A stretch of 48,127 nt of DNA, taken from assembly GCA_029268285.1 (NCBI GenBank), contig JAJUGG010000002.1, forward strand, positions 1-48,127. Reading direction: 5' to 3'. Positions 1 to 48,127 of the stretch are shown here, in pieces. Numbering within the stretch: position 1 is the stretch's first letter; every line of letters starts with the position of its first letter. The notes below the pieces were generated by a model. It was not told the DNA's origin. It was given only the letters and a program-made list of their open reading frames with translations, and made no database searches. This DNA is from Ectothiorhodospiraceae bacterium (GTDB lineage: Bacteria; Pseudomonadota; Gammaproteobacteria; Nitrococcales; AK92). The position numbers and the translations under genes were made by a program.

Positions 1-77
1 ACGACCTCGACAGCGCCTGCGCTCATGGGTAGCAGGAAGCCGGCGACGACAGCGGCGGAATAAATCTGTTTTCTCAT
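1..77 (-). CDS. Secreted protein, N-terminal fragment (cut by window edge)
   Basis: Only the first 25 codons lie in the window. They read as an export signal: a short basic start (MRKQ), a hydrophobic stretch (SAAVVAGFLLPM) and an Ala-X-Ala-like end (SAGA). The ATG is preceded by a GGGAG ribosome site at suitable spacing. A sigma-70-like promoter lies about 100 bp upstream. The mature protein is outside the window, so no function can be given. Confidence 0.6.
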   Translation of the reverse strand, partial: MRKQIYSAAVVAGFLLPMSAGAVEV

Positions 78-180
78 TGTTGCAACTCCCGATCTTATTG
101 GTTGCGGGCCAGAAATCGGCTCCATCCTTTTTGGAGTAGGCACAGTCTGGTCGTCTTTACGCGGCCTGACGGTGCTTGCG

Positions 181-209
181 TTTATAAACGACGTGTTGCG
201 GCTTTGCAA
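181..209 (-). promoter_or_regulatory. Sigma-70-like promoter for the leftmost minus-strand gene, with an overlapping inverted repeat
   Basis: Read on the minus strand, TTGCAA (209-204) and TATAAA (186-181) are separated by exactly 17 bp, close to TTGACA-N17-TATAAT. An imperfect 9-bp inverted repeat (191-199 against 206-214, one mismatch) covers the -35 element and could be an operator. The 5' leader to the ATG at 77 would be about 100 nt. The rest of the 78-376 spacer shows nothing else clear apart from the weak htpG promoter candidate. Confidence 0.4.
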
Positions 210-284
210 CATGTCTGCCGTTGTTGTGGTTAATAAGATACACCCATGAATCTACGCTGCCTTGATCTAAGACAAGTTTTCGCG

Positions 285-313
285 TTCAGAACGATTCAGT
301 AGACTTCCCCCAT
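285..313 (+). promoter_or_regulatory. Possible heat-shock (sigma-32-type) promoter of htpG
   Basis: CCCCAT at 308-313 matches the sigma-32 -10 core. The best -35 candidate, TTCAGAA at 285-291 with 16 bp spacing, is only a partial match to CTTGAAA. htpG is a classic sigma-32 gene, so the position makes sense, but the -35 match is weak. Confidence 0.25.
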
Positions 314-376
314 CGGATGCATCCAGGCAGGATGCTACCAAGCTAATCGCTGTATCGACCACTGGAGAGAACTTGA

Positions 377-2251
377 ATGACGGTGGAAACTAACAAGGAA
401 ACTCTGCAGTTCCAGGCCGAGGTGCAGCAACTCCTGCATCTCATGATTCACTCTCTTTACAGCAACCGCGATATCTTCCTGCGCGAGCTGATCTCCAACG
501 CGTCGGACGCCGCGGACAAGCTCCGGTTCGAAGCGCTCAAGGACGAGAGCCTGTATGAAAACGATGGCGAGCTGAAGATCCGCGTCAGCTACGACAAGGA
601 CGCGCGCACTATCACGGTGGCCGATAACGGCATCGGCATGAATCGGGACGATGTGGTCGAGAACCTCGGCACCATTGCGCGCTCCGGCACGCGCGCCTTC
701 ATGGAGAAACTGACCGGCGACCAGGCCAAGGATGCGCAGCTCATCGGCCAGTTCGGCGTAGGCTTCTACTCAGCTTTCGTGGTGGCCGACCGCGTGAGCG
801 TGCATTCCCGCAAGGCGGGCGAGAAGCCCGAGCTGGGCGTGTGCTGGAGCTCCGACGGTCAAGGCGGTTACACGGTGGAGTACGAAGAGCGCCCGCGGCG
901 CGGCACCGAAATCGTGCTTCATCTGCGCGAGGATGCCGAGGAGTACCTCGATGGCTATCGCCTGCGCCAGATTATTCGCACCTACTCGGATCATATTTCC
1001 CTGCCCATCGTTATGCCCACGGAGGGCGAGGGTGCCGAGGGCGAAGAGACCATCAACAGCGCTTCTGCGCTGTGGCGCCGCGCCAAGAGCGAAATTAGCG
1101 AAGAGGAATACCACGAATTCTACAAGCACGTGGCTCATGACTGGGAGGCCCCGTTGGCCTACAGTCACAACCGCGTCGAGGGCGATCAGGCCTACACTTC
1201 CTTGCTGTTCATTCCCAAGAACCCGCCTTTCGATCTTTGGGAGCGCGATGCACGTCACGGCGTTAAGCTCTACGTGAAGCGCGTGTTCATCATGGAGGAC
1301 CCGGACACGTTGATGCCGCGCTACCTGCGCTTCGTGCGCGGCGTGGTGGATTCGGACGATTTGCCGCTCAACGTTTCGCGCGAGATCCTGCAGCACAATC
1401 GCCAGGTGGACCGCATTCGTGCCGCTTCAGTCAAGCGCGTGCTGGGCCTGCTGGAAACCATGGCAGAGGAAGAGCCGGAGAAGTACGCCGATTTCTGGAG
1501 TGCCTTCGGGCGGGTCCTCAAGGAAGGCCCCGCCGAGGACTTCGCCAACCGCGAGCGCATCGCCAAGCTGCTGCGCTTTTCCTCGACCAAGGACGGCAAG
1601 GAGGAGGCGGACGTTACCCTGGCCGATTACGTCTCCCGCATGCGCGAGGGGCAGGAGAAGATTTATTACCTCACCGCGGAATCCTATAAAGCTGCGCTCA
1701 ATAGCCCGCACCTGGAGGTGTTTCGCAAGAAGGGCGTCGAAGTGCTGCTGATGTGGGATCCGGTGGACGAATGGCTGATGGCTCACCTCACCGAGTTCGA
1801 CGGTAAGCCTCTGCAATCGGTCGCCAAGGGCTCGCTGGATCTCGGCGAGTTGGAGGACGAGAAGGACAAGAAGGAGTTCGAACAGGTCGCGGAAGGCTAC
1901 AAGGGCCTGGTAGAGCGGCTGCAAAAGGCGCTGGGCGAGCAGGTGCGCGAGGTGCGGGTCAGCCACCGCTTGACGGATTCGCCCAGCTGCGTGGTGGTGG
2001 AGTCGCACGAGTTCGGTGTCAATATGCAGCACCTGCTCAAAGCGGCCGGCCATGCTGTGCCGGAGGCCAAGCCCATCCTTGAGATCAATCCAGAGCACGC
2101 TCTTATACAGCGCCTAAAGAACGAGGTAGAGGATGACTTCGACGACTGGGCGCAAGTGCTCTATGAGCAGGCGCTGCTCACGGAGGGCGCGCCGCTGGAG
2201 GATCCGGCCGGCTACGTGCGTCGTGTCAACCGCCTGCTAGGCAAGCTCTGA
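377..2251 (+). CDS. htpG: Chaperone protein HtpG (bacterial Hsp90)
   Basis: ATP-dependent Hsp90 chaperone of the cytoplasm that helps fold and remodel proteins, especially in heat stress. At 624 residues it equals the usual length. The N-terminal GHKL ATPase domain is intact: helix [14 protein letters not shown] (res. 37-50) with the Mg-binding Asn41, the DNGIGM motif (res. 83-88), and the glycine-rich lid [12 protein letters not shown]. The middle domain carries NVSREILQ, with the Arg that contacts the ATP gamma phosphate. A C-terminal dimerisation domain ends the protein. The ATG follows a GGAGAG ribosome site. Stem-loops after the stop suggest it is a single-gene unit separate from minCDE. 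Confidence 0.97.
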
Positions 2252-2275
2252 GTCTTGCCTGCTTGAAACCTGGCA

Positions 2276-2300
2276 GCCCGTCAGGCTATAACTGGCGGGC
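2276..2300 (+). terminator. Stem-loop after htpG
   Basis: Arms GCCCGTCAG (2276-2284) and CTGGCGGGC (2292-2300) pair over 9 bp with one G-U and a 7-nt loop. A second hairpin (CCCGCC/GGCGGG) follows within about 35 bp. There is no U-run, so it may be an mRNA 3' end, a weak terminator or a processing structure. Confidence 0.35.
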
Positions 2301-2474
2301 CTGCTGTCCCCCGCCAAGGATAGAAGACGGCGGGCCCTGTTGCAGGGAAGCTCTGGTATCGCGGTGCGCAGCGCGCCACGCTTTCTTGAGTCGTGCGCGA
2401 TCAGGACGACCCTTGTGCCGGCATGACGAACCACAAACCATTGGCACAGGGCACCACACACTCGGGGGCCGGAA

Positions 2475-3173
2475 TTGTCGAATCGGAATGAAGCCGAGCA
2501 GCAGCCTTTCGAGCTGAAGGGCCGCATGCTGACCTTGTCGGTGCTGCACTTGCTCAGCAGCGACATGGACCGCCTTGCCGCACATCTGGATGCCAAGCTC
2601 GCCAGCGCCCCGGAGTTTTTCCGCGGCTTGCCGGTGCTTATCGATTTTGAAGTCATGGCCGGACAGGCCGTGGACATGGCAGCGCTTAAGGATATGCTCG
2701 TCGCTCGCAAGCTGATGCCGGTGGGCGTTCGAGGCGTCGATGAAGCGCAGCGTGCCGCGGCGGAGGAGGTCGGCCTCGGCCTGCTAGCGGGCGGCAGCCC
2801 CATCGCCCGGCGCGAGGAGCCGTCCCAGAGCACGAAACCGGCGGCCGGCGCCGCAATGATCGTGCGCCATCCGGTGCGTTCCGGGCAGCAGGTCTACGCA
2901 CGCGGCGGCGATCTGGTGGTACTCTCTTCCGTAAGCCCAGGCGCCGAGGTGCTCGCGGACGGTCACGTGCATGTCTACGGTCCGCTGCGTGGGCGGGCTT
3001 TGGCGGGTGTGCAAGGGGATACCGAGGCGCGGATTTTCTGCCAGAGCCTCAATGCCGAGCTGATCGCAATCGCCGGCAATTACCGGGTCAGCGAACATAT
3101 TCGCGAAGAAGAACGCGGGCATCCGGTACAAATATTTTTGGATGGCGACAGCCTCCGTATCGAAACACTTTAA
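2475..3173 (+). CDS. minC: Septum site-determining protein MinC
   Basis: Inhibitor of FtsZ ring assembly. With MinD it blocks division at the poles. The 232 residues include an N-terminal FtsZ-interacting domain (about 1-105), a variable Ala/Ser/Pro linker, and a C-terminal beta-helix (about 125-232) that dimerises and binds MinD, with the conserved GPLRGRALAGVQGD stretch. The start is a TTG codon placed after a GGGGGCCGGA purine-rich tract; the next in-frame ATG is inside the conserved N-terminal fold. It is first of three genes, 44 bp ahead of minD. Confidence 0.95.
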   Translation: MSNRNEAEQQPFELKGRMLTLSVLHLLSSDMDRLAAHLDAKLASAPEFFRGLPVLIDFEVMAGQAVDMAALKDMLVARKLMPVGVRGVDEAQRAAAEEVGLGLLAGGSPIARREEPSQSTKPAAGAAMIVRHPVRSGQQVYARGGDLVVLSSVSPGAEVLADGHVHVYGPLRGRALAGVQGDTEARIFCQSLNAELIAIAGNYRVSEHIREEERGHPVQIFLDGDSLRIETL

Positions 3174-3217
3174 AAAGCGCGGCGCGAGCCGTCGGCTCTT
3201 ACTTGGAGGTATAAGGC

Positions 3218-4024
3218 GTGGCAAGGATTATCGTGGTCACCTCCGGCAAGGGGGGCGTGGGTAAGACCACAACCAGTGCAGCATTCAGCACCGGCCTGGC
3301 CAAGGCCGGGCATAAAACGGTCGTTATCGACTTCGACGTCGGCCTGCGCAACCTCGACCTGATCATGGGCTGCGAGCGCCGGGTGGTGTACGACTTCGTT
3401 AACGTCATTAACGGCGAAGCGAATCTCGGGCAGACGCTGATCAAAGACAAGCGCATCGACAACCTATTCATCCTGCCGGCCTCCCAGACGCGCGACAAGG
3501 ATGCGCTGACGCTGGAAGGCGTCGGCAAGGTTCTGGAAGAGCTCAGTCAGGAGTTCGACTACATCGTCTGCGATTCGCCGGCAGGCATCGAGCGGGGCGC
3601 TCTGCTAGCGGCTTACTATGCCGACGAAGCGATCGTGGTCACCAACCCGGAGGTGTCCTCGGTGCGCGATTCCGATCGCGTGCTCGGGATACTGTCCAGC
3701 AAGACCCGCCGGGCCGAGAAAGGCGAGGAGCCGATCAAGGAGCACTTGCTGCTGACGCGCTACTCTCCGGCCCGGGTCCAGAAGGGCGAAATGCTCAGTG
3801 TCGAGGACGTGGGGGAGATTCTCGCTATCGATCTGTTGGGCGTTATCCCCGAGTCCAAGAGCGTACTGAACGCCTCCAACGCTGGCGTTCCTGTCATCCT
3901 TGACCAGCAGAGCGACGCCGGTCAGGCCTACGAGGACGCCGTTGCCCGCTTCCTGGGCGAGCAGCGTCCGCACCGCTTTTTGTCCGAAAAGAAAGGATTC
4001 CTAGGACGGTTGTTCGGGAGCTAA
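3218..4024 (+). CDS. minD: Septum site-determining protein MinD (ATPase)
   Basis: Membrane-associated ParA/MinD-family ATPase that carries MinC to the membrane and oscillates under MinE control to place the division site at mid-cell. The deviant Walker A motif SGKGGVGKTT is at residues 9-18, with the signature Lys11. The MinD hallmark DFDVGLRNLDL follows, and Walker B-like DYIVCDSPAG lies mid-protein. The last 11 residues (KKGFLGRLFGS) form the amphipathic membrane-targeting helix. The start is GTG, 7 bp after a clear GGAGGT site. It is separated from minE by 3 bp, so the two are almost surely co-translated. Confidence 0.97.
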   Translation: MARIIVVTSGKGGVGKTTTSAAFSTGLAKAGHKTVVIDFDVGLRNLDLIMGCERRVVYDFVNVINGEANLGQTLIKDKRIDNLFILPASQTRDKDALTLEGVGKVLEELSQEFDYIVCDSPAGIERGALLAAYYADEAIVVTNPEVSSVRDSDRVLGILSSKTRRAEKGEEPIKEHLLLTRYSPARVQKGEMLSVEDVGEILAIDLLGVIPESKSVLNASNAGVPVILDQQSDAGQAYEDAVARFLGEQRPHRFLSEKKGFLGRLFGS

Positions 4025-4027
4025 GAC

Positions 4028-4300
4028 ATGAATTTTCTGAATTATTTCCGCTCCCAAAAGAAATCCAGCGCCGCAGTGGCGAAGGAGCGGTTACAGATCA
4101 TCGTGGCCCACGAGCGCACCACGCGCGGCGGCCCCGAGTATCTGCCCATGCTCAAGGAAGAGTTGCTGGCGGTGATCAGTAAGTACGTCGAAGTGGACCG
4201 CGAGGCGGTTAAAATTCAGCTTGATCGCGACGGAGACTGCGAAGTGCTCGAGCTGAACGTCGTGCTGCCCGAAGTCGAGTCGCAGGCAAAACTGCGCTGA
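4028..4300 (+). CDS. minE: Cell division topological specificity factor MinE
   Basis: Activates the MinD ATPase and drives the Min oscillation that keeps division at mid-cell. The 90-residue length is normal. The N-terminal MNFLNYF forms the membrane-binding helix, KERLQIIVAHERTTR (about res. 18-32) is the MinD-contact segment, and the remainder is the topological-specificity dimer domain ending in VVLPEVE. It is the last gene of minCDE and is followed by a long hairpin. Confidence 0.96.
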   Translation: MNFLNYFRSQKKSSAAVAKERLQIIVAHERTTRGGPEYLPMLKEELLAVISKYVEVDREAVKIQLDRDGDCEVLELNVVLPEVESQAKLR

Positions 4301-4340
4301 TTCCTGCTTTTAGGACGCCTGCCTTAGCGTAGGCGTGGTG

Positions 4341-4377
4341 CTCGCTCGACGGCTCGATTGTGGAGCCGCCGAGCGAG
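4341..4377. terminator. Hairpin between convergent minE and mltD
   Basis: Two 15-nt arms (4341-4355 and 4363-4377) pair with one mismatch around a 7-nt loop. It sits in the 84-bp gap between converging genes, so it probably ends transcripts from both sides. There is no U-tract on either strand. Confidence 0.5.
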
Positions 4378-4384
4378 GTAGCGC

Positions 4385-6016
4385 TTAGATGCTGTCCTGC
4401 TGCTTGGTTACGTCAACCAACAGCGTCAGGCGTTGGCCCGGTTGCAAATAACCTTTCTCCGGCAAGCCGTTCCACTGCCGCAACTGCTTTACGCTGACCT
4501 TGAAGCGCTTAGCGATTTCGTACAGCGAGTCGCCTTTGCGGACGGTGTAATACACCCGCTGCGAGTGCGGAATGGGCAGGCTTTTGCCTTTCTGGCCCTT
4601 GGCCCAGATTACCAGGGTTTGACCGGGGCGCAGCGTGTCGCGCGGCGCCATGCCGTTCCAGCGGCTGAGCTCGTCCACGCTGACCCCGTGTGCGCGAGCG
4701 ATATCCCAGAGCGTGTCCCCGGGCTGTACCACGTGGCTGCGCTTGTCGCCGCCGCGATTGCGGTTCTGAATGGCGGCAAGACGCTGACTGACGCTCAGCA
4801 CATAGTCTTCAGCGGCCGCAGTTGCCGTGGGGACCAGCAGGTGTTGCCCGGCACGGATGATGTCGCCGCGTAGCTGGTTCGCTTCGCGGATGACTTCAGT
4901 CGTCGTGTTGTACTGCTTGGCGATGTGGCTCAGCGTCTGGCCTTGCTGCACCTTGTGGCGGTTCCACTGCACGCGCTTATGAGCGGGCAGGGCGGCGAGG
5001 GCCTCCTGGAACTCGGTAACTTTATCGATCGGAAGCACCAGCCGATGCGGTCCTTCGGGGTCCGTTGCCCAACGGTTGTAGCCGGGATTGAGGCGATAGA
5101 TATCTTCGATGGTCAGGTCGGCCAGCTCCGCGGCGAGAGCAAGATCGATCTGCGAGTCGATATCCACGACTTCCAGGTACGGTTCGTCGGGAAGGCTGCG
5201 CAGGCTCAGGCCGTAAGCCTCGGGGGCGGCGACGATATCCCGAATGGCGAGCAAGCGAGGCACGTAGCCCTCGGTCTCCCGAGGCAATTGCAGGTTCCAG
5301 AAGTCAGCGGGCTTGCCGGCAGCCTTGGCATTGCGCACCGCGCGGCCGACCGTGCCCTGGCCGGAGTTGTAGGCTGCCAATGCGAGCTGCCAGTCCTCGA
5401 AGCGGTTGTAGAGCTGCTGGAGGTAGTCCAGCGCGGCGTGGGTAGAGGCGATGACGTCGCGGCGGCCGTCATACCACCAGTTTTGCTTCAAGCCGAAGTG
5501 CAGCCCGGTGGCCGGGATGAATTGCCACAGCCCGGCGGCACGGCCCGGCGAATAGGCAAAGGGCTGAAAAGCGCTTTCGACTACGGGCAGTAGCGCGATC
5601 TCCATCGGCATGCCGCGCTTTTCGACTTCCTCGACGATGAAGTGCAAATAGGGCTCGGCCCTATCCACGACGCGATTCATGTAACTGGGCGTGCGCTCCA
5701 GAAACTGCAGCTCCGCCTGAACTCGCGGGTGGTCGCTATGCGGCAGTTGGAAACCGGCACGCATGCGCTCCCAAATATCGGCGGGGGGCGCGGGGATAGG
5801 CTCTTCCAGCAGCGCCGCCTTGCCGGCATCCGTCAGCACCTCTGCAGGTGCGGACGCGATGTCGAATGTCGAATCCGAGGTGCTGCCCTCTAAGGCGGCC
5901 GTAGAGGCGGCGCCGGCAGTATTTTGTGCTTCGTGGTTGTGGGCGACCGATGCGCAGGCACTGGCTGTTAGTACCGCGATCAAGGACAGGCTGAGGCGGT
6001 TGATATGCACCCCCAT
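4385..6016 (-). CDS. mltD: Membrane-bound lytic murein transglycosylase D-like protein with three LysM domains
   Basis: Cleaves the MurNAc-GlcNAc bond of peptidoglycan to give 1,6-anhydro products. The SLT domain (about res. 135-260) holds the catalytic Glu147 in PVVESAF, then GLWQFIPATG and LALAAYNSGQG. Three LysM cell-wall-binding modules follow at about 354-396, 428-471 and 489-532. The chosen ATG (543 residues) has an ideal ACGGAGGT site; an upstream ATG would add 20 unrelated residues. The N-terminus is an export signal ending TASA-Cys21, which suggests a lipoprotein although the residue three before the Cys is not the usual Leu. E. coli MltD usually has two LysM repeats, so this is a longer form. 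It lies downstream of gloB in the common gloB-mltD order, but is transcribed away from it here. Confidence 0.9.
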   Translation of the reverse strand: MGVHINRLSLSLIAVLTASACASVAHNHEAQNTAGAASTAALEGSTSDSTFDIASAPAEVLTDAGKAALLEEPIPAPPADIWERMRAGFQLPHSDHPRVQAELQFLERTPSYMNRVVDRAEPYLHFIVEEVEKRGMPMEIALLPVVESAFQPFAYSPGRAAGLWQFIPATGLHFGLKQNWWYDGRRDVIASTHAALDYLQQLYNRFEDWQLALAAYNSGQGTVGRAVRNAKAAGKPADFWNLQLPRETEGYVPRLLAIRDIVAAPEAYGLSLRSLPDEPYLEVVDIDSQIDLALAAELADLTIEDIYRLNPGYNRWATDPEGPHRLVLPIDKVTEFQEALAALPAHKRVQWNRHKVQQGQTLSHIAKQYNTTTEVIREANQLRGDIIRAGQHLLVPTATAAAEDYVLSVSQRLAAIQNRNRGGDKRSHVVQPGDTLWDIARAHGVSVDELSRWNGMAPRDTLRPGQTLVIWAKGQKGKSLPIPHSQRVYYTVRKGDSLYEIAKRFKVSVKQLRQWNGLPEKGYLQPGQRLTLLVDVTKQQDSI

Positions 6017-6162
6017 TACCTCCGTTATTGTTGTCGGCGTGCCGCAAGGACCCGCTGCGAAATCAGCAACGCGCATCCCCCGTAGATGCCGTCGGGAGCC
6101 GAACTTCGTTGTCGACCGGCCGGCTGTTGGCCGCGGCCGGGCATGCGAATACTTCTATGGGC

Positions 6163-6933
6163 TCAGCCGGAATCTTTCCAAGCACGAACCGCAGCGAATA
6201 CGTCGGCGGGAGAGGATAGCTTGTTCCCGGCATGGGCTGCCGCACTTTCGATCACGGTTTGAGACGCTGTTCTCAAGAAAGGATTGGTGGCCAGCTCGTC
6301 CTCGAGCAGGCTCGGCAGGGTGATTTCGTCGCGCGCGCGCAGCGCCTCGACGTGCGCCATGCGTGCGCGCAGCGCTTGGTTGTTCGGCTCGACCCGTAGC
6401 GCAAACCGCAGGTTGGCCTCGGTGTATTCGTGCGCGCAGTAGATGTGCGTGGTAGGCGGCAGCGAAGCCAGCTTGGTCAGCGAGCGATGCATCTGCTGCG
6501 GCGTGCCTTCGAACACCCGACCGCAACCGCCCGCGAACAGCGTGTCGCCGCAGAACAGCATCTCGTCGCCGAAATAGGCGATATGACCCGCGGTGTGACC
6601 GGGCACGTCGATGACTTCAAGGCTGAGCCCGAAGCTGTCGAGCTCGACGCGGTCGCCTTCTACGAGCGCATGGGTGCGCCGAGGAATGGCTTCCCCGGCT
6701 GGGCCGTAAACCGGTAATGCGCGGTCTGCGCAAAGCGCCTCGACACCACCGACGTGATCGGCGTGGTGGTGGGTGATCAGGATCGCGACTAGCTCTAGCC
6801 CGCGCTCGGCCAGTGCCGCCTCCACCGGCGCGGCATCGCCGGGATCGACCACCGCCACACGGCGCCCGTCCGGGGCCTGCAGGGCCCAAATGTAGTTGTC
6901 GCGAAACGCTCTGATAGGAAATACCGTCACCAT
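6163..6933 (-). CDS. gloB: Hydroxyacylglutathione hydrolase (glyoxalase II)
   Basis: Hydrolyses S-D-lactoylglutathione to D-lactate and glutathione, the second step of methylglyoxal detoxification. It is a metallo-beta-lactamase fold enzyme with a two-metal site: THHHADH at residues 54-60, then VPGHTAGH, GDTLFAGGCGR and the late HEYT histidine. The C-terminal helical part ends with NPFLR and a short tail, as in the family (256 residues). The chosen ATG (MVTVFPI) aligns with the usual start; the ORF could extend 12 codons upstream. No strong ribosome site is visible. It is divergent from the yafS-like methyltransferase gene. Confidence 0.94.
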   Translation of the reverse strand: MVTVFPIRAFRDNYIWALQAPDGRRVAVVDPGDAAPVEAALAERGLELVAILITHHHADHVGGVEALCADRALPVYGPAGEAIPRRTHALVEGDRVELDSFGLSLEVIDVPGHTAGHIAYFGDEMLFCGDTLFAGGCGRVFEGTPQQMHRSLTKLASLPPTTHIYCAHEYTEANLRFALRVEPNNQALRARMAHVEALRARDEITLPSLLEDELATNPFLRTASQTVIESAAAHAGNKLSSPADVFAAVRAWKDSG

Positions 6934-7031
6934 ATAAACGAATGCTACTGACTTTACGGCCGGGGTCAACGTGGAGTGCGTGAGGTCAGCGGAGTATCCT
7001 GAAGGAATCGAGGGAGAAGGATCGTATTAGC

Positions 7032-7811
7032 ATGAGAACGCTGCAGGCTTGGTTCGCCAGTCCGCTCGGCCGTATCCTCGCGCAGACCGAAAAGCGGCTG
7101 CTGGAACAGCATCTGGACCGGTTCGCCGGCTGGAACCTGCTGCAGGTGGGGGCATTTGGGAGCGACGGTGGCATCCTGAAGGCCAATACATCGCGGCAGT
7201 GGCTGCTGTCGAGCGAAGCTGCGCCGGATGCGCATTGCGTCGCCGAGCCCGAGCGCCTGCCGTTTCAGGCGGACACCATGGATCTCGTGGTCCTGGTACA
7301 TAGCCTCGAGTTCAGTGACAATCCCCATCGCGTGCTGCGCGAGGCTGAACGCGTTCTCGCACCCAACGGTCATATACTGATCCTGACCTTCAACGCGGTC
7401 AGCCTATGGGGCTTGGCCCATGTGATGCCGTGGATTAAGCGTCGTGGCGCGCCCTGGAACGGCGAGTACTTCTCGGCACGGCGCGTGCGCGATTGGTTGA
7501 CCTTGCTCGATCTGAAAGTACTGGAAGTCGATCACGGCTTCTTTCGGCCGCCGATGCAGCGGCCAGGCTTGCAGCGCCGTCTTGAGCCGATGGAGCACTG
7601 GGGGCCGAAAGTTGCCCCCTGGCTGGGTGGTGTGCAGATTACCGTGGCCCGCAAGCGCGTGGCTGGAATCACGCCGGTTCGGCGCCTCTGGCTGCGGCGT
7701 CGGCGCTTGGTCAGCGGCGGGCTGGCGCAACCCTCTTCCCGGGATTCGCTTAGCGCTTCCCGAGGAACCTGTGAGAACTCTAAGCATGCAGACTGTCGAA
7801 ATCTTTACTGA
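7032..7811 (+). CDS. Class I SAM-dependent methyltransferase, YafS-like
   Basis: Predicted S-adenosylmethionine-dependent methyltransferase of unknown substrate. The central part resembles the Methyltransf_11 fold: [12 protein letters not shown] in place of motif I, then [21 protein letters not shown] and [17 protein letters not shown]. Motif I is less glycine-rich than usual. The C-terminal 40 residues are very Arg/Ser-rich and poorly conserved in character. Its place between gloB and rnhA is the one held by yafS in E. coli relatives. The gene runs 26 bp into rnhA, which may couple their translation. Confidence 0.8.
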
Positions 7812-8229
7812 CGGCGCTTGCCGCGGTAACCCGGGGCCGGGCGGCTGGGGCGCCCTGCTGCGCTACCAGGGGCAGGAAAAAAACCTTTACGGCGCCGAGG
7901 CCGAAACGACCAATAACCGCATGGAGCTGCTGGCCGCCATTCATGCGCTGGAGGCGCTGAAGCGCCCCTGTCGCGTGAAACTGACTACCGACTCGCAGTA
8001 TGTGCGCAAGGGCATTAGCGAATGGATGGCGAACTGGAAGCGCCGCGGGTGGAAAACGGCCGATAAGAAACCGGTCAAGAACGTCGACCTCTGGCAGCGC
8101 CTCGACGCCGTGGCCGCGCGCCACGAGATCGAATGGCATTGGGTAAAGGGCCATAGCGGCCATCCTGAAAACGAGCGTGCCGATGCCCTAGCCAATAAGG
8201 CCATTGACGAACTGCTGGTGAGAGCATAG
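7786..8229 (+). CDS. rnhA: Ribonuclease HI
   Basis: Endonuclease that cuts the RNA strand of RNA-DNA hybrids and clears R-loops and primers. The catalytic set is complete: Asp9 (FTDGACRG), Glu47 (MELLA), Asp69 (TTDSQYV), His123 ([10 protein letters not shown]) and Asp133 (RADALA). The basic protrusion [18 protein letters not shown] is present. At 147 residues it is close to E. coli RNase HI. The ATG at 7786 is chosen because an upstream in-frame extension would lie wholly within the preceding gene and has no homologous character. It is 8 bp before dnaQ. Confidence 0.97.
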
Positions 8230-8237
8230 GACTTACA

Positions 8238-8969
8238 ATGCGACAGATCGTACTCGATACCGAAACCACCGGCCTCGAGCCTAGCCAAGGGCACCGCATC
8301 ATCGAGATCGGCTGTGTCGAACTCGTGAATCGACGGCCGACCAACAACCACTTCCACGTCTATCTGCAGCCGGATCGCGAAGTGGATGAAGGCGCGATCG
8401 AGGTACACGGCATCACCAACGAGTTTCTCGCCGACAAGCCCCGCTTCCACGAGGTGGTGGACGAGTTTCTTGACTTCATTCGCGGCGGCGAGTTGGTCAT
8501 CCATAACGCGGCCTTCGACGTCGGCTTCATTAATCACGAGCTGAAGCTGCTGGGCGACCACTACGGCACAGTGGAAAGCATCTGCGGCGTGTGCGACACC
8601 CTGACCATGGCGCGCCGAATGCACCCGGGCCAGCGCAACACGCTGGACGCTCTCTGTAAGCGCTACGGCATCGACAACTCGCAGCGTGAACTGCACGGCG
8701 CCTTGCTCGACGCCCGCATTCTCGCCGATGTTTATCTCGCCATGACCGGCGGGCAGGTCAAGCTGTCGCTCGAGGTCGAGGAAGAGAATGCGGATACGGG
8801 CAGCTCGACCGGTACCCGGGTGCGGCGTCTTAGCGGCCAGCGCCCGCCGCTCAAGGTTGTTCGTGCCAGCGATGCCGAGCTCGAGCGACACGAGGTTTGG
8901 TTGGAGCGCCTGGATAAGGCCAACGGCGGCGCATGCCTCTGGCGCTCCCTAGAGGAGGAGAAGGCCTGA
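8238..8969 (+). CDS. dnaQ: DNA polymerase III epsilon subunit (3'-5' proofreading exonuclease)
   Basis: Removes mismatched 3' nucleotides within the replicative polymerase. DEDDh exonuclease residues are all seen: Asp7 and Glu9 (VLDTETTGL), Asp94 (HNAAFDVGF), His153 and Asp158 (HGALLDARIL). At 243 residues it matches the family. The C-terminal segment after about residue 185 would bind the alpha subunit. The stop codon overlaps the next start by one base (TGATG), so translation of the HAD gene is probably coupled. Confidence 0.96.
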   Translation: MRQIVLDTETTGLEPSQGHRIIEIGCVELVNRRPTNNHFHVYLQPDREVDEGAIEVHGITNEFLADKPRFHEVVDEFLDFIRGGELVIHNAAFDVGFINHELKLLGDHYGTVESICGVCDTLTMARRMHPGQRNTLDALCKRYGIDNSQRELHGALLDARILADVYLAMTGGQVKLSLEVEEENADTGSSTGTRVRRLSGQRPPLKVVRASDAELERHEVWLERLDKANGGACLWRSLEEEKA

Positions 8970-9703
8970 TGGTGACACCTCCGAGAGGCGGTGTGCGTGC
9001 GGTCACCTTCGATCTCGACTTCACGTTGTGGGACCTGACTGACGTCATTCGGCGCGCCGACGAGCGTCAGTACGACTTCTTGGCCAGCGTCTGCCCCACG
9101 GTGGCGGAGCGCTACCGTGCCGACGACTTGCACGCGCTGCGCATGGCGGTCTACGAAGAACGGCCGGATTTGCGCCACGACGTCACCGCCCTGCGTATCG
9201 AGGTGCTGCGGCGCCTAGGGGCAGAGTGCGGTTTCGACGACGAAGCCGGGCAGCGGGCGTTCGAGATCTTTCTGGATGCGCGCCATGAGGTCACGCTGTA
9301 CGAAGACACGATTCCGCTACTGGATTCCCTGCGCGAGCACTATGTCGTCGGCGCCATGACCAACGGCAACGCCGACGTCGGTCGTATCGGCTTGAGCCAT
9401 CACTTCGATTTCGCGCTGTCGGCTATCGACGTCGGCGCTGCAAAGCCTGACCGCATTATCTTCGAAGCGGCCTGCCACCGCGCCGGCGTGCCCGCGCATC
9501 AAATCGTGCACGTTGGCGACGAGCCGGGCAGCGATGTCGTTGGCGCGGCGCGTTACGGCATGGTGCCGGTGTGGCTGAATCGAGCTCGCGAACCCTGGCC
9601 GGCCGATCTGGAGCCTGTCGAGCATATCGAGCTCGATTCGCTGGAGGCGCTGGGCGCGCTGCTCGAGGACTGGCGGTGCGCCGGCCATGAGCCGCGAGTC
9701 TGA
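8969..9703 (+). CDS. HAD-superfamily hydrolase (YigB-like)
   Basis: Predicted haloacid-dehalogenase-fold phosphatase, perhaps acting on small phosphorylated metabolites such as FMN; the substrate is inferred only from similarity to YigB. Motifs are in order: DLDFTLWD with nucleophile Asp15 and acid Asp17, Thr/Asn in MTNGN, Lys in GAAKPD, and acidic HVGDEPGSD. The cap between motifs is helical (class C1). The ATG used overlaps the dnaQ stop by one base and has a strong AGAGGAGGAGAAGG leader; a start 12 codons upstream is possible but unlikely. Confidence 0.85.
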   Translation: MVTPPRGGVRAVTFDLDFTLWDLTDVIRRADERQYDFLASVCPTVAERYRADDLHALRMAVYEERPDLRHDVTALRIEVLRRLGAECGFDDEAGQRAFEIFLDARHEVTLYEDTIPLLDSLREHYVVGAMTNGNADVGRIGLSHHFDFALSAIDVGAAKPDRIIFEAACHRAGVPAHQIVHVGDEPGSDVVGAARYGMVPVWLNRAREPWPADLEPVEHIELDSLEALGALLEDWRCAGHEPRV

Positions 9704-10232
9704 GAGACACATTCGCATCGGCGTCAGTGCCTGTCTGGTGGGGCAGGCCGTGCGCTATGATGGCCGCGACAAACGCCATGCCGTTTTGGTCGAGGACCTA
9801 GGGCAGGAATTCGAGCTGGTGCCGGTATGCCCGGAAGTGGCTATCGGCCTCGGCGTGCCGCGCCCGCCCATCCGCTTGGAGGGGGAACCGCGGGCGCCAC
9901 GCGCGGTCGGTGTGGACAACCCGGCATTGGACGTGACCGACGCTTTGCTCGAGTACGGCCGGCGCATGGCGCAGGAGCTGGGTGGTATCGACGGCTATGT
10001 CTTGAAGAGCAAATCGCCGAGCTGCGGCCTGCTCAGCACTAGGCTTTTCGATCGCAAGGGGCGCGAAATTGCGCGCGGCGCCGGGCTTTACGCGCGAGCC
10101 CTGCGCGAGGCCTTGCCGGGGCTGCCCATGGTTGAGGAGGATAGCCTCGACGAGCCTGTTCAGCGGCGCGCGTTCATCGCCCAGGTGCTGGAATACCACC
10201 GCTGCCGGACTGAACGGACCCGGTTGGAGTGA
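9687..10232 (+). CDS. DUF523 family protein
   Basis: A 181-residue protein of the DUF523 (YbbK) family, whose function is not established. Conserved cysteines suggest metal or cluster binding: SACLVGQAVRYDG (Cys near res. 16), VPVCPEVAIGLGVPR, and KSKSPSCGL. The invariant GVPRPP and SPSCG motifs support the family call. It overlaps the HAD gene by 17 bp and sits 4 bp before the CinA-type gene, so all three are likely one transcript with dnaQ. Confidence 0.85.
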   Translation: MSRESERHIRIGVSACLVGQAVRYDGRDKRHAVLVEDLGQEFELVPVCPEVAIGLGVPRPPIRLEGEPRAPRAVGVDNPALDVTDALLEYGRRMAQELGGIDGYVLKSKSPSCGLLSTRLFDRKGREIARGAGLYARALREALPGLPMVEEDSLDEPVQRRAFIAQVLEYHRCRTERTRLE

Positions 10233-10236
10233 TGAG

Positions 10237-11019
10237 ATGAGTTCCGAGCAGGAGACGCGCTTCGGCGCGATTATCATTGGCGACGAGTTGCTGTCCGGCA
10301 AACGCCGCGACAAGCATTTTCTCAAACTTGTAGAGTTGCTCGACGCCCGGGGCCTGGAGTTGTCCTGGGCGCGCATCGTCGGCGACGACCCGGGGCTGCT
10401 GGTAGAAACGCTGCGACAGACCTTTGCCAGCGGCGCCGTCGTTTTCAGCTTCGGCGGCATCGGCGCGACCCCCGACGACCGAACCCGCCAATGCGCGGCG
10501 GAAGCCGCCGGGGTGGGCCTCGAACAGCACCCCCAAGGACTGGCGGAGCTGGAAGCGCAGTTCGGTGCTGCGGCACGGCCGCAGCGCGTGCGTCTGGTGG
10601 AGTTTCCCATAGGCGCCGACATCATCCCGAACCCAGTCAACCGGGTGCCTGGGTTCAGCTTCCGGCGGCACCATTTCGTGCCCGGCTTTCCGAGCATGGC
10701 CTGGCCCATGATCGAGTGGGTGCTGGATCACCACTACGGCGATCTACATGCGCCGGGCGCGCGCAGCGAACAGGCCATCACCGTATTCGACGCGCGCGAA
10801 AGCCAAGTCATTCCCCTGATGGAGCGCTTCGCGCAACGCTACCCGCAGTTGCGTTTCTCCTGTCTCCCGCACGCAGAAGGGGGCGCCTTTCAACTCGAAC
10901 TCGGCCTGCGCGGCGACACGGTGCTGGTGGCGGAGGCCATGAATGTGCTCAAGCGCGAGGTCGAAACGCTGGGTTTCGAGTGGCAGCCGGTGGTGCAGCA
11001 ACCCCAGGTACAGCACTGA
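10237..11019 (+). CDS. CinA N-terminal-like / molybdopterin-binding-fold protein
   Basis: A 260-residue protein with the MoCF (MoaB/MogA-like) fold found at the N-terminus of CinA. Motifs: AIIIGDELLSGKRRDKH, FSFGGIGATPDDRTR, and NPVNRVPGFSF. The nicotinamide-mononucleotide deamidase domain that follows in full CinA is absent, so this is a stand-alone domain protein. A role in ADP-ribose or dinucleotide hydrolysis is only an analogy to CinA/COG1058 members. The ATG chosen has a GGAG 8 bp upstream; a long N-terminal extension in the same frame lies inside DUF523 and is rejected. Confidence 0.8.
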   Translation: MSSEQETRFGAIIIGDELLSGKRRDKHFLKLVELLDARGLELSWARIVGDDPGLLVETLRQTFASGAVVFSFGGIGATPDDRTRQCAAEAAGVGLEQHPQGLAELEAQFGAAARPQRVRLVEFPIGADIIPNPVNRVPGFSFRRHHFVPGFPSMAWPMIEWVLDHHYGDLHAPGARSEQAITVFDARESQVIPLMERFAQRYPQLRFSCLPHAEGGAFQLELGLRGDTVLVAEAMNVLKREVETLGFEWQPVVQQPQVQH

Positions 11020-11093
11020 AAAAAGACGGTTTTTGTTCGGCTCAGGCGGCCCCAGATAAAGAGGAACTATAACTCGAACGGAGAGCCGCCCCC

Positions 11094-12323
11094 GTGTTCA
11101 ACAACAATCAGATCCGTTTGCCGTTCTTCGCTCTGCTGCTCGTTTTCGTGTGCTGCCCCGCGTTGGCGGATGTGCTCAGCGCGAAGGAGGTGTATCGAGC
11201 TGCCTCCAAAAGCGTAGTCGTCGTGACTGCCTGGCGTGATGGCGCCGAAGTCTCCCAGGGTTCGGGCGTGGTGGTGGCGCCCGGCAAGGTAGTGACTAAC
11301 GCTCACGTGATCGGCGAGGGCGACGCGATCCTGATCGAAGCCGGCGAACGGAGTTGGGACGCGGACTGGGGTTATGTCGATCCCACCAATGACCTGGCTG
11401 TGGTGATGATCGAGGACTTGCCGTTGCCGCCGCTCGAGATTGCCGAAGAGCTGCCTGAAATCGGTGAGCCCGTCTATGCGCTCGGCGCGCCGTACGGGCT
11501 CGACCTCACGCTGAGCGACGGCATTGTCTCCGGCGTGCGCGAAACCGACATGGGCACTCTGATTCAGATGAGCGCTGCGATCTCGCAGGGTTCCAGCGGC
11601 GGGGCTTTGCTGGACAGCAGGGCGCGTTTGGTCGGTGTTCCCACCATGCGCGCGGTACATGGATCTGCCATCAATTTTGCCTTGCCGGCAACGCGGATCC
11701 ACGATGCGCTCGCGGGTGTGGCGCAGACCGAGCGACCGGGCGAGGGCGGTGTCGTCGGCACGCCGCATCCGACCGCGTTGGCGAGCACCGTCGAGTTACG
11801 CCTTCGAGATGCGGCAGACGAGCGGCCGCCTTTGGTCGGCGGGCGGTACTACGTCATCGGCGCCAACCCCAACGGCGTCATCATGATGGATCCTGAAAGC
11901 GTCGCCGTGGAGGGCGACACCCTCACTTTCACCATGGTGCTGCGTTCGCGCTGGGAGGAGGATGGGCCTCGCAGCGGCTACGGCAAAGAAGCGCGCTATC
12001 GCAGCATGCTCAACTGCGCCACGTTGGAAGAAGCCGTGCTGTCGGTGACCAAGGCCGACTATCGCGATCCGAGCGTTCCGGAACAGACCGAGCAGCGTTC
12101 GGGGGAAGTCGAGTGGACGCCGGTACATTCCGATATCGCGGGTGCCTATGCCAAGCTGCTGTGCGCCGCGCAGAGCGACGGTAAGCAATTCCTCGCCGGC
12201 TTGAGCGACCTGCACAGCAACCTGCTGCCGCAGGTGAGCGCGCGCTATCTGCGTACGGAGGAAATTGGCGCGGATGAAGGCGAGATGGAGCCGGTCGCCG
12301 CTTGGATTACGCCTGACTGGTAA
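11094..12323 (+). CDS. Exported trypsin-like (S1C) serine protease with C-terminal surface-adhesin-E-like domain
   Basis: A secreted protein with a signal peptide (res. 1-25, ending ALADV) and a chymotrypsin-fold protease domain (about 30-215). The catalytic triad is visible: His71 (VTNAHV), Asp100 (PTNDLAVV), Ser168 (QGSSGGAL). This resembles DegP/DegQ but there is no PDZ domain. Instead, from about residue 235, YYVIGANPNGVIMMDPESV, SMLNC and a paired late Cys recall the Adhesin_E-type beta domain of short envelope proteins; that part is my inference. The start is GTG with a GGAGAG site. It probably degrades or processes envelope proteins. A hairpin follows the stop. Confidence 0.82.
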   Translation: MFNNNQIRLPFFALLLVFVCCPALADVLSAKEVYRAASKSVVVVTAWRDGAEVSQGSGVVVAPGKVVTNAHVIGEGDAILIEAGERSWDADWGYVDPTNDLAVVMIEDLPLPPLEIAEELPEIGEPVYALGAPYGLDLTLSDGIVSGVRETDMGTLIQMSAAISQGSSGGALLDSRARLVGVPTMRAVHGSAINFALPATRIHDALAGVAQTERPGEGGVVGTPHPTALASTVELRLRDAADERPPLVGGRYYVIGANPNGVIMMDPESVAVEGDTLTFTMVLRSRWEEDGPRSGYGKEARYRSMLNCATLEEAVLSVTKADYRDPSVPEQTEQRSGEVEWTPVHSDIAGAYAKLLCAAQSDGKQFLAGLSDLHSNLLPQVSARYLRTEEIGADEGEMEPVAAWITPDW

Positions 12324-12334
12324 CAGCTTCATAA

Positions 12335-12361
12335 AGCGGGCCCGCTGGAGCGGGGCCCGCT
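12335..12361 (+). terminator. Hairpin between the protease gene and the DUF4168 gene
   Basis: Perfect 9-bp arms AGCGGGCCC (12335-12343) and GGGCCCGCT (12353-12361) with a 9-nt loop, followed by a short pyrimidine stretch with TTTT. It lies between converging genes. Confidence 0.6.
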
Positions 12362-12422
12362 GATACTTTTCATCCCGGCAATTCGCCTGGAGGGGGCAAG
12401 GCGAGGCTGCCGGGATAGTCGC

Positions 12423-12794
12423 TTATTGCGCGATCATCGAAGACAGGCGCGTCTGCAGCTCGGGGTCGCTGGAAACGGCCTGAGCGATGGTGTTGTATTC
12501 CTCGAGCGACAAGCCGTTGTCTTCGACAGCCTGGATCATTTCCTCATTTGCCCGCTGCTGAAGCTCCTGGACTTCCTCGGAGCTCTCGGCGCTGTTCAGC
12601 TGCTGAGTGAATTCCTGCCGGATCTCAAGGGTGCTGGCGTAGGCGTCAGCGAACTTTTGCAGTTCTGAGTCGCTGACCTGGGCCGCTGGCGCCTGCATCG
12701 GTGCGCCTTCGGTCTGTGCGACCGCGACAGACGAGGCCCCTAGCGCTAGGGCGAAAAGAGCAGCATGAGCAGAGTGTTTGATCCCAAATGTCAT
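12423..12794 (-). CDS. DUF4168 exported protein, predicted sigma-54-dependent
   Basis: A 123-residue exported protein. The signal peptide (res. 1-26) ends AVAQ. The mature part is mostly helical and acidic, with LQKFADAYAS near its start and the C-terminal repeat-like pattern EDNGLSLEEYNTIAQAVSSDPELQ, as in DUF4168. The family is seen in the periplasm, with no fixed function. A clear AGGAGAT ribosome site precedes the ATG. A strong -24/-12 promoter lies about 30-60 bp upstream, and the gene is divergent from a kinase and sigma-54 activator pair, so it is probably their target. This recalls zraP beside zraSR, although the proteins are not obviously related. Confidence 0.85.
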   Translation of the reverse strand: MTFGIKHSAHAALFALALGASSVAVAQTEGAPMQAPAAQVSDSELQKFADAYASTLEIRQEFTQQLNSAESSEEVQELQQRANEEMIQAVEDNGLSLEEYNTIAQAVSSDPELQTRLSSMIAQ

Positions 12795-12835
12795 AAATAT
12801 CTCCTGTTGATGTCAATTGCTGACCCAAGGAGTGA

Positions 12836-12852
12836 CGCAGGGATCGTGCCAA
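12836..12852 (-). promoter_or_regulatory. Sigma-54 (-24/-12) promoter of the DUF4168 gene
   Basis: The minus strand reads TTGGCACGATCCCTGCG. This matches YTGGCACG-N4-TTGCW at all but two positions, and the GG and GC dinucleotides are exactly 10 bp apart. The predicted start of transcription is near 12825, leaving about a 30-nt leader to the ATG at 12794. Confidence 0.75.
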
Positions 12853-12965
12853 AGAAACGTTGGTATCCCTGGGTGGTTTGTAAACTACTAAAAACAGAAC
12901 ATTTTCAGCTTTTTTAACTGCTGTTGGGACGGGGTTCTGGACGCTGCGGCCAAGCTTGTACTACG

Positions 12966-12980
12966 GTGTCAGAATGACAC
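12966..12980. promoter_or_regulatory. Perfect palindrome, candidate enhancer site for the sigma-54 regulator
   Basis: GTGTCA-GAA-TGACAC is a perfect 6+3+6 inverted repeat. Its centre is about 148 bp upstream of the predicted DUF4168 transcription start, a usual distance for an NtrC-type enhancer. It also overlaps the chosen ATG (12974) of the kinase gene, so binding could repress the kinase-regulator operon or indicate that translation starts slightly downstream. Confidence 0.5.
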
Positions 12981-14488
12981 ATGTGCCACACTTGACCACC
13001 ATCGTGGGCCGACTCCTACCACGCCCCGGTTTGAAGACCTTCCTCCTGCTTTGGGTCGTCGTGCCTCTGATTGCCGCCATGCTGGTTTTCAGCTACGTGC
13101 TGCTGGCCACCGTGGAGCGCGCCAACGAGCGGCGCCTTCAGGAAGACTTGCAGCTCATTGCCCGAGCCGTGCGGGCGCCGCTCGGCGACAGCCTGGACAA
13201 GGGCCGGATTCGCAGTGTGCAGCAGGTATTGGAGTCGGTTTTCAGTATCGGCCGGGTGTATGGCGTTTACGTCTACAACGAGCAAGGAAGCATGGTGGCG
13301 TCGGCCGGTAGGGCGGAACCACGGATTCGGAGTTCCGAAATCCTGGAGTTGGCGGAGCTTGGCGACCGCTCCGGCGAGTATCAGAGAATAGGCGGACGCA
13401 GTGTCTATTCCTACTTTCTGCCGCTGGTGGACGCTGGCGGGCGGATCAACGGCTTGCTGCAGATCACGCGCCGGCGCAGTGATTTCTATCGCGACGTGGA
13501 GCGGCTAAGGCTCTGGGCCGCGGTGCTGTCGCTGACGGCCGCCGCGGTGGTGGTCGGGCTGGTTCTGTTCGGTCACCGCTCGGCGATCGGCCGACACTTG
13601 CAGCGCGTCACCGTCAGCATGAATCGAGTCGGTGCCGGAGACCGTAGTCACCGCACGCAGCCCAGCGGCCCGCATGAAATCGCGGCCATCGGCCGAGCCT
13701 TCAACAGCATGCTGGACGACATGGATGAAGCCGAGCGCAAGCTGCGAGCTCAGGAGGCGCGCCAGCGGCAATTGGAGAAGCAGTTGCGGCAGACGGAGAA
13801 GCTCGCCGCCATTGGCCGGCTGGCGGCCGGGGTCGCGCATGAGCTCGGCACTCCTCTGGGCGTGATCAGCGGCAAGGCGCAGCGCCTTTTACGTAATCCG
13901 GCACTGGAATCCGAGCAAGCGTCCGGCTTGCGCCAGATTCATCGGGAAACCGAGCGCGTGAGTTCTATCGTGCGGCAGTTGCTGGAGTTCGGACGTGCCG
14001 CCGGGCAGCCAACGCGACGGGTGCGCTTGGGAGACGTCGCGCGCTCTGCCGCGGCCGCGGTGGAGACCGATATGCAGGCGGCCGGCTGCGTGTTGCGGCT
14101 CACGCCGCCCGAAGAAGACCTGGTGTGCGAACTGGATCCGCCGCGTTTTGAGCAGGCCATTACCAATCTCCTGCGTAACGCGGCGCAAGCGGCTCCGGGC
14201 GGCCACGTAGAGCTTTCTTGGTGGTGCGAAGGCGAATGCCTGCAGCTTCAGGTGGAGGATGACGGCCCCGGCATCGCCGAGCCGATTCGCTCCAAGCTGT
14301 TCGAGCCTTTTTTTACCACCAAGCCGGTGGGAAGCGGTACGGGGCTGGGACTTGCGGTCGTTCATGGCGTCGTCGCGGAACATCGGGGAAGCATTGAGCT
14401 GGTGCGGCCAAGCCGCTTATCCGGCGCGGCGTTCCGCATCACTTTGCCGGCCGCTGAGTTTGACGAGGAGACTTATGAGACTGCATGA
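12974..14488 (+). CDS. Membrane sensor histidine kinase, partner of the following sigma-54 regulator
   Basis: Inner-membrane sensor kinase of about 504 residues. Helix 1 (about 22-46) and helix 2 (about 180-200) flank a periplasmic sensing region of some 130 residues. A HAMP linker and a coiled stretch rich in Arg/Gln follow. The phosphoacceptor His289 lies in GVAHELGTPLGV. The ATPase domain shows the N box NLLRNAAQA, DDGPGI and GSGTGLGLAVVHG. The signal sensed is unknown. An in-frame TTG 6 codons upstream is an alternative start; neither has a strong ribosome site. The end overlaps the regulator gene by 14 bp. Confidence 0.9.
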   Translation: MTHVPHLTTIVGRLLPRPGLKTFLLLWVVVPLIAAMLVFSYVLLATVERANERRLQEDLQLIARAVRAPLGDSLDKGRIRSVQQVLESVFSIGRVYGVYVYNEQGSMVASAGRAEPRIRSSEILELAELGDRSGEYQRIGGRSVYSYFLPLVDAGGRINGLLQITRRRSDFYRDVERLRLWAAVLSLTAAAVVVGLVLFGHRSAIGRHLQRVTVSMNRVGAGDRSHRTQPSGPHEIAAIGRAFNSMLDDMDEAERKLRAQEARQRQLEKQLRQTEKLAAIGRLAAGVAHELGTPLGVISGKAQRLLRNPALESEQASGLRQIHRETERVSSIVRQLLEFGRAAGQPTRRVRLGDVARSAAAAVETDMQAAGCVLRLTPPEEDLVCELDPPRFEQAITNLLRNAAQAAPGGHVELSWWCEGECLQLQVEDDGPGIAEPIRSKLFEPFFTTKPVGSGTGLGLAVVHGVVAEHRGSIELVRPSRLSGAAFRITLPAAEFDEETYETA

Positions 14489-15893
14489 GCCCTCTACGGA
14501 GCGGGTGCTGGTCGTCGAGGACGACCCGGGTATGCGTGAGCTGCTGCTCGAGGAGCTGCGTGACGCCAGCCTGCAAGCAGAAGCCGCCGGCTCGATGCAG
14601 GAAGCGCTGACTCTGCTGGATCGCTGGAAACCCGATCTGGTGGTCAGCGATCTGCGCTTGCCGGATGCCGATGGCATGGATTTATTGAAAGCGGCGCGCG
14701 CCGCCCACCCTGCGCCAGCGTTTTTGATGATTACGGCGTTCGGCAGCATTCAACAGGCCGTGGCCGCGCTCAAGGAGGGCGCCGACGAGTTCCTCACCAA
14801 GCCCCTGGATCTTGAGCACTTCGGGCTGGCCGTGATGCGGGCGCTGGAGAACCGAAGGCTTAGAGGCGAGGTGCAGCGCTTTCGCGAACTCATGCACCAG
14901 GAGCACTTCCACGGCATGTTCGGGCGCAGCCAGATCATGCGGGAGTTATTCGAGCAGATCCGGGTGCTGGCCCGTGCCGACGGCGCGGTGCTAATCGTCG
15001 GCGAGAGCGGTACCGGCAAGGAGTTGGTCGCCAAAGCCGTGCATGCCGAGAGCGAGCGCGCTCATGCGCCCTTTCTTGCGGTGAATTGCGCCGGGATTCC
15101 TTCCGAGCTGCTGGAAAGTGAATTCTTCGGCCACAAGGCCGGAGCCTTTACCGGCGCGGCCCGCGCACGCAAGGGGCTGTTCCAGCAGGCGAACGGCGGC
15201 ACGCTGTTCCTGGACGAGATCGGTGAAATGCCGCCGCCGTTGCAGGCGAAACTGCTGCGCGTTCTGCAGGAGGGGCGGGTGCGCCCGGTGGGCTCCGAGC
15301 AGGAACAGGACGTGGACGTGCGCATCATCGCCGCGACCAATCGTGAGCTGGATACCGCCGTCGGGCGGCAGGATTTCCGCGAGGATTTATACTTTCGCCT
15401 GGAAACCTTCACCCTGAAAGTGCCTCCGTTACGAGAGCGTGAAGACGACGTCGAGCTGTTGGCGGCACGCTTTCTCGCGCACTACAGTGGCCGACTCGAC
15501 CGACGCATCCTTGGTTTCTCCAGAGAGGCGTTGCAGGCGCTCAGGGACTACCCGTTTCCTGGCAACGTCCGCGAACTCGCAAACGCCATTGAGCGTGCGG
15601 CAACCTTTTGTACCGGCAGCATCGTCGAGCGCGAGCACCTGCCCGAGCGCATCAGCAAGCCGGCTCCGGCGCAGCGAAGCGTCTCGCTGAGCAAGGTCGA
15701 GGATCTTCTCGGCCAACTCAGCAACGGTCCCTTGTTGCCGACGCTGGACGAACTCGAGCGGCGCTATATTCGCCATGTGCTAGATCTGGTCGGCGGCAAT
15801 AAGCGGCGTGCCGCGGCCCTGCTCGGCATCGGCCGCAGAACGCTTTATCGAAGACTGGAAGAGCCGCTTAGCGATGAAGACCACGAAAGCTGA
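14475..15893 (+). CDS. Sigma-54-dependent response regulator (NtrC family)
   Basis: A 472-residue transcription activator. The receiver domain has phosphoacceptor Asp59 (VVSDLRLP), Thr/Ser at ITAFG, and Lys109 (TKP). The AAA+ domain has Walker A GESGTGKE (176-183), the sigma-54-contact loop GAFTGA (223-228), Walker B TLFLDE and the arginine-rich PLRERE/NVRELAN segments. A Fis-type helix-turn-helix ends the protein (NKRRAAALLGIGRRTLYRRL). Intact GAFTGA implies a true activator. The ATG at 14475 has a GAGGAG site and overlaps the kinase gene, so the pair is co-translated. The likely target is the divergent DUF4168 gene, which has a -24/-12 promoter. Confidence 0.94.
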   Translation: MRLHEPSTERVLVVEDDPGMRELLLEELRDASLQAEAAGSMQEALTLLDRWKPDLVVSDLRLPDADGMDLLKAARAAHPAPAFLMITAFGSIQQAVAALKEGADEFLTKPLDLEHFGLAVMRALENRRLRGEVQRFRELMHQEHFHGMFGRSQIMRELFEQIRVLARADGAVLIVGESGTGKELVAKAVHAESERAHAPFLAVNCAGIPSELLESEFFGHKAGAFTGAARARKGLFQQANGGTLFLDEIGEMPPPLQAKLLRVLQEGRVRPVGSEQEQDVDVRIIAATNRELDTAVGRQDFREDLYFRLETFTLKVPPLREREDDVELLAARFLAHYSGRLDRRILGFSREALQALRDYPFPGNVRELANAIERAATFCTGSIVEREHLPERISKPAPAQRSVSLSKVEDLLGQLSNGPLLPTLDELERRYIRHVLDLVGGNKRRAAALLGIGRRTLYRRLEEPLSDEDHES

Positions 15894-16491
15894 GCGGCGC
15901 GCCCACGGGGAGTGACTTCGGCTAGTGTTTTCAACGTGGTCAAGGGCTAAGTGCGAACCACGGAGGCACGGATTATGGCACTGGCGGGTTGTCCACCTGT
16001 AGGGGCGACGACCTCGCCGCGAATCTTTGTGCTACGGCTTTAACGGGGCCATCGCCTTTCGCGGCCGGCGGCCGCTCCTGCAGGGAAAGAAAGTCCGCTC
16101 AGACACATGATGGTGCGTGGGAGCACCCTACTACCGAACTGCCTCCATTTGCAGTATTTGCCGTAGGGCGCAATCGCGCAGCATTGCGGCGAGCGCGTCT
16201 AATATTTCAACGATATGCGAACGGTGCCATGCGGCTGACGCCGCGATTGCACCCTACAAGGAAACGCACCCAGTAGCCGCGACTGCCGCACCGGCCACGA
16301 GGCGCCTTGCCTGAAGGCTTTTGCCTTTCTCCGTACCCTCTGTGCCTCCGTGGTTTAACCTCGGCCTTCCAATCCCTCCGCTTTGGAAGCGAAGCTGCAT
16401 GCCCTTCCCGGTGAACTAAGCTTAAGTACTACCCCAAAGCCTTCGTCCGGCTATGGAAGGCTCGACAACAATAACGCTTAGGGGGGAAGGA
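15894..16491. repeat. Gene-free, repeat-rich spacer with nested inverted repeats
   Basis: No convincing gene is present. A perfect 14-bp inverted repeat, AACCACGGAGGCAC (15956-15969) against its complement (16342-16355), bounds a 400-bp unit. Inside is a second pair of 16-bp arms with one mismatch (16163-16178 and 16242-16257), of the GTAGGGTGCAATCGCG type. A REP-like unit CCTGTAGGGGCGACGACC occurs at 15996. Such sequences are typical of dispersed intergenic palindromes in gammaproteobacteria, not of coding DNA. The promoter of the following lipoprotein gene must be in the right end but I cannot pick it. Confidence 0.6.
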
Positions 16492-18786
16492 ATGCATTCA
16501 CGGTTTTCTCACGGATTGAGTATCGCGCTGCTTTCTCTGCTGCTCGCGGCTTGTGGAGGCGGTAGCGGCGGTTCTTCCGGCGCAGTCGATGTGCCGCCCG
16601 GCCAAGACGGCGGCGGGACGCCTGGGGATGGTGACAAGGATGATCCCAAGGATCCGAAACCGGCCGGACCGGCGGACCGTTACGCCCTCGCCAACGGCTG
16701 CTATAGCCTCAGGTCCCTGGCTGGCGAAGGCTACGTCGGCCGCAACGACGTCGGCGAATACGTCTTAGCCAAGGCCGAAGCGGGGCAAGCTTCGGCGTTC
16801 TTCATGAAGCCCACCGCGCTCGGGCGCTACATGCTCTATGACAGGGACGAGTCTTTGCTCAACGCGAAGGCCGCGGGGGCAGCGGTCGGTAGCATTGCTG
16901 CACCGCGTCTTGAAGTCGGTTGGGGCATCGACGATGGCGTCGACTGGGAGTTGCAGCGGGATGAGCAAGGGCGTTTTAGCCTGCGCTCGATCAAACTCGA
17001 CGAGTTTCTCGGCGTCGATTCCGACAGCGGTCGTCTGGTACTTGTGGGCGATCCCGAAGAAAACGGCTATTTCGGCTTCGAGCGCGGCGAAGGCTGTGCC
17101 TCGTTCCCGGAGATCGGCACTCAGGCACATGGCGAGACCTTTAAGGGGCGGGGTGTCCACAAGCCGGTATTGGGCTTTGCCGAAGTGCACGCGCATCTAA
17201 GCGCTACCGACTTTCTTGGTCATGCTCACTATGGCGCGCCTTTTCATCGCTTCGGCGTGACCGAAGCCTTGGGCGACGGCACCGAGCGGCATGGCCCGCA
17301 TGGGACCTTGGACCTAGTGGGCAATCTGATGGGAAGTGGCAATCCTCTCGATACCCACGATACTCAAGGCTGGCCGACCTTTGCCGACTGGCCCGCCTAC
17401 AACATGCTCACCCATGAGGGGACTTACTATAAATGGGTCGAGCGCGCGTGGCTCGGCGGTTTGCGCTTGCTGGTTACGCACCTGGTCGAAAACGAAGTGT
17501 TGTGCACCCTGCAGACCGTGGTCGGCAAGGCGAATCTCGCTCGCATGGACATCACCGATCTCGTGCAGGCCGCCTCGGACCTCGTGGCGCCGCCGGAGTG
17601 CAACGAGATGGAGAGCGCGCTGCGTCAGGCTGAATACCTGCGCGAGATGGAGTCCTATATCGATGCGCAGCACGGTGGGCCGGGCAAGGGGTGGTTCCGC
17701 ATTGTGGAGTCGCCCGAACAGGCGCGTGCCGTCATCAACGAGGGCAAGCTCGCGGTCGTGCTCGGCATCGAGATCTCGCACCTGTTCAACTGCAAGGTGG
17801 TGCAGCCCGCGGGCTTGCTGGAACTCGTTCCCCAGTGCAGCGAAGCCGAAATCGACCGGCAACTCGAGCGCCTGCACGACGCCGGGGTGCGTCATGTGTT
17901 TGCTGTGCACGAGTTCGACAATGCGCTGGCCGGCAACGGCATCTTCGACGGCTTCATTCTCAATGTCGGCAACTTCATTGCGACCGGCAAGTTCTGGCAG
18001 ACCTACAACTGCCCCCGGCAGGAGTATTTCTACCCAGCCGGCGCCGAGATGGCGTTGAGCTTGCCCATTATCGGACATGATCCGCTCACCCGGCTGTTGT
18101 TCGATATTACCGAAGGCCTGCTGCCGATCTACCCGTCCGGGCCGCAGTGCAATCGGCGCTGGACCACCGATCTTGGGCGCTATGCCTTCGAGCGTCTGAT
18201 GGACAAGAAAATGGTCATCGACGTCGACCACCTCGAGCTGCAGGTCAAAACCGAGCTCCTGGATCTCGCGGAGGTGCGTGAGCCCGTGTATCCGTTGGTG
18301 TCCACCCACAACGGTCACGGTGGGCTCAGCATGGCCCAGGCTCGGCGCATCATCAACGGCGGCGGCTTGATCTACCCGCAGCCGGGTACGGCCGAGCAGT
18401 TCGTGGAGCGGCTGGAGGTGCTGCGCAGCATCGCGAACGATCAGTATCTCTTCGCCATGGGCTACGGCGCCGATACCAACGGTCTTGCCACCCAGCCCGG
18501 CCCGCGCGGGCCCGGCTCAGAGCCGGTGCGTTATCCGTTCAGTCTATTCCAGGGACCGGACTGGCCGGAGGCGTTCGTCGGCATAGAGCCGGTCGTGTTC
18601 GAACGCTCGGCGGTCCCCGAGGGTGGACGTTACTTCGATCTCAACGACGAGGGGCTTGCCCATTACGGCATGATTCCGGACTGGGTCGAGAGCGTGCGCA
18701 TCGCCGGCGGCAAGGAAGCGCTGGAGGCCTTGTACAACTCTGCTGAGCTCTACTTGCGGATGTGGGAGCGCGTGAACGCGCGTTAG
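16492..18786 (+). CDS. Large lipoprotein, membrane-dipeptidase / amidohydrolase-like
   Basis: A 764-residue predicted lipoprotein: hydrophobic signal ending LLAA-Cys21, then a Gly/Ser/Asp/Pro-rich linker (to about res. 60). Residues about 65-215 hold repeats of the type YSLRS...EGYVGR and FSLRS...DEFLGV that look like a beta-trefoil. From about 225, metal-binding style motifs appear in order: EVHAHL, GIEISHLF, HVFAVHEFDN, DVDHLE, STHNGHGG and MGYGADTNG, which recall M19 renal-dipeptidase or related amidohydrolases. The substrate is unknown. The ATG at 16492 has a GGGGGGAAGGA site and gives a proper lipobox; the ORF could extend 13 codons upstream. No operon partner is seen. Confidence 0.75.
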   Translation: MHSRFSHGLSIALLSLLLAACGGGSGGSSGAVDVPPGQDGGGTPGDGDKDDPKDPKPAGPADRYALANGCYSLRSLAGEGYVGRNDVGEYVLAKAEAGQASAFFMKPTALGRYMLYDRDESLLNAKAAGAAVGSIAAPRLEVGWGIDDGVDWELQRDEQGRFSLRSIKLDEFLGVDSDSGRLVLVGDPEENGYFGFERGEGCASFPEIGTQAHGETFKGRGVHKPVLGFAEVHAHLSATDFLGHAHYGAPFHRFGVTEALGDGTERHGPHGTLDLVGNLMGSGNPLDTHDTQGWPTFADWPAYNMLTHEGTYYKWVERAWLGGLRLLVTHLVENEVLCTLQTVVGKANLARMDITDLVQAASDLVAPPECNEMESALRQAEYLREMESYIDAQHGGPGKGWFRIVESPEQARAVINEGKLAVVLGIEISHLFNCKVVQPAGLLELVPQCSEAEIDRQLERLHDAGVRHVFAVHEFDNALAGNGIFDGFILNVGNFIATGKFWQTYNCPRQEYFYPAGAEMALSLPIIGHDPLTRLLFDITEGLLPIYPSGPQCNRRWTTDLGRYAFERLMDKKMVIDVDHLELQVKTELLDLAEVREPVYPLVSTHNGHGGLSMAQARRIINGGGLIYPQPGTAEQFVERLEVLRSIANDQYLFAMGYGADTNGLATQPGPRGPGSEPVRYPFSLFQGPDWPEAFVGIEPVVFERSAVPEGGRYFDLNDEGLAHYGMIPDWVESVRIAGGKEALEALYNSAELYLRMWERVNAR

Positions 18787-18826
18787 GCTACTTCTGCTTC
18801 CCGGATCGAGCTGGGGGCAGGGAACA

Positions 18827-18852
18827 CTGCGGCGGCACCGTAGCCGCCGCAG
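18827..18852. terminator. Perfect 10-bp hairpin between convergent genes
   Basis: CTGCGGCGGC (18827-18836) and GCCGCCGCAG (18843-18852) with a 6-nt loop. Neither side has a U-run, but the location between converging genes supports a bidirectional terminator. Confidence 0.5.
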
Positions 18853-18891
18853 CAAGGCGAACCGTCGGCGTGGCCGTTAGCCAAAAGCGCA

Positions 18892-20724
18892 TTAACGCCG
18901 ACTCTCTATTAACTGTTCGGTACCGGAGACCAACTGCCGCCATTCCTTTGCGCGATTCGGCAGCAGCGGCTTAGCGCTAGACTCCGCTGGCAAGGTCTCT
19001 GGCAGGGGCGCTGCGGCGATGATCTCCAGGCGCTCGGGGTTTGCGCCGTACTGATCGCAGAGGAAGCCTCGCATCTCGGGGCTGAGCGGCACGCCGTATA
19101 CCCGTGTCAGGCGCAGCGCCAGATGCTCCGCCGCGCGCCCGGCATCCTGCTTGACCTCTTTGACCACCGCGGCCGCGATGCCGGCCTTGGCATCGGCACT
19201 GAAGCCGGGTTCCAGGCCGTGGAAATAGGCCGCGTTGCTGCTCGTGATGGCCATTTGCACGCCGGCGTCGCCGATGCCGAGTATGGGTTCCAGAATCAGT
19301 ACCAGTTCGGTGGCGAGTTGCTTGGCGTCCTCCTCGCGCAGCGGCCGGCTTCCGCAGAACAAGCGCTGATCCTCGCTGTGGATGCCCGCCTCGTCGAGGT
19401 AGGCGACCAGTGCCGCCGACACGCGCAGTTTCTGCTCGTCGTTGAGTCGTACGCGGTGCTCTTGAATGCGCAGCCGCGCGTTCTTGGGCTCGCGGCGGCC
19501 GACCTTGTCGCGCAATGCGCTCCAGCGGCGCAGAGCACGCTCGTAGCGCTCATGAGCTTCATGCAGTTGCGCTTCGGCGCGCCGCAGGCGTTTTATGAAC
19601 ACCAGCGGCTGCTTGAGCCGGGCGCGACGCTGCTTGCGCTCGCCGCCGGCCTGGCGTAGCGAGATCAGCATGCTGCGCAGAGCCATCTGGCAGTGCTGCT
19701 GCAGTTCCGCCGCCGGTAAACGCAGCGCGTCCTCGGTGACCGGTGCTTCTTCCATTTCCACCAGGCGTGCGGCCAGCGCCCGAAGCTGGCTCAGCGCCGC
19801 TGCCTGTGCCAGCCGATAGCTGTTGCGCATGCGCTCGACTTCATCAAGCGTTCGCGCAAGGCGCCAGTCGCCTTGATACTCGAAGGTAAGGCTGCCGATT
19901 TCGCGACCGCTCATCAGTTCCAGCGTCAAGACCAGCAAGTCTTCGGCATCCGCCAGCGTCATCAGCGAAGGGTCGTCTCGGTCGGCCGCGGAAAGGATAC
20001 GGTCGATGAAGCCGTCGCTGCGCGGCACGCCCTTGTCCTGTGACGGTGCGCGCCCGGATAGGCGCTCGCGCAGTATATCGGCGGCTTCGGGTGCACTGGC
20101 ATGCAGCGCTTCCAGTGCCGCGGCACGGCGCTCGCTGGACTGCGCCACCAAGTCCGCGACCCGGCTATGCATGCCCATGCGCCGGTAGATCTCGATTTGC
20201 CGGGCGGTGCGGGCCAGCTCGGCGTCCTCCGTCAGCTCCTCGACGGCGAGGCCAATGCTGTCGGGCCCCAGGTCCGACTTACGCAGTAGAATACTGGCGG
20301 CTTCGCGCCGGCGGTTGGGTTCGGGGAGCGCGGCCAGTGCTAAGTCGCGGACTCCGAAGATCAAATCCGGTAGCAGGTCGATGACGCGAGTAAGATTCAA
20401 GCGTGCTTCGGCTTGCTTGCGACCGCGAATCAGGTTCGCCGAGAAGCGCGCGAACAGGCCGATCAGGCCCAGGATCAGCGTGTAGACGCCGAAGTAGACC
20501 ACGTTCTGTACCGGCGCGGGGCGACCGAAGCCGAGCAGATGCCCGCCTTGCAAAGCGAGAAACGTGACGGGGCCGGCGGTCCACAGCAGCTGCAGCGCCG
20601 TCAGCCCCCACGGGACTTCGCGAGCGCTCGCAACGATGCGGTCAATACGGCTGAGGCCTTCGCGCTCCAGGCGGACGGTTCCATTACCGGGGCGAAGGGG
20701 CGTGGCGGTGTTGTCGGGTTTCAC
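18892..20724 (-). CDS. Two-helix membrane protein of unknown function with a large helical cytoplasmic part
   Basis: I do not recognise this 610-residue protein. Two hydrophobic helices lie near the N-terminus (about 37-58 and 73-93); the rest is soluble and strongly helical. Notable parts are an Arg-rich basic stretch (KQRRARLKQPLVFIKRLRRAEAQ broken by hydrophobics), a likely coiled coil around LHEAHERYERALRRW, and a C-terminal region with YGVPLSPEMRGFLCDQYG. No catalytic motif is evident. Base and codon use match the neighbours. It is a single-gene unit, divergent from the Dabb gene. It could be a membrane-anchored scaffold or sensor, but that is a guess. Confidence 0.75.
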   Translation of the reverse strand: MKPDNTATPLRPGNGTVRLEREGLSRIDRIVASAREVPWGLTALQLLWTAGPVTFLALQGGHLLGFGRPAPVQNVVYFGVYTLILGLIGLFARFSANLIRGRKQAEARLNLTRVIDLLPDLIFGVRDLALAALPEPNRRREAASILLRKSDLGPDSIGLAVEELTEDAELARTARQIEIYRRMGMHSRVADLVAQSSERRAAALEALHASAPEAADILRERLSGRAPSQDKGVPRSDGFIDRILSAADRDDPSLMTLADAEDLLVLTLELMSGREIGSLTFEYQGDWRLARTLDEVERMRNSYRLAQAAALSQLRALAARLVEMEEAPVTEDALRLPAAELQQHCQMALRSMLISLRQAGGERKQRRARLKQPLVFIKRLRRAEAQLHEAHERYERALRRWSALRDKVGRREPKNARLRIQEHRVRLNDEQKLRVSAALVAYLDEAGIHSEDQRLFCGSRPLREEDAKQLATELVLILEPILGIGDAGVQMAITSSNAAYFHGLEPGFSADAKAGIAAAVVKEVKQDAGRAAEHLALRLTRVYGVPLSPEMRGFLCDQYGANPERLEIIAAAPLPETLPAESSAKPLLPNRAKEWRQLVSGTEQLIESRR

Positions 20725-20885
20725 GCTGCGGGCTCGGGTACGGCGGTCGGGGCTTCGGGGTTAGGCGGCATGGTACCGCAGATGTCGCTTAAGGTGGTGT
20801 GAGTCAACGCTTATTCGCGCGATCTCGAGCGGCTGCTGTACGCAAACAACACTTAGCGCCTTTCAAAGCAGGAGGAAGGATTTCG

Positions 20886-21188
20886 ATGATTAAACACATT
20901 GTGATGTGGCGCCTGAAAGAGCGCGCCTTGGACAATGATCGCGAGACCAACGCGCACCAACTCAAGGAGCGGCTGGAGGCCCTACGGGGCAAGGTGCCCG
21001 GCATGCTGAGCCTCGAGGTGGGGCTGGACCTCAGCGGAGATCCCGACGCGGCGCACGTCGTGCTCTATTCCGAGTTCGAAGACCAGGATGCGCTGGAGCG
21101 CTATCAGCGCCATCCGGATCATGAGGCGGTCAAGCCTTTCGTCAAAGAGATCCGCAGCGAGCGGCGGGTCGTGGACTATGCGATCTGA
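20886..21188 (+). CDS. Dabb family (stress-responsive alpha/beta barrel) protein
   Basis: A 100-residue dimeric alpha/beta-barrel (ferredoxin-like) protein of the Dabb family. MIKHIVMWRLK is the typical first strand, with GKVPGMLSLEVGLD and the late YQRHPDHEAVKPFVKEI signature. Plant and bacterial members are linked to stress or serve as small enzymes, and the function here is not known. The ATG is preceded by a very good AGGAGGAAGGA site. The ORF could extend 29 codons upstream but without family character. Confidence 0.88.
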   Translation: MIKHIVMWRLKERALDNDRETNAHQLKERLEALRGKVPGMLSLEVGLDLSGDPDAAHVVLYSEFEDQDALERYQRHPDHEAVKPFVKEIRSERRVVDYAI

Positions 21189-21270
21189 ATGAATATCGAC
21201 TGCGGCTCCCTGCAGCGCAGGTATGCCTGATGGGGCTGAGCGACCGGCTCAAGGGCAGGCCCATCCTTGA

Positions 21271-21336
21271 GTGACCGCTCCCGCGGGGGAGATATTTGGA
21301 AAGGTCACCTGTGGGAGCGCCACTGCGCCGCGACTT
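21271..21336. repeat. Inverted pair of REP-like palindromes (REPIN)
   Basis: CCTGTGGGAGCGCC (from 21308) faces an inverted relative GACCGCTCCCGCGG (about 21275-21290), with about 20 bp between. The shared core GGGAGCG matches REP units common in gammaproteobacteria and is close to the unit at 15996. The arms would fold in RNA or single-stranded DNA. Confidence 0.5.
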
Positions 21337-21409
21337 TCGGGCAGCTTCGGTTGCGCTGGGCGGTGCGCTAGAGCGTTCTGTCTTGGCGCACCCCCCAGAA
21401 GATGAATGA

Positions 21410-21474
21410 GCCACGCAAAGCACAGAAAGCACGGACGGACCTTGAAATAGGTTTTTCCTTCCGTGTTTATCCGT
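21410..21474. repeat. Imperfect inverted repeat of the CCACGGA...CACGGA type
   Basis: GCCACGCAAAGCACAGAAAG and onward on the plus strand is mirrored by GGCTACGGATAAACACGGAA on the minus strand. The two halves, roughly 30 nt each, flank a short centre. It resembles the ends of the 15956-16355 element. With the REP pair it accounts for most of the 351-bp gene-free spacer 21189-21539. Confidence 0.45.
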
Positions 21475-21539
21475 AGCCAAAGATTTACCTTTCACGACAA
21501 GGGCGCGCCCCCGCGCACCGAGCTCACGGAGCGGTATGA

Positions 21540-22196
21540 CTAGTCGATGCCGACGTTGAAAAGCTGCCCTGGATAAGTCAGGTAGTACAAGTCGCCTGGG
21601 CTGCCGATCAGCGAACCATCAGCCGTCTCTTCCCACGTATAGAACTTGTGACCATCGCCCATTCCCCGTGAGATGACGGCAACGGAGATGATGCTGAGCA
21701 CGACCCAAATGGCGGCCAGATAGACCAGAACGCTCAGCGTTCTACCCAACCAGCGAGGAAGGCGTTCGCAGAGTCTCGCGATGGCCAGAAGGCCGCCGAA
21801 CCATGTCAGGGCGAAGGCGATCAAAAGCGCGATTTTGAATCCGATGCTGGAGTCCTCGAGCAAGCTGGTGCCGAGGCCATAGACGCCAACGCCGAGCAGA
21901 CCCCAGAGTACCCAAAAGAACATTACCGCCAGGGAGCGTGCGCTGCCGTCCTTGTTGATTAGCAGGGCAAAGCTGGAGAGCGCGAGGAACACGCCCAGCG
22001 CCAAGGCCGTGAATGCTTCAATCCCACGGGCGTTGCTGTACCACTCGGCCGCGAAGCTCCACAGGATGGCGCAGATTACGCTGCCCGCCACGCCTTTTAG
22101 TAGAGGGTAGTGATTTAGCAGTTGGCCGATGCCTACGCCCAGCCCATACGCAGCGTCACTTCCCGCTAGGCCTGAGGTTCTTCGTTCGTCGAGCAT
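21540..22196 (-). CDS. Five-helix membrane protein of unknown function
   Basis: A 218-residue inner-membrane protein I cannot assign. Five hydrophobic helices are clear, among them GVAGSVICAILWSFA, FTALALGVFLALSSFALLI, VMFFWVLWGLLGVGVYGLG and LSVLVYLAAIWVVLSIISV. A 35-residue tail with YTWEETADGSLIGSPGDLYYL follows. The ATG at 22196 is chosen for its AGGAAA site; a start 13 codons earlier is possible. Codon use is slightly less GC-rich than that of neighbours and repeats flank its 3' side, so it may be a later insertion. No partner gene is seen. Confidence 0.7.
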   Translation of the reverse strand: MLDERRTSGLAGSDAAYGLGVGIGQLLNHYPLLKGVAGSVICAILWSFAAEWYSNARGIEAFTALALGVFLALSSFALLINKDGSARSLAVMFFWVLWGLLGVGVYGLGTSLLEDSSIGFKIALLIAFALTWFGGLLAIARLCERLPRWLGRTLSVLVYLAAIWVVLSIISVAVISRGMGDGHKFYTWEETADGSLIGSPGDLYYLTYPGQLFNVGID

Positions 22197-22383
22197 GTTT
22201 GTTATTTCCTGGGAATAAAGCGCCGTGACCGGCAAAGCACAGCCGCGCTACTAATATCGCGGTGCGCTTATATACTCCTATCCCAACTGCATGGCTAGTT
22301 TTTTGCGCGCGTTTATCACGAGTCGAATCGTAGGAAAGCGAGCGGCCGAGCGTTACGCCATCCACCCTGATCGCGTAACAAAT

Positions 22384-22412
22384 TTGACATAGTGTGAACG
22401 AAACACTAACTT
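22384..22412 (+). promoter_or_regulatory. nrtR-nadA promoter with embedded NrtR-type operator
   Basis: A perfect -35 TTGACA (22384-22389) is followed after 17 bp by a weak -10 TAACTT (22407-22412). The spacer holds the inverted repeat TAGTGT-N7-ACACTA (22390-22408). A protein bound there would block polymerase. The gene downstream encodes an NrtR-like repressor, so this is most simply its own operator. Confidence 0.6.
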
Positions 22413-22430
22413 CTGCGGTCCTAAGCAGAA
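22411..22430 (+). promoter_or_regulatory. Small inverted repeat just before the nrtR start
   Basis: TTCTGC (22411-22416) and GCAGAA (22425-22430) form 6-bp arms with an 8-nt loop, ending one base before the ATG. In mRNA it would hide the ribosome site and could reduce translation. Confidence 0.3.
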
Positions 22431-22431
22431 G

Positions 22432-23100
22432 ATGATGAATACCTTAAATCACACAGAATCTACGGCTGTCAGCACGGATGTGGTGATTTTCACCATGCGT
22501 GAGGAGCGCTTGTCGGTGTTGCTGGTCAAGCGCTCGCGAGAGCCGTTTAAAGGGTTTTGGGCCCTACCCGGCGGTTTGATCGGGGAGGGGGAGGCGCTGG
22601 ACGAGGCAGCGCATCGGATGCTGGCGGAGAAGACCGGCATCGAAGGGGTTTACCTCGAGCAGTTGTACACGTTCGGCATACCGCAGCGCGATCCGCGCGG
22701 ACGCGTGGTGTCGGTGGCGTACTACGCGCTATTGCCGTATTGCCGGCTCCGGATGACGGAGCGCGCCGGGAACCTGGCCTGGCACGAGCTCGGCGCCTTG
22801 CCCGAGACGCTGGCCTTCGATCACGGTGAAATCGTGGCCATGGCGAAAAAGCGCTTGTGCGCAAAGCTCGAGTATTCGACCATCGCCTTTCAGCTCATGC
22901 CGGAGAAGTTCACGCTGAGCGAGCTGCAGGCGGTGTATGAGGAGATTTTGGGGGAGCGCCTGGATAAGCGGAATTTTCGCAAGCGGGTGCAGAACCTGGG
23001 GTGTCTGGAAGAGACGGGCGAGCAGTTCCGCGCCGGTAAGCACCGGCCGGCCAAGCTGTACCGGATCAAGGCACCCGGCAGAGTCGACATCATCAAGTAG
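22432..23100 (+). CDS. nrtR: NrtR-like Nudix-related transcriptional repressor of NAD synthesis
   Basis: A 222-residue protein with an N-terminal Nudix domain (about 12-145) and a C-terminal winged helix (about 150-220, MPEKFTLSELQAVYEEILGERLDKRNFRKRV). In NrtR regulators the Nudix part senses ADP-ribose or a related NAD product and the winged helix binds DNA. The Nudix box (res. 48-70) is degenerate: in place of R-E-U-x-E-E-x-G-U it reads RMLAEKTGI, so two catalytic Glu are Met63 and Lys67. This supports a regulator and not an enzyme. nadA begins 24 bp downstream, and an inverted repeat lies in the promoter. ATG 22432 or 22435 may be used; the ribosome site is weak. Confidence 0.88.
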   Translation: MMNTLNHTESTAVSTDVVIFTMREERLSVLLVKRSREPFKGFWALPGGLIGEGEALDEAAHRMLAEKTGIEGVYLEQLYTFGIPQRDPRGRVVSVAYYALLPYCRLRMTERAGNLAWHELGALPETLAFDHGEIVAMAKKRLCAKLEYSTIAFQLMPEKFTLSELQAVYEEILGERLDKRNFRKRVQNLGCLEETGEQFRAGKHRPAKLYRIKAPGRVDIIK

Positions 23101-23124
23101 CGGCCTTAGAGCCGGAGGTAGCAG

Positions 23125-24201
23125 ATGAGCAACCCGCAGGCAATCGATATGAGCGGAACCGCGGCGCCCCTCCTACGCGAGGAAGCTTTTAGCTCCACGG
23201 AAGTGCTGGGCGCAGGCGAACGCGAGGCCCTCAGAGCGCGGATCAAGTCGCTGTTGAAGGCGCAGGACGCCGTGCTGGTCGCCCATTACTACACGTCGCC
23301 GGATTTGCAGATACTGGCTGACGAAACCGGCGGCTATGTGTCCGACTCTCTTGATATGGCGCGCTTCGGTAAAGAGCACTCGGCCTCCACGCTGGTGGTC
23401 GCGGGTGTGCGCTTCATGGGCGAGACGGCCAAAATCCTCACCCCTGAAAAGCGCGTATTGATGCCGGAGCTGGAGGCCACCTGTTCGCTGGACCTGGGTT
23501 GTCCTGCGGACGAATTTGCCGCTTTCTGCGATCAGCACCCGGACCGCACGGTAGTGGTCTACGCCAACACCAGCGCGGCAGTAAAAGCGCGCGCGGACTG
23601 GGTGGTGACCTCCAGCATCGCGGTCGACGTCATTCGTCACTTGCACGCTCGTGGAGAAAAGATCCTCTGGGGGCCGGACAAGCACCTAGGGCAGTATCTG
23701 CGTGACGAAACCGGCGCCGATATGGTGCTCTGGAACGGCTCCTGCATCGTGCACGAGGAGTTCAAGGGCGTGGAGCTAGAGAGTCTTAAGCGCCAGTATC
23801 CTGGCGCCGTCGTGCTGGTGCATCCCGAATCGCCCGCCAGCGTGGTGCAGCAGGCCGACGTCGTAGGGTCCACCTCGCAGCTTCTGCATGCTGTGCAGAC
23901 TATGGAGGCCGACACCTTCATCGTCGCCACAGACAACGGCATCTTCCATAAGATGCGGGAAGCGGCGCCGAACAAGACCTTGCTAGAGGCGCCTACCGCG
24001 GGCAAGAGCGCGACGTGCGTGAGCTGCGCGCATTGCCCGTGGATGGCGATGAATGGCCTGCGCAGTCTGGCCGATTGCCTGGAGAATGGTAGCAACGAGA
24101 TATTCGTAGACTCCCAAGTGGCCGATGCTGCGCGGGTGTCGTTGGGGCGCATGATGGACTTTGCCAAGCAGCGCCAGCAGGCGGTGCTCGGCGACGCGTA
24201 G
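23125..24201 (+). CDS. nadA: Quinolinate synthase
   Basis: Condenses iminoaspartate with dihydroxyacetone phosphate to quinolinate in de novo NAD synthesis. It uses a [4Fe-4S] cluster held by three Cys, here in [19 protein letters not shown] and the C-terminal [27 protein letters not shown] and [12 protein letters not shown] are family signatures. The 358 residues are of usual length for the proteobacterial long form. The start has a CCGGAGGT site. The arrangement after nrtR implies feedback control by NAD products. Confidence 0.96.
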
Positions 24202-24215
24202 AAGCAGCGCCGGTC

Positions 24216-24710
24216 ATGGTTACCAATCGCGGGCTTGCGGTTGTCCTGGTGCGAGTCCTGGCGCTGGTTCTGGTTTTGTACGGCGCGGCGGGGCTCGCCT
24301 GGCTCTATGGGGTCGACCACGAGTACTGGCCGGTTCCGGCGGCACGCGCCCTGCTGCCGATGCTGGTCGGGGCGCTGCTCTGGGTTTCCGTGGGGCGCGT
24401 CGTCGATCGAATGCTGCCGCAGCGTACGGCGGCCGGCAGCGAGGAGAGCGCTCTTAGCGCCGCCGATGCCGAAAGGATCGGCTATGCGGTGCTAGGCCTT
24501 TACCTTGCCGCTACCGCTGTCCCCGAACTGAGCCGTGTTGCGGTGGAAATTCAGCGCTGGCGGGAAGTTTCTGCGCTATCTGGTCTGCCATCATCCCTTC
24601 AAATGAATTTGCTCACCAGCGGTATTCGCTTCGTTCTCGGCGTGGCCCTGTTCTTCGGAGCGCGCGGCCTAGTCGGCCTTGTCGCCAAGCTGCGCCGCGC
24701 CGGCGCCTAA
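24216..24710 (+). CDS. Four-helix membrane protein of unknown function
   Basis: A 164-residue protein with four hydrophobic helices (about 6-30, 42-62, 88-110, 135-155) and no motif I recognise. The start lies 14 bp after nadA with only a weak ribosome site (AGCGCC), so it may be the third gene of the nrtR-nadA unit. A link to NAD metabolism is not shown by the protein itself. Confidence 0.65.
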   Translation: MVTNRGLAVVLVRVLALVLVLYGAAGLAWLYGVDHEYWPVPAARALLPMLVGALLWVSVGRVVDRMLPQRTAAGSEESALSAADAERIGYAVLGLYLAATAVPELSRVAVEIQRWREVSALSGLPSSLQMNLLTSGIRFVLGVALFFGARGLVGLVAKLRRAGA

Positions 24711-24842
24711 GCGGGTCCCACGGGTCCGGGCGGCAGGCGCTCGCCGCCGCTCCGGCGCTTTTCCCTTCACATGGCGCGCTCCAGCCCATAGGCTTTGAGA
24801 GAGCTACGGCTGTTCTCAGGCAGATTAGGGGTGAACTTCGCA

Positions 24843-25199
24843 ATGGACCGCGCTCATAACCGTTCCGGACTTTGGGTGCTCGGTGTGCTCAGTGCCGGGA
24901 TATTGCTGTGCGGTTGCGCCAGTGGTCGGGACAGTTGGACGGGGCAGGATAAGCTGTTGCATCTGGGCGTGGCCGCGGCAATCTCGGGCGGGGTGACCTA
25001 TGCCGGCATGCAAGGCGGCGATGATCGGAGCGATGCGTCGTTCAAGGGCATCGGTGTAGTGCTGCTGCTTGGCGCCGGCAAGGAGGCGCGCGATCACTGC
25101 GAGGACGGTAATTTCTGGAGCTGGAAGGATATGGCCTGGAATGTGGGTGGGGCGCTGCTCGGGGCGGGCTTGGCGCAGGCGCTTACCGACCCAGATTGA
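24843..25199 (+). CDS. YfiM-family lipoprotein
   Basis: A 118-residue predicted lipoprotein: signal ending LLCG-Cys. The mature part has the YfiM (DUF2279) signatures DSWTGQDKLLHLG, GAGKEARD and WSWKDMAWNVGGALLG, with two weakly hydrophobic stretches that may insert in a membrane. The function is not established. The ATG 24843 is chosen for its AGGGGTGA leader and proper lipobox; the ORF extends 16 codons upstream. The TerB-type gene follows after 38 bp. Confidence 0.82.
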   Translation: MDRAHNRSGLWVLGVLSAGILLCGCASGRDSWTGQDKLLHLGVAAAISGGVTYAGMQGGDDRSDASFKGIGVVLLLGAGKEARDHCEDGNFWSWKDMAWNVGGALLGAGLAQALTDPD

Positions 25200-25237
25200 T
25201 GCATTGCGCCGTGCGCGGCCTGCGGGAGAATCTTCAA

Positions 25238-25702
25238 ATGCTGGATACGCTGAAAAAACTCTTTACTGATCGGGCCGGAACGAGTGCGCGCACGGAAGCG
25301 GACGAAGAACACCGCCTGCAGCTTGCAACGGCGGCCCTGCTAATCGAGACTTCGCGTGCCGACCGCGTGAAGGACGAGCGCGAATTCGAAATCATTCGCG
25401 GAGCTATCTCCAAGACGTTCGACATGTCCGACGACGAGAGTCACGCATTGGTCGAACTGGCGGATCAGCGCGTGGAGGACTCTACTTCTTATTACGAATT
25501 CACATCCTTGATCAATCGGAATTTCTCGGCCGAGGAAAAGCTGCGCGTGGTCGAGCTGATGTGGCGGGTCGCGTATGTCGATGGAGATATCGACAAATAC
25601 GAGGAGGCTTTGATTCGGCGTATCGCCGATCTCATCCATGTGCCGCATCGCCAGTTCATCGCCGCCAAGCTCAAGGTCGAGCAAGAAAACGTGAACAGGT
25701 AA
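25238..25702 (+). CDS. TerB-family (tellurite resistance B-like) protein
   Basis: A 154-residue, all-helical cytoplasmic protein of the TerB/DjlA N-terminal family. ALLIETSRADRVKDEREFEII and LWRVAYVDGDIDKYEEALIRRIADLI (split here by the family's second motif) carry the acidic D-x-D/E-E pattern thought to bind metal. It is not part of a full ter operon. The start ATG has a GGGAGAA site; an upstream ATG in frame overlaps the previous gene and is less likely. Members of this form are widespread and without assigned role. Confidence 0.8.
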   Translation: MLDTLKKLFTDRAGTSARTEADEEHRLQLATAALLIETSRADRVKDEREFEIIRGAISKTFDMSDDESHALVELADQRVEDSTSYYEFTSLINRNFSAEEKLRVVELMWRVAYVDGDIDKYEEALIRRIADLIHVPHRQFIAAKLKVEQENVNR

Positions 25703-25710
25703 TCTCTCCG

Positions 25711-25730
25711 CGGCGGGCTCGGGCCCGCCG
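25711..25730. terminator. Hairpin between converging terB-like and terC-like genes
   Basis: CGGCGGGC (25711-25718) and GCCCGCCG (25723-25730) pair over 8 bp with a 4-nt loop. There is no U-run. It is probably bidirectional, as the intergenic gap is only 39 bp. Confidence 0.5.
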
Positions 25731-25741
25731 AGGGGTAATGA

Positions 25742-26506
25742 TTAAACGCTCTTCTCCACGTCGCGCATGGAGCGACGCAGATTCACCGGGTTTCGAGCTT
25801 CGCGACGCCTCGCTCGCACACGAATGTTGAGCATTTCCACGCTGACCGAGAATGCCATCGCGAAGTAGACGTAGCCTTTGGGGATATGGAAGGACAAGCC
25901 TTCGGCAACGAGGGTGACGCCGATCAGAATCAGAAAGCTCAGCGCCAGCATTTTGATCGTCGGGTGACGGTCTACGAAATCGCCAATGGCTTTGGCCGAG
26001 ACCATCATGACCCCGATCGCCAGCACGACGGCGATGATCATGACTTGAATATGATCCGCCATGCCTACCGCTGTGATCACCGAATCCAGCGAGAACACTA
26101 CGTCGATAATGGCGATTTGGGCCAGTATGGCGCCGAAGCTTGCCGCGGCGCCGGCTTCATGCGCTTCACCGGGTCCTTCCAGGTTGGCGTGAATTTCGTG
26201 CGTGCTCTTCCCTAGCAGGAAAAGACCACCCAACAGCAGGATCAGGTCGCGTCCTGATAATTCCAGCTCCCAAACGCTGAACAGCGGAGACGTGAGGCCC
26301 ATCACCCACGCCAAAGACAGCAGCAGCAGAATGCGGCTGACCATGGCCAGCCCCAGCCCCAGCGTGCGAGCGCGCTGGCGCTGGTGTGCGGGGAGGCGGC
26401 CGACCAGGATCGAGATGAAGATGATGTTGTCGATGCCCAGGACGATTTCCAGCAGTGTCAGGGTGAGCAGGGCGACCCAGGCCTGAGGATCGGCGATCCA
26501 TTCCAT
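25742..26506 (-). CDS. TerC-family integral membrane protein (YgdQ-like)
   Basis: A 254-residue membrane protein with about seven helices. Family marks are TLLEIVLGIDNIIFIS, with the conserved acidic pair Glu/Asp in helix 1, GRDLILLLGGLFLLGKSTHEIH, IIDVVFSLDSVITAVG and LALSFLILIGVTLVAEGL. Relatives are linked to manganese export and to insertion of exported metalloproteins; the substrate here is not known. The ATG 26506 has an AAAGGA site; an ORF start 6 codons upstream is possible. It is a single gene, convergent with the terB-like gene, and not a tellurite operon. Confidence 0.88.
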   Translation of the reverse strand: MEWIADPQAWVALLTLTLLEIVLGIDNIIFISILVGRLPAHQRQRARTLGLGLAMVSRILLLLSLAWVMGLTSPLFSVWELELSGRDLILLLGGLFLLGKSTHEIHANLEGPGEAHEAGAAASFGAILAQIAIIDVVFSLDSVITAVGMADHIQVMIIAVVLAIGVMMVSAKAIGDFVDRHPTIKMLALSFLILIGVTLVAEGLSFHIPKGYVYFAMAFSVSVEMLNIRVRARRREARNPVNLRRSMRDVEKSV

Positions 26507-26542
26507 GAGTGAATCCTTTAGCAATGTTGGGGAGCGGCGACA

Positions 26543-26558
26543 GATATAGGGATATATC
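26543..26558. promoter_or_regulatory. AT-rich palindrome upstream of the terC-like gene
   Basis: GATATA-GGGA-TATATC is a perfect 6+4+6 inverted repeat, 37 bp ahead of the ATG. It stands out in GC-rich DNA and may include the -10 region or an operator. A 9-bp direct repeat GCTGTTTCC (26569 and 26603) lies beyond it. Confidence 0.3.
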
Positions 26559-26680
26559 GTGCAAAACGGCTGTTTCCATAGGGCAACAACTATGGGTGGG
26601 CAGCTGTTTCCGCTTGAGTTTGGGAGTTGCGGCCACCAAAACCTGAAACGCGGGTTTAGTAAGCAAAAAAGGAGATGCTC

Positions 26681-26833
26681 ATGAAGGCTTTAGCACGCCG
26701 TCTGATGATGCCCATGGGGCTGTTGCTGTTGGCCATGATGTTGGGTGCTTGTCAGACCACCGAAGGCTTCGGCGAGGATGTTGAAGCAGCCGGCGGCGCT
26801 ATTTCGGATACCGCGGACGACGCTTCCGATTGA
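26681..26833 (+). CDS. Entericidin-like small lipoprotein
   Basis: A 50-residue gene: MKALARRLMMPMGLLLLAMM then LGA-Cys24, a consensus lipobox. The mature part QTTEGFGEDVEAAGGAISDTADDASD matches the EcnA/EcnB pattern (T-x-x-GxGxDV-x-x-AG). Entericidins are small envelope lipoproteins, and a toxin-antidote role is known only for the E. coli pair. An AAAGGAG site sits 7 bp before the ATG and a classic terminator follows. It is a single copy, with no partner adjacent. Confidence 0.9.
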   Translation: MKALARRLMMPMGLLLLAMMLGACQTTEGFGEDVEAAGGAISDTADDASD

Positions 26834-26866
26834 TCTATTCTCGGCTTGAGTCCGTCTTTTTCTCAG

Positions 26867-26898
26867 AAGGCGGGCTCGCCGTTTTTCCCCGCCTTTTT
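26867..26898 (+). terminator. Intrinsic terminator of the entericidin-like gene
   Basis: AAGGCGGG (26867-26874) pairs with CCCGCCTT (26888-26895), followed by a T-run (26894-26898). It is a textbook structure 34 bp after the stop codon. Confidence 0.85.
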
Positions 26899-26994
26899 AC
26901 TACGCTAGCCGGCACGAGCATTATTCGGTAGAACGCTGAAATCGCAAGCCCGTGCCGCGCGTTGCGGCCGGCTGTGAGTGCGGAGCCGAAAGCC

Positions 26995-27483
26995 GTGTCC
27001 ACATACCGTGCCAAACAAGTCGCTGCTATTACTGATGCCGTAGGCGCTGCGCGCCAAGCCTTGCGTGGGTGCTCGCCGGTGGATGCTGCCCGCTTCGCCG
27101 AAATTTATGTGCGCGAGGGTGGGGTACAGATTCCCGGGCCCGAGCAGGATCCGGGTGCTGCCGCTCGCATCGGCGAACGGCTGCTCGCGATACTGCGCGG
27201 CGAGCACAGCGATTCAGCCGAGCCGGAGCGGGTACGCGGCGAGCTGTGCCGAATCAGGCGTGAGCTTGCTTGGCTGGAGTATTCGCAGCAGGAGCAGGTG
27301 ATTGGGTTTCGTTTGCTCGTCGACAATGCGGCGCGGGACGAACCGGTGTTGCAGCCTCTATTGAAGAGCGATAACGGCCTGGGCGTTGGCGTTTTCGCGA
27401 AATACGACATCGTCGTCGTGCCGGCAGAGCTCGAGTCTCATGTGCGCTTCGAGCCGGTGTACGAACAGGAGCTCGAGTGGTAG
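26995..27483 (+). CDS. Conserved-looking hypothetical protein
   Basis: I do not recognise this soluble protein of about 162 residues. It is mixed helical in the first two thirds and has a strand-rich end ([34 protein letters not shown]). The reading frame is long and its codon use normal. The start is uncertain: GTG 26995 has GGAG 9 bp upstream and is chosen; GTG 26974 or TTG 26962 would add 7 or 11 residues. No motif or partner gene points to a role. Confidence 0.6.
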
Positions 27484-27517
27484 GGCCTCGTGTCTATTAA
27501 GAAGGGCTGTGAGCGTA

Positions 27518-27535
27518 GGTTATGCGTATATAACC
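27518..27535. promoter_or_regulatory. Inverted repeat upstream of cysH, possible LysR-type operator
   Basis: GGTTAT-GCGTAT-ATAACC is a perfect 6+6+6 inverted repeat with the T-N11-A form typical of LysR-type sites. In many relatives cysH is activated by the LysR-type CysB. The link to CysB is inference. Confidence 0.35.
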
Positions 27536-27628
27536 ACGCCGCATATTTATAGAGGTAATCAATCCTTCAGCCGTCCGACACCCCATTGCTACCATGCCGG
27601 CACGGTTTACGATGAGTTTGGGGTGGAA

Positions 27629-28339
27629 ATGGACACAACGGTATCGATCGAGGCAGGGGAGTTGACGGCTCCCAATGAAGAACTGATCGGTCGTAGCGCG
27701 GAAGAACGGGTGGCCTGGGCGCTCGAGCGCTTTCCTACCGGTATTGTGCTGTCTTCAAGCTTCGGCGCGCAGTCAGCGGTCAGCCTGCATCTGGTGACGC
27801 AGCAGCGTCCCGATATTCCAGTCATTCTGGTCGATACCGGCTATCTCTTTCCCGAGACGTATCGCTTCGTCGACGAGATGACGGAGCGTCTCGATCTGAA
27901 CCTCAAGGTCTATCGAGCCCCGCTCAGCGCCGCTTGGCAGGAAGCGCGCTTTGGCAAGCTCTGGGAGCAGGGACTGGAAGGGATCGAGCGCTATAACCGG
28001 ATCAACAAAGTCGAGCCCATGCAGCGGGCGCTGGAAGAGCTAGGCGCGAAGGCATGGTTTTCCGGGCTGCGTCGGCAGCAGTCTACCAGCCGAGCTCATC
28101 GCGAGATTCTCGAACTCAGTCAAGGCCGACTCCGGGTGCATCCCATCGTCGACTGGACCGACCGAGACATCTACAACTACCTCCAGAAGCACGACCTGCC
28201 TTATCACCCGCTCTGGCACGAAGGCTATGTGTCGATCGGCGACTGGCATACCACCAGCAAGCTGATGCCGGGAATGCGCGAGGAAGATACCCGCTTCTTC
28301 GGCCTCAAGCGCGAGTGTGGGTTGCACGAGCAGCTTTGA
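27629..28339 (+). CDS. cysH: Phosphoadenosine phosphosulfate (PAPS) reductase
   Basis: Reduces PAPS to sulfite with thioredoxin in assimilatory sulfate reduction. The 236 residues contain the nucleotide loop [22 protein letters not shown], and the C-terminal catalytic motif [10 protein letters not shown] with the active-site Cys. The two Cys-Cys pairs that hold [4Fe-4S] in APS reductases are absent, which makes it the PAPS type. The ATG 27629 has a GGGGTGGAA leader. The ORF could extend 81 codons upstream into the previous gene; this has no family character. A hairpin follows the stop. Confidence 0.93.
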
Positions 28340-28399
28340 ATAGATGGGTCGCGCGAGGCTGCGCCAAGGCAAGCACAGCGCTTATCGATCAAGATGCAG

Positions 28400-28426
28400 G
28401 AAGCGGCGCGCAGCCGCTTCATTCTT
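28400..28426. terminator. Hairpin between converging cysH and parA-like genes
   Basis: GAAGCGGC (28400-28407) and GCCGCTTC (28413-28420) form a perfect 8-bp stem with a 5-nt loop, followed on the plus strand by ATTCTT. It probably ends cysH. Confidence 0.6.
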
Positions 28427-28435
28427 AAAGCCCGC

Positions 28436-29110
28436 TCAGGCGCTCGCGAACCGGGATGCGGGCGTGGATTCCTTCTCCAGCCAGTCGAACAGGCACTGCC
28501 AAGCCTCGCGCTCTGCTTCCGCGGCGGGGTCGTCCAGCTCGTGCGCCCCCAGCCCCTGGTCGGCTGCCTGCATGTAGAGCAGATTGGCGCGGACGTGCAT
28601 GACCACCGGAAGGCTGCTCAGCTCGGCAAAACGCTCCAGAATCTGTAGGTTGCGACTGCTGTCCTGCACCCGATTGGCAACCAGCCCGATTTTGGCGCGG
28701 CAGCTGCGATTGAGCGACTGCAGCTCGGTCAGGAAGGGCACGGCAGCACGCATGTCGATGGCGGAAGGCACGATGGGCACCAGCGCGAAGTCCACCCCGC
28801 GCAGCCGTTCCAGCAAGTCGGGTTTGTCGAGTCCTGCCGGCGTATCGATGATGACGCGTTCCGCTTCGGCCGGTATGCGCATCTGCCAAGAACGGGTCAT
28901 CGTTGACTTGGTTTTGGCGTAGGCGGCAATGCCGTGGATGGGGCGGCATTCAGCGGGGCGAGCATCCAGCCAGCCTTTGCTGCATCCTAGCGGGTCGTGA
29001 TCGAGCAAAACGGTGTTGAGACCTTGATTCGCGTACAGGCTCGCGAGATTGGTCGCGATCGTCGTTTTACCGCAGCCACCTTTTGTATTTAGAACGATTA
29101 TTCGGCGCAT
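28436..29110 (-). CDS. ParA-family ATPase, orphan
   Basis: A 224-residue deviant Walker ATPase: NTKGGCGKTT (res. 8-17), then LLDHDPLGCSKGWLDARP and VIIDTPAGLDKPDLLERL. It matches the compact ParA/MinD-like proteins used to position cell components such as chemoreceptor or flagellar clusters, plasmids or storage granules. There is no parB next to it, so this is not a standard segregation pair. It lies 196 bp downstream of imuB on the same strand with no good ribosome site, so its own promoter or coupling is unclear. Confidence 0.88.
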   Translation of the reverse strand: MRRIIVLNTKGGCGKTTIATNLASLYANQGLNTVLLDHDPLGCSKGWLDARPAECRPIHGIAAYAKTKSTMTRSWQMRIPAEAERVIIDTPAGLDKPDLLERLRGVDFALVPIVPSAIDMRAAVPFLTELQSLNRSCRAKIGLVANRVQDSSRNLQILERFAELSSLPVVMHVRANLLYMQAADQGLGAHELDDPAAEAEREAWQCLFDWLEKESTPASRFASA

Positions 29111-29306
29111 GCTCGGTCTAGATTTATTCTATTCGTTGGCGTCCATGATGAATTGCTGTTATTGAAAGCGCAAGGCGTGGCGCGGGCGAACAGATAGCGA
29201 TCAGCGCTATTGAGAACAGGTTCCACTGTCGTCAGTTTGCGACAGGGGCGGGAGGAGGCTTTTCGACGTGCGTGAGCCGGTCAAAACGGATGTCTCGCCT
29301 AGCTGA

Positions 29307-30728
29307 CTAGCTGAAGAGGCCGTGCAGAAACCAATCGCGGCTACGCTGTTCCTGAAAGACCCACACACGCTCGCCGCGCGGGTTTTGCGCAACATAATAG
29401 TCCCGGCGGACGTCATGCCCGTCCCACCAGCCGCTCTCGATGCGTTCCGGGCCGCGCCGCAGCACCAACGGGCCGTGCCAGTGCGGCTGCCCATGCGAAC
29501 AGCTCAGGCGCTCAGGCCGGGGGAGTAACCATAAAGGCCGTTCGGGGGGAGGCTCCGTCGCCGAAGGCTCGCCCGGCGAGACATAGCGCCACGCCCGCTC
29601 GGGGCGATGCTCCGAAACCATCCCGAGGCCGAAGACGGCGCTGTCGCCCATGCGCGCGCTCAAGCGCTCGATTAGTTGCGTCCATACATTTGTGGCGCTG
29701 GCAGTATCCTGAAACAGCGATGGCGCGTCCGGGGTGTACGGGTGAATCTGCGGAGCCTGCAGGCGCAGAGCGCGCACTGGTGCGGGCAGCTTCACGCGAT
29801 CCAGGCGCTCGCGCGCCAGGGCCAGTAAATGATCGGGGGCGCGGCCGGGTGCGGCGAGGCCCAGTGTGAACGCTGTAGCCGGTGGCTGCGCGTGCTCCAG
29901 TACAACGTGCAATTGCTGAACACCGCTATCCAGCCCTAGCAGAAAGCCGCCGAGTTCGAGCAGCAAGCGTCGCAGTGGGAAGGCGAGGGCGGTGGCGGAT
30001 TCGGTTTCAGCCGGAAGCTCCAACTCGCTCTCGAAGCGTGGCTTCGGGAGATAGGGCCGGCGCGGATCCGGCACCCGGCCGAGTGCCCGGTCCAGCAGTG
30101 TGGCGAGTTCCCGGCCGAGGCGCCGGGCGAGTCCGGCGCGCGGTAGCGCGAGCAGCCCATTCAGATCCTTTATACCCAGCCCTTGCGCCGCCTTCAGCGT
30201 GGTCGGCGCAAGCGCCAGCGCTGCGACGGGGAGCAAGCCTAGACGGGCAGGCAGCTCTTCGTGCCGAATAACGGGCTTTTCATCGCCCCCAAGATTCAAT
30301 AGCCAGGCCGCGGACGGCGTGGGCGCAACCGCAAGCCGGCCGTTGTAACCCAAATCCTGTAAGCCGCTGCGAAAGCCGGCCAGCAGCTTGTCCAAGCCTT
30401 CGTAGAGCTTAAGGCTGCCGCCGATTTCAAGCAGCAATCCTGACGGCGGCTGCAAGCTCACCAGGGGCGAGTACGCAAATGCCCAGTCCGCCAGCCGCCG
30501 TAGTGCATGCTCCTCGCGCGCCGGCTGACGTTGCCGAAAACGTAGCTCGGGTGCCAGCGCCTGGGCCGCGCTCAGGGGCAAGCCGGGCAGCACGCCGGCA
30601 GCGTCGGCCGCGGCGTTGGCGAGCAAAACCGTGCGGCCGTCGGCCACTGCGAAGGGAGCCTTGCTGGAGGCGGCTCGCTCGAATACGGCTAGCGGCAGAT
30701 CGGGAATGCGCAGGGCCAGCCAGAGCAT
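29307..30728 (-). CDS. imuB: ImuB, Y-family DNA-polymerase-like mutagenesis protein
   Basis: A 473-residue Y-family polymerase homologue: MLWLALRIPDLPLAVFERA, then ANAAADAAGVLPGLPLSAAQAL and the little-finger-like region. The catalytic acidic residues of active Y-family polymerases are not kept (e.g. DVDCFFAS-type motif is replaced by ALRIPDLPLAV), as in ImuB, which instead bridges ImuA, DnaE2 and the beta clamp. The RecA-NT-like C-terminus is present. It lies 36 bp after imuA; LexA control is expected from the operon. Confidence 0.9.
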   Translation of the reverse strand: MLWLALRIPDLPLAVFERAASSKAPFAVADGRTVLLANAAADAAGVLPGLPLSAAQALAPELRFRQRQPAREEHALRRLADWAFAYSPLVSLQPPSGLLLEIGGSLKLYEGLDKLLAGFRSGLQDLGYNGRLAVAPTPSAAWLLNLGGDEKPVIRHEELPARLGLLPVAALALAPTTLKAAQGLGIKDLNGLLALPRAGLARRLGRELATLLDRALGRVPDPRRPYLPKPRFESELELPAETESATALAFPLRRLLLELGGFLLGLDSGVQQLHVVLEHAQPPATAFTLGLAAPGRAPDHLLALARERLDRVKLPAPVRALRLQAPQIHPYTPDAPSLFQDTASATNVWTQLIERLSARMGDSAVFGLGMVSEHRPERAWRYVSPGEPSATEPPPERPLWLLPRPERLSCSHGQPHWHGPLVLRRGPERIESGWWDGHDVRRDYYVAQNPRGERVWVFQEQRSRDWFLHGLFS

Positions 30729-30764
30729 GCGAGGCTCGTCGATCCGTAAGGGGGCGCGGGCGTG

Positions 30765-31541
30765 CTAGCGGTTCGGTCGGGGTGGTTCGGTCGGGCGCTG
30801 ACCGCCGACGCTGCCAGGCGGTAGCGGCAGGTCGAGCTGAGACAATCCGCGCACGCGCTGACTACGTGCGTGCAGACTCAAGCCGCCGCGGGGCGCCGGC
30901 GCCTCGGCGGCGGGGAGGCGGCGTTCGAGATCCAGCGACACTTCCTGTTGCGCAAGCGCGCCGCGGCATTTGAGAAAACGAATATCGATGCCCTTGTCGC
31001 TGGGGTCGAGTTCCAGGCGTAGCGCAGCAGTGGACGTTTGCGCCGCTTCGGCGCGGCTGCGGAACAGAATGCCCCAGCTCTTGCCGGTTTCGGCAGCCAG
31101 CTGCAGCCGACGCAGGGCGCGCTCGTCGATCCCCTGCGGCCAAGCCAGCACGGCGCCGCAGGTGCCGGCGCGCAACGCCTGCTCCAAGGCCCACAGCGAA
31201 TCTTTGTCGGCCTTGGGGTGAATCAGTAGCAGTCGAGAGAGATCCACGCCCTGGGCCGCCAGTGCGGGAGCGTAAGGAATATAGGGCGGCGCGATCATGG
31301 CGACCCAGCGGCCCTGGCGGCTCAATTGGGCCAGTGCCGGCATGAGCAGGCGTAGCTCGCCGATGCCGCTGTGGTCATGAAGAATCTCCGTGAGCGTGCC
31401 CGAGGGCCAGCCGCCGCCGGGTAAGGCGTGGTCCAGGTCGTCATAGCCGGTAGCGATGTAGTGACGACCGACTTCGGACTGCGGCATGCCGCCGCGCCAG
31501 ATGCCAGGCTGCTGCAGGAGTTCGTCGAGAGCGTTGTTCAT
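30765..31541 (-). CDS. imuA: ImuA, RecA-like mutagenesis protein
   Basis: A 258-residue RecA/SulA-like protein of the SOS translesion module. GGGWPSGTLTEILHDHSGIGELRLLMPALAQL replaces the RecA Walker A region in a degenerate form, and the C-terminus QVRGLSQLDLPLPP-type stretch is family-like. It is thought to act with ImuB and DnaE2 in error-prone replication. The start MNNALDELLQQP (31541) is chosen; the ORF extends 13 codons upstream, and no strong ribosome site was found. It lies 64 bp after lexA with no SOS box of its own. Confidence 0.88.
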   Translation of the reverse strand: MNNALDELLQQPGIWRGGMPQSEVGRHYIATGYDDLDHALPGGGWPSGTLTEILHDHSGIGELRLLMPALAQLSRQGRWVAMIAPPYIPYAPALAAQGVDLSRLLLIHPKADKDSLWALEQALRAGTCGAVLAWPQGIDERALRRLQLAAETGKSWGILFRSRAEAAQTSTAALRLELDPSDKGIDIRFLKCRGALAQQEVSLDLERRLPAAEAPAPRGGLSLHARSQRVRGLSQLDLPLPPGSVGGQRPTEPPRPNR

Positions 31542-31605
31542 GGCCGGCCTCGTGTTGTTCTTCGCGGTAAGGGGCAGCAAGTTCTTTGAAGTACAGGCGC
31601 TGTGT

Positions 31606-32211
31606 TCAATCGAGGTTCGGGCGAATTACACCGACCCCAAGTCCTTCGATAACAAGCGGTTCCTTCCGCAAATCCACCTCTATCGGTGAAAAGTCCGGGT
31701 TTTCGGGCAGGAGCTGGACCACGTGCCCGCTCTTCTGAAAACGCTTGACCGTGACTTCGTCGTGCAGGCGCGCGACGACGATCTGACCGTTGCGCGCTTC
31801 GTGAGTCTTGTGTACCGCCAGCAGATCGCCGTCCAGGATGCCGACATCGCGCATGCTCAGGCCGCGAACCTTGAGCAGATAGTCTGCGCGGGGCTCAAAC
31901 AGATCCGGCGTGAGCGGATAGCGGCGATCGATATGCTCCTCGGCTAGCAAGGGGCTGCCGGCGGCGACTTGGCCGATGACCGGGAGGCCTTCATCTTCCT
32001 CTTCTAAAAGGCGGATGCCGCGCGAGGTGCCGGGCTGCAGCTCGATGACGCCCTTGCGCGCCAGCGCGCGCAGATGATCTTCGGCGGCATTGGCGGAGCG
32101 AAAGCCCAGCGTGCGCGCGATCTCGGCGCGCGTGGGCGGATAGCCGGTCTCGGCCACGAAGCTGCGGATTAGCTCCAGAATCTGGTTTTGGCGAGGCGTG
32201 AGTTTTCGCAT
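31606..32211 (-). CDS. lexA: LexA repressor
   Basis: Repressor of the SOS response. The 201 residues contain a winged helix (1-70), the self-cleavage bond Ala84-Gly85 (QVAAGSPL), catalytic Ser119 (RGLSMRD) and Lys156 (TVKRFQ). All align with E. coli LexA numbering. On DNA damage, RecA filaments trigger cleavage. The start MRKLTPRQ is certain by family; an upstream extension of 39 codons is spurious. A perfect SOS box lies 20 bp upstream, giving autoregulation and control of imuA and imuB. Confidence 0.97.
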
Positions 32212-32231
32212 AAAAGCTTTCCTAATCGATC

Positions 32232-32251
32232 TACTGTTAATATATACAGTA
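32232..32251. promoter_or_regulatory. LexA operator (SOS box) in front of lexA-imuA-imuB
   Basis: The site has CTGT-N8-ACAG with extended TA...TA flanks and an AT-rich core, differing from the E. coli consensus by little. It covers the likely -10 region (TATATA/TATATT on the minus strand), with a -35-like TTGCCC about 16-18 bp beyond. It is 113 bp from relA, whose promoter it may not affect. Confidence 0.9.
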
Positions 32252-32312
32252 ATCGTTTCTGGGGGCAAGCGTGCCTGATTCAAGTGGCTGCCACCTGGCA
32301 CAAGAACGGCGC

Positions 32313-32318
32313 TACAAT
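32313..32318 (+). promoter_or_regulatory. Possible -10 element of relA
   Basis: TACAAT at 32313-32318 is a good -10 in the lexA-relA gap, 46 bp ahead of the relA ATG. No good -35 is seen at 16-18 bp. Confidence 0.35.
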
Positions 32319-32363
32319 GCTCGCCCATGCTTGCGCCCCGGGCGGAGTTATTGAGGAGCGGCC

Positions 32364-34571
32364 ATGGTCAGCGTCAATACCGAGCTTACAGAGCTGATTA
32401 GCCAGGACCGGTTAGGGTTCGACGACTGGCTGGCGCGCCTGCCGGTGAGCCTGAACGAATCGGACCGGGACAAGCTAAGGCAGGCTTGGGAGCAGGCGCG
32501 CGATGGCTACGGCGAGCTAACGCGCGCCTCCGGTGAGACTTATTTCGTTCATGCCTTGAGCGTGGCTTCCATCCTGGCCGAGCTGAAACTGGACGTGGAG
32601 AGCCTGGTGGCGGCGCTGCTGCTCGACCTGCTGCCCCTGGGGCGCTGCGACCGCGAGGAGCTCGAAGCTCGTTTCGGTGCCGAAGTACTTAGCTTGATCG
32701 AAGGCGTGGCGCGCATGGATCTCATCCACGACCTGCACGACCACCGCCCCGTGGGAGGAGCAACCGAGCACGCTCAGGCCGAGGCTTTGCGCAAGATGCT
32801 GCTGGCCATGGCGCGCGATGTGCGGGTGGTATTCATCGCGCTGGCCGAGCGCCTCGACGACATGCGCAGCCTTAAGAACCTGCCGCCCGATGTGTGCGAG
32901 CGCGCCGCCCGCGAAACCCAGGATCTGTATGCGCCGCTCGCCAACCGTCTCGGGATCTGGCAGATCAAGTGGGAGCTCGAGGATCTGAGCTTTCGCTTTC
33001 TCGAGCCGGAGACCTACAAGCGGATTGCCAAGCTGCTCGCCGAGCGCCGAGTCGATCGCGAGGAGTACATCGCCCGCGTCAAGCAGGACCTGGAGCGGGC
33101 CTTGGCCGAGGCCGGCATCCAGGCGGAAGTCGCCGGGCGGCCCAAGCACCTCTATAGCATCTGGAAGAAGATGCAGCGTAAGGGGCTCGATTTTCACGAG
33201 CTGTTCGATATTCGCGCGGTGCGTGTCATGGTCCAGGACGTGGCCGCCTGCTACGCCGCGCTGGGTGTCGTGCATGGCTTGTGGCGGCATATTCCCAAGG
33301 AGTTCGACGACTACATCGCCACGCCCAAGGAGAACAACTACCGTTCTCTGCACACGGCGGTGGTCGGCCCCGAGGGCAAGACCCTGGAAGTGCAGATCCG
33401 AACCTACGAGATGCACCAGCAGGCCGAGCTCGGCATTGCCGCGCACTGGCGCTATAAGGAAGGCGGTCGGCAGGACGAGAGCTTTGAGCAGAAAATCGCT
33501 TGGCTGAGGCAAGTCCTGGAGTGGGGGCAGGATGAAGGCGAGGACTTCATCGACCGCTTCAAGTCAGAGGTGTTCGAGGACCGCGTCTACGTCATCAGCC
33601 CCAAGGGCGACGTTATCGACCTGCCGCGGGGCGCGACACCGCTCGACTACGCCTATCACATACATAGCGATATCGGACACCGTTGCCGCGGGGCCAAGGT
33701 CAATGGCCGCATGGTGCCGCTGACCTATGTGCTCAACAGCGGCGATCATGTCGAGATTCTGTCCAGTCGCAACGGCACGCCGAGCCGCGACTGGCTCAAC
33801 CCGAGCCTGGGCTATCTGGCGACTTCGCGGGCACGCGCCAAGGCGCGTGCCTACTTTCGCGCCTTGGATCACGACAAGAACGTCAGCGCAGGTCGCCAAG
33901 TCCTCGAGCGCGAGATGCATCGCCTGGGCGTGCAGGACGTCAAGCTGGAGAGGCTGGCGCAGAAGAGCCGCTTCCCCAAGCTGGAGGAGTTTCTGGCCGC
34001 CATCGGCCGCAACGATATCACCAGCGGGCAAATCGCCGCCCTGCTCGATGAGCACGTGCTGCCGCAGGTGCCCGAAGAAGAGTCGGTGCTCCCCAGTGCG
34101 CCCAGCACGGTGAAGGACGAAGGCGACGATGTCAGCGTTCAGGGTGTCGGCAATTTGCTGTCGCGTACGGCGCAGTGCTGCAAGCCCGCTCCGGGGGACG
34201 ACATCGTCGGCTTCATTACCCGCGGCCAGGGCGTCACCATCCATCGCCGCGACTGCCCCAATCTGCGCCACCTTGCCGAGGAGGAACCGGACCGGCTGGT
34301 CGATGTGGCCTGGCATCGCCACGAAGGGCGGCGCTATCCGGTCGACCTGCAGATCCAGGCGCTGGATCGGCAAGGACTGTTACGCGACGTTTCAGCCGTG
34401 CTTTCCAACGAGAAGATCAACGTCATTGGCGTCAACACGCGCACCGACAAGCGAGATCACCACGCCTACATGACGCTGACGCTGGAGATTCAGGACCTGG
34501 CGCAGATGACCCGTGTCATGGATCGTATCGGCAGCCTGCGCAACATCATCGACGTGCGGCGCGCGCACTGA
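32364..34571 (+). CDS. relA: GTP pyrophosphokinase RelA
   Basis: Ribosome-bound synthetase of (p)ppGpp, triggered by uncharged tRNA. The 735-residue order is: inactive HD domain (DLLPLGRCD where SpoT has HDxxED), synthetase domain with [18 protein letters not shown], whose EFDD acidic motif marks monofunctional RelA, TGS ([19 protein letters not shown]), helical, zinc-finger/RIS ([14 protein letters not shown], with RDCPN), and ACT. The start ATG has a GAGGAG site. It is divergent from lexA. It should inhibit rRNA promoters such as that at the right end of the window. Confidence 0.97.
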
Positions 34572-34793
34572 AGGGTTCCTGTAAGCCCCGGCGTGCCGCT
34601 CGGCAGGGTAGAGCATGGCGTTGCGCTCTTTTATCGACGTTCCCGCTCATCACGCCTTGAATCGGCGGCAGCCGGGGCAATTTACGCTTGATCCCATGGC
34701 TTTGCGCATTCACTGTATGCGCCTCCATCGTTCTGCAGGCGCCGGCCGCAGCGCTAGCGGTGGGCTTGTGTCGAAGCAACGAAACGGACTGTG

Positions 34794-36644
34794 ATGCCGG
34801 AGTCTCATCTAACACTCGCTTTAGTTTCCATCGTCGTGCTCGGGGTGGGAGCACAATGGTTGGCCTGGCGCTTGCGCTGGCCGGCTATCGTCGTGCTGAT
34901 GTTGTTCGGCCTTGCCGCTGGGCCGTTAACCGGCTTGCTGGTGCCGCAGCGCGATCTTGGCGAACTGGTCTCGCCGGTGGTGAAGCTCTTCGTTGCCGTG
35001 ATTCTGTTCGAGGGCGGTCTCACCTTGCGCTGGCACGAGTTTCTCGAAGCAAAAGGCGGGGTGCGTCGGCTGCTGTTCCCCGCCTTGCCGCTGAACTGGG
35101 TCTTCGGCAGCTTGGCCGCGCACTACATCGGCGGCGTGAGCTGGCCGGTGGCGCTGGTTTTCGGCGCCATCATCGTGGTCACCGGCCCTACCGTCATTAT
35201 TCCGCTGCTGCGCCAGGCCGGGTTGAGGCGCCGTCCCGCCTCCTACCTGAAGTGGGAAGGCATTATCAACGACCCCATCGGCGCCTTGCTGGCGGTGCTG
35301 GTGTTCCAGTTTTTCACTGCAGCGCCGGAGGATGGCGCGTGGCAGATCATCGCCAAGTTGAGCGTGGGAGCCGCGGCCGCCATTGTGCTCGGCTACGCTG
35401 CCGCGCGCCTGATCGCCTTGCTTTACCGGCGCGGTTGGACGCCGGAGTATCTGAAGTCGCCCGTGCTGCTTATGGTGGTCTTCGTGGTCTTCACCGCCGC
35501 CGATATGGTGCACCATGAATCGGGGCTGCTGGCTACCACGGTGATGGGGCTGACGCTTGCCAATATCGGCCTGGCCGATATCGAAGAACTGCGCCGCTTC
35601 AAGGAATACCTTACGGTCCTCATGGTGTCGACCGTCTTCATCGTGCTCACAGCGGGGCTGGATACGGAAGCGCTGCTGCTCCTCGACTGGCGCCTGATCG
35701 CGCTCATCGGCGCCGTGCTCTTCCTGGTGCGGCCGGCCGCGATTTTCCTGGCGACTTTCCGCAGCGATATGACGCTCAACGAGCGCGCCCTGGTGGCATG
35801 GATCGCGCCGCGAGGCATCGTGGCCGCCGCGGTAGCCGGCGTGTTCGGACCAGCCATGGTGGAGGCGGGTTATGAGGATGCGGCGGTGCTGGTGCCGCTC
35901 ATCTTCACCTTGATTCTGGCGACAGTGGTGCTGCACGGCTTCTCGCTGCGCTGGCTCGGCCGCAAGCTGGGGCTGGCTGCCTCCGAGCGACGAGGGCTGC
36001 TCATCGTCGGGGCTACGCCCTGGAGCGTGGAACTCGCGCGCACGCTGAAGAGCCTGGATATTCCGGTCATCATCGCCGACAGTTCCTGGGCGCACCTGCG
36101 CCAAGTGCGATTGGGCGGCATCGAATACTTCTACGGCGAAATCCTGACGGAATCGGCCGAGGCAAGGCTCGATCTCAGCGATATCGGTTACCTGCTTGCC
36201 GTTACCGACAACGACGCCTACAACGCCTTGGTGTGCTCTCGCTTCGTCCCGACTCTGGGGCGCGAATTCGTCTACCAGTTGCCGATCTCGTCTGACGTGC
36301 AGCCCCGGCAGTTGCAGAACACCGTGACCGGGCGGGTTCTGTTTGGTGAAGCCGCCTACTACGAAGTTCTGCTCAGCCGCTACTATCGAGGCTGGCGGTT
36401 TCAGAAGACGCCTATTACGCAAGGTTACTCGGCGCAGGATTACTTCGAGCGGGTAGGCGAGGAGGCCATGCCTTTCCTGTTGGTGCGCGCCAGCGGCAAG
36501 TTGGTGTTCCGGCACGGCGATGTCGAACTCAAGCCGGAGCCCGGCGACAGCGTGGTCGCTTTCATTTCACCCGAGGCGCAGAAAGAACGCCGCAGTGCTC
36601 GCAGCGACGCGGCGGACTCGGCAGCGGCCGCTCCGGGGCCGTAG
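34794..36644 (+). CDS. CPA1-type Na+/H+ antiporter with C-terminal RCK/TrkA-N-like domain
   Basis: A 616-residue inner-membrane antiporter. About 12-13 helices occupy residues 1-400, with the transport-site motif GPTVIIPLLRQAG and WEGIINDPIGALLAV, then WIAPRGIVAAAVAGVF. A Rossmann-type tail follows (RRGLLIVGATPWSVELARTLKSL...) and a TrkA-C-like end. Such tails sense NAD(H) or nucleotides and gate transport. Relatives exchange Na+ or K+ for H+ and help with pH and salt. Start: ATG 34794 preceded by a GTG in frame. The radical SAM gene follows after 4 bp. Confidence 0.9.
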   Translation: MPESHLTLALVSIVVLGVGAQWLAWRLRWPAIVVLMLFGLAAGPLTGLLVPQRDLGELVSPVVKLFVAVILFEGGLTLRWHEFLEAKGGVRRLLFPALPLNWVFGSLAAHYIGGVSWPVALVFGAIIVVTGPTVIIPLLRQAGLRRRPASYLKWEGIINDPIGALLAVLVFQFFTAAPEDGAWQIIAKLSVGAAAAIVLGYAAARLIALLYRRGWTPEYLKSPVLLMVVFVVFTAADMVHHESGLLATTVMGLTLANIGLADIEELRRFKEYLTVLMVSTVFIVLTAGLDTEALLLLDWRLIALIGAVLFLVRPAAIFLATFRSDMTLNERALVAWIAPRGIVAAAVAGVFGPAMVEAGYEDAAVLVPLIFTLILATVVLHGFSLRWLGRKLGLAASERRGLLIVGATPWSVELARTLKSLDIPVIIADSSWAHLRQVRLGGIEYFYGEILTESAEARLDLSDIGYLLAVTDNDAYNALVCSRFVPTLGREFVYQLPISSDVQPRQLQNTVTGRVLFGEAAYYEVLLSRYYRGWRFQKTPITQGYSAQDYFERVGEEAMPFLLVRASGKLVFRHGDVELKPEPGDSVVAFISPEAQKERRSARSDAADSAAAAPGP

Positions 36645-36648
36645 GCGC

Positions 36649-37716
36649 ATGGAAGGGCCGGGCGGTTTCAAAGGGCGCGGGGCGGTCGACAATCCAGTCG
36701 GGCGCTACGAAAGGCACCGCAAGGAAGCCTTCGACGACGGTTGGGGGAGTCTTGATGAGCTTCCTCCCGCCCCTAAAACCGAGTTGGGCGTCGATCGCGC
36801 GCGCAGCGTGATTACCTACAACCAGTCGCCTGATATCCCCTTCGACCGCTCCATCAACCCGTATCGAGGTTGCGAGCATGGCTGTGCCTACTGCTACGCG
36901 CGCCCGAGCCATGCCTATTTGGGCCTTTCGCCTGGCCTCGATTTCGAAACCAAGCTGTTCTACAAGGCCGATGCCGTTGACCGGCTGCGCCGTGAACTCG
37001 CACAGCCGCGCTACCGATGCCAGCCGATCGCGTTGGGTGTGAATACGGACGCTTATCAGCCGGTGGAACGTCGGCTGGAGATTACGCGCGGCATACTCGA
37101 GCTGCTCCTGGCCTGTCGCCATCCCGCCAGCATGATTACCAAGTCGGGCTTGATGGCGCGCGATCTCGATATTCTGGCGGAAATGGCGCGGCGGGGGTTG
37201 TTCCATGCGGCCGTGAGCGTCACGAGCCTGGACGACGACATCGGTCGCAGGTTGGAACCGCGTGCCGCGGGCGCGGCTCGACGCCTGCGCCTGATCGAGC
37301 AACTGAGCCTGGCGGGCATTCCCGTTACCGTCATGGTGGCGCCGCTCATTCCCGGGCTGACGGATCACGAGCTCGAGGCCATCCTTGACGCGGCGCGTGC
37401 GCGAGGCGCCGTCGATGCCGTCTATATCCCCTTGCGTCTGCCGAACGAAGTCGAGCCTTTGTTCGAAGCTTGGCTTCAAGTCCATTATCCGCTCAAGGCC
37501 GAGCATGTGCTGAACCTGATACGGAACATGCACGGCGGGCGCGCCTACCGCAGTGAATTTGGTGCGCGCATGCGTGGTGGCGGACCTCTTGCCGATCTGC
37601 TGGCGCAGCGCTTCCAGCTTGCTTACCGAAAACTGGCGTTCCCAGGCACGCAGCCCCTCGATTGCAGCCAGTTTCGTCCGCCTCGTGATGAGCAGGGGCA
37701 AATGAGCCTGTTCTAG
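36649..37716 (+). CDS. Radical SAM protein of the PA0069 / spore-photoproduct-lyase-like group
   Basis: A 355-residue [4Fe-4S] radical SAM enzyme. The cluster motif CEHGCAYC (Cys-x3-Cys-x2-Cys) is at about residues 72-79, after INPYRG. The fold continues with TKSGLMARDLDIL, SVTSLDDDIGRRLEPRA and GIPVTVMVAPLIPGLTD. The substrate is unknown; relation to spore photoproduct lyase suggests nucleic-acid repair but is not proof. It begins 4 bp after the antiporter stop, so is probably co-transcribed; the ORF could extend 43 codons into that gene, which is rejected. Confidence 0.87.
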   Translation: MEGPGGFKGRGAVDNPVGRYERHRKEAFDDGWGSLDELPPAPKTELGVDRARSVITYNQSPDIPFDRSINPYRGCEHGCAYCYARPSHAYLGLSPGLDFETKLFYKADAVDRLRRELAQPRYRCQPIALGVNTDAYQPVERRLEITRGILELLLACRHPASMITKSGLMARDLDILAEMARRGLFHAAVSVTSLDDDIGRRLEPRAAGAARRLRLIEQLSLAGIPVTVMVAPLIPGLTDHELEAILDAARARGAVDAVYIPLRLPNEVEPLFEAWLQVHYPLKAEHVLNLIRNMHGGRAYRSEFGARMRGGGPLADLLAQRFQLAYRKLAFPGTQPLDCSQFRPPRDEQGQMSLF

Positions 37717-37932
37717 CACGTTCGGCACTTCAGGCGTCGCCAAAACGCTACGAGTATCGTGGTTTTCCCGGGCTTCAACGCGTGATGTACGGAAGGCTTC
37801 TTCCCTTGCGAACCATCTCTCCACCCCAAATCTATCAGTCGTGCCTAATGGACACTGCATAGGCAATGGATCACGTCCCTGGGGTCCGAATGATTTCGGG
37901 CGCGGGGTGTCGTCGTAAAGGAGGACGCGTTA

Positions 37933-38913
37933 ATGAATAGCAAGATTACAGGACTGGCCAAAACGGCCGCTTACTCCAGCCTTCTGGCTTTTACCCTGGC
38001 CGGTGGCGCCGCGTTTGCCCAGGATCAGCAGGCGAATACGCAGCAGCAGTCCCAACAGGCGGCTTCGGGGCAGAGCGAAACTCAAGGTCGCGCCGAAACG
38101 GAGACCGCATCAGCTCAGGGGGAGTCCGCAAGCGCCGGCGAAACGGCCGGGGCCGAGAGCAGCGGTGAAACCGCTTCCGTATCCGGCCTGACCGAATCCG
38201 AAGTGGTGGTCGAGCAGCAGGAGCCCAGTGTGGACGTCCAGCAGCGCGAACCTGAAGTGGTGATTCAGCAAAAAGCGCCGGACGTGCAGGTACGTATGCC
38301 TGAGCCCGAGGTGGCTGTCGAGCAGCAGGAGCCGGAGGTTCGGATTCAGGAGCAGCAGCCGGACGTAGCGGTGAAAACGGCTGAGCCTCAGACCGAAGTG
38401 CAGCAGGCTGAGGGGGCTGAGGTCAAAGTATTGCCGCCTGAGGAAGGTGGCGACGTAGCGGCGGTTGAAGGTGAGCAGACCGACGAAGCGCGACAGCAGG
38501 ATCAGCAGGAGCAGGAAACTACGGCCATGACGCCGCCGGAGCCCGCGTCGGAAGCTGAAACAACGGCCACCACCGAGACTACCGACGAGCCGCAGATCGC
38601 CGACGAGGCGATGACGGCCAGTGCCGAGCAGATGGTCGGCCGCGACGTCTACACTATTGACGGCGAGCAGGTCGGCGGCGTTGAGGAGGTCGTGCGCGGT
38701 ACGGCCGATCAGCAACTCTATCTCGTGGTTGCCTACGGCGGCTTCCTGGGGCTCGGCCAAGAGCAGGTCGTTGTGCCGATGGACCAGGCGGAAATGCAGG
38801 AAGATCGGGTGATCATCACCGCGCCGCTCGGGGATCAGGGCCTTGAGCAAATGGCGACTTACGATGAGAGCCAGTACGAACCGATCAGCGGCGACCAAGG
38901 TCCGGTGGGCTAA
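37933..38913 (+). CDS. Exported PRC-barrel protein with a 9-residue Val/Gln/Glu/Pro repeat
   Basis: A 326-residue exported protein: signal peptide (1-29, ending AFAQ), a Gln/Ser/Ala/Glu-rich low-complexity part (30-85), then about eight 9-10-residue units of the form V-x-V/I-x4-P-x (about 88-170) ending VKVLPPEE, another acidic Thr/Glu/Gln linker, and a PRC-barrel-like domain (about 228-310, MVGRDVYTIDGEQVGGVEEVV). PRC barrels bind RNA, proteins or pigments. The repeat region would form an extended beta-rich or disordered surface. The start has a strong AAAGGAGG site. No enzymatic motif. It is followed by a terminator and by a gene with the same repeats. Confidence 0.8.
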   Translation: MNSKITGLAKTAAYSSLLAFTLAGGAAFAQDQQANTQQQSQQAASGQSETQGRAETETASAQGESASAGETAGAESSGETASVSGLTESEVVVEQQEPSVDVQQREPEVVIQQKAPDVQVRMPEPEVAVEQQEPEVRIQEQQPDVAVKTAEPQTEVQQAEGAEVKVLPPEEGGDVAAVEGEQTDEARQQDQQEQETTAMTPPEPASEAETTATTETTDEPQIADEAMTASAEQMVGRDVYTIDGEQVGGVEEVVRGTADQQLYLVVAYGGFLGLGQEQVVVPMDQAEMQEDRVIITAPLGDQGLEQMATYDESQYEPISGDQGPVG

Positions 38914-38932
38914 AGGCCGCTGATGCGACCTA

Positions 38933-38960
38933 AGCCGGCCGTGAGGCCGGCTTTTTGTTT
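38933..38960 (+). terminator. Intrinsic terminator between the PRC-barrel and repeat-protein genes
   Basis: AGCCGGCC (38933-38940) and GGCCGGCT (38945-38952) form a perfect 8-bp stem with a 4-nt loop, followed by TTTTTGTTT. The next gene starts only 19 bp later, so read-through or a separate promoter must supply it. Confidence 0.85.
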
Positions 38961-38978
38961 CTCGAGGAGGACGATTCG

Positions 38979-39338
38979 ATGACACGGAAGTCGACGAAAC
39001 GCATATCCGTTTTCTTCGCATGCTCTGGCGCGCTAGTGCTCGGGCTGGGTGCCGGCGCTGCTAATGCGCAGCAAGGCGCCGAGCGGGAGCCGGCAGTCGG
39101 CGTGCAGCAGGCCGAGCCCGAGGTCAATGTGCAAACCGCGGAACCTAATGTGCGCGTGATACCGCCCAGCAGCGAGCCGAATGTACAGGGTGACGAGAAC
39201 GTAAACGTGCGCGTGTTACCGCCGGAAGGGCAGGGCGCTCAGATCGAGCGGGGCTCCGGGAGCGCGCAGCAGGCGGGGCAGGCTAGCCAGTCGAATCCCG
39301 GCAGCGCCGCGCCCGGCAACACTGGCCAGTCGCAGTAG
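38979..39338 (+). CDS. Small exported protein sharing the PRC-barrel protein's repeat
   Basis: A 119-residue exported protein: signal peptide ending ANAQ, then repeat units VGVQQAEPE, VNVQTAEPN and VRVIPP, a spacer and again VRVLPPEG. This matches the preceding gene, including the V-K/R-V-L-P-P cap. The tail is Gln/Ser/Gly-rich and disordered. It looks like a duplicated repeat region without the PRC barrel. The start has a GAGGAGG site. No function is known. Confidence 0.75.
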   Translation: MTRKSTKRISVFFACSGALVLGLGAGAANAQQGAEREPAVGVQQAEPEVNVQTAEPNVRVIPPSSEPNVQGDENVNVRVLPPEGQGAQIERGSGSAQQAGQASQSNPGSAAPGNTGQSQ

Positions 39339-39356
39339 CGCCGCCTCTGGTTTATC

Positions 39357-39389
39357 CGCCGATGCGCGGTCTCAGGGCCGGCATCGGCG
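39357..39389. terminator. Hairpin between convergent repeat-protein and pqiC-like genes
   Basis: CGCCGATGC (39357-39365) and GCATCGGCG (39381-39389) form a perfect 9-bp stem with a 15-nt loop, located in the 74-bp convergent gap. Confidence 0.55.
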
Positions 39390-39412
39390 CCCCTCGTTGC
39401 AGTACGCCGTGA

Positions 39413-40051
39413 TCAGCCCTGAGAGCTTTGCGCACCGACTGCCGTGGCGCCGAGTGTATCGGCAACGAAGGCCACGGTTTCTAGTACGGCTTTCTCCAGA
39501 GCCGCATTGGCGGCATGAACCGCGCCCTGGGCGTCCTCGCTAGGCGCAGGCACGGAGATCTGGATAAGCTTAGAAGCTGCCAGGCCGCCCGCGCCGCGTT
39601 CCGATAGCTGCACATGGAGGCTAAGCTCCAAGCTGCTGCTACTCCCTTCCTGAAAAACCTGCCGCAATTGGACGATCTCGGTGTTGAGACGATAGGTGCC
39701 GACCTGCCCCGAGCCGCCGCGAAGCACGGCCTGAAACAGCCCTGAGCGCTCGAAACCGGCCGCGAGGGCGGATTCGATCATGCGCGCCGGCGTATCCACC
39801 CAACGGCTGTTACGGTAGTGGTTGAGCCTGTAAGGCGTACTGCTGTAAACGATGGCGCGGCTGTCGTAACCGGCCTGAGCGCTGGGGCGGGCAATGCTCA
39901 GCGTTGCCTTGAGCACGGCGTAGCCAGGGGTAGCCGTATTGCTGATGCCGAGCTGGAATACATCAGCCGCGCCGTTGCGCTTGGGCGTCGGCACACAGGC
40001 CGCGGTCAGCGCGAGGCAAAGCAGCACCAGGATTAAGCGTAGCGTGCTCAT
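39413..40051 (-). CDS. ABC-type transport auxiliary lipoprotein (PqiC-like)
   Basis: A 212-residue lipoprotein: signal ending LTAA-Cys19. The mature part has the PqiC/DUF330 (ABC_trans_aux) features VLKATLSIARPSAQAGYDSRAIVYSS and TYRLNTEIVQLRQVF, probably forming an outer-membrane or periplasmic partner of the MCE complex. It is the last gene of the mla-type operon, 3 bp after the MlaD-like gene. It stands where mlaC and mlaB are found in other operons. Confidence 0.88.
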   Translation of the reverse strand: MSTLRLILVLLCLALTAACVPTPKRNGAADVFQLGISNTATPGYAVLKATLSIARPSAQAGYDSRAIVYSSTPYRLNHYRNSRWVDTPARMIESALAAGFERSGLFQAVLRGGSGQVGTYRLNTEIVQLRQVFQEGSSSSLELSLHVQLSERGAGGLAASKLIQISVPAPSEDAQGAVHAANAALEKAVLETVAFVADTLGATAVGAQSSQG

Positions 40052-40054
40052 GGC

Positions 40055-40978
40055 TTATTCTCCGGGACCAGGAGGAGGCAGCTCGCGGCCGAAGATCAAG
40101 CTGTTGGGGTCCTCGCGCAGTTCCTCGGACAGGCGGGTCAGGTTCTCCGTCAAGGCCTGCATCTGGCCGATCAGCGCGTTGATCTGAGGCAGCGTCACGT
40201 GCGTGAAGTCGCGTATGCCGGTTTCGCCGCTCTCGGACAAAGTGCGGAAGCGCACGCTGGTCGCTTCGAGCTCCTGGGCGAGACTCTGGAATTCTTCCAA
40301 GGTCGTGCGGAAGGTGCTCAAGGTTTCCGGTAGCCCGTCGGCGGCTTGAGCGCCGGCTTCGAACATGCGCTCAGCATGCTCAAGGCTGCGGTCAATGCGT
40401 TCGCGATTGTCGTTCAGCGTGGCCGTCACGCCTGCCACGTTGTGCAGGATGGTTGAAATCGCGGCCTGATTCTCCGGACTCAATATCTGGGAGACGCGAT
40501 CGTTCAATCCGCTGAGCGTGGCAACACCCTCGGTTAGCGCGTTGTCCAGGCGCTCGAACAGGGATGGCGTGCTTTCGATGGTCGGGTAAGGCGGTTCGTT
40601 TTCCGAGACCAGGGGCAGCGAGTCGCGTGTGCCGCCGGTCAGCTCGATGTTGAGAATCCCTGTAACGCCTTGAGTCGCCAGCTGCGCGCGGGTGTCGACC
40701 TTGATCGGCGTGCCTTCGACGATGGCAACTACCACGTGCACGCGCTCCGGATCGTTGGAGGCAATGTCCAATTGGCGCACTTCGCCTACCGGCACGCCGC
40801 GATAGCGAACCGGCGCATTCACGTACAGGCCGGAAACGGATTCGCTGAAATAGATCGAGTACAGCCGATAGTCGGGCGACGTAATGCCCGAACCCATCCA
40901 CAGCGCCAAGCCGATCAGCGCGAGTCCGAGCAGGACCACGAACAGGCCGACGGCCCCATAAGCTACGCGGGTTTCCAT
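40055..40978 (-). CDS. MlaD/MCE-family substrate-binding protein
   Basis: A 307-residue membrane-anchored protein: one N-terminal helix (about 8-30), an MCE domain (about 38-115, YFSESVSGLYVNAPVRYRGVPVGEV), then a long helical region (about 140-290) likely to form a coiled coil. MCE rings bind and shuttle phospholipids between membranes. It overlaps the ATPase gene by 16 bp and precedes the PqiC-like gene by 3 bp. Confidence 0.92.
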   Translation of the reverse strand: METRVAYGAVGLFVVLLGLALIGLALWMGSGITSPDYRLYSIYFSESVSGLYVNAPVRYRGVPVGEVRQLDIASNDPERVHVVVAIVEGTPIKVDTRAQLATQGVTGILNIELTGGTRDSLPLVSENEPPYPTIESTPSLFERLDNALTEGVATLSGLNDRVSQILSPENQAAISTILHNVAGVTATLNDNRERIDRSLEHAERMFEAGAQAADGLPETLSTFRTTLEEFQSLAQELEATSVRFRTLSESGETGIRDFTHVTLPQINALIGQMQALTENLTRLSEELREDPNSLIFGRELPPPGPGE

Positions 40979-41736
40979 ACTTCCTCTCTGGCGCGTTGCA
41001 TGCGTGCGCCGTGGAAATAAGCTCGAACCTCCTCGATCTCGGACTCCACCAGGCGTTGAACCGGCTCGTCGGCGAGCACTCGTCCTTGGCCGAGAAAGGC
41101 GACGCGATCGGTCGTGCGCCAGATCGAATCGATGTCGTGAGTGATCATGACCACGGTTAGTTGTAGCAACTCCCTCAGTTCAAGGATCAATTCGTCAAAA
41201 GCCGCGGCGCTGACGGGGTCGAGCCCTGATGTGGGCTCGTCCAGGAACAGGATCTCCGGATCCAGCGCCAGCGCGCGCGCCAGCGCAGCGCGCTTGACCA
41301 TGCCGCCGCTGAGCGCGCTGGGGTATTTATCGGCCGCGTCGTCCGGCAGCCCCGCCAGGCGGATCTTCATAAGTGCGATCTTGCGAAGCAAACCCTTACT
41401 AAGGCGGGTATGTTCGGCCAGCGGCACGCCGACGTTCTCCGCCACTGTCATTCCGGTAAACAGCGCCCCGTGCTGGAACATTACCCCGATGCGCCGCCAT
41501 AGATCGCGGGTTTCGGCCGGCCTGAGCTGATCGATGCGCTGGTCGAACAGGCGGATCTCGCCGGCGCGCGGCTTGGCCAGCATCACGAGGTGGCGTAGCA
41601 GCACCGTCTTGCCGGCGCCGCTGCTGCCGATAATGGCCACGATGTCGCCACGCTGCACGACGAGGTCCAGCCCTCGGTGAATCTCTTTGTTGCCGGCGCG
41701 GGTCGTCAGGCCGCGCGCTTCGATGATGGCCGTCAT
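40963..41736 (-). CDS. Phospholipid-transport ABC ATPase (MlaF-like)
   Basis: ATPase of the lipid transporter, 257 residues. Walker A GSSGAGKTVLLRHL, Q-loop MFQHGALF, signature LSGGMVKRAALARAL, Walker B ILFLDEPTSGLDP, and H-loop MITHDI. The ABC signature LSGGM is typical of MlaF. It lies 9 bp after the permease gene and overlaps the MlaD-like gene. Confidence 0.95.
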   Translation of the reverse strand: MTAIIEARGLTTRAGNKEIHRGLDLVVQRGDIVAIIGSSGAGKTVLLRHLVMLAKPRAGEIRLFDQRIDQLRPAETRDLWRRIGVMFQHGALFTGMTVAENVGVPLAEHTRLSKGLLRKIALMKIRLAGLPDDAADKYPSALSGGMVKRAALARALALDPEILFLDEPTSGLDPVSAAAFDELILELRELLQLTVVMITHDIDSIWRTTDRVAFLGQGRVLADEPVQRLVESEIEEVRAYFHGARMQRAREEVWKPA

Positions 41737-41745
41737 GAAGCCTTC

Positions 41746-42885
41746 CTAGAGCCCCGCCAGATTAAAGGCAATCGAAAACAGCGCATCGGCCGTAATGACC
41801 AGAAAGATGCTTTGCACCACGCTGGTGGTGGTGGCGCGGCCGACCGCTTCTGCGCTGCCGCCGACCTGGAAGCCCTGATAGCAGCCGATGAGAGTTATCA
41901 GCATGGCGAACACCGGCGCTTTAGCGATGCCTACCCAGAAGTTGCTGGGACTTAGCTCCTGCGGGATGCGCTCCAGGAATATCGCCGGGCCAATGCCGAA
42001 CATGGCATCGGCGACTAGCGCTCCACCCAGCAGGCCGAGTATGTCCGCAAACACCGTCAACAGGGGGAGCGCGACCAGCAGAGCCAGGAACTTCGGAAGC
42101 ACCAGCATTTCGAAGGGTGTAATGCCCATCGTGCGCAGGGCATCGATTTCTTCCGTGATTTTCATGGTGCCGAGTTGAGCCGCGTAAGCCGAGCCGGTTC
42201 GGCCAGCCACGACGATCGCGGTCAACAGCGGCGACATCTCACGAAGCATGGTGATGGCGACGAGTTCGACTATAAAGATGTTGGCGCCGTACTCGTCCAA
42301 GGGAATTCCTCCCTGATAGGCGATCACGATGCCCATGAGGAACGATAGCAGGCCGACGATCGGCAACGCGGTCGCGCCCGCTCGCTCGACTTCCTTGGCA
42401 ATTTGCCGCCAGCGCAGCCGCCAGGGGCGCATGAGGCGCGGCAGCATATCGAGCGTGAAACGGCCGATGAAGTCTAGAAAGCTCCAGCTGTTCGCGATGC
42501 CCTGCACCGTTCGTTGCCCCAACCGCTGTAGCGCTCGAAGCCGTCGCTGCAGCGGGGGCGTCGGCCGATCCAGGCGCTCCACTAACTGAAGCAAACCGGC
42601 GTGTGCTGCCGGGACGTTCCCCAGTTGGATCTCGCCGCCGCAACGGCGCACCTGCTCGAGAAGATGGCGGAGGAGAGCTGCGCCGGTGGTGTCAAGCGCT
42701 TGCACCTCCGTGCTGTGCAGTATCCATCGCCCGCCTTGCCAACGGTGGCGGCGCAATCGGTTTTCGATTTCGCCCAGCCGCTCGGCGCGCCAACTGCCGC
42801 GCAAGCGTATTTCCCGGCGTTCGCTATCAAGCTCGAACTGAGGTGCGTGAGATGCACGTACGTTTGTGTGGTAATTTTTGGACAT
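41746..42885 (-). CDS. MlaE-family permease with fused N-terminal STAS domain
   Basis: A 379-residue permease of the lipid ABC transporter. Residues about 10-110 form a STAS-type domain (HSTEVQALDTTGAALLRHLL), the role played by the separate MlaB protein in E. coli. The membrane part starts near 155, with LMGIVIAYQGGIPLDEYGAN, LTAIVVAGRTGSAYAAQLGTMK and EIDALRTMGI, the MlaE signatures. This fusion is known in some proteobacteria and explains the absence of mlaB. It is first in the operon. Its start (ATG 42885) lacks a strong ribosome site. Confidence 0.93.
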   Translation of the reverse strand: MSKNYHTNVRASHAPQFELDSERREIRLRGSWRAERLGEIENRLRRHRWQGGRWILHSTEVQALDTTGAALLRHLLEQVRRCGGEIQLGNVPAAHAGLLQLVERLDRPTPPLQRRLRALQRLGQRTVQGIANSWSFLDFIGRFTLDMLPRLMRPWRLRWRQIAKEVERAGATALPIVGLLSFLMGIVIAYQGGIPLDEYGANIFIVELVAITMLREMSPLLTAIVVAGRTGSAYAAQLGTMKITEEIDALRTMGITPFEMLVLPKFLALLVALPLLTVFADILGLLGGALVADAMFGIGPAIFLERIPQELSPSNFWVGIAKAPVFAMLITLIGCYQGFQVGGSAEAVGRATTTSVVQSIFLVITADALFSIAFNLAGL

Positions 42886-42961
42886 CCGGAGAAATACAGA
42901 CGAAAAGAACCATTATCCTTATTGGCGCCGCTGTTTCCATGAAACTTAGGGCGAGAGAGGG

Positions 42962-42975
42962 CCGGTTTAAACCGG
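42962..42975. promoter_or_regulatory. Perfect 14-bp palindrome upstream of the mla-type operon
   Basis: CCGGTTTAAACCGG is perfect and centred about 84 bp ahead of the first mla gene. It could be an operator. No regulator is suggested by the sequence. Confidence 0.35.
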
Positions 42976-43079
42976 GAACAGCTTATTAAGGTTTGCTGTA
43001 TAGGGAGTTTTCTAGGCCGCGGCAGGAGAATACCTAGTAGATCAGGAAGCGGCTCCTGGCTAGTCTTATACCCGTGCAT

Positions 43080-43190
43080 GGACACCAGCGATTTCGATTG
43101 CTGGCGTGCCAAGGAAGGTCCCCTTTGATTGCATCTATGCCATCCAAGCCTTGGGCGCGGTTTTCCCCCAACCGCGCCTTCTTTTTTTAT
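43080..43190 (+). ncRNA. Candidate small RNA or attenuated leader
   Basis: Two RNA structures are seen on the plus strand. First is a stem of 8 pairs (43085-43092 with 43097-43104, one G-U) capped by a UUCG tetraloop. Second is a 9-bp stem GGCGCGGTT/AACCGCGCC (43154-43162, 43170-43178) followed by TTCTTTTTTT. There is no gene on this strand upstream of the terminator, so it must end some transcript. The 5' end and promoter are unclear, and the extent given is a minimum. Not tmRNA, 6S or 4.5S by motif. Confidence 0.4.
43154..43188 (+). terminator. Strong intrinsic terminator with no upstream gene
   Basis: A perfect 9-bp GC-rich stem with a 7-nt loop, then a T-rich tract TTCTTTTTTT. It is among the best terminators in the window. 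Confidence 0.85.
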
Positions 43191-43217
43191 GCTTGCGCTT
43201 GTTGGTAACGGCCCCAA

Positions 43218-43270
43218 TACCTAGGGTTGAACCCAGGTGGCTCTAGACGAGAGCCTACGGGCATTATAAT
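43218..43270 (+). promoter_or_regulatory. Response regulator promoter with CCTAGGG-type palindrome
   Basis: A site CCTAGGG-TTGAA-CCCAGGTGGC (43220-43241) lies directly before a position with a poor -35 (TCTAGA, 43242-43247), 17 bp ahead of a perfect -10 TATAAT (43265-43270). A weak -35 with an adjacent palindrome suggests activator-dependent transcription. A close copy stands ahead of the kinase gene. Confidence 0.5.
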
Positions 43271-43371
43271 AAAAGGACTGCTAACAAAGCCCCGTGTAGC
43301 GACGTGCTTAACTGGGCATGAGTTGGAACCGTTCAAAGATAACCCCTTCAAGTAGCACCAGGCTGGTCAAT

Positions 43372-44013
43372 ATGGAACAACCTTCTACCGTTTATGTCGT
43401 AGATGACGATGCCGCAATGCGGGACTCGTTGTGCTGGCTGCTTTCCTCCGTGTCGTTGCGAGCCAAGGCTTATGCCAGCGCCGACGATTTTCTTGCGGAC
43501 TGGGATCCCTCCATGCCCGGCTGTTTGTTGCTGGATCTGCGCATGCCCGGCTTGAATGGTCTGGAGCTGCAGGAACGCTTGGTCAAGGACGGCCACCAGA
43601 TTCCCATCATCTTCCTGTCCGGGCATGGCGATGTGCCGACGGCAGTGCGTGCCATGCAGGCGGGCGCCACGGAGTTTCTGACCAAGCCCTTCTCCGAGCG
43701 CTTCCTGCTCGAACGCGTGCAGGCCGCCCTGGAGCAGGATGCCCAGATCCGCAGGCATCGGCGCGCTGCCGAGGTGTTGGAGGCGCGTTACGCCGTTCTG
43801 ACACCGCGCGAGCGCGAAGTCCTGCATCTGGTCGTTTCGGGCAAGGTCAACCGCGAGATTGCGGAAATACTCTGCATCAGCCCCAAGACGGTGGAGTTGC
43901 ATCGCTCCAACTTGATGAAGAAAATGCACGCGGATTCGGTACCGAATCTTGTTGCGATGTGTCTCAGCATTGATGAGTGTCGCGAAGCCGCCCGCATGGA
44001 TCCGACGCTGTAA
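43372..44013 (+). CDS. FixJ/TodT-type response regulator (LuxR-type DNA binding)
   Basis: A 213-residue regulator: receiver domain with YVVDDDAAMRD, the phospho-Asp in LLLDLRMPG and Lys in TKPF, then a LuxR-type helix-turn-helix (LTPREREVLHLVVSGKVNREIAEIL, followed by SPKTVELHRSNLMKKM). It pairs with the kinase after it. The ATG 43372 is chosen by family alignment; an ATG 18 codons upstream is possible. The ribosome site is weak for both. The target genes are unknown. Confidence 0.9.
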   Translation: MEQPSTVYVVDDDAAMRDSLCWLLSSVSLRAKAYASADDFLADWDPSMPGCLLLDLRMPGLNGLELQERLVKDGHQIPIIFLSGHGDVPTAVRAMQAGATEFLTKPFSERFLLERVQAALEQDAQIRRHRRAAEVLEARYAVLTPREREVLHLVVSGKVNREIAEILCISPKTVELHRSNLMKKMHADSVPNLVAMCLSIDECREAARMDPTL

Positions 44014-44059
44014 ATACGGCGTCGGGAGCAGGCGGCTTTTGCAAACACTCCCTAGTGGT

Positions 44060-44082
44060 GCCTAGGGGTTACCCTGGTGGCT
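44060..44082. promoter_or_regulatory. Second CCTAGGG-type palindrome, before the kinase gene
   Basis: CCTAGGG-GTTA-CCCTGGTGGC repeats the site at 43220 with the same half-sites and the same GGTGGC end. An additional CCTAG half-site is 10 bp to its left. A possible -10 GATACT follows at 44101. Confidence 0.5.
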
Positions 44083-44153
44083 TTACATTGGTATGGGTTT
44101 GATACTGAAGCGTGTATCAGTATTAAACACATAATAATTAGGCCCGTGAGCAC

Positions 44154-45479
44154 ATGAACCAGCAGGCTGGGCCGCTTTGGAATGCGGCAGGAACTTCCGC
44201 GTCGGCATCTGCCACTGGGGCAAAGGGTCGTGAGACAGGGCCCGCTTATTTGTCTCTTCGGTATGCCACCGCCATGATCGCCAACGCTGCGGATAGCGTT
44301 GAACCCGCGGTAGAGGCCGTGCTCGAGCGCGTGTGTCTGGAGGGTGGTTATCCCCTGGCCCGCGCGTACGTGCATCTTGCTTCTATCGGCGAGGAGTCCC
44401 AGAGCTCGGTCTGGCTGCTGCACCGCGCCTACCGCAGCGGCGGGGACATGCGCACCGACAGCGAAATCATGCAACAGCCCGGTCCTCCGGCCGAAGGTCC
44501 GGCGGGCGAAGCGCTACGCTTGGGCGCGGCTGTGTGGCGTTCGCGCTACGATGCTTCGGCGCTAGGTATCCCCGACTTGGGCAAGCGGGCCTGCGTGTGC
44601 GCGCTGCCGATATTTCACAACGAAACGGCTGTCGGCGTGCTCGAGTTTTTCGGCTCTGCGCCGTGTGCGCGCGACGAAGATTGGGTCGAGGCGCTTACCG
44701 ATATTGCGAGCCAGCTCGGGCACTTGGTCGGGCGGGTGCGGGCGCAGATGCGCGCGCTGCGGCAACAGGCGGGCCTAGCGCGCATGAGTCGCGTGGCGAG
44801 CATGCGTGAAGTGGCGGGCAGCCTTGCCCATGAGGTCAATCAGCCGTTGGCGGCCATCGTCAATTACAGTGGCGGCGCCTTGCATTTGCTCGAGCAGGGT
44901 CGTGCGGATGACGAAAAGCTCGCACGTGTGCTCGATCAGGTTCGCATCCAGGCAAAGCGCGCGAGCGGCATCATCCAAGATCTGCGTGAACTGCTGAGGC
45001 ACAACGACGGCAGGCAGGATCGTCTCGACCTTAATCAGCTTATCCAGCGCACGGCGGACTTGCTGGAAACTACCGCGCGTGATGCCGGTGTCAAGCTGCG
45101 GCTGGAGCTGGAAGAGAACCTGCCCGAGATCGTCGGTGACGATATCCAACTGCAACAGGTTCTGATTAACCTGGTGGTCAACGCCATTGAAGCCATGGAT
45201 CACAGCTGTGCCGGCCGCGACGTCCTTATTTCCACGCGTGCGGGCGAGCAAATCGAGGTGGTGGTGAGCGACCGCGGGCCCGGTATGCACGACGAGCTAC
45301 TCGCAAAGCTTTTCACACCGTTCTTCAGCACCAAGCCGCACGGCCTGGGGATTGGTCTGTCTATCAGTCGCTCCATCGTCGAATTCCACGGCGGGCGCCT
45401 GAGCGGTGCCAACAATCCCGATCAGGGTATGAGCTTCAGAATCAGACTGCCCCGGGTCACGAACTGCCCACATGCTTAA
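44154..45479 (+). CDS. Soluble sensor histidine kinase with GAF domain
   Basis: A 441-residue kinase without membrane helices. A GAF-like sensor domain (about 35-205; contains GKRACVCALPIFHNETAVGVLEFF) is followed by the HisKA domain with His in LAHEVNQPLAAIVNYS, the FixL/TodS type, and the ATPase domain (NLVVNAIEAM, DRGPGM, GLGIGLSISRSIVEFHGG). The GAF signal is unknown. It probably phosphorylates the response regulator before it; the 140-bp gap holds a palindrome, so the kinase may be separately controlled. Confidence 0.92.
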   Translation: MNQQAGPLWNAAGTSASASATGAKGRETGPAYLSLRYATAMIANAADSVEPAVEAVLERVCLEGGYPLARAYVHLASIGEESQSSVWLLHRAYRSGGDMRTDSEIMQQPGPPAEGPAGEALRLGAAVWRSRYDASALGIPDLGKRACVCALPIFHNETAVGVLEFFGSAPCARDEDWVEALTDIASQLGHLVGRVRAQMRALRQQAGLARMSRVASMREVAGSLAHEVNQPLAAIVNYSGGALHLLEQGRADDEKLARVLDQVRIQAKRASGIIQDLRELLRHNDGRQDRLDLNQLIQRTADLLETTARDAGVKLRLELEENLPEIVGDDIQLQQVLINLVVNAIEAMDHSCAGRDVLISTRAGEQIEVVVSDRGPGMHDELLAKLFTPFFSTKPHGLGIGLSISRSIVEFHGGRLSGANNPDQGMSFRIRLPRVTNCPHA

Positions 45480-45501
45480 TTGCTCGCGTGTCGTTCAGGC
45501 T

Positions 45502-45520
45502 GCGGCAAAGTGCTTGCCGC
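45502..45520 (+). terminator. Weak hairpin after the kinase gene
   Basis: GCGGCAA (45502-45508) and TTGCCGC (45514-45520) pair with a 5-nt loop. The sequence after it is not U-rich, so confidence is modest. Confidence 0.4.
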
Positions 45521-45598
45521 GGCTCTCGCCTTGTAGTAATTAATCGTTTCCAACAATAATCTGCGAGACAACGCATGCGGGGCCAAGGAAGGAGCCTG

Positions 45599-46051
45599 AT
45601 GCCGCGGCCGCGTTCAGCCTGGAGCCGGGGAGGCGAGCGTCGCGTGCATGGAATAACCTCGGCAGCGGCGCTCGCCTACCTTGCCTTTTCGGCGAGCATG
45701 CCGGCGGGAGCCGAGCAGGCCGCCGTCTATCGCTGGACGGACGCCAAGGGTGTCGTGCACTATGGTGAGCAACCGCCCGAGGGCGTGCCTGCTACGGCCA
45801 TCGCCCCGGGGCTTGGCGCGCGTAACGTCATTCGCGCTCCTGAGCGCGAATCGCCTGGTGTGGTGGCGCCGACGCCTCGCCTCGAGCCGGCAGGGTCGAC
45901 GGCAGGAGACGGAGATTGCGACGCGATTCAAGCGGAGCTGAGTCGGGTCGACTCGGCTTTGCGCGAAGGCTATGGCGCCGTAGAGGGCGAGCGCCTCAAG
46001 CGTCGACAGAGAGTGTTGCGCTGGCAGCGCCTTCGCGACTGTGTGCCCTAA
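45599..46051 (+). CDS. Exported DUF4124 protein
   Basis: A 150-residue exported protein. The N-terminal hydrophobic signal ends SMPAGAEQ; the DUF4124 motif VYRWTDAKGVVHYGEQPPEG follows, then a Pro/Ala-rich linker and a basic C-terminal helix rich in Arg with two Cys (one in GDCD, one in RDCVP). DUF4124 is a small periplasmic beta domain of unknown role. The ATG 45599 is chosen for its AAGGAGCC site; an in-frame ATG 8 codons before exists. Confidence 0.8.
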   Translation: MPRPRSAWSRGGERRVHGITSAAALAYLAFSASMPAGAEQAAVYRWTDAKGVVHYGEQPPEGVPATAIAPGLGARNVIRAPERESPGVVAPTPRLEPAGSTAGDGDCDAIQAELSRVDSALREGYGAVEGERLKRRQRVLRWQRLRDCVP

Positions 46052-46125
46052 GAACGAATAAGAAAACAAGAATAGGCGCAGCGATATAGCTGCCCAAGAA
46101 GTTGTTAGTCAGGAGGAGACTTAGC

Positions 46126-47763
46126 ATGACTGCCAATGTCATCGCGCGTACACCGTCGGCTTATGCCTATCCCTTGCTTATCAAGAACATGCTCGAGAAG
46201 GCTGTGGCTTCTTCTCCCGAGCAAGAGATCATTTACGCCGACCAGTTCCGCTTTACCTATAAGGAGATGCGAGAGCGTGTCGGGCGTCTGGCGTCGGGTT
46301 TGGCCGGGTTGGGCGTGAAGCCCGGCGACACCGTGGCGGTGATGGATTGGGATACCCATCGTTACCTGGAATGCTTCTACGGCATTCCGATGATGGGTGC
46401 CGTGCTGCACATGGTGAACGTGCGCCTGTCGCCGGATCAGGTGCTGTACACCATCAATCATGCCCAGGACGATGTCATTCTGGTCAACGCCGAATTCCTG
46501 CCCCTGCTCGAGGCGATCCAGGACAAGATCGACACGGTGAAAAAGATCGTTCTGCTGAACGATACCGGCGAAACGCCTAAGACCACCGTCAAGTACGACG
46601 CCGAATACGAAGACATGCTGCGCGGCGCGAACCCGGACTACGAGTTCCCCGAGCTGGACGAGGACACCCGCGCCACGACCTTCTATACCACCGGCACTAC
46701 GGGGCTGCCCAAGGGCGTGTACTTCAGCCATCGTCAGCTGGTGCTGCATACCATGGCCAGCGAGCTTGCGCTTGCCAATGCTCCGCACGGCAGCCTTGAG
46801 CCGGACGACGTCTACATGCCGATTACGCCCATGTTCCATGTCCATGCCTGGGGCGTGCCGTATGTGGCCACCAACATGGGCGTGAAGCAGGTCTATCCGG
46901 GCCGTTATATCCCCGAGCGCCTGCTGCAGCTCTTTATCAAGGAGAAGGTGACCTTCTCCCACTGCGTGCCCACCATCATGCAGATGCTGTTGAGCAGCCC
47001 CGACGCCGCGAAGGTGGATCTCTCCGGTTGGAAGGTCATTATCGGCGGGTCCGCGTTGCCGCAGGCACTGGCCAAGGCAGCGATGGAACGTGGCATCGAC
47101 ATCTTCACCGGCTACGGTATGTCCGAGACCTGCCCGATCCTGACCATCTCCTTCCTGCAGCGGCATATGCTGGACTGGGACATCGAGCGTCAGGTCGAGC
47201 AGCGCTGCAAGACCGGTCGCCCGGTGCCGCTGGTGCAGATTCGCGTCGTCGACGGCGACATGAACGACCTGCCACATGACGGCAAAAGCCAAGGCGAGGT
47301 CGTGGTGCGCGCGCCCTGGCTCACGCAGGGCTATCTGCACGATCCCGACAATTCCGAGAAGCTCTGGGAAGGCGGCTGGTTGCACACTGGCGATATAGGC
47401 GTCATCGATCCGGACGGCTATCTGCGCATCACCGACCGCCTGAAGGACGTGATCAAGAGCGGCGGCGAGTGGATCTCTTCCATCGAACTCGAAGGGCTCA
47501 TCCTCAAGGTGCCGGGGGTTGCCGAAGCTGCCGTGGTCGGCGTGCCGGATCAGCGCTGGGGCGAGCGGCCGCTGGCGCTGGTGGTTGCCAAGGCCGGCGA
47601 GACGGTCACACCGGAGGCCGTCCGCAGCGAGCTCGAGAAGATCGCCGAGCAAGGCCGCATTTCCAAGTACGCCGTTCCGGAGCGCATCGAGCTGGTGGAC
47701 GAGATCCCCAAAACCAGCGTCGGCAAGCTCAACAAGAAAGTGATTCGCGCCGAATATGCGTGA
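46126..47763 (+). CDS. Fatty-acid / medium-chain acyl-CoA ligase (AlkK-like)
   Basis: Acyl-CoA synthetase (ANL superfamily) that activates fatty acids with ATP and CoA. The 545 residues include the AMP-binding loop [21 protein letters not shown], the [31 protein letters not shown] hinge region, and the catalytic Lys near the C-terminus in [10 protein letters not shown]. The similarity is to AlkK-like medium-chain ligases; the chain length is not shown by sequence. The start has a strong AGGAGGAG site. It is a single gene with a terminator after it. Confidence 0.9.
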
Positions 47764-47770
47764 ACCCCTT

Positions 47771-47791
47771 GGGGCCGGCTTAGCCGGCCCC
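47771..47791 (+). terminator. Hairpin after the acyl-CoA ligase gene
   Basis: GGGGCCGGC (47771-47779) and GCCGGCCCC (47783-47791) form a perfect 9-bp stem with a 3-nt loop, 7 bp after the stop. A T-rich stretch follows (TATTCCTTTAT). Confidence 0.75.
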
Positions 47792-47971
47792 ATATTCCTT
47801 TATCCAGTTGATGAACTTCTTGAGGTGGGCGGTCAGAAAGCCGACTTGCCCCTTTGGGAGGTGTGGGTGGGAAAGCACGCCGAGCAGGCATTTTTCCTGG
47901 CCTGCGAACGCCTTAGGATACCGGTCGCAAAACGGCCGTGGAGGCGGCGTGAAGAAGATCAGGAAGTAGGC
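47792..47971. other. Gene-free spacer upstream of the rRNA promoter
   Basis: No gene is supported in these 180 bp. It separates the acyl-CoA ligase terminator from the rrn promoter. No A-tract UP element is obvious just before the -35. Confidence 0.4.
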
Positions 47972-47999
47972 TTGACAGCCCATATTAGCGGTCTATAAT
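47972..47999 (+). promoter_or_regulatory. Ribosomal RNA operon promoter
   Basis: TTGACA (47972-47977) and TATAAT (47994-47999) are both perfect, with a 16-bp spacer. The following GGCGCTC is a GC-rich discriminator, the feature that makes rRNA promoters sensitive to ppGpp and DksA. Transcription should start near 48006. Confidence 0.9.
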
Positions 48000-48005
48000 G
48001 GCGCT

Positions 48006-48127
48006 CCTCTTGAGGCGAACGGCCTTGAGGACAAGCGGCCCCGGTGGTGGGGCGACGCTCTTTAAAAAGTAAGTCCAGACAACTTGTGTGGGGGCTTGTG
48101 CTGGAGGCTTTGGCTGCATTGGGTGCA
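48006..48127 (+). other. 16S rRNA operon leader (cut by the window edge)
   Basis: The start of the pre-rRNA leader. CGCTCTTTAAAA (48056-48067) matches boxA (TGCTCTTTAACA), which loads the NusB/NusE antitermination complex. CAGACAACTTGTGTGGG follows, very like the E. coli boxC region. The mature 16S rRNA start is not in the window but should lie shortly beyond it. Confidence 0.85.

What the first reader, a model, noticed from the sequence alone, without database searches (positions are those of the whole stretch)
37933..39338. Two adjacent exported proteins built from one 9-residue repeat with a shared cap
The PRC-barrel protein carries about eight V-x-V/I-x4-P-x units and ends the run with VKVLPPEE; the next gene carries the same units and VRVLPPEG without a barrel. 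Both have signal peptides and Gln/Glu-rich disordered flanks. This looks like duplication of a repeat array and may form an envelope scaffold not described under a family name I know.
Basis: partly seen in the sequence, partly recalled or inferred. Interest (0 to 1): 0.5.

Follow-up and report, generated by a model that had tools for sequence, protein, structure and literature searches.

The report
Paired exported nonapeptide-repeat proteins, one barrel-capped
Two neighbouring bacterial genes make exported proteins built from the same nine-residue repeat, one carrying an extra barrel domain; related proteins, and the same two-gene layout, occur in distant bacteria, where the repeat is about as well conserved as the barrel or better, so it is probably a working part and not just a spacer.

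Summary
Gene A (37933-38913) encodes a signal peptide, eight to nine 9-residue units, VKVLPPEE and a C-terminal PRC barrel. Gene B (38979-39338) encodes a signal peptide, three regular units plus degenerate ones and VRVLPPEG, without barrel. Neither run length arose in 20,000 shuffles. A third, barrel-less copy lies elsewhere in the genome. The array is not private: 40 array proteins came from 38 named loci, mostly alphaproteobacterial; 35 show a barrel motif after the array. The pair layout recurs in a distant gammaproteobacterial genus: 9 of 59 genomes have barrel+array followed, 20-63 bp on, by a barrel-less array gene (EF-hand match in the five examined). There the arrays are the best-conserved part (0.68-0.70 identity; barrel 0.48; N-termini about 0.2) and each unit keeps its own identity (0.68-0.72 against about 0.31 between units of one protein). 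This argues against a passive linker. Some relatives, but not A or B, reach Pfam's cut-off for the uncharacterised DUF6470 over part of the array. Array structure is unresolved: low confidence in one AlphaFold2 run, regular strands in another of a kind AlphaFold2 may overpredict. Likely role: periplasmic array-based co-assembly with the barrel as binding head; inferred, not shown.

The parts
37933..38913 (+). gene A, 326 aa: signal peptide, disordered Q/E/A-rich flank, nonapeptide array, cap, acidic linker, PRC barrel
   Evidence: 3rd-position GC 0.72; proteins of the same layout elsewhere
37933..38019 (+). A signal peptide, MNSKITGLAKTAAYSSLLAFTLAGGAAFA|Q
   Evidence: by inspection; A29 at least 90% conserved and Q30 invariant in A2
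38200..38421 (+). A array, about eight 9-residue units
38422..38445 (+). A cap VKVLPPEE
   Evidence: cap only in the three own-genome paralogs among 55 proteins
38623..38829 (+). PRC barrel domain of A (PF05239)
   Evidence: E 3.1e-11; AF2 pLDDT blocks 88-96 over aa 231-320; Foldseek best 3htr_A E 3.7e-6
38932..38953 (+). intrinsic-terminator-like hairpin with T tract between A and B
   Evidence: 9 pairs; 2 overlapping sites found, 1.6 expected by shuffling; fold -32.6 kcal/mol for 75 nt, z -4.07
38979..39338 (+). gene B, 119 aa: signal peptide, short array, cap, G/S/Q tail, no barrel
38979..39068 (+). B signal peptide, ...GAANA|Q; no lipobox seen
   Evidence: by inspection
39090..39206 (+). 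B array, three regular units and degenerate ones
   Evidence: aligns ungapped to A aa 125-163
39207..39230 (+). B cap VRVLPPEG

Best explanation
A and B are exported (Sec-type), soluble periplasmic proteins of a widespread, unnamed architecture: a nonapeptide array with consensus P-[QE]-V-T-V-[QE]-Q-[PA]-[EQ], usually followed by a PRC barrel. Shown here: the architecture, its spread, its mostly fixed 9-residue spacing, the duplication within this genome, the recurrence of the barrel+array / barrel-less array gene pair in a second lineage, and conservation of the array about equal to the barrel or above it. Inferred: the array is a working assembly surface (extended or short-strand), not a filler; neighbouring array proteins co-assemble through like arrays; the barrel (or, in the other genus, the partner's EF-hand) is the head that binds a protein or ion partner in the envelope; and in the window B is a short barrel-less partner made by copying the distal half of A's array with its cap, probably expressed at a lower level behind the terminator.
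For: Run length beyond chance. Third copy and ungapped B-A alignment with the shared cap. Of 40 array proteins from 38 of 42 named pattern hits, 35 have the barrel motif C-terminal to the array; Pfam PRC is matched by 34 of the 40 members of A2, which includes A and B. Of 531 unit spacings of 8-12 residues, 445 are exactly 9. Pair layout: 9 of 59 genomes of genus g276 have both genes, same strand, 20-63 bp apart; the five second genes scanned all have an EF-hand match and no PRC match. Conservation across those 9: first gene array 0.68, barrel 0.48, N-terminus 0.21; second gene array 0.70, EF-hand 0.50, N-terminus 0.22; orthologous units 0.68/0.72 against 0.31/0.33 between units of one protein. 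A weak EF-hand match (below cut-off), array and barrel occur together in one Acuticoccus protein (L111:3608), which suggests that the split parts can work together.
Against: No experiment, no localisation data, no partner. B lacks the EF-hand and is much shorter, so it may be a different case from the g276 partner; its array with cap scores lower with g276 second genes (mean 70.9) than with first genes (80.8). The terminator-like site between A and B weakens the operon reading. Among the other array loci fetched no barrel-less partner gene was seen; L111 has three tandem array+barrel genes (stored DNA 8 kb or less per named locus). In seven other groups the array is more conserved than the barrel in four and slightly less in three, among them the two largest (0.56 against 0.60 in Paracoccus, 0.63 against 0.66 in the Roseomonas group); in two close pairs the pre-array flank is also high (0.83, 0.88). 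The AlphaFold2 model of A gives the array pLDDT 40-54 and no strands.
Confidence: 0.4

Rival explanations
1. The array is a passive, disordered periplasmic spacer that holds the barrel away from its anchor, comparable in role to Pro-rich spacers such as that of TonB (recalled); B is then a by-product without a function of its own.
For: Pro 16%, Gln 17%, Glu 11% and almost no aromatic residues in the counted units; low pLDDT and no secondary structure in the array of full-length A; array lengths vary between species.
Against: In g276 array identity is far above the flanks and above the barrel, and in the larger other groups far above the pre-array flank; unit-specific residues are kept between species; spacing is mostly exactly 9; barrel-less array genes persist in 9 of 9 array-bearing g276 genomes confirmed.
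Confidence: 0.25
2. The array is a folded, regular beta structure (solenoid or beta roll), and the proteins are rigid rods.
For: Array-only AlphaFold2 run on L091 with 39 arrays: pLDDT blocks 91-96 over residues 21-120, 5-residue strands every 9 residues.
Against: pTM 0.34; no PDB match below E 0.15 and Z at most 3.8, to long hairpin stems; best BFVD match 1.5e-3 at rmsd 42.8; AlphaFold2 is reported to give confident, unrealistic beta-solenoids for repeats (PMC11795689: abstract and section 3.2.8 read); no 18-residue super-period across 68 arrays; almost no glycine in the units.
Confidence: 0.2
3. B is a decaying or non-functional fragment left by local duplication of A.
For: Short, partly degenerate array; beyond the repeat and cap no relative of B was found; terminator-like site upstream.
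Against: Intact frame with start, a GAGGAGG motif upstream, signal peptide and preserved cap; third-position GC 0.76 as in A (0.72); the analogous second gene is maintained in g276.
Confidence: 0.15

Closest known systems
PRC-barrel domain (Pfam PF05239); nearest solved chain 3htr_A, Rhodopseudomonas palustris PRC-barrel protein
   Same: A's C-terminal domain matches by sequence (Pfam E 3.1e-11; phmmer to 3htr_A 2.1e-5) and predicted fold (Foldseek 3.7e-6)
   Different: A adds a signal peptide and a nonapeptide array; B has no barrel; the PRC functions recalled (RimM, reaction-centre H) are not those of periplasmic array proteins
DUF6470 (Pfam PF20074; function unknown; recalled as the YviE family of Bacillus)
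   Same: Profile positions about 10-52 (in some proteins 122-176) match arrays of relatives over the cut-off, e.g. L058 second gene 46.6 bits, L111 45.4, L091 42.4; B. subtilis is among the control genomes that ring for the family
   Different: Best stretches cover only part of the profile; window A 15.0 bits and paralog C 21.7 bits are below the 28.9 cut-off, and B has no hit. yviE lies next to flgL in B. subtilis (passage of PMC4054197)
RTX nonapeptide repeats (recalled)
   Same: 9-residue tandem period in exported proteins
   Different: RTX is Gly/Asp-rich; these units are V/P/Q/E-rich with glycine 0.8%
PRC-barrel members of alphaproteobacterial general-stress regulons
   Same: A PRC-barrel gene is listed in a regulon table for EcfG of Sphingomonas melonis Fr1 (PMC6599016) and with RpoE2 for Sinorhizobium meliloti (PMC6180224); passages only
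   Different: Whether those proteins carry the array was not checked

Membership tests
PRC-barrel (PF05239) | profile match above the gathering score, gene A | tested here: met
   43.6 bits, cut-off 21.2
PRC-barrel (PF05239) | same feature in gene B | tested here: not met
   no Pfam match up to E 1
PRC-barrel (PF05239) | PRC-barrel fold, gene A | tested here: met
   AF2 barrel pLDDT blocks 88-96 and Foldseek to 3htr, 8onw and RC-H chains; predicted structure only
DUF6470 (PF20074) | profile match above the gathering score in the window proteins | tested here: not met
   A 15.0 bits, C 21.7 bits, B none; cut-off 28.9
DUF6470 (PF20074) | match over the whole 178-position profile in relatives | tested here: not met
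   best stretches cover about 35-55 positions in the proteins scanned singly
RTX repeat proteins | Gly/Asp-rich GGxGxDxUx units (motif recalled) | tested here: not met
   unit table, glycine 0.8% of residues
EF-hand array partner as in g276 | EF-hand in the second gene | tested here: not met
   B has none; present in the five g276 second genes scanned
Array + PRC-barrel architecture described here | signal peptide, run of nonapeptide units, C-terminal barrel | tested here: met
   gene A; 35 of 40 named array proteins have the barrel motif after the array, and 52 of 55 collected pass a crude signal-peptide pattern
Periplasmic or envelope scaffold | localisation and assembly in the envelope | not testable with these tools
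   needs experiment

The most novel reading that the evidence does not exclude
The nonapeptide array is itself an assembly module: barrel-capped and barrel-less array proteins made side by side co-assemble through their like arrays into a heteromeric envelope structure, a two-gene system present in at least two gammaproteobacterial lineages and not named in Pfam or NCBIfam beyond a partial DUF6470 match.
Probability: 0.2. Interest if true: 0.65.

Novelty: new variant of a known kind. Interest (0 to 1): 0.45.

Why it matters
Many bacteria export PRC-barrel proteins whose long middle part is easily dismissed as low-complexity linker. Here that part is about as conserved as the barrel, in one genus more so, and turns up without the barrel in adjacent genes. 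If it is an assembly or binding module, a widespread class of 'PRC-barrel domain-containing proteins' has been named after its less informative half, and a small two-gene pair offers a direct way to test it.

Tried and rejected
(1) Genome-contig scan with A as query: 140 pattern stretches, no confirmed relative; the repeat DNA pattern then worked. (2) tblastn of A and B in plasmids: no match; the low-complexity filter may hide arrays. (3) Viral contigs with the repeat pattern: 0. (4) 18-residue super-period: A's DNA shows a 54-nt repeat, but across 68 arrays lag 2 does not exceed lags 1 and 3 (excess above 0 in 25 of 68; 939 of 1000 shuffles reach the observed mean), so rejected. (5) Conserved neighbour genes: in the list (best 30 clusters) none recurs widely outside within-genus synteny. 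(6) Barrel tree to date the pair: few columns, open forks; A sits on a long branch among gammaproteobacterial and mixed rows at 83% support, not used. (7) Fold search of the array model: no convincing match. VIA-align compared 145 chains; the absence of beta-solenoids from its list proves nothing. (8) Literature: no paper in the held library holds any of five repeat strings or DUF6470; the listings showed no paper that appeared to be about the array. Passages of PMC5906684 were seen and not used. (9) A1 profile hits set aside on reading: G181 (KTNKAE repeat), G461 (short VERPAPQV stretch), G681 and G677 (composition that looks like a wrong frame); G073 and G587 showed no run of units in the filtered listings. 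That leaves 3 of 369 and 7 of 398, with G000 and G005 in both. (10) Of 42 named loci, L075, L087 and L103 gave no array frame under my filter, and L076 was dropped as identical at its C-terminus to L061; 38 loci with 40 arrays remain. The weak row L063 is among the 55 rows and was left out of the unit statistics (54 rows).

Full report
Observation. Reading the window confirms two same-strand genes, A at 37933-38913 (326 aa) and B at 38979-39338 (119 aa), both starting with what looks like a cleavable signal peptide (by inspection). A carries eight 9-residue units and a ninth ending in VKVLPPEE, then an acidic linker and a PRC barrel (PF05239, E 3.1e-11). B carries three regular units, degenerate ones and VRVLPPEG, and no Pfam or NCBIfam match up to E 1. 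Runs of 7 and 3 spaced units were not reached in 20,000 shuffles each (maximum 2).

Duplication. The genome holds a third array gene, C, on another contig (L043, frame 5132-5965, start taken as 5327; 65% identity to A over the array; no barrel; acidic tail). B aligns without a gap to A from aa 124 through the cap, and in a ranking against all collected array proteins its array+cap scores best against A (107) and C (102), next 93. The cap string is found only in A, B and C among the 55 proteins. The first 26 residues of B's array alone are no closer to A or C than to others, so the stretch with the degenerate units and the cap carries the evidence. A local duplication of A's distal array is the simplest account.

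How widespread. A profile of seven arrays (A1) matched 5 of 369 genomes of the class sample, 11 of 398 of the phylum sample and 4 of 54 of the order. On reading, 3 and 7 of the first two are convincing. None of the three other genomes of the window's family matched A1, although they have matches to A's barrel. A DNA pattern for the repeat hit 42 stretches in named genomes, mainly Alphaproteobacteria (Paracoccus, Roseomonas relatives, Azospirillum, Microvirga, Acuticoccus) with a Marinobacter, a gammaproteobacterial MAG, a Desulfobulbaceae MAG and two Terriglobia stretches without an array frame. After dropping three loci without an array frame and one duplicate, 40 array proteins remain, of which 35 have the barrel motif C-terminal to the array, two run off the stored DNA and three lack the motif after the array (L098 has PRC matches, the best at its N-terminus). 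Spacings of 8-12 residues were counted, and 445 of 531 are exactly 9; consensus P-[QE]-V-T-V-[QE]-Q-[PA]-[EQ]. N-terminal companions in a few members include DUF4142, DUF305 and EF-hands.

The pair elsewhere. In genus g276 (unnamed handle, another family of the same class), 10 of 59 genomes matched A1. One match (G677) looks like a wrong-frame artefact; the other nine all have two adjacent array genes on one strand: 256-290 aa with array and barrel, then, after 20-63 bp, 170-191 aa with an EF-hand-like stretch and array but no barrel. Pfam was run on five second genes (EF-hand matches in all, over a cut-off in one; no PRC). The first gene of G803 (L148), shown singly, reaches PRC at 21.6 bits against a cut-off of 21.2; in the others the barrel is read from the alignment. 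In the window B lacks the EF-hand and a terminator-like hairpin lies between the genes (38932-38953); a GAGGAGG motif precedes B.

Conservation. Across the nine g276 pairs, mean pairwise identity is 0.68 for the first-gene array against 0.48 for its barrel, 0.57 for the linker and 0.21 for the N-terminus; in the second gene 0.70 for the array, 0.50 for the EF-hand, 0.19 and 0.22 for linker and N-terminus. Units at the same place in different species are 0.68 and 0.72 identical; different units of one protein 0.31 and 0.33, which is also the baseline set by composition. The conserved residues are therefore unit-specific and not just V and P. In seven other groups the array is more conserved than the barrel in four and slightly less in three, among them the two largest (Paracoccus 0.56 against 0.60, Roseomonas group 0.63 against 0.66); the pre-array flank is 0.14-0.29 in five groups and 0.83-0.88 in two close pairs. 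I set the region borders by hand or by simple rules, and gaps count as mismatches. A disordered spacer would be expected to behave like the flanks, and in the more diverged groups it does not.

Structure. AlphaFold2 with 40 sequences puts A's barrel at pLDDT 88-96 (block means, aa 231-320) and the array at 40-54 without strands. An array-only run (first sequence L091, 39 sequences) gives 91-96 over residues 21-120 with a 5-residue strand every 9 residues, but pTM 0.34, no convincing PDB or BFVD match and no 18-residue period across the family. [quoted passage not shown] abstract and section 3.2.8). I treat the array's fold as unresolved. The nearest solved structure of the barrel is 3htr.

Known families. 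A is a PRC-barrel protein by every test made. The array is not an RTX repeat. Pfam's DUF6470, of unknown function, matches part of the array in many relatives (23 of 40 members of A2 and 8 of 14 of A3 at E 0.01 or better), over the cut-off in some; in the proteins scanned singly the best stretch covers 35-55 of 178 positions. A, B and C are below the cut-off. NCBIfam does not name the array. PRC-barrel genes are listed in alphaproteobacterial stress regulons (passages of PMC6599016 and PMC6180224), not checked for arrays.

Mechanism. I commit to an exported array module whose arrays are the working part, with barrel or EF-hand as head and with adjacent array proteins acting together. The steps shown are architecture, spread, spacing, duplication, pair recurrence and conservation; co-assembly, localisation and function are inferred. 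A weak EF-hand match, array and barrel in one Acuticoccus protein (L111:3608), against their split over two genes in g276, supports joint action; a second Acuticoccus paralog (L111:46) showed no EF-hand match. Whether B is a true partner or a dwindling duplicate cannot be decided without sister genomes or expression data.

Noticed in passing
L034:773-10541 and L037:237-7617: Two genomes of different families share an island with several PRC-barrel genes, a long array+barrel gene among them and a gene that reads like a matrixin-type metalloprotease with a PRC-like tail (my reading).
   Followed up: partly
L111:46-4843: Acuticoccus yangtzensis has three tandem array+barrel genes; one (3608-4843) has weak EF-hand matches at its N-terminus, another (46-1221) none.
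   Followed up: partly
L061, L077, L082, L090, L092, L095, L099, L101, L107, L115: Arrays of Paracoccus and kin carry a cysteine in one unit (VEQCAP or VQQCAP), kept across species (L061).
   Followed up: no
window 38189-38333: A's array DNA has three 37-nt copies 54 nt apart (two units), a hint of growth by pairs of units not seen family-wide.
   Followed up: yes
window 39413-42885, - strand: Directly downstream and convergent lie genes that read like an Mla/MCE-type lipid transport set (my reading, untested).
   Followed up: no
window 29307-32328, - strand: Genes that read like a LexA-ImuA-ImuB SOS mutagenesis set upstream (my reading, untested).
   Followed up: no
L043:5327-5965: Third paralog C ends in an acidic tail with a repeated G-L-F-Q motif (DVGLFQDEEQQ...DDGLFQ) instead of a barrel.
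   Followed up: no
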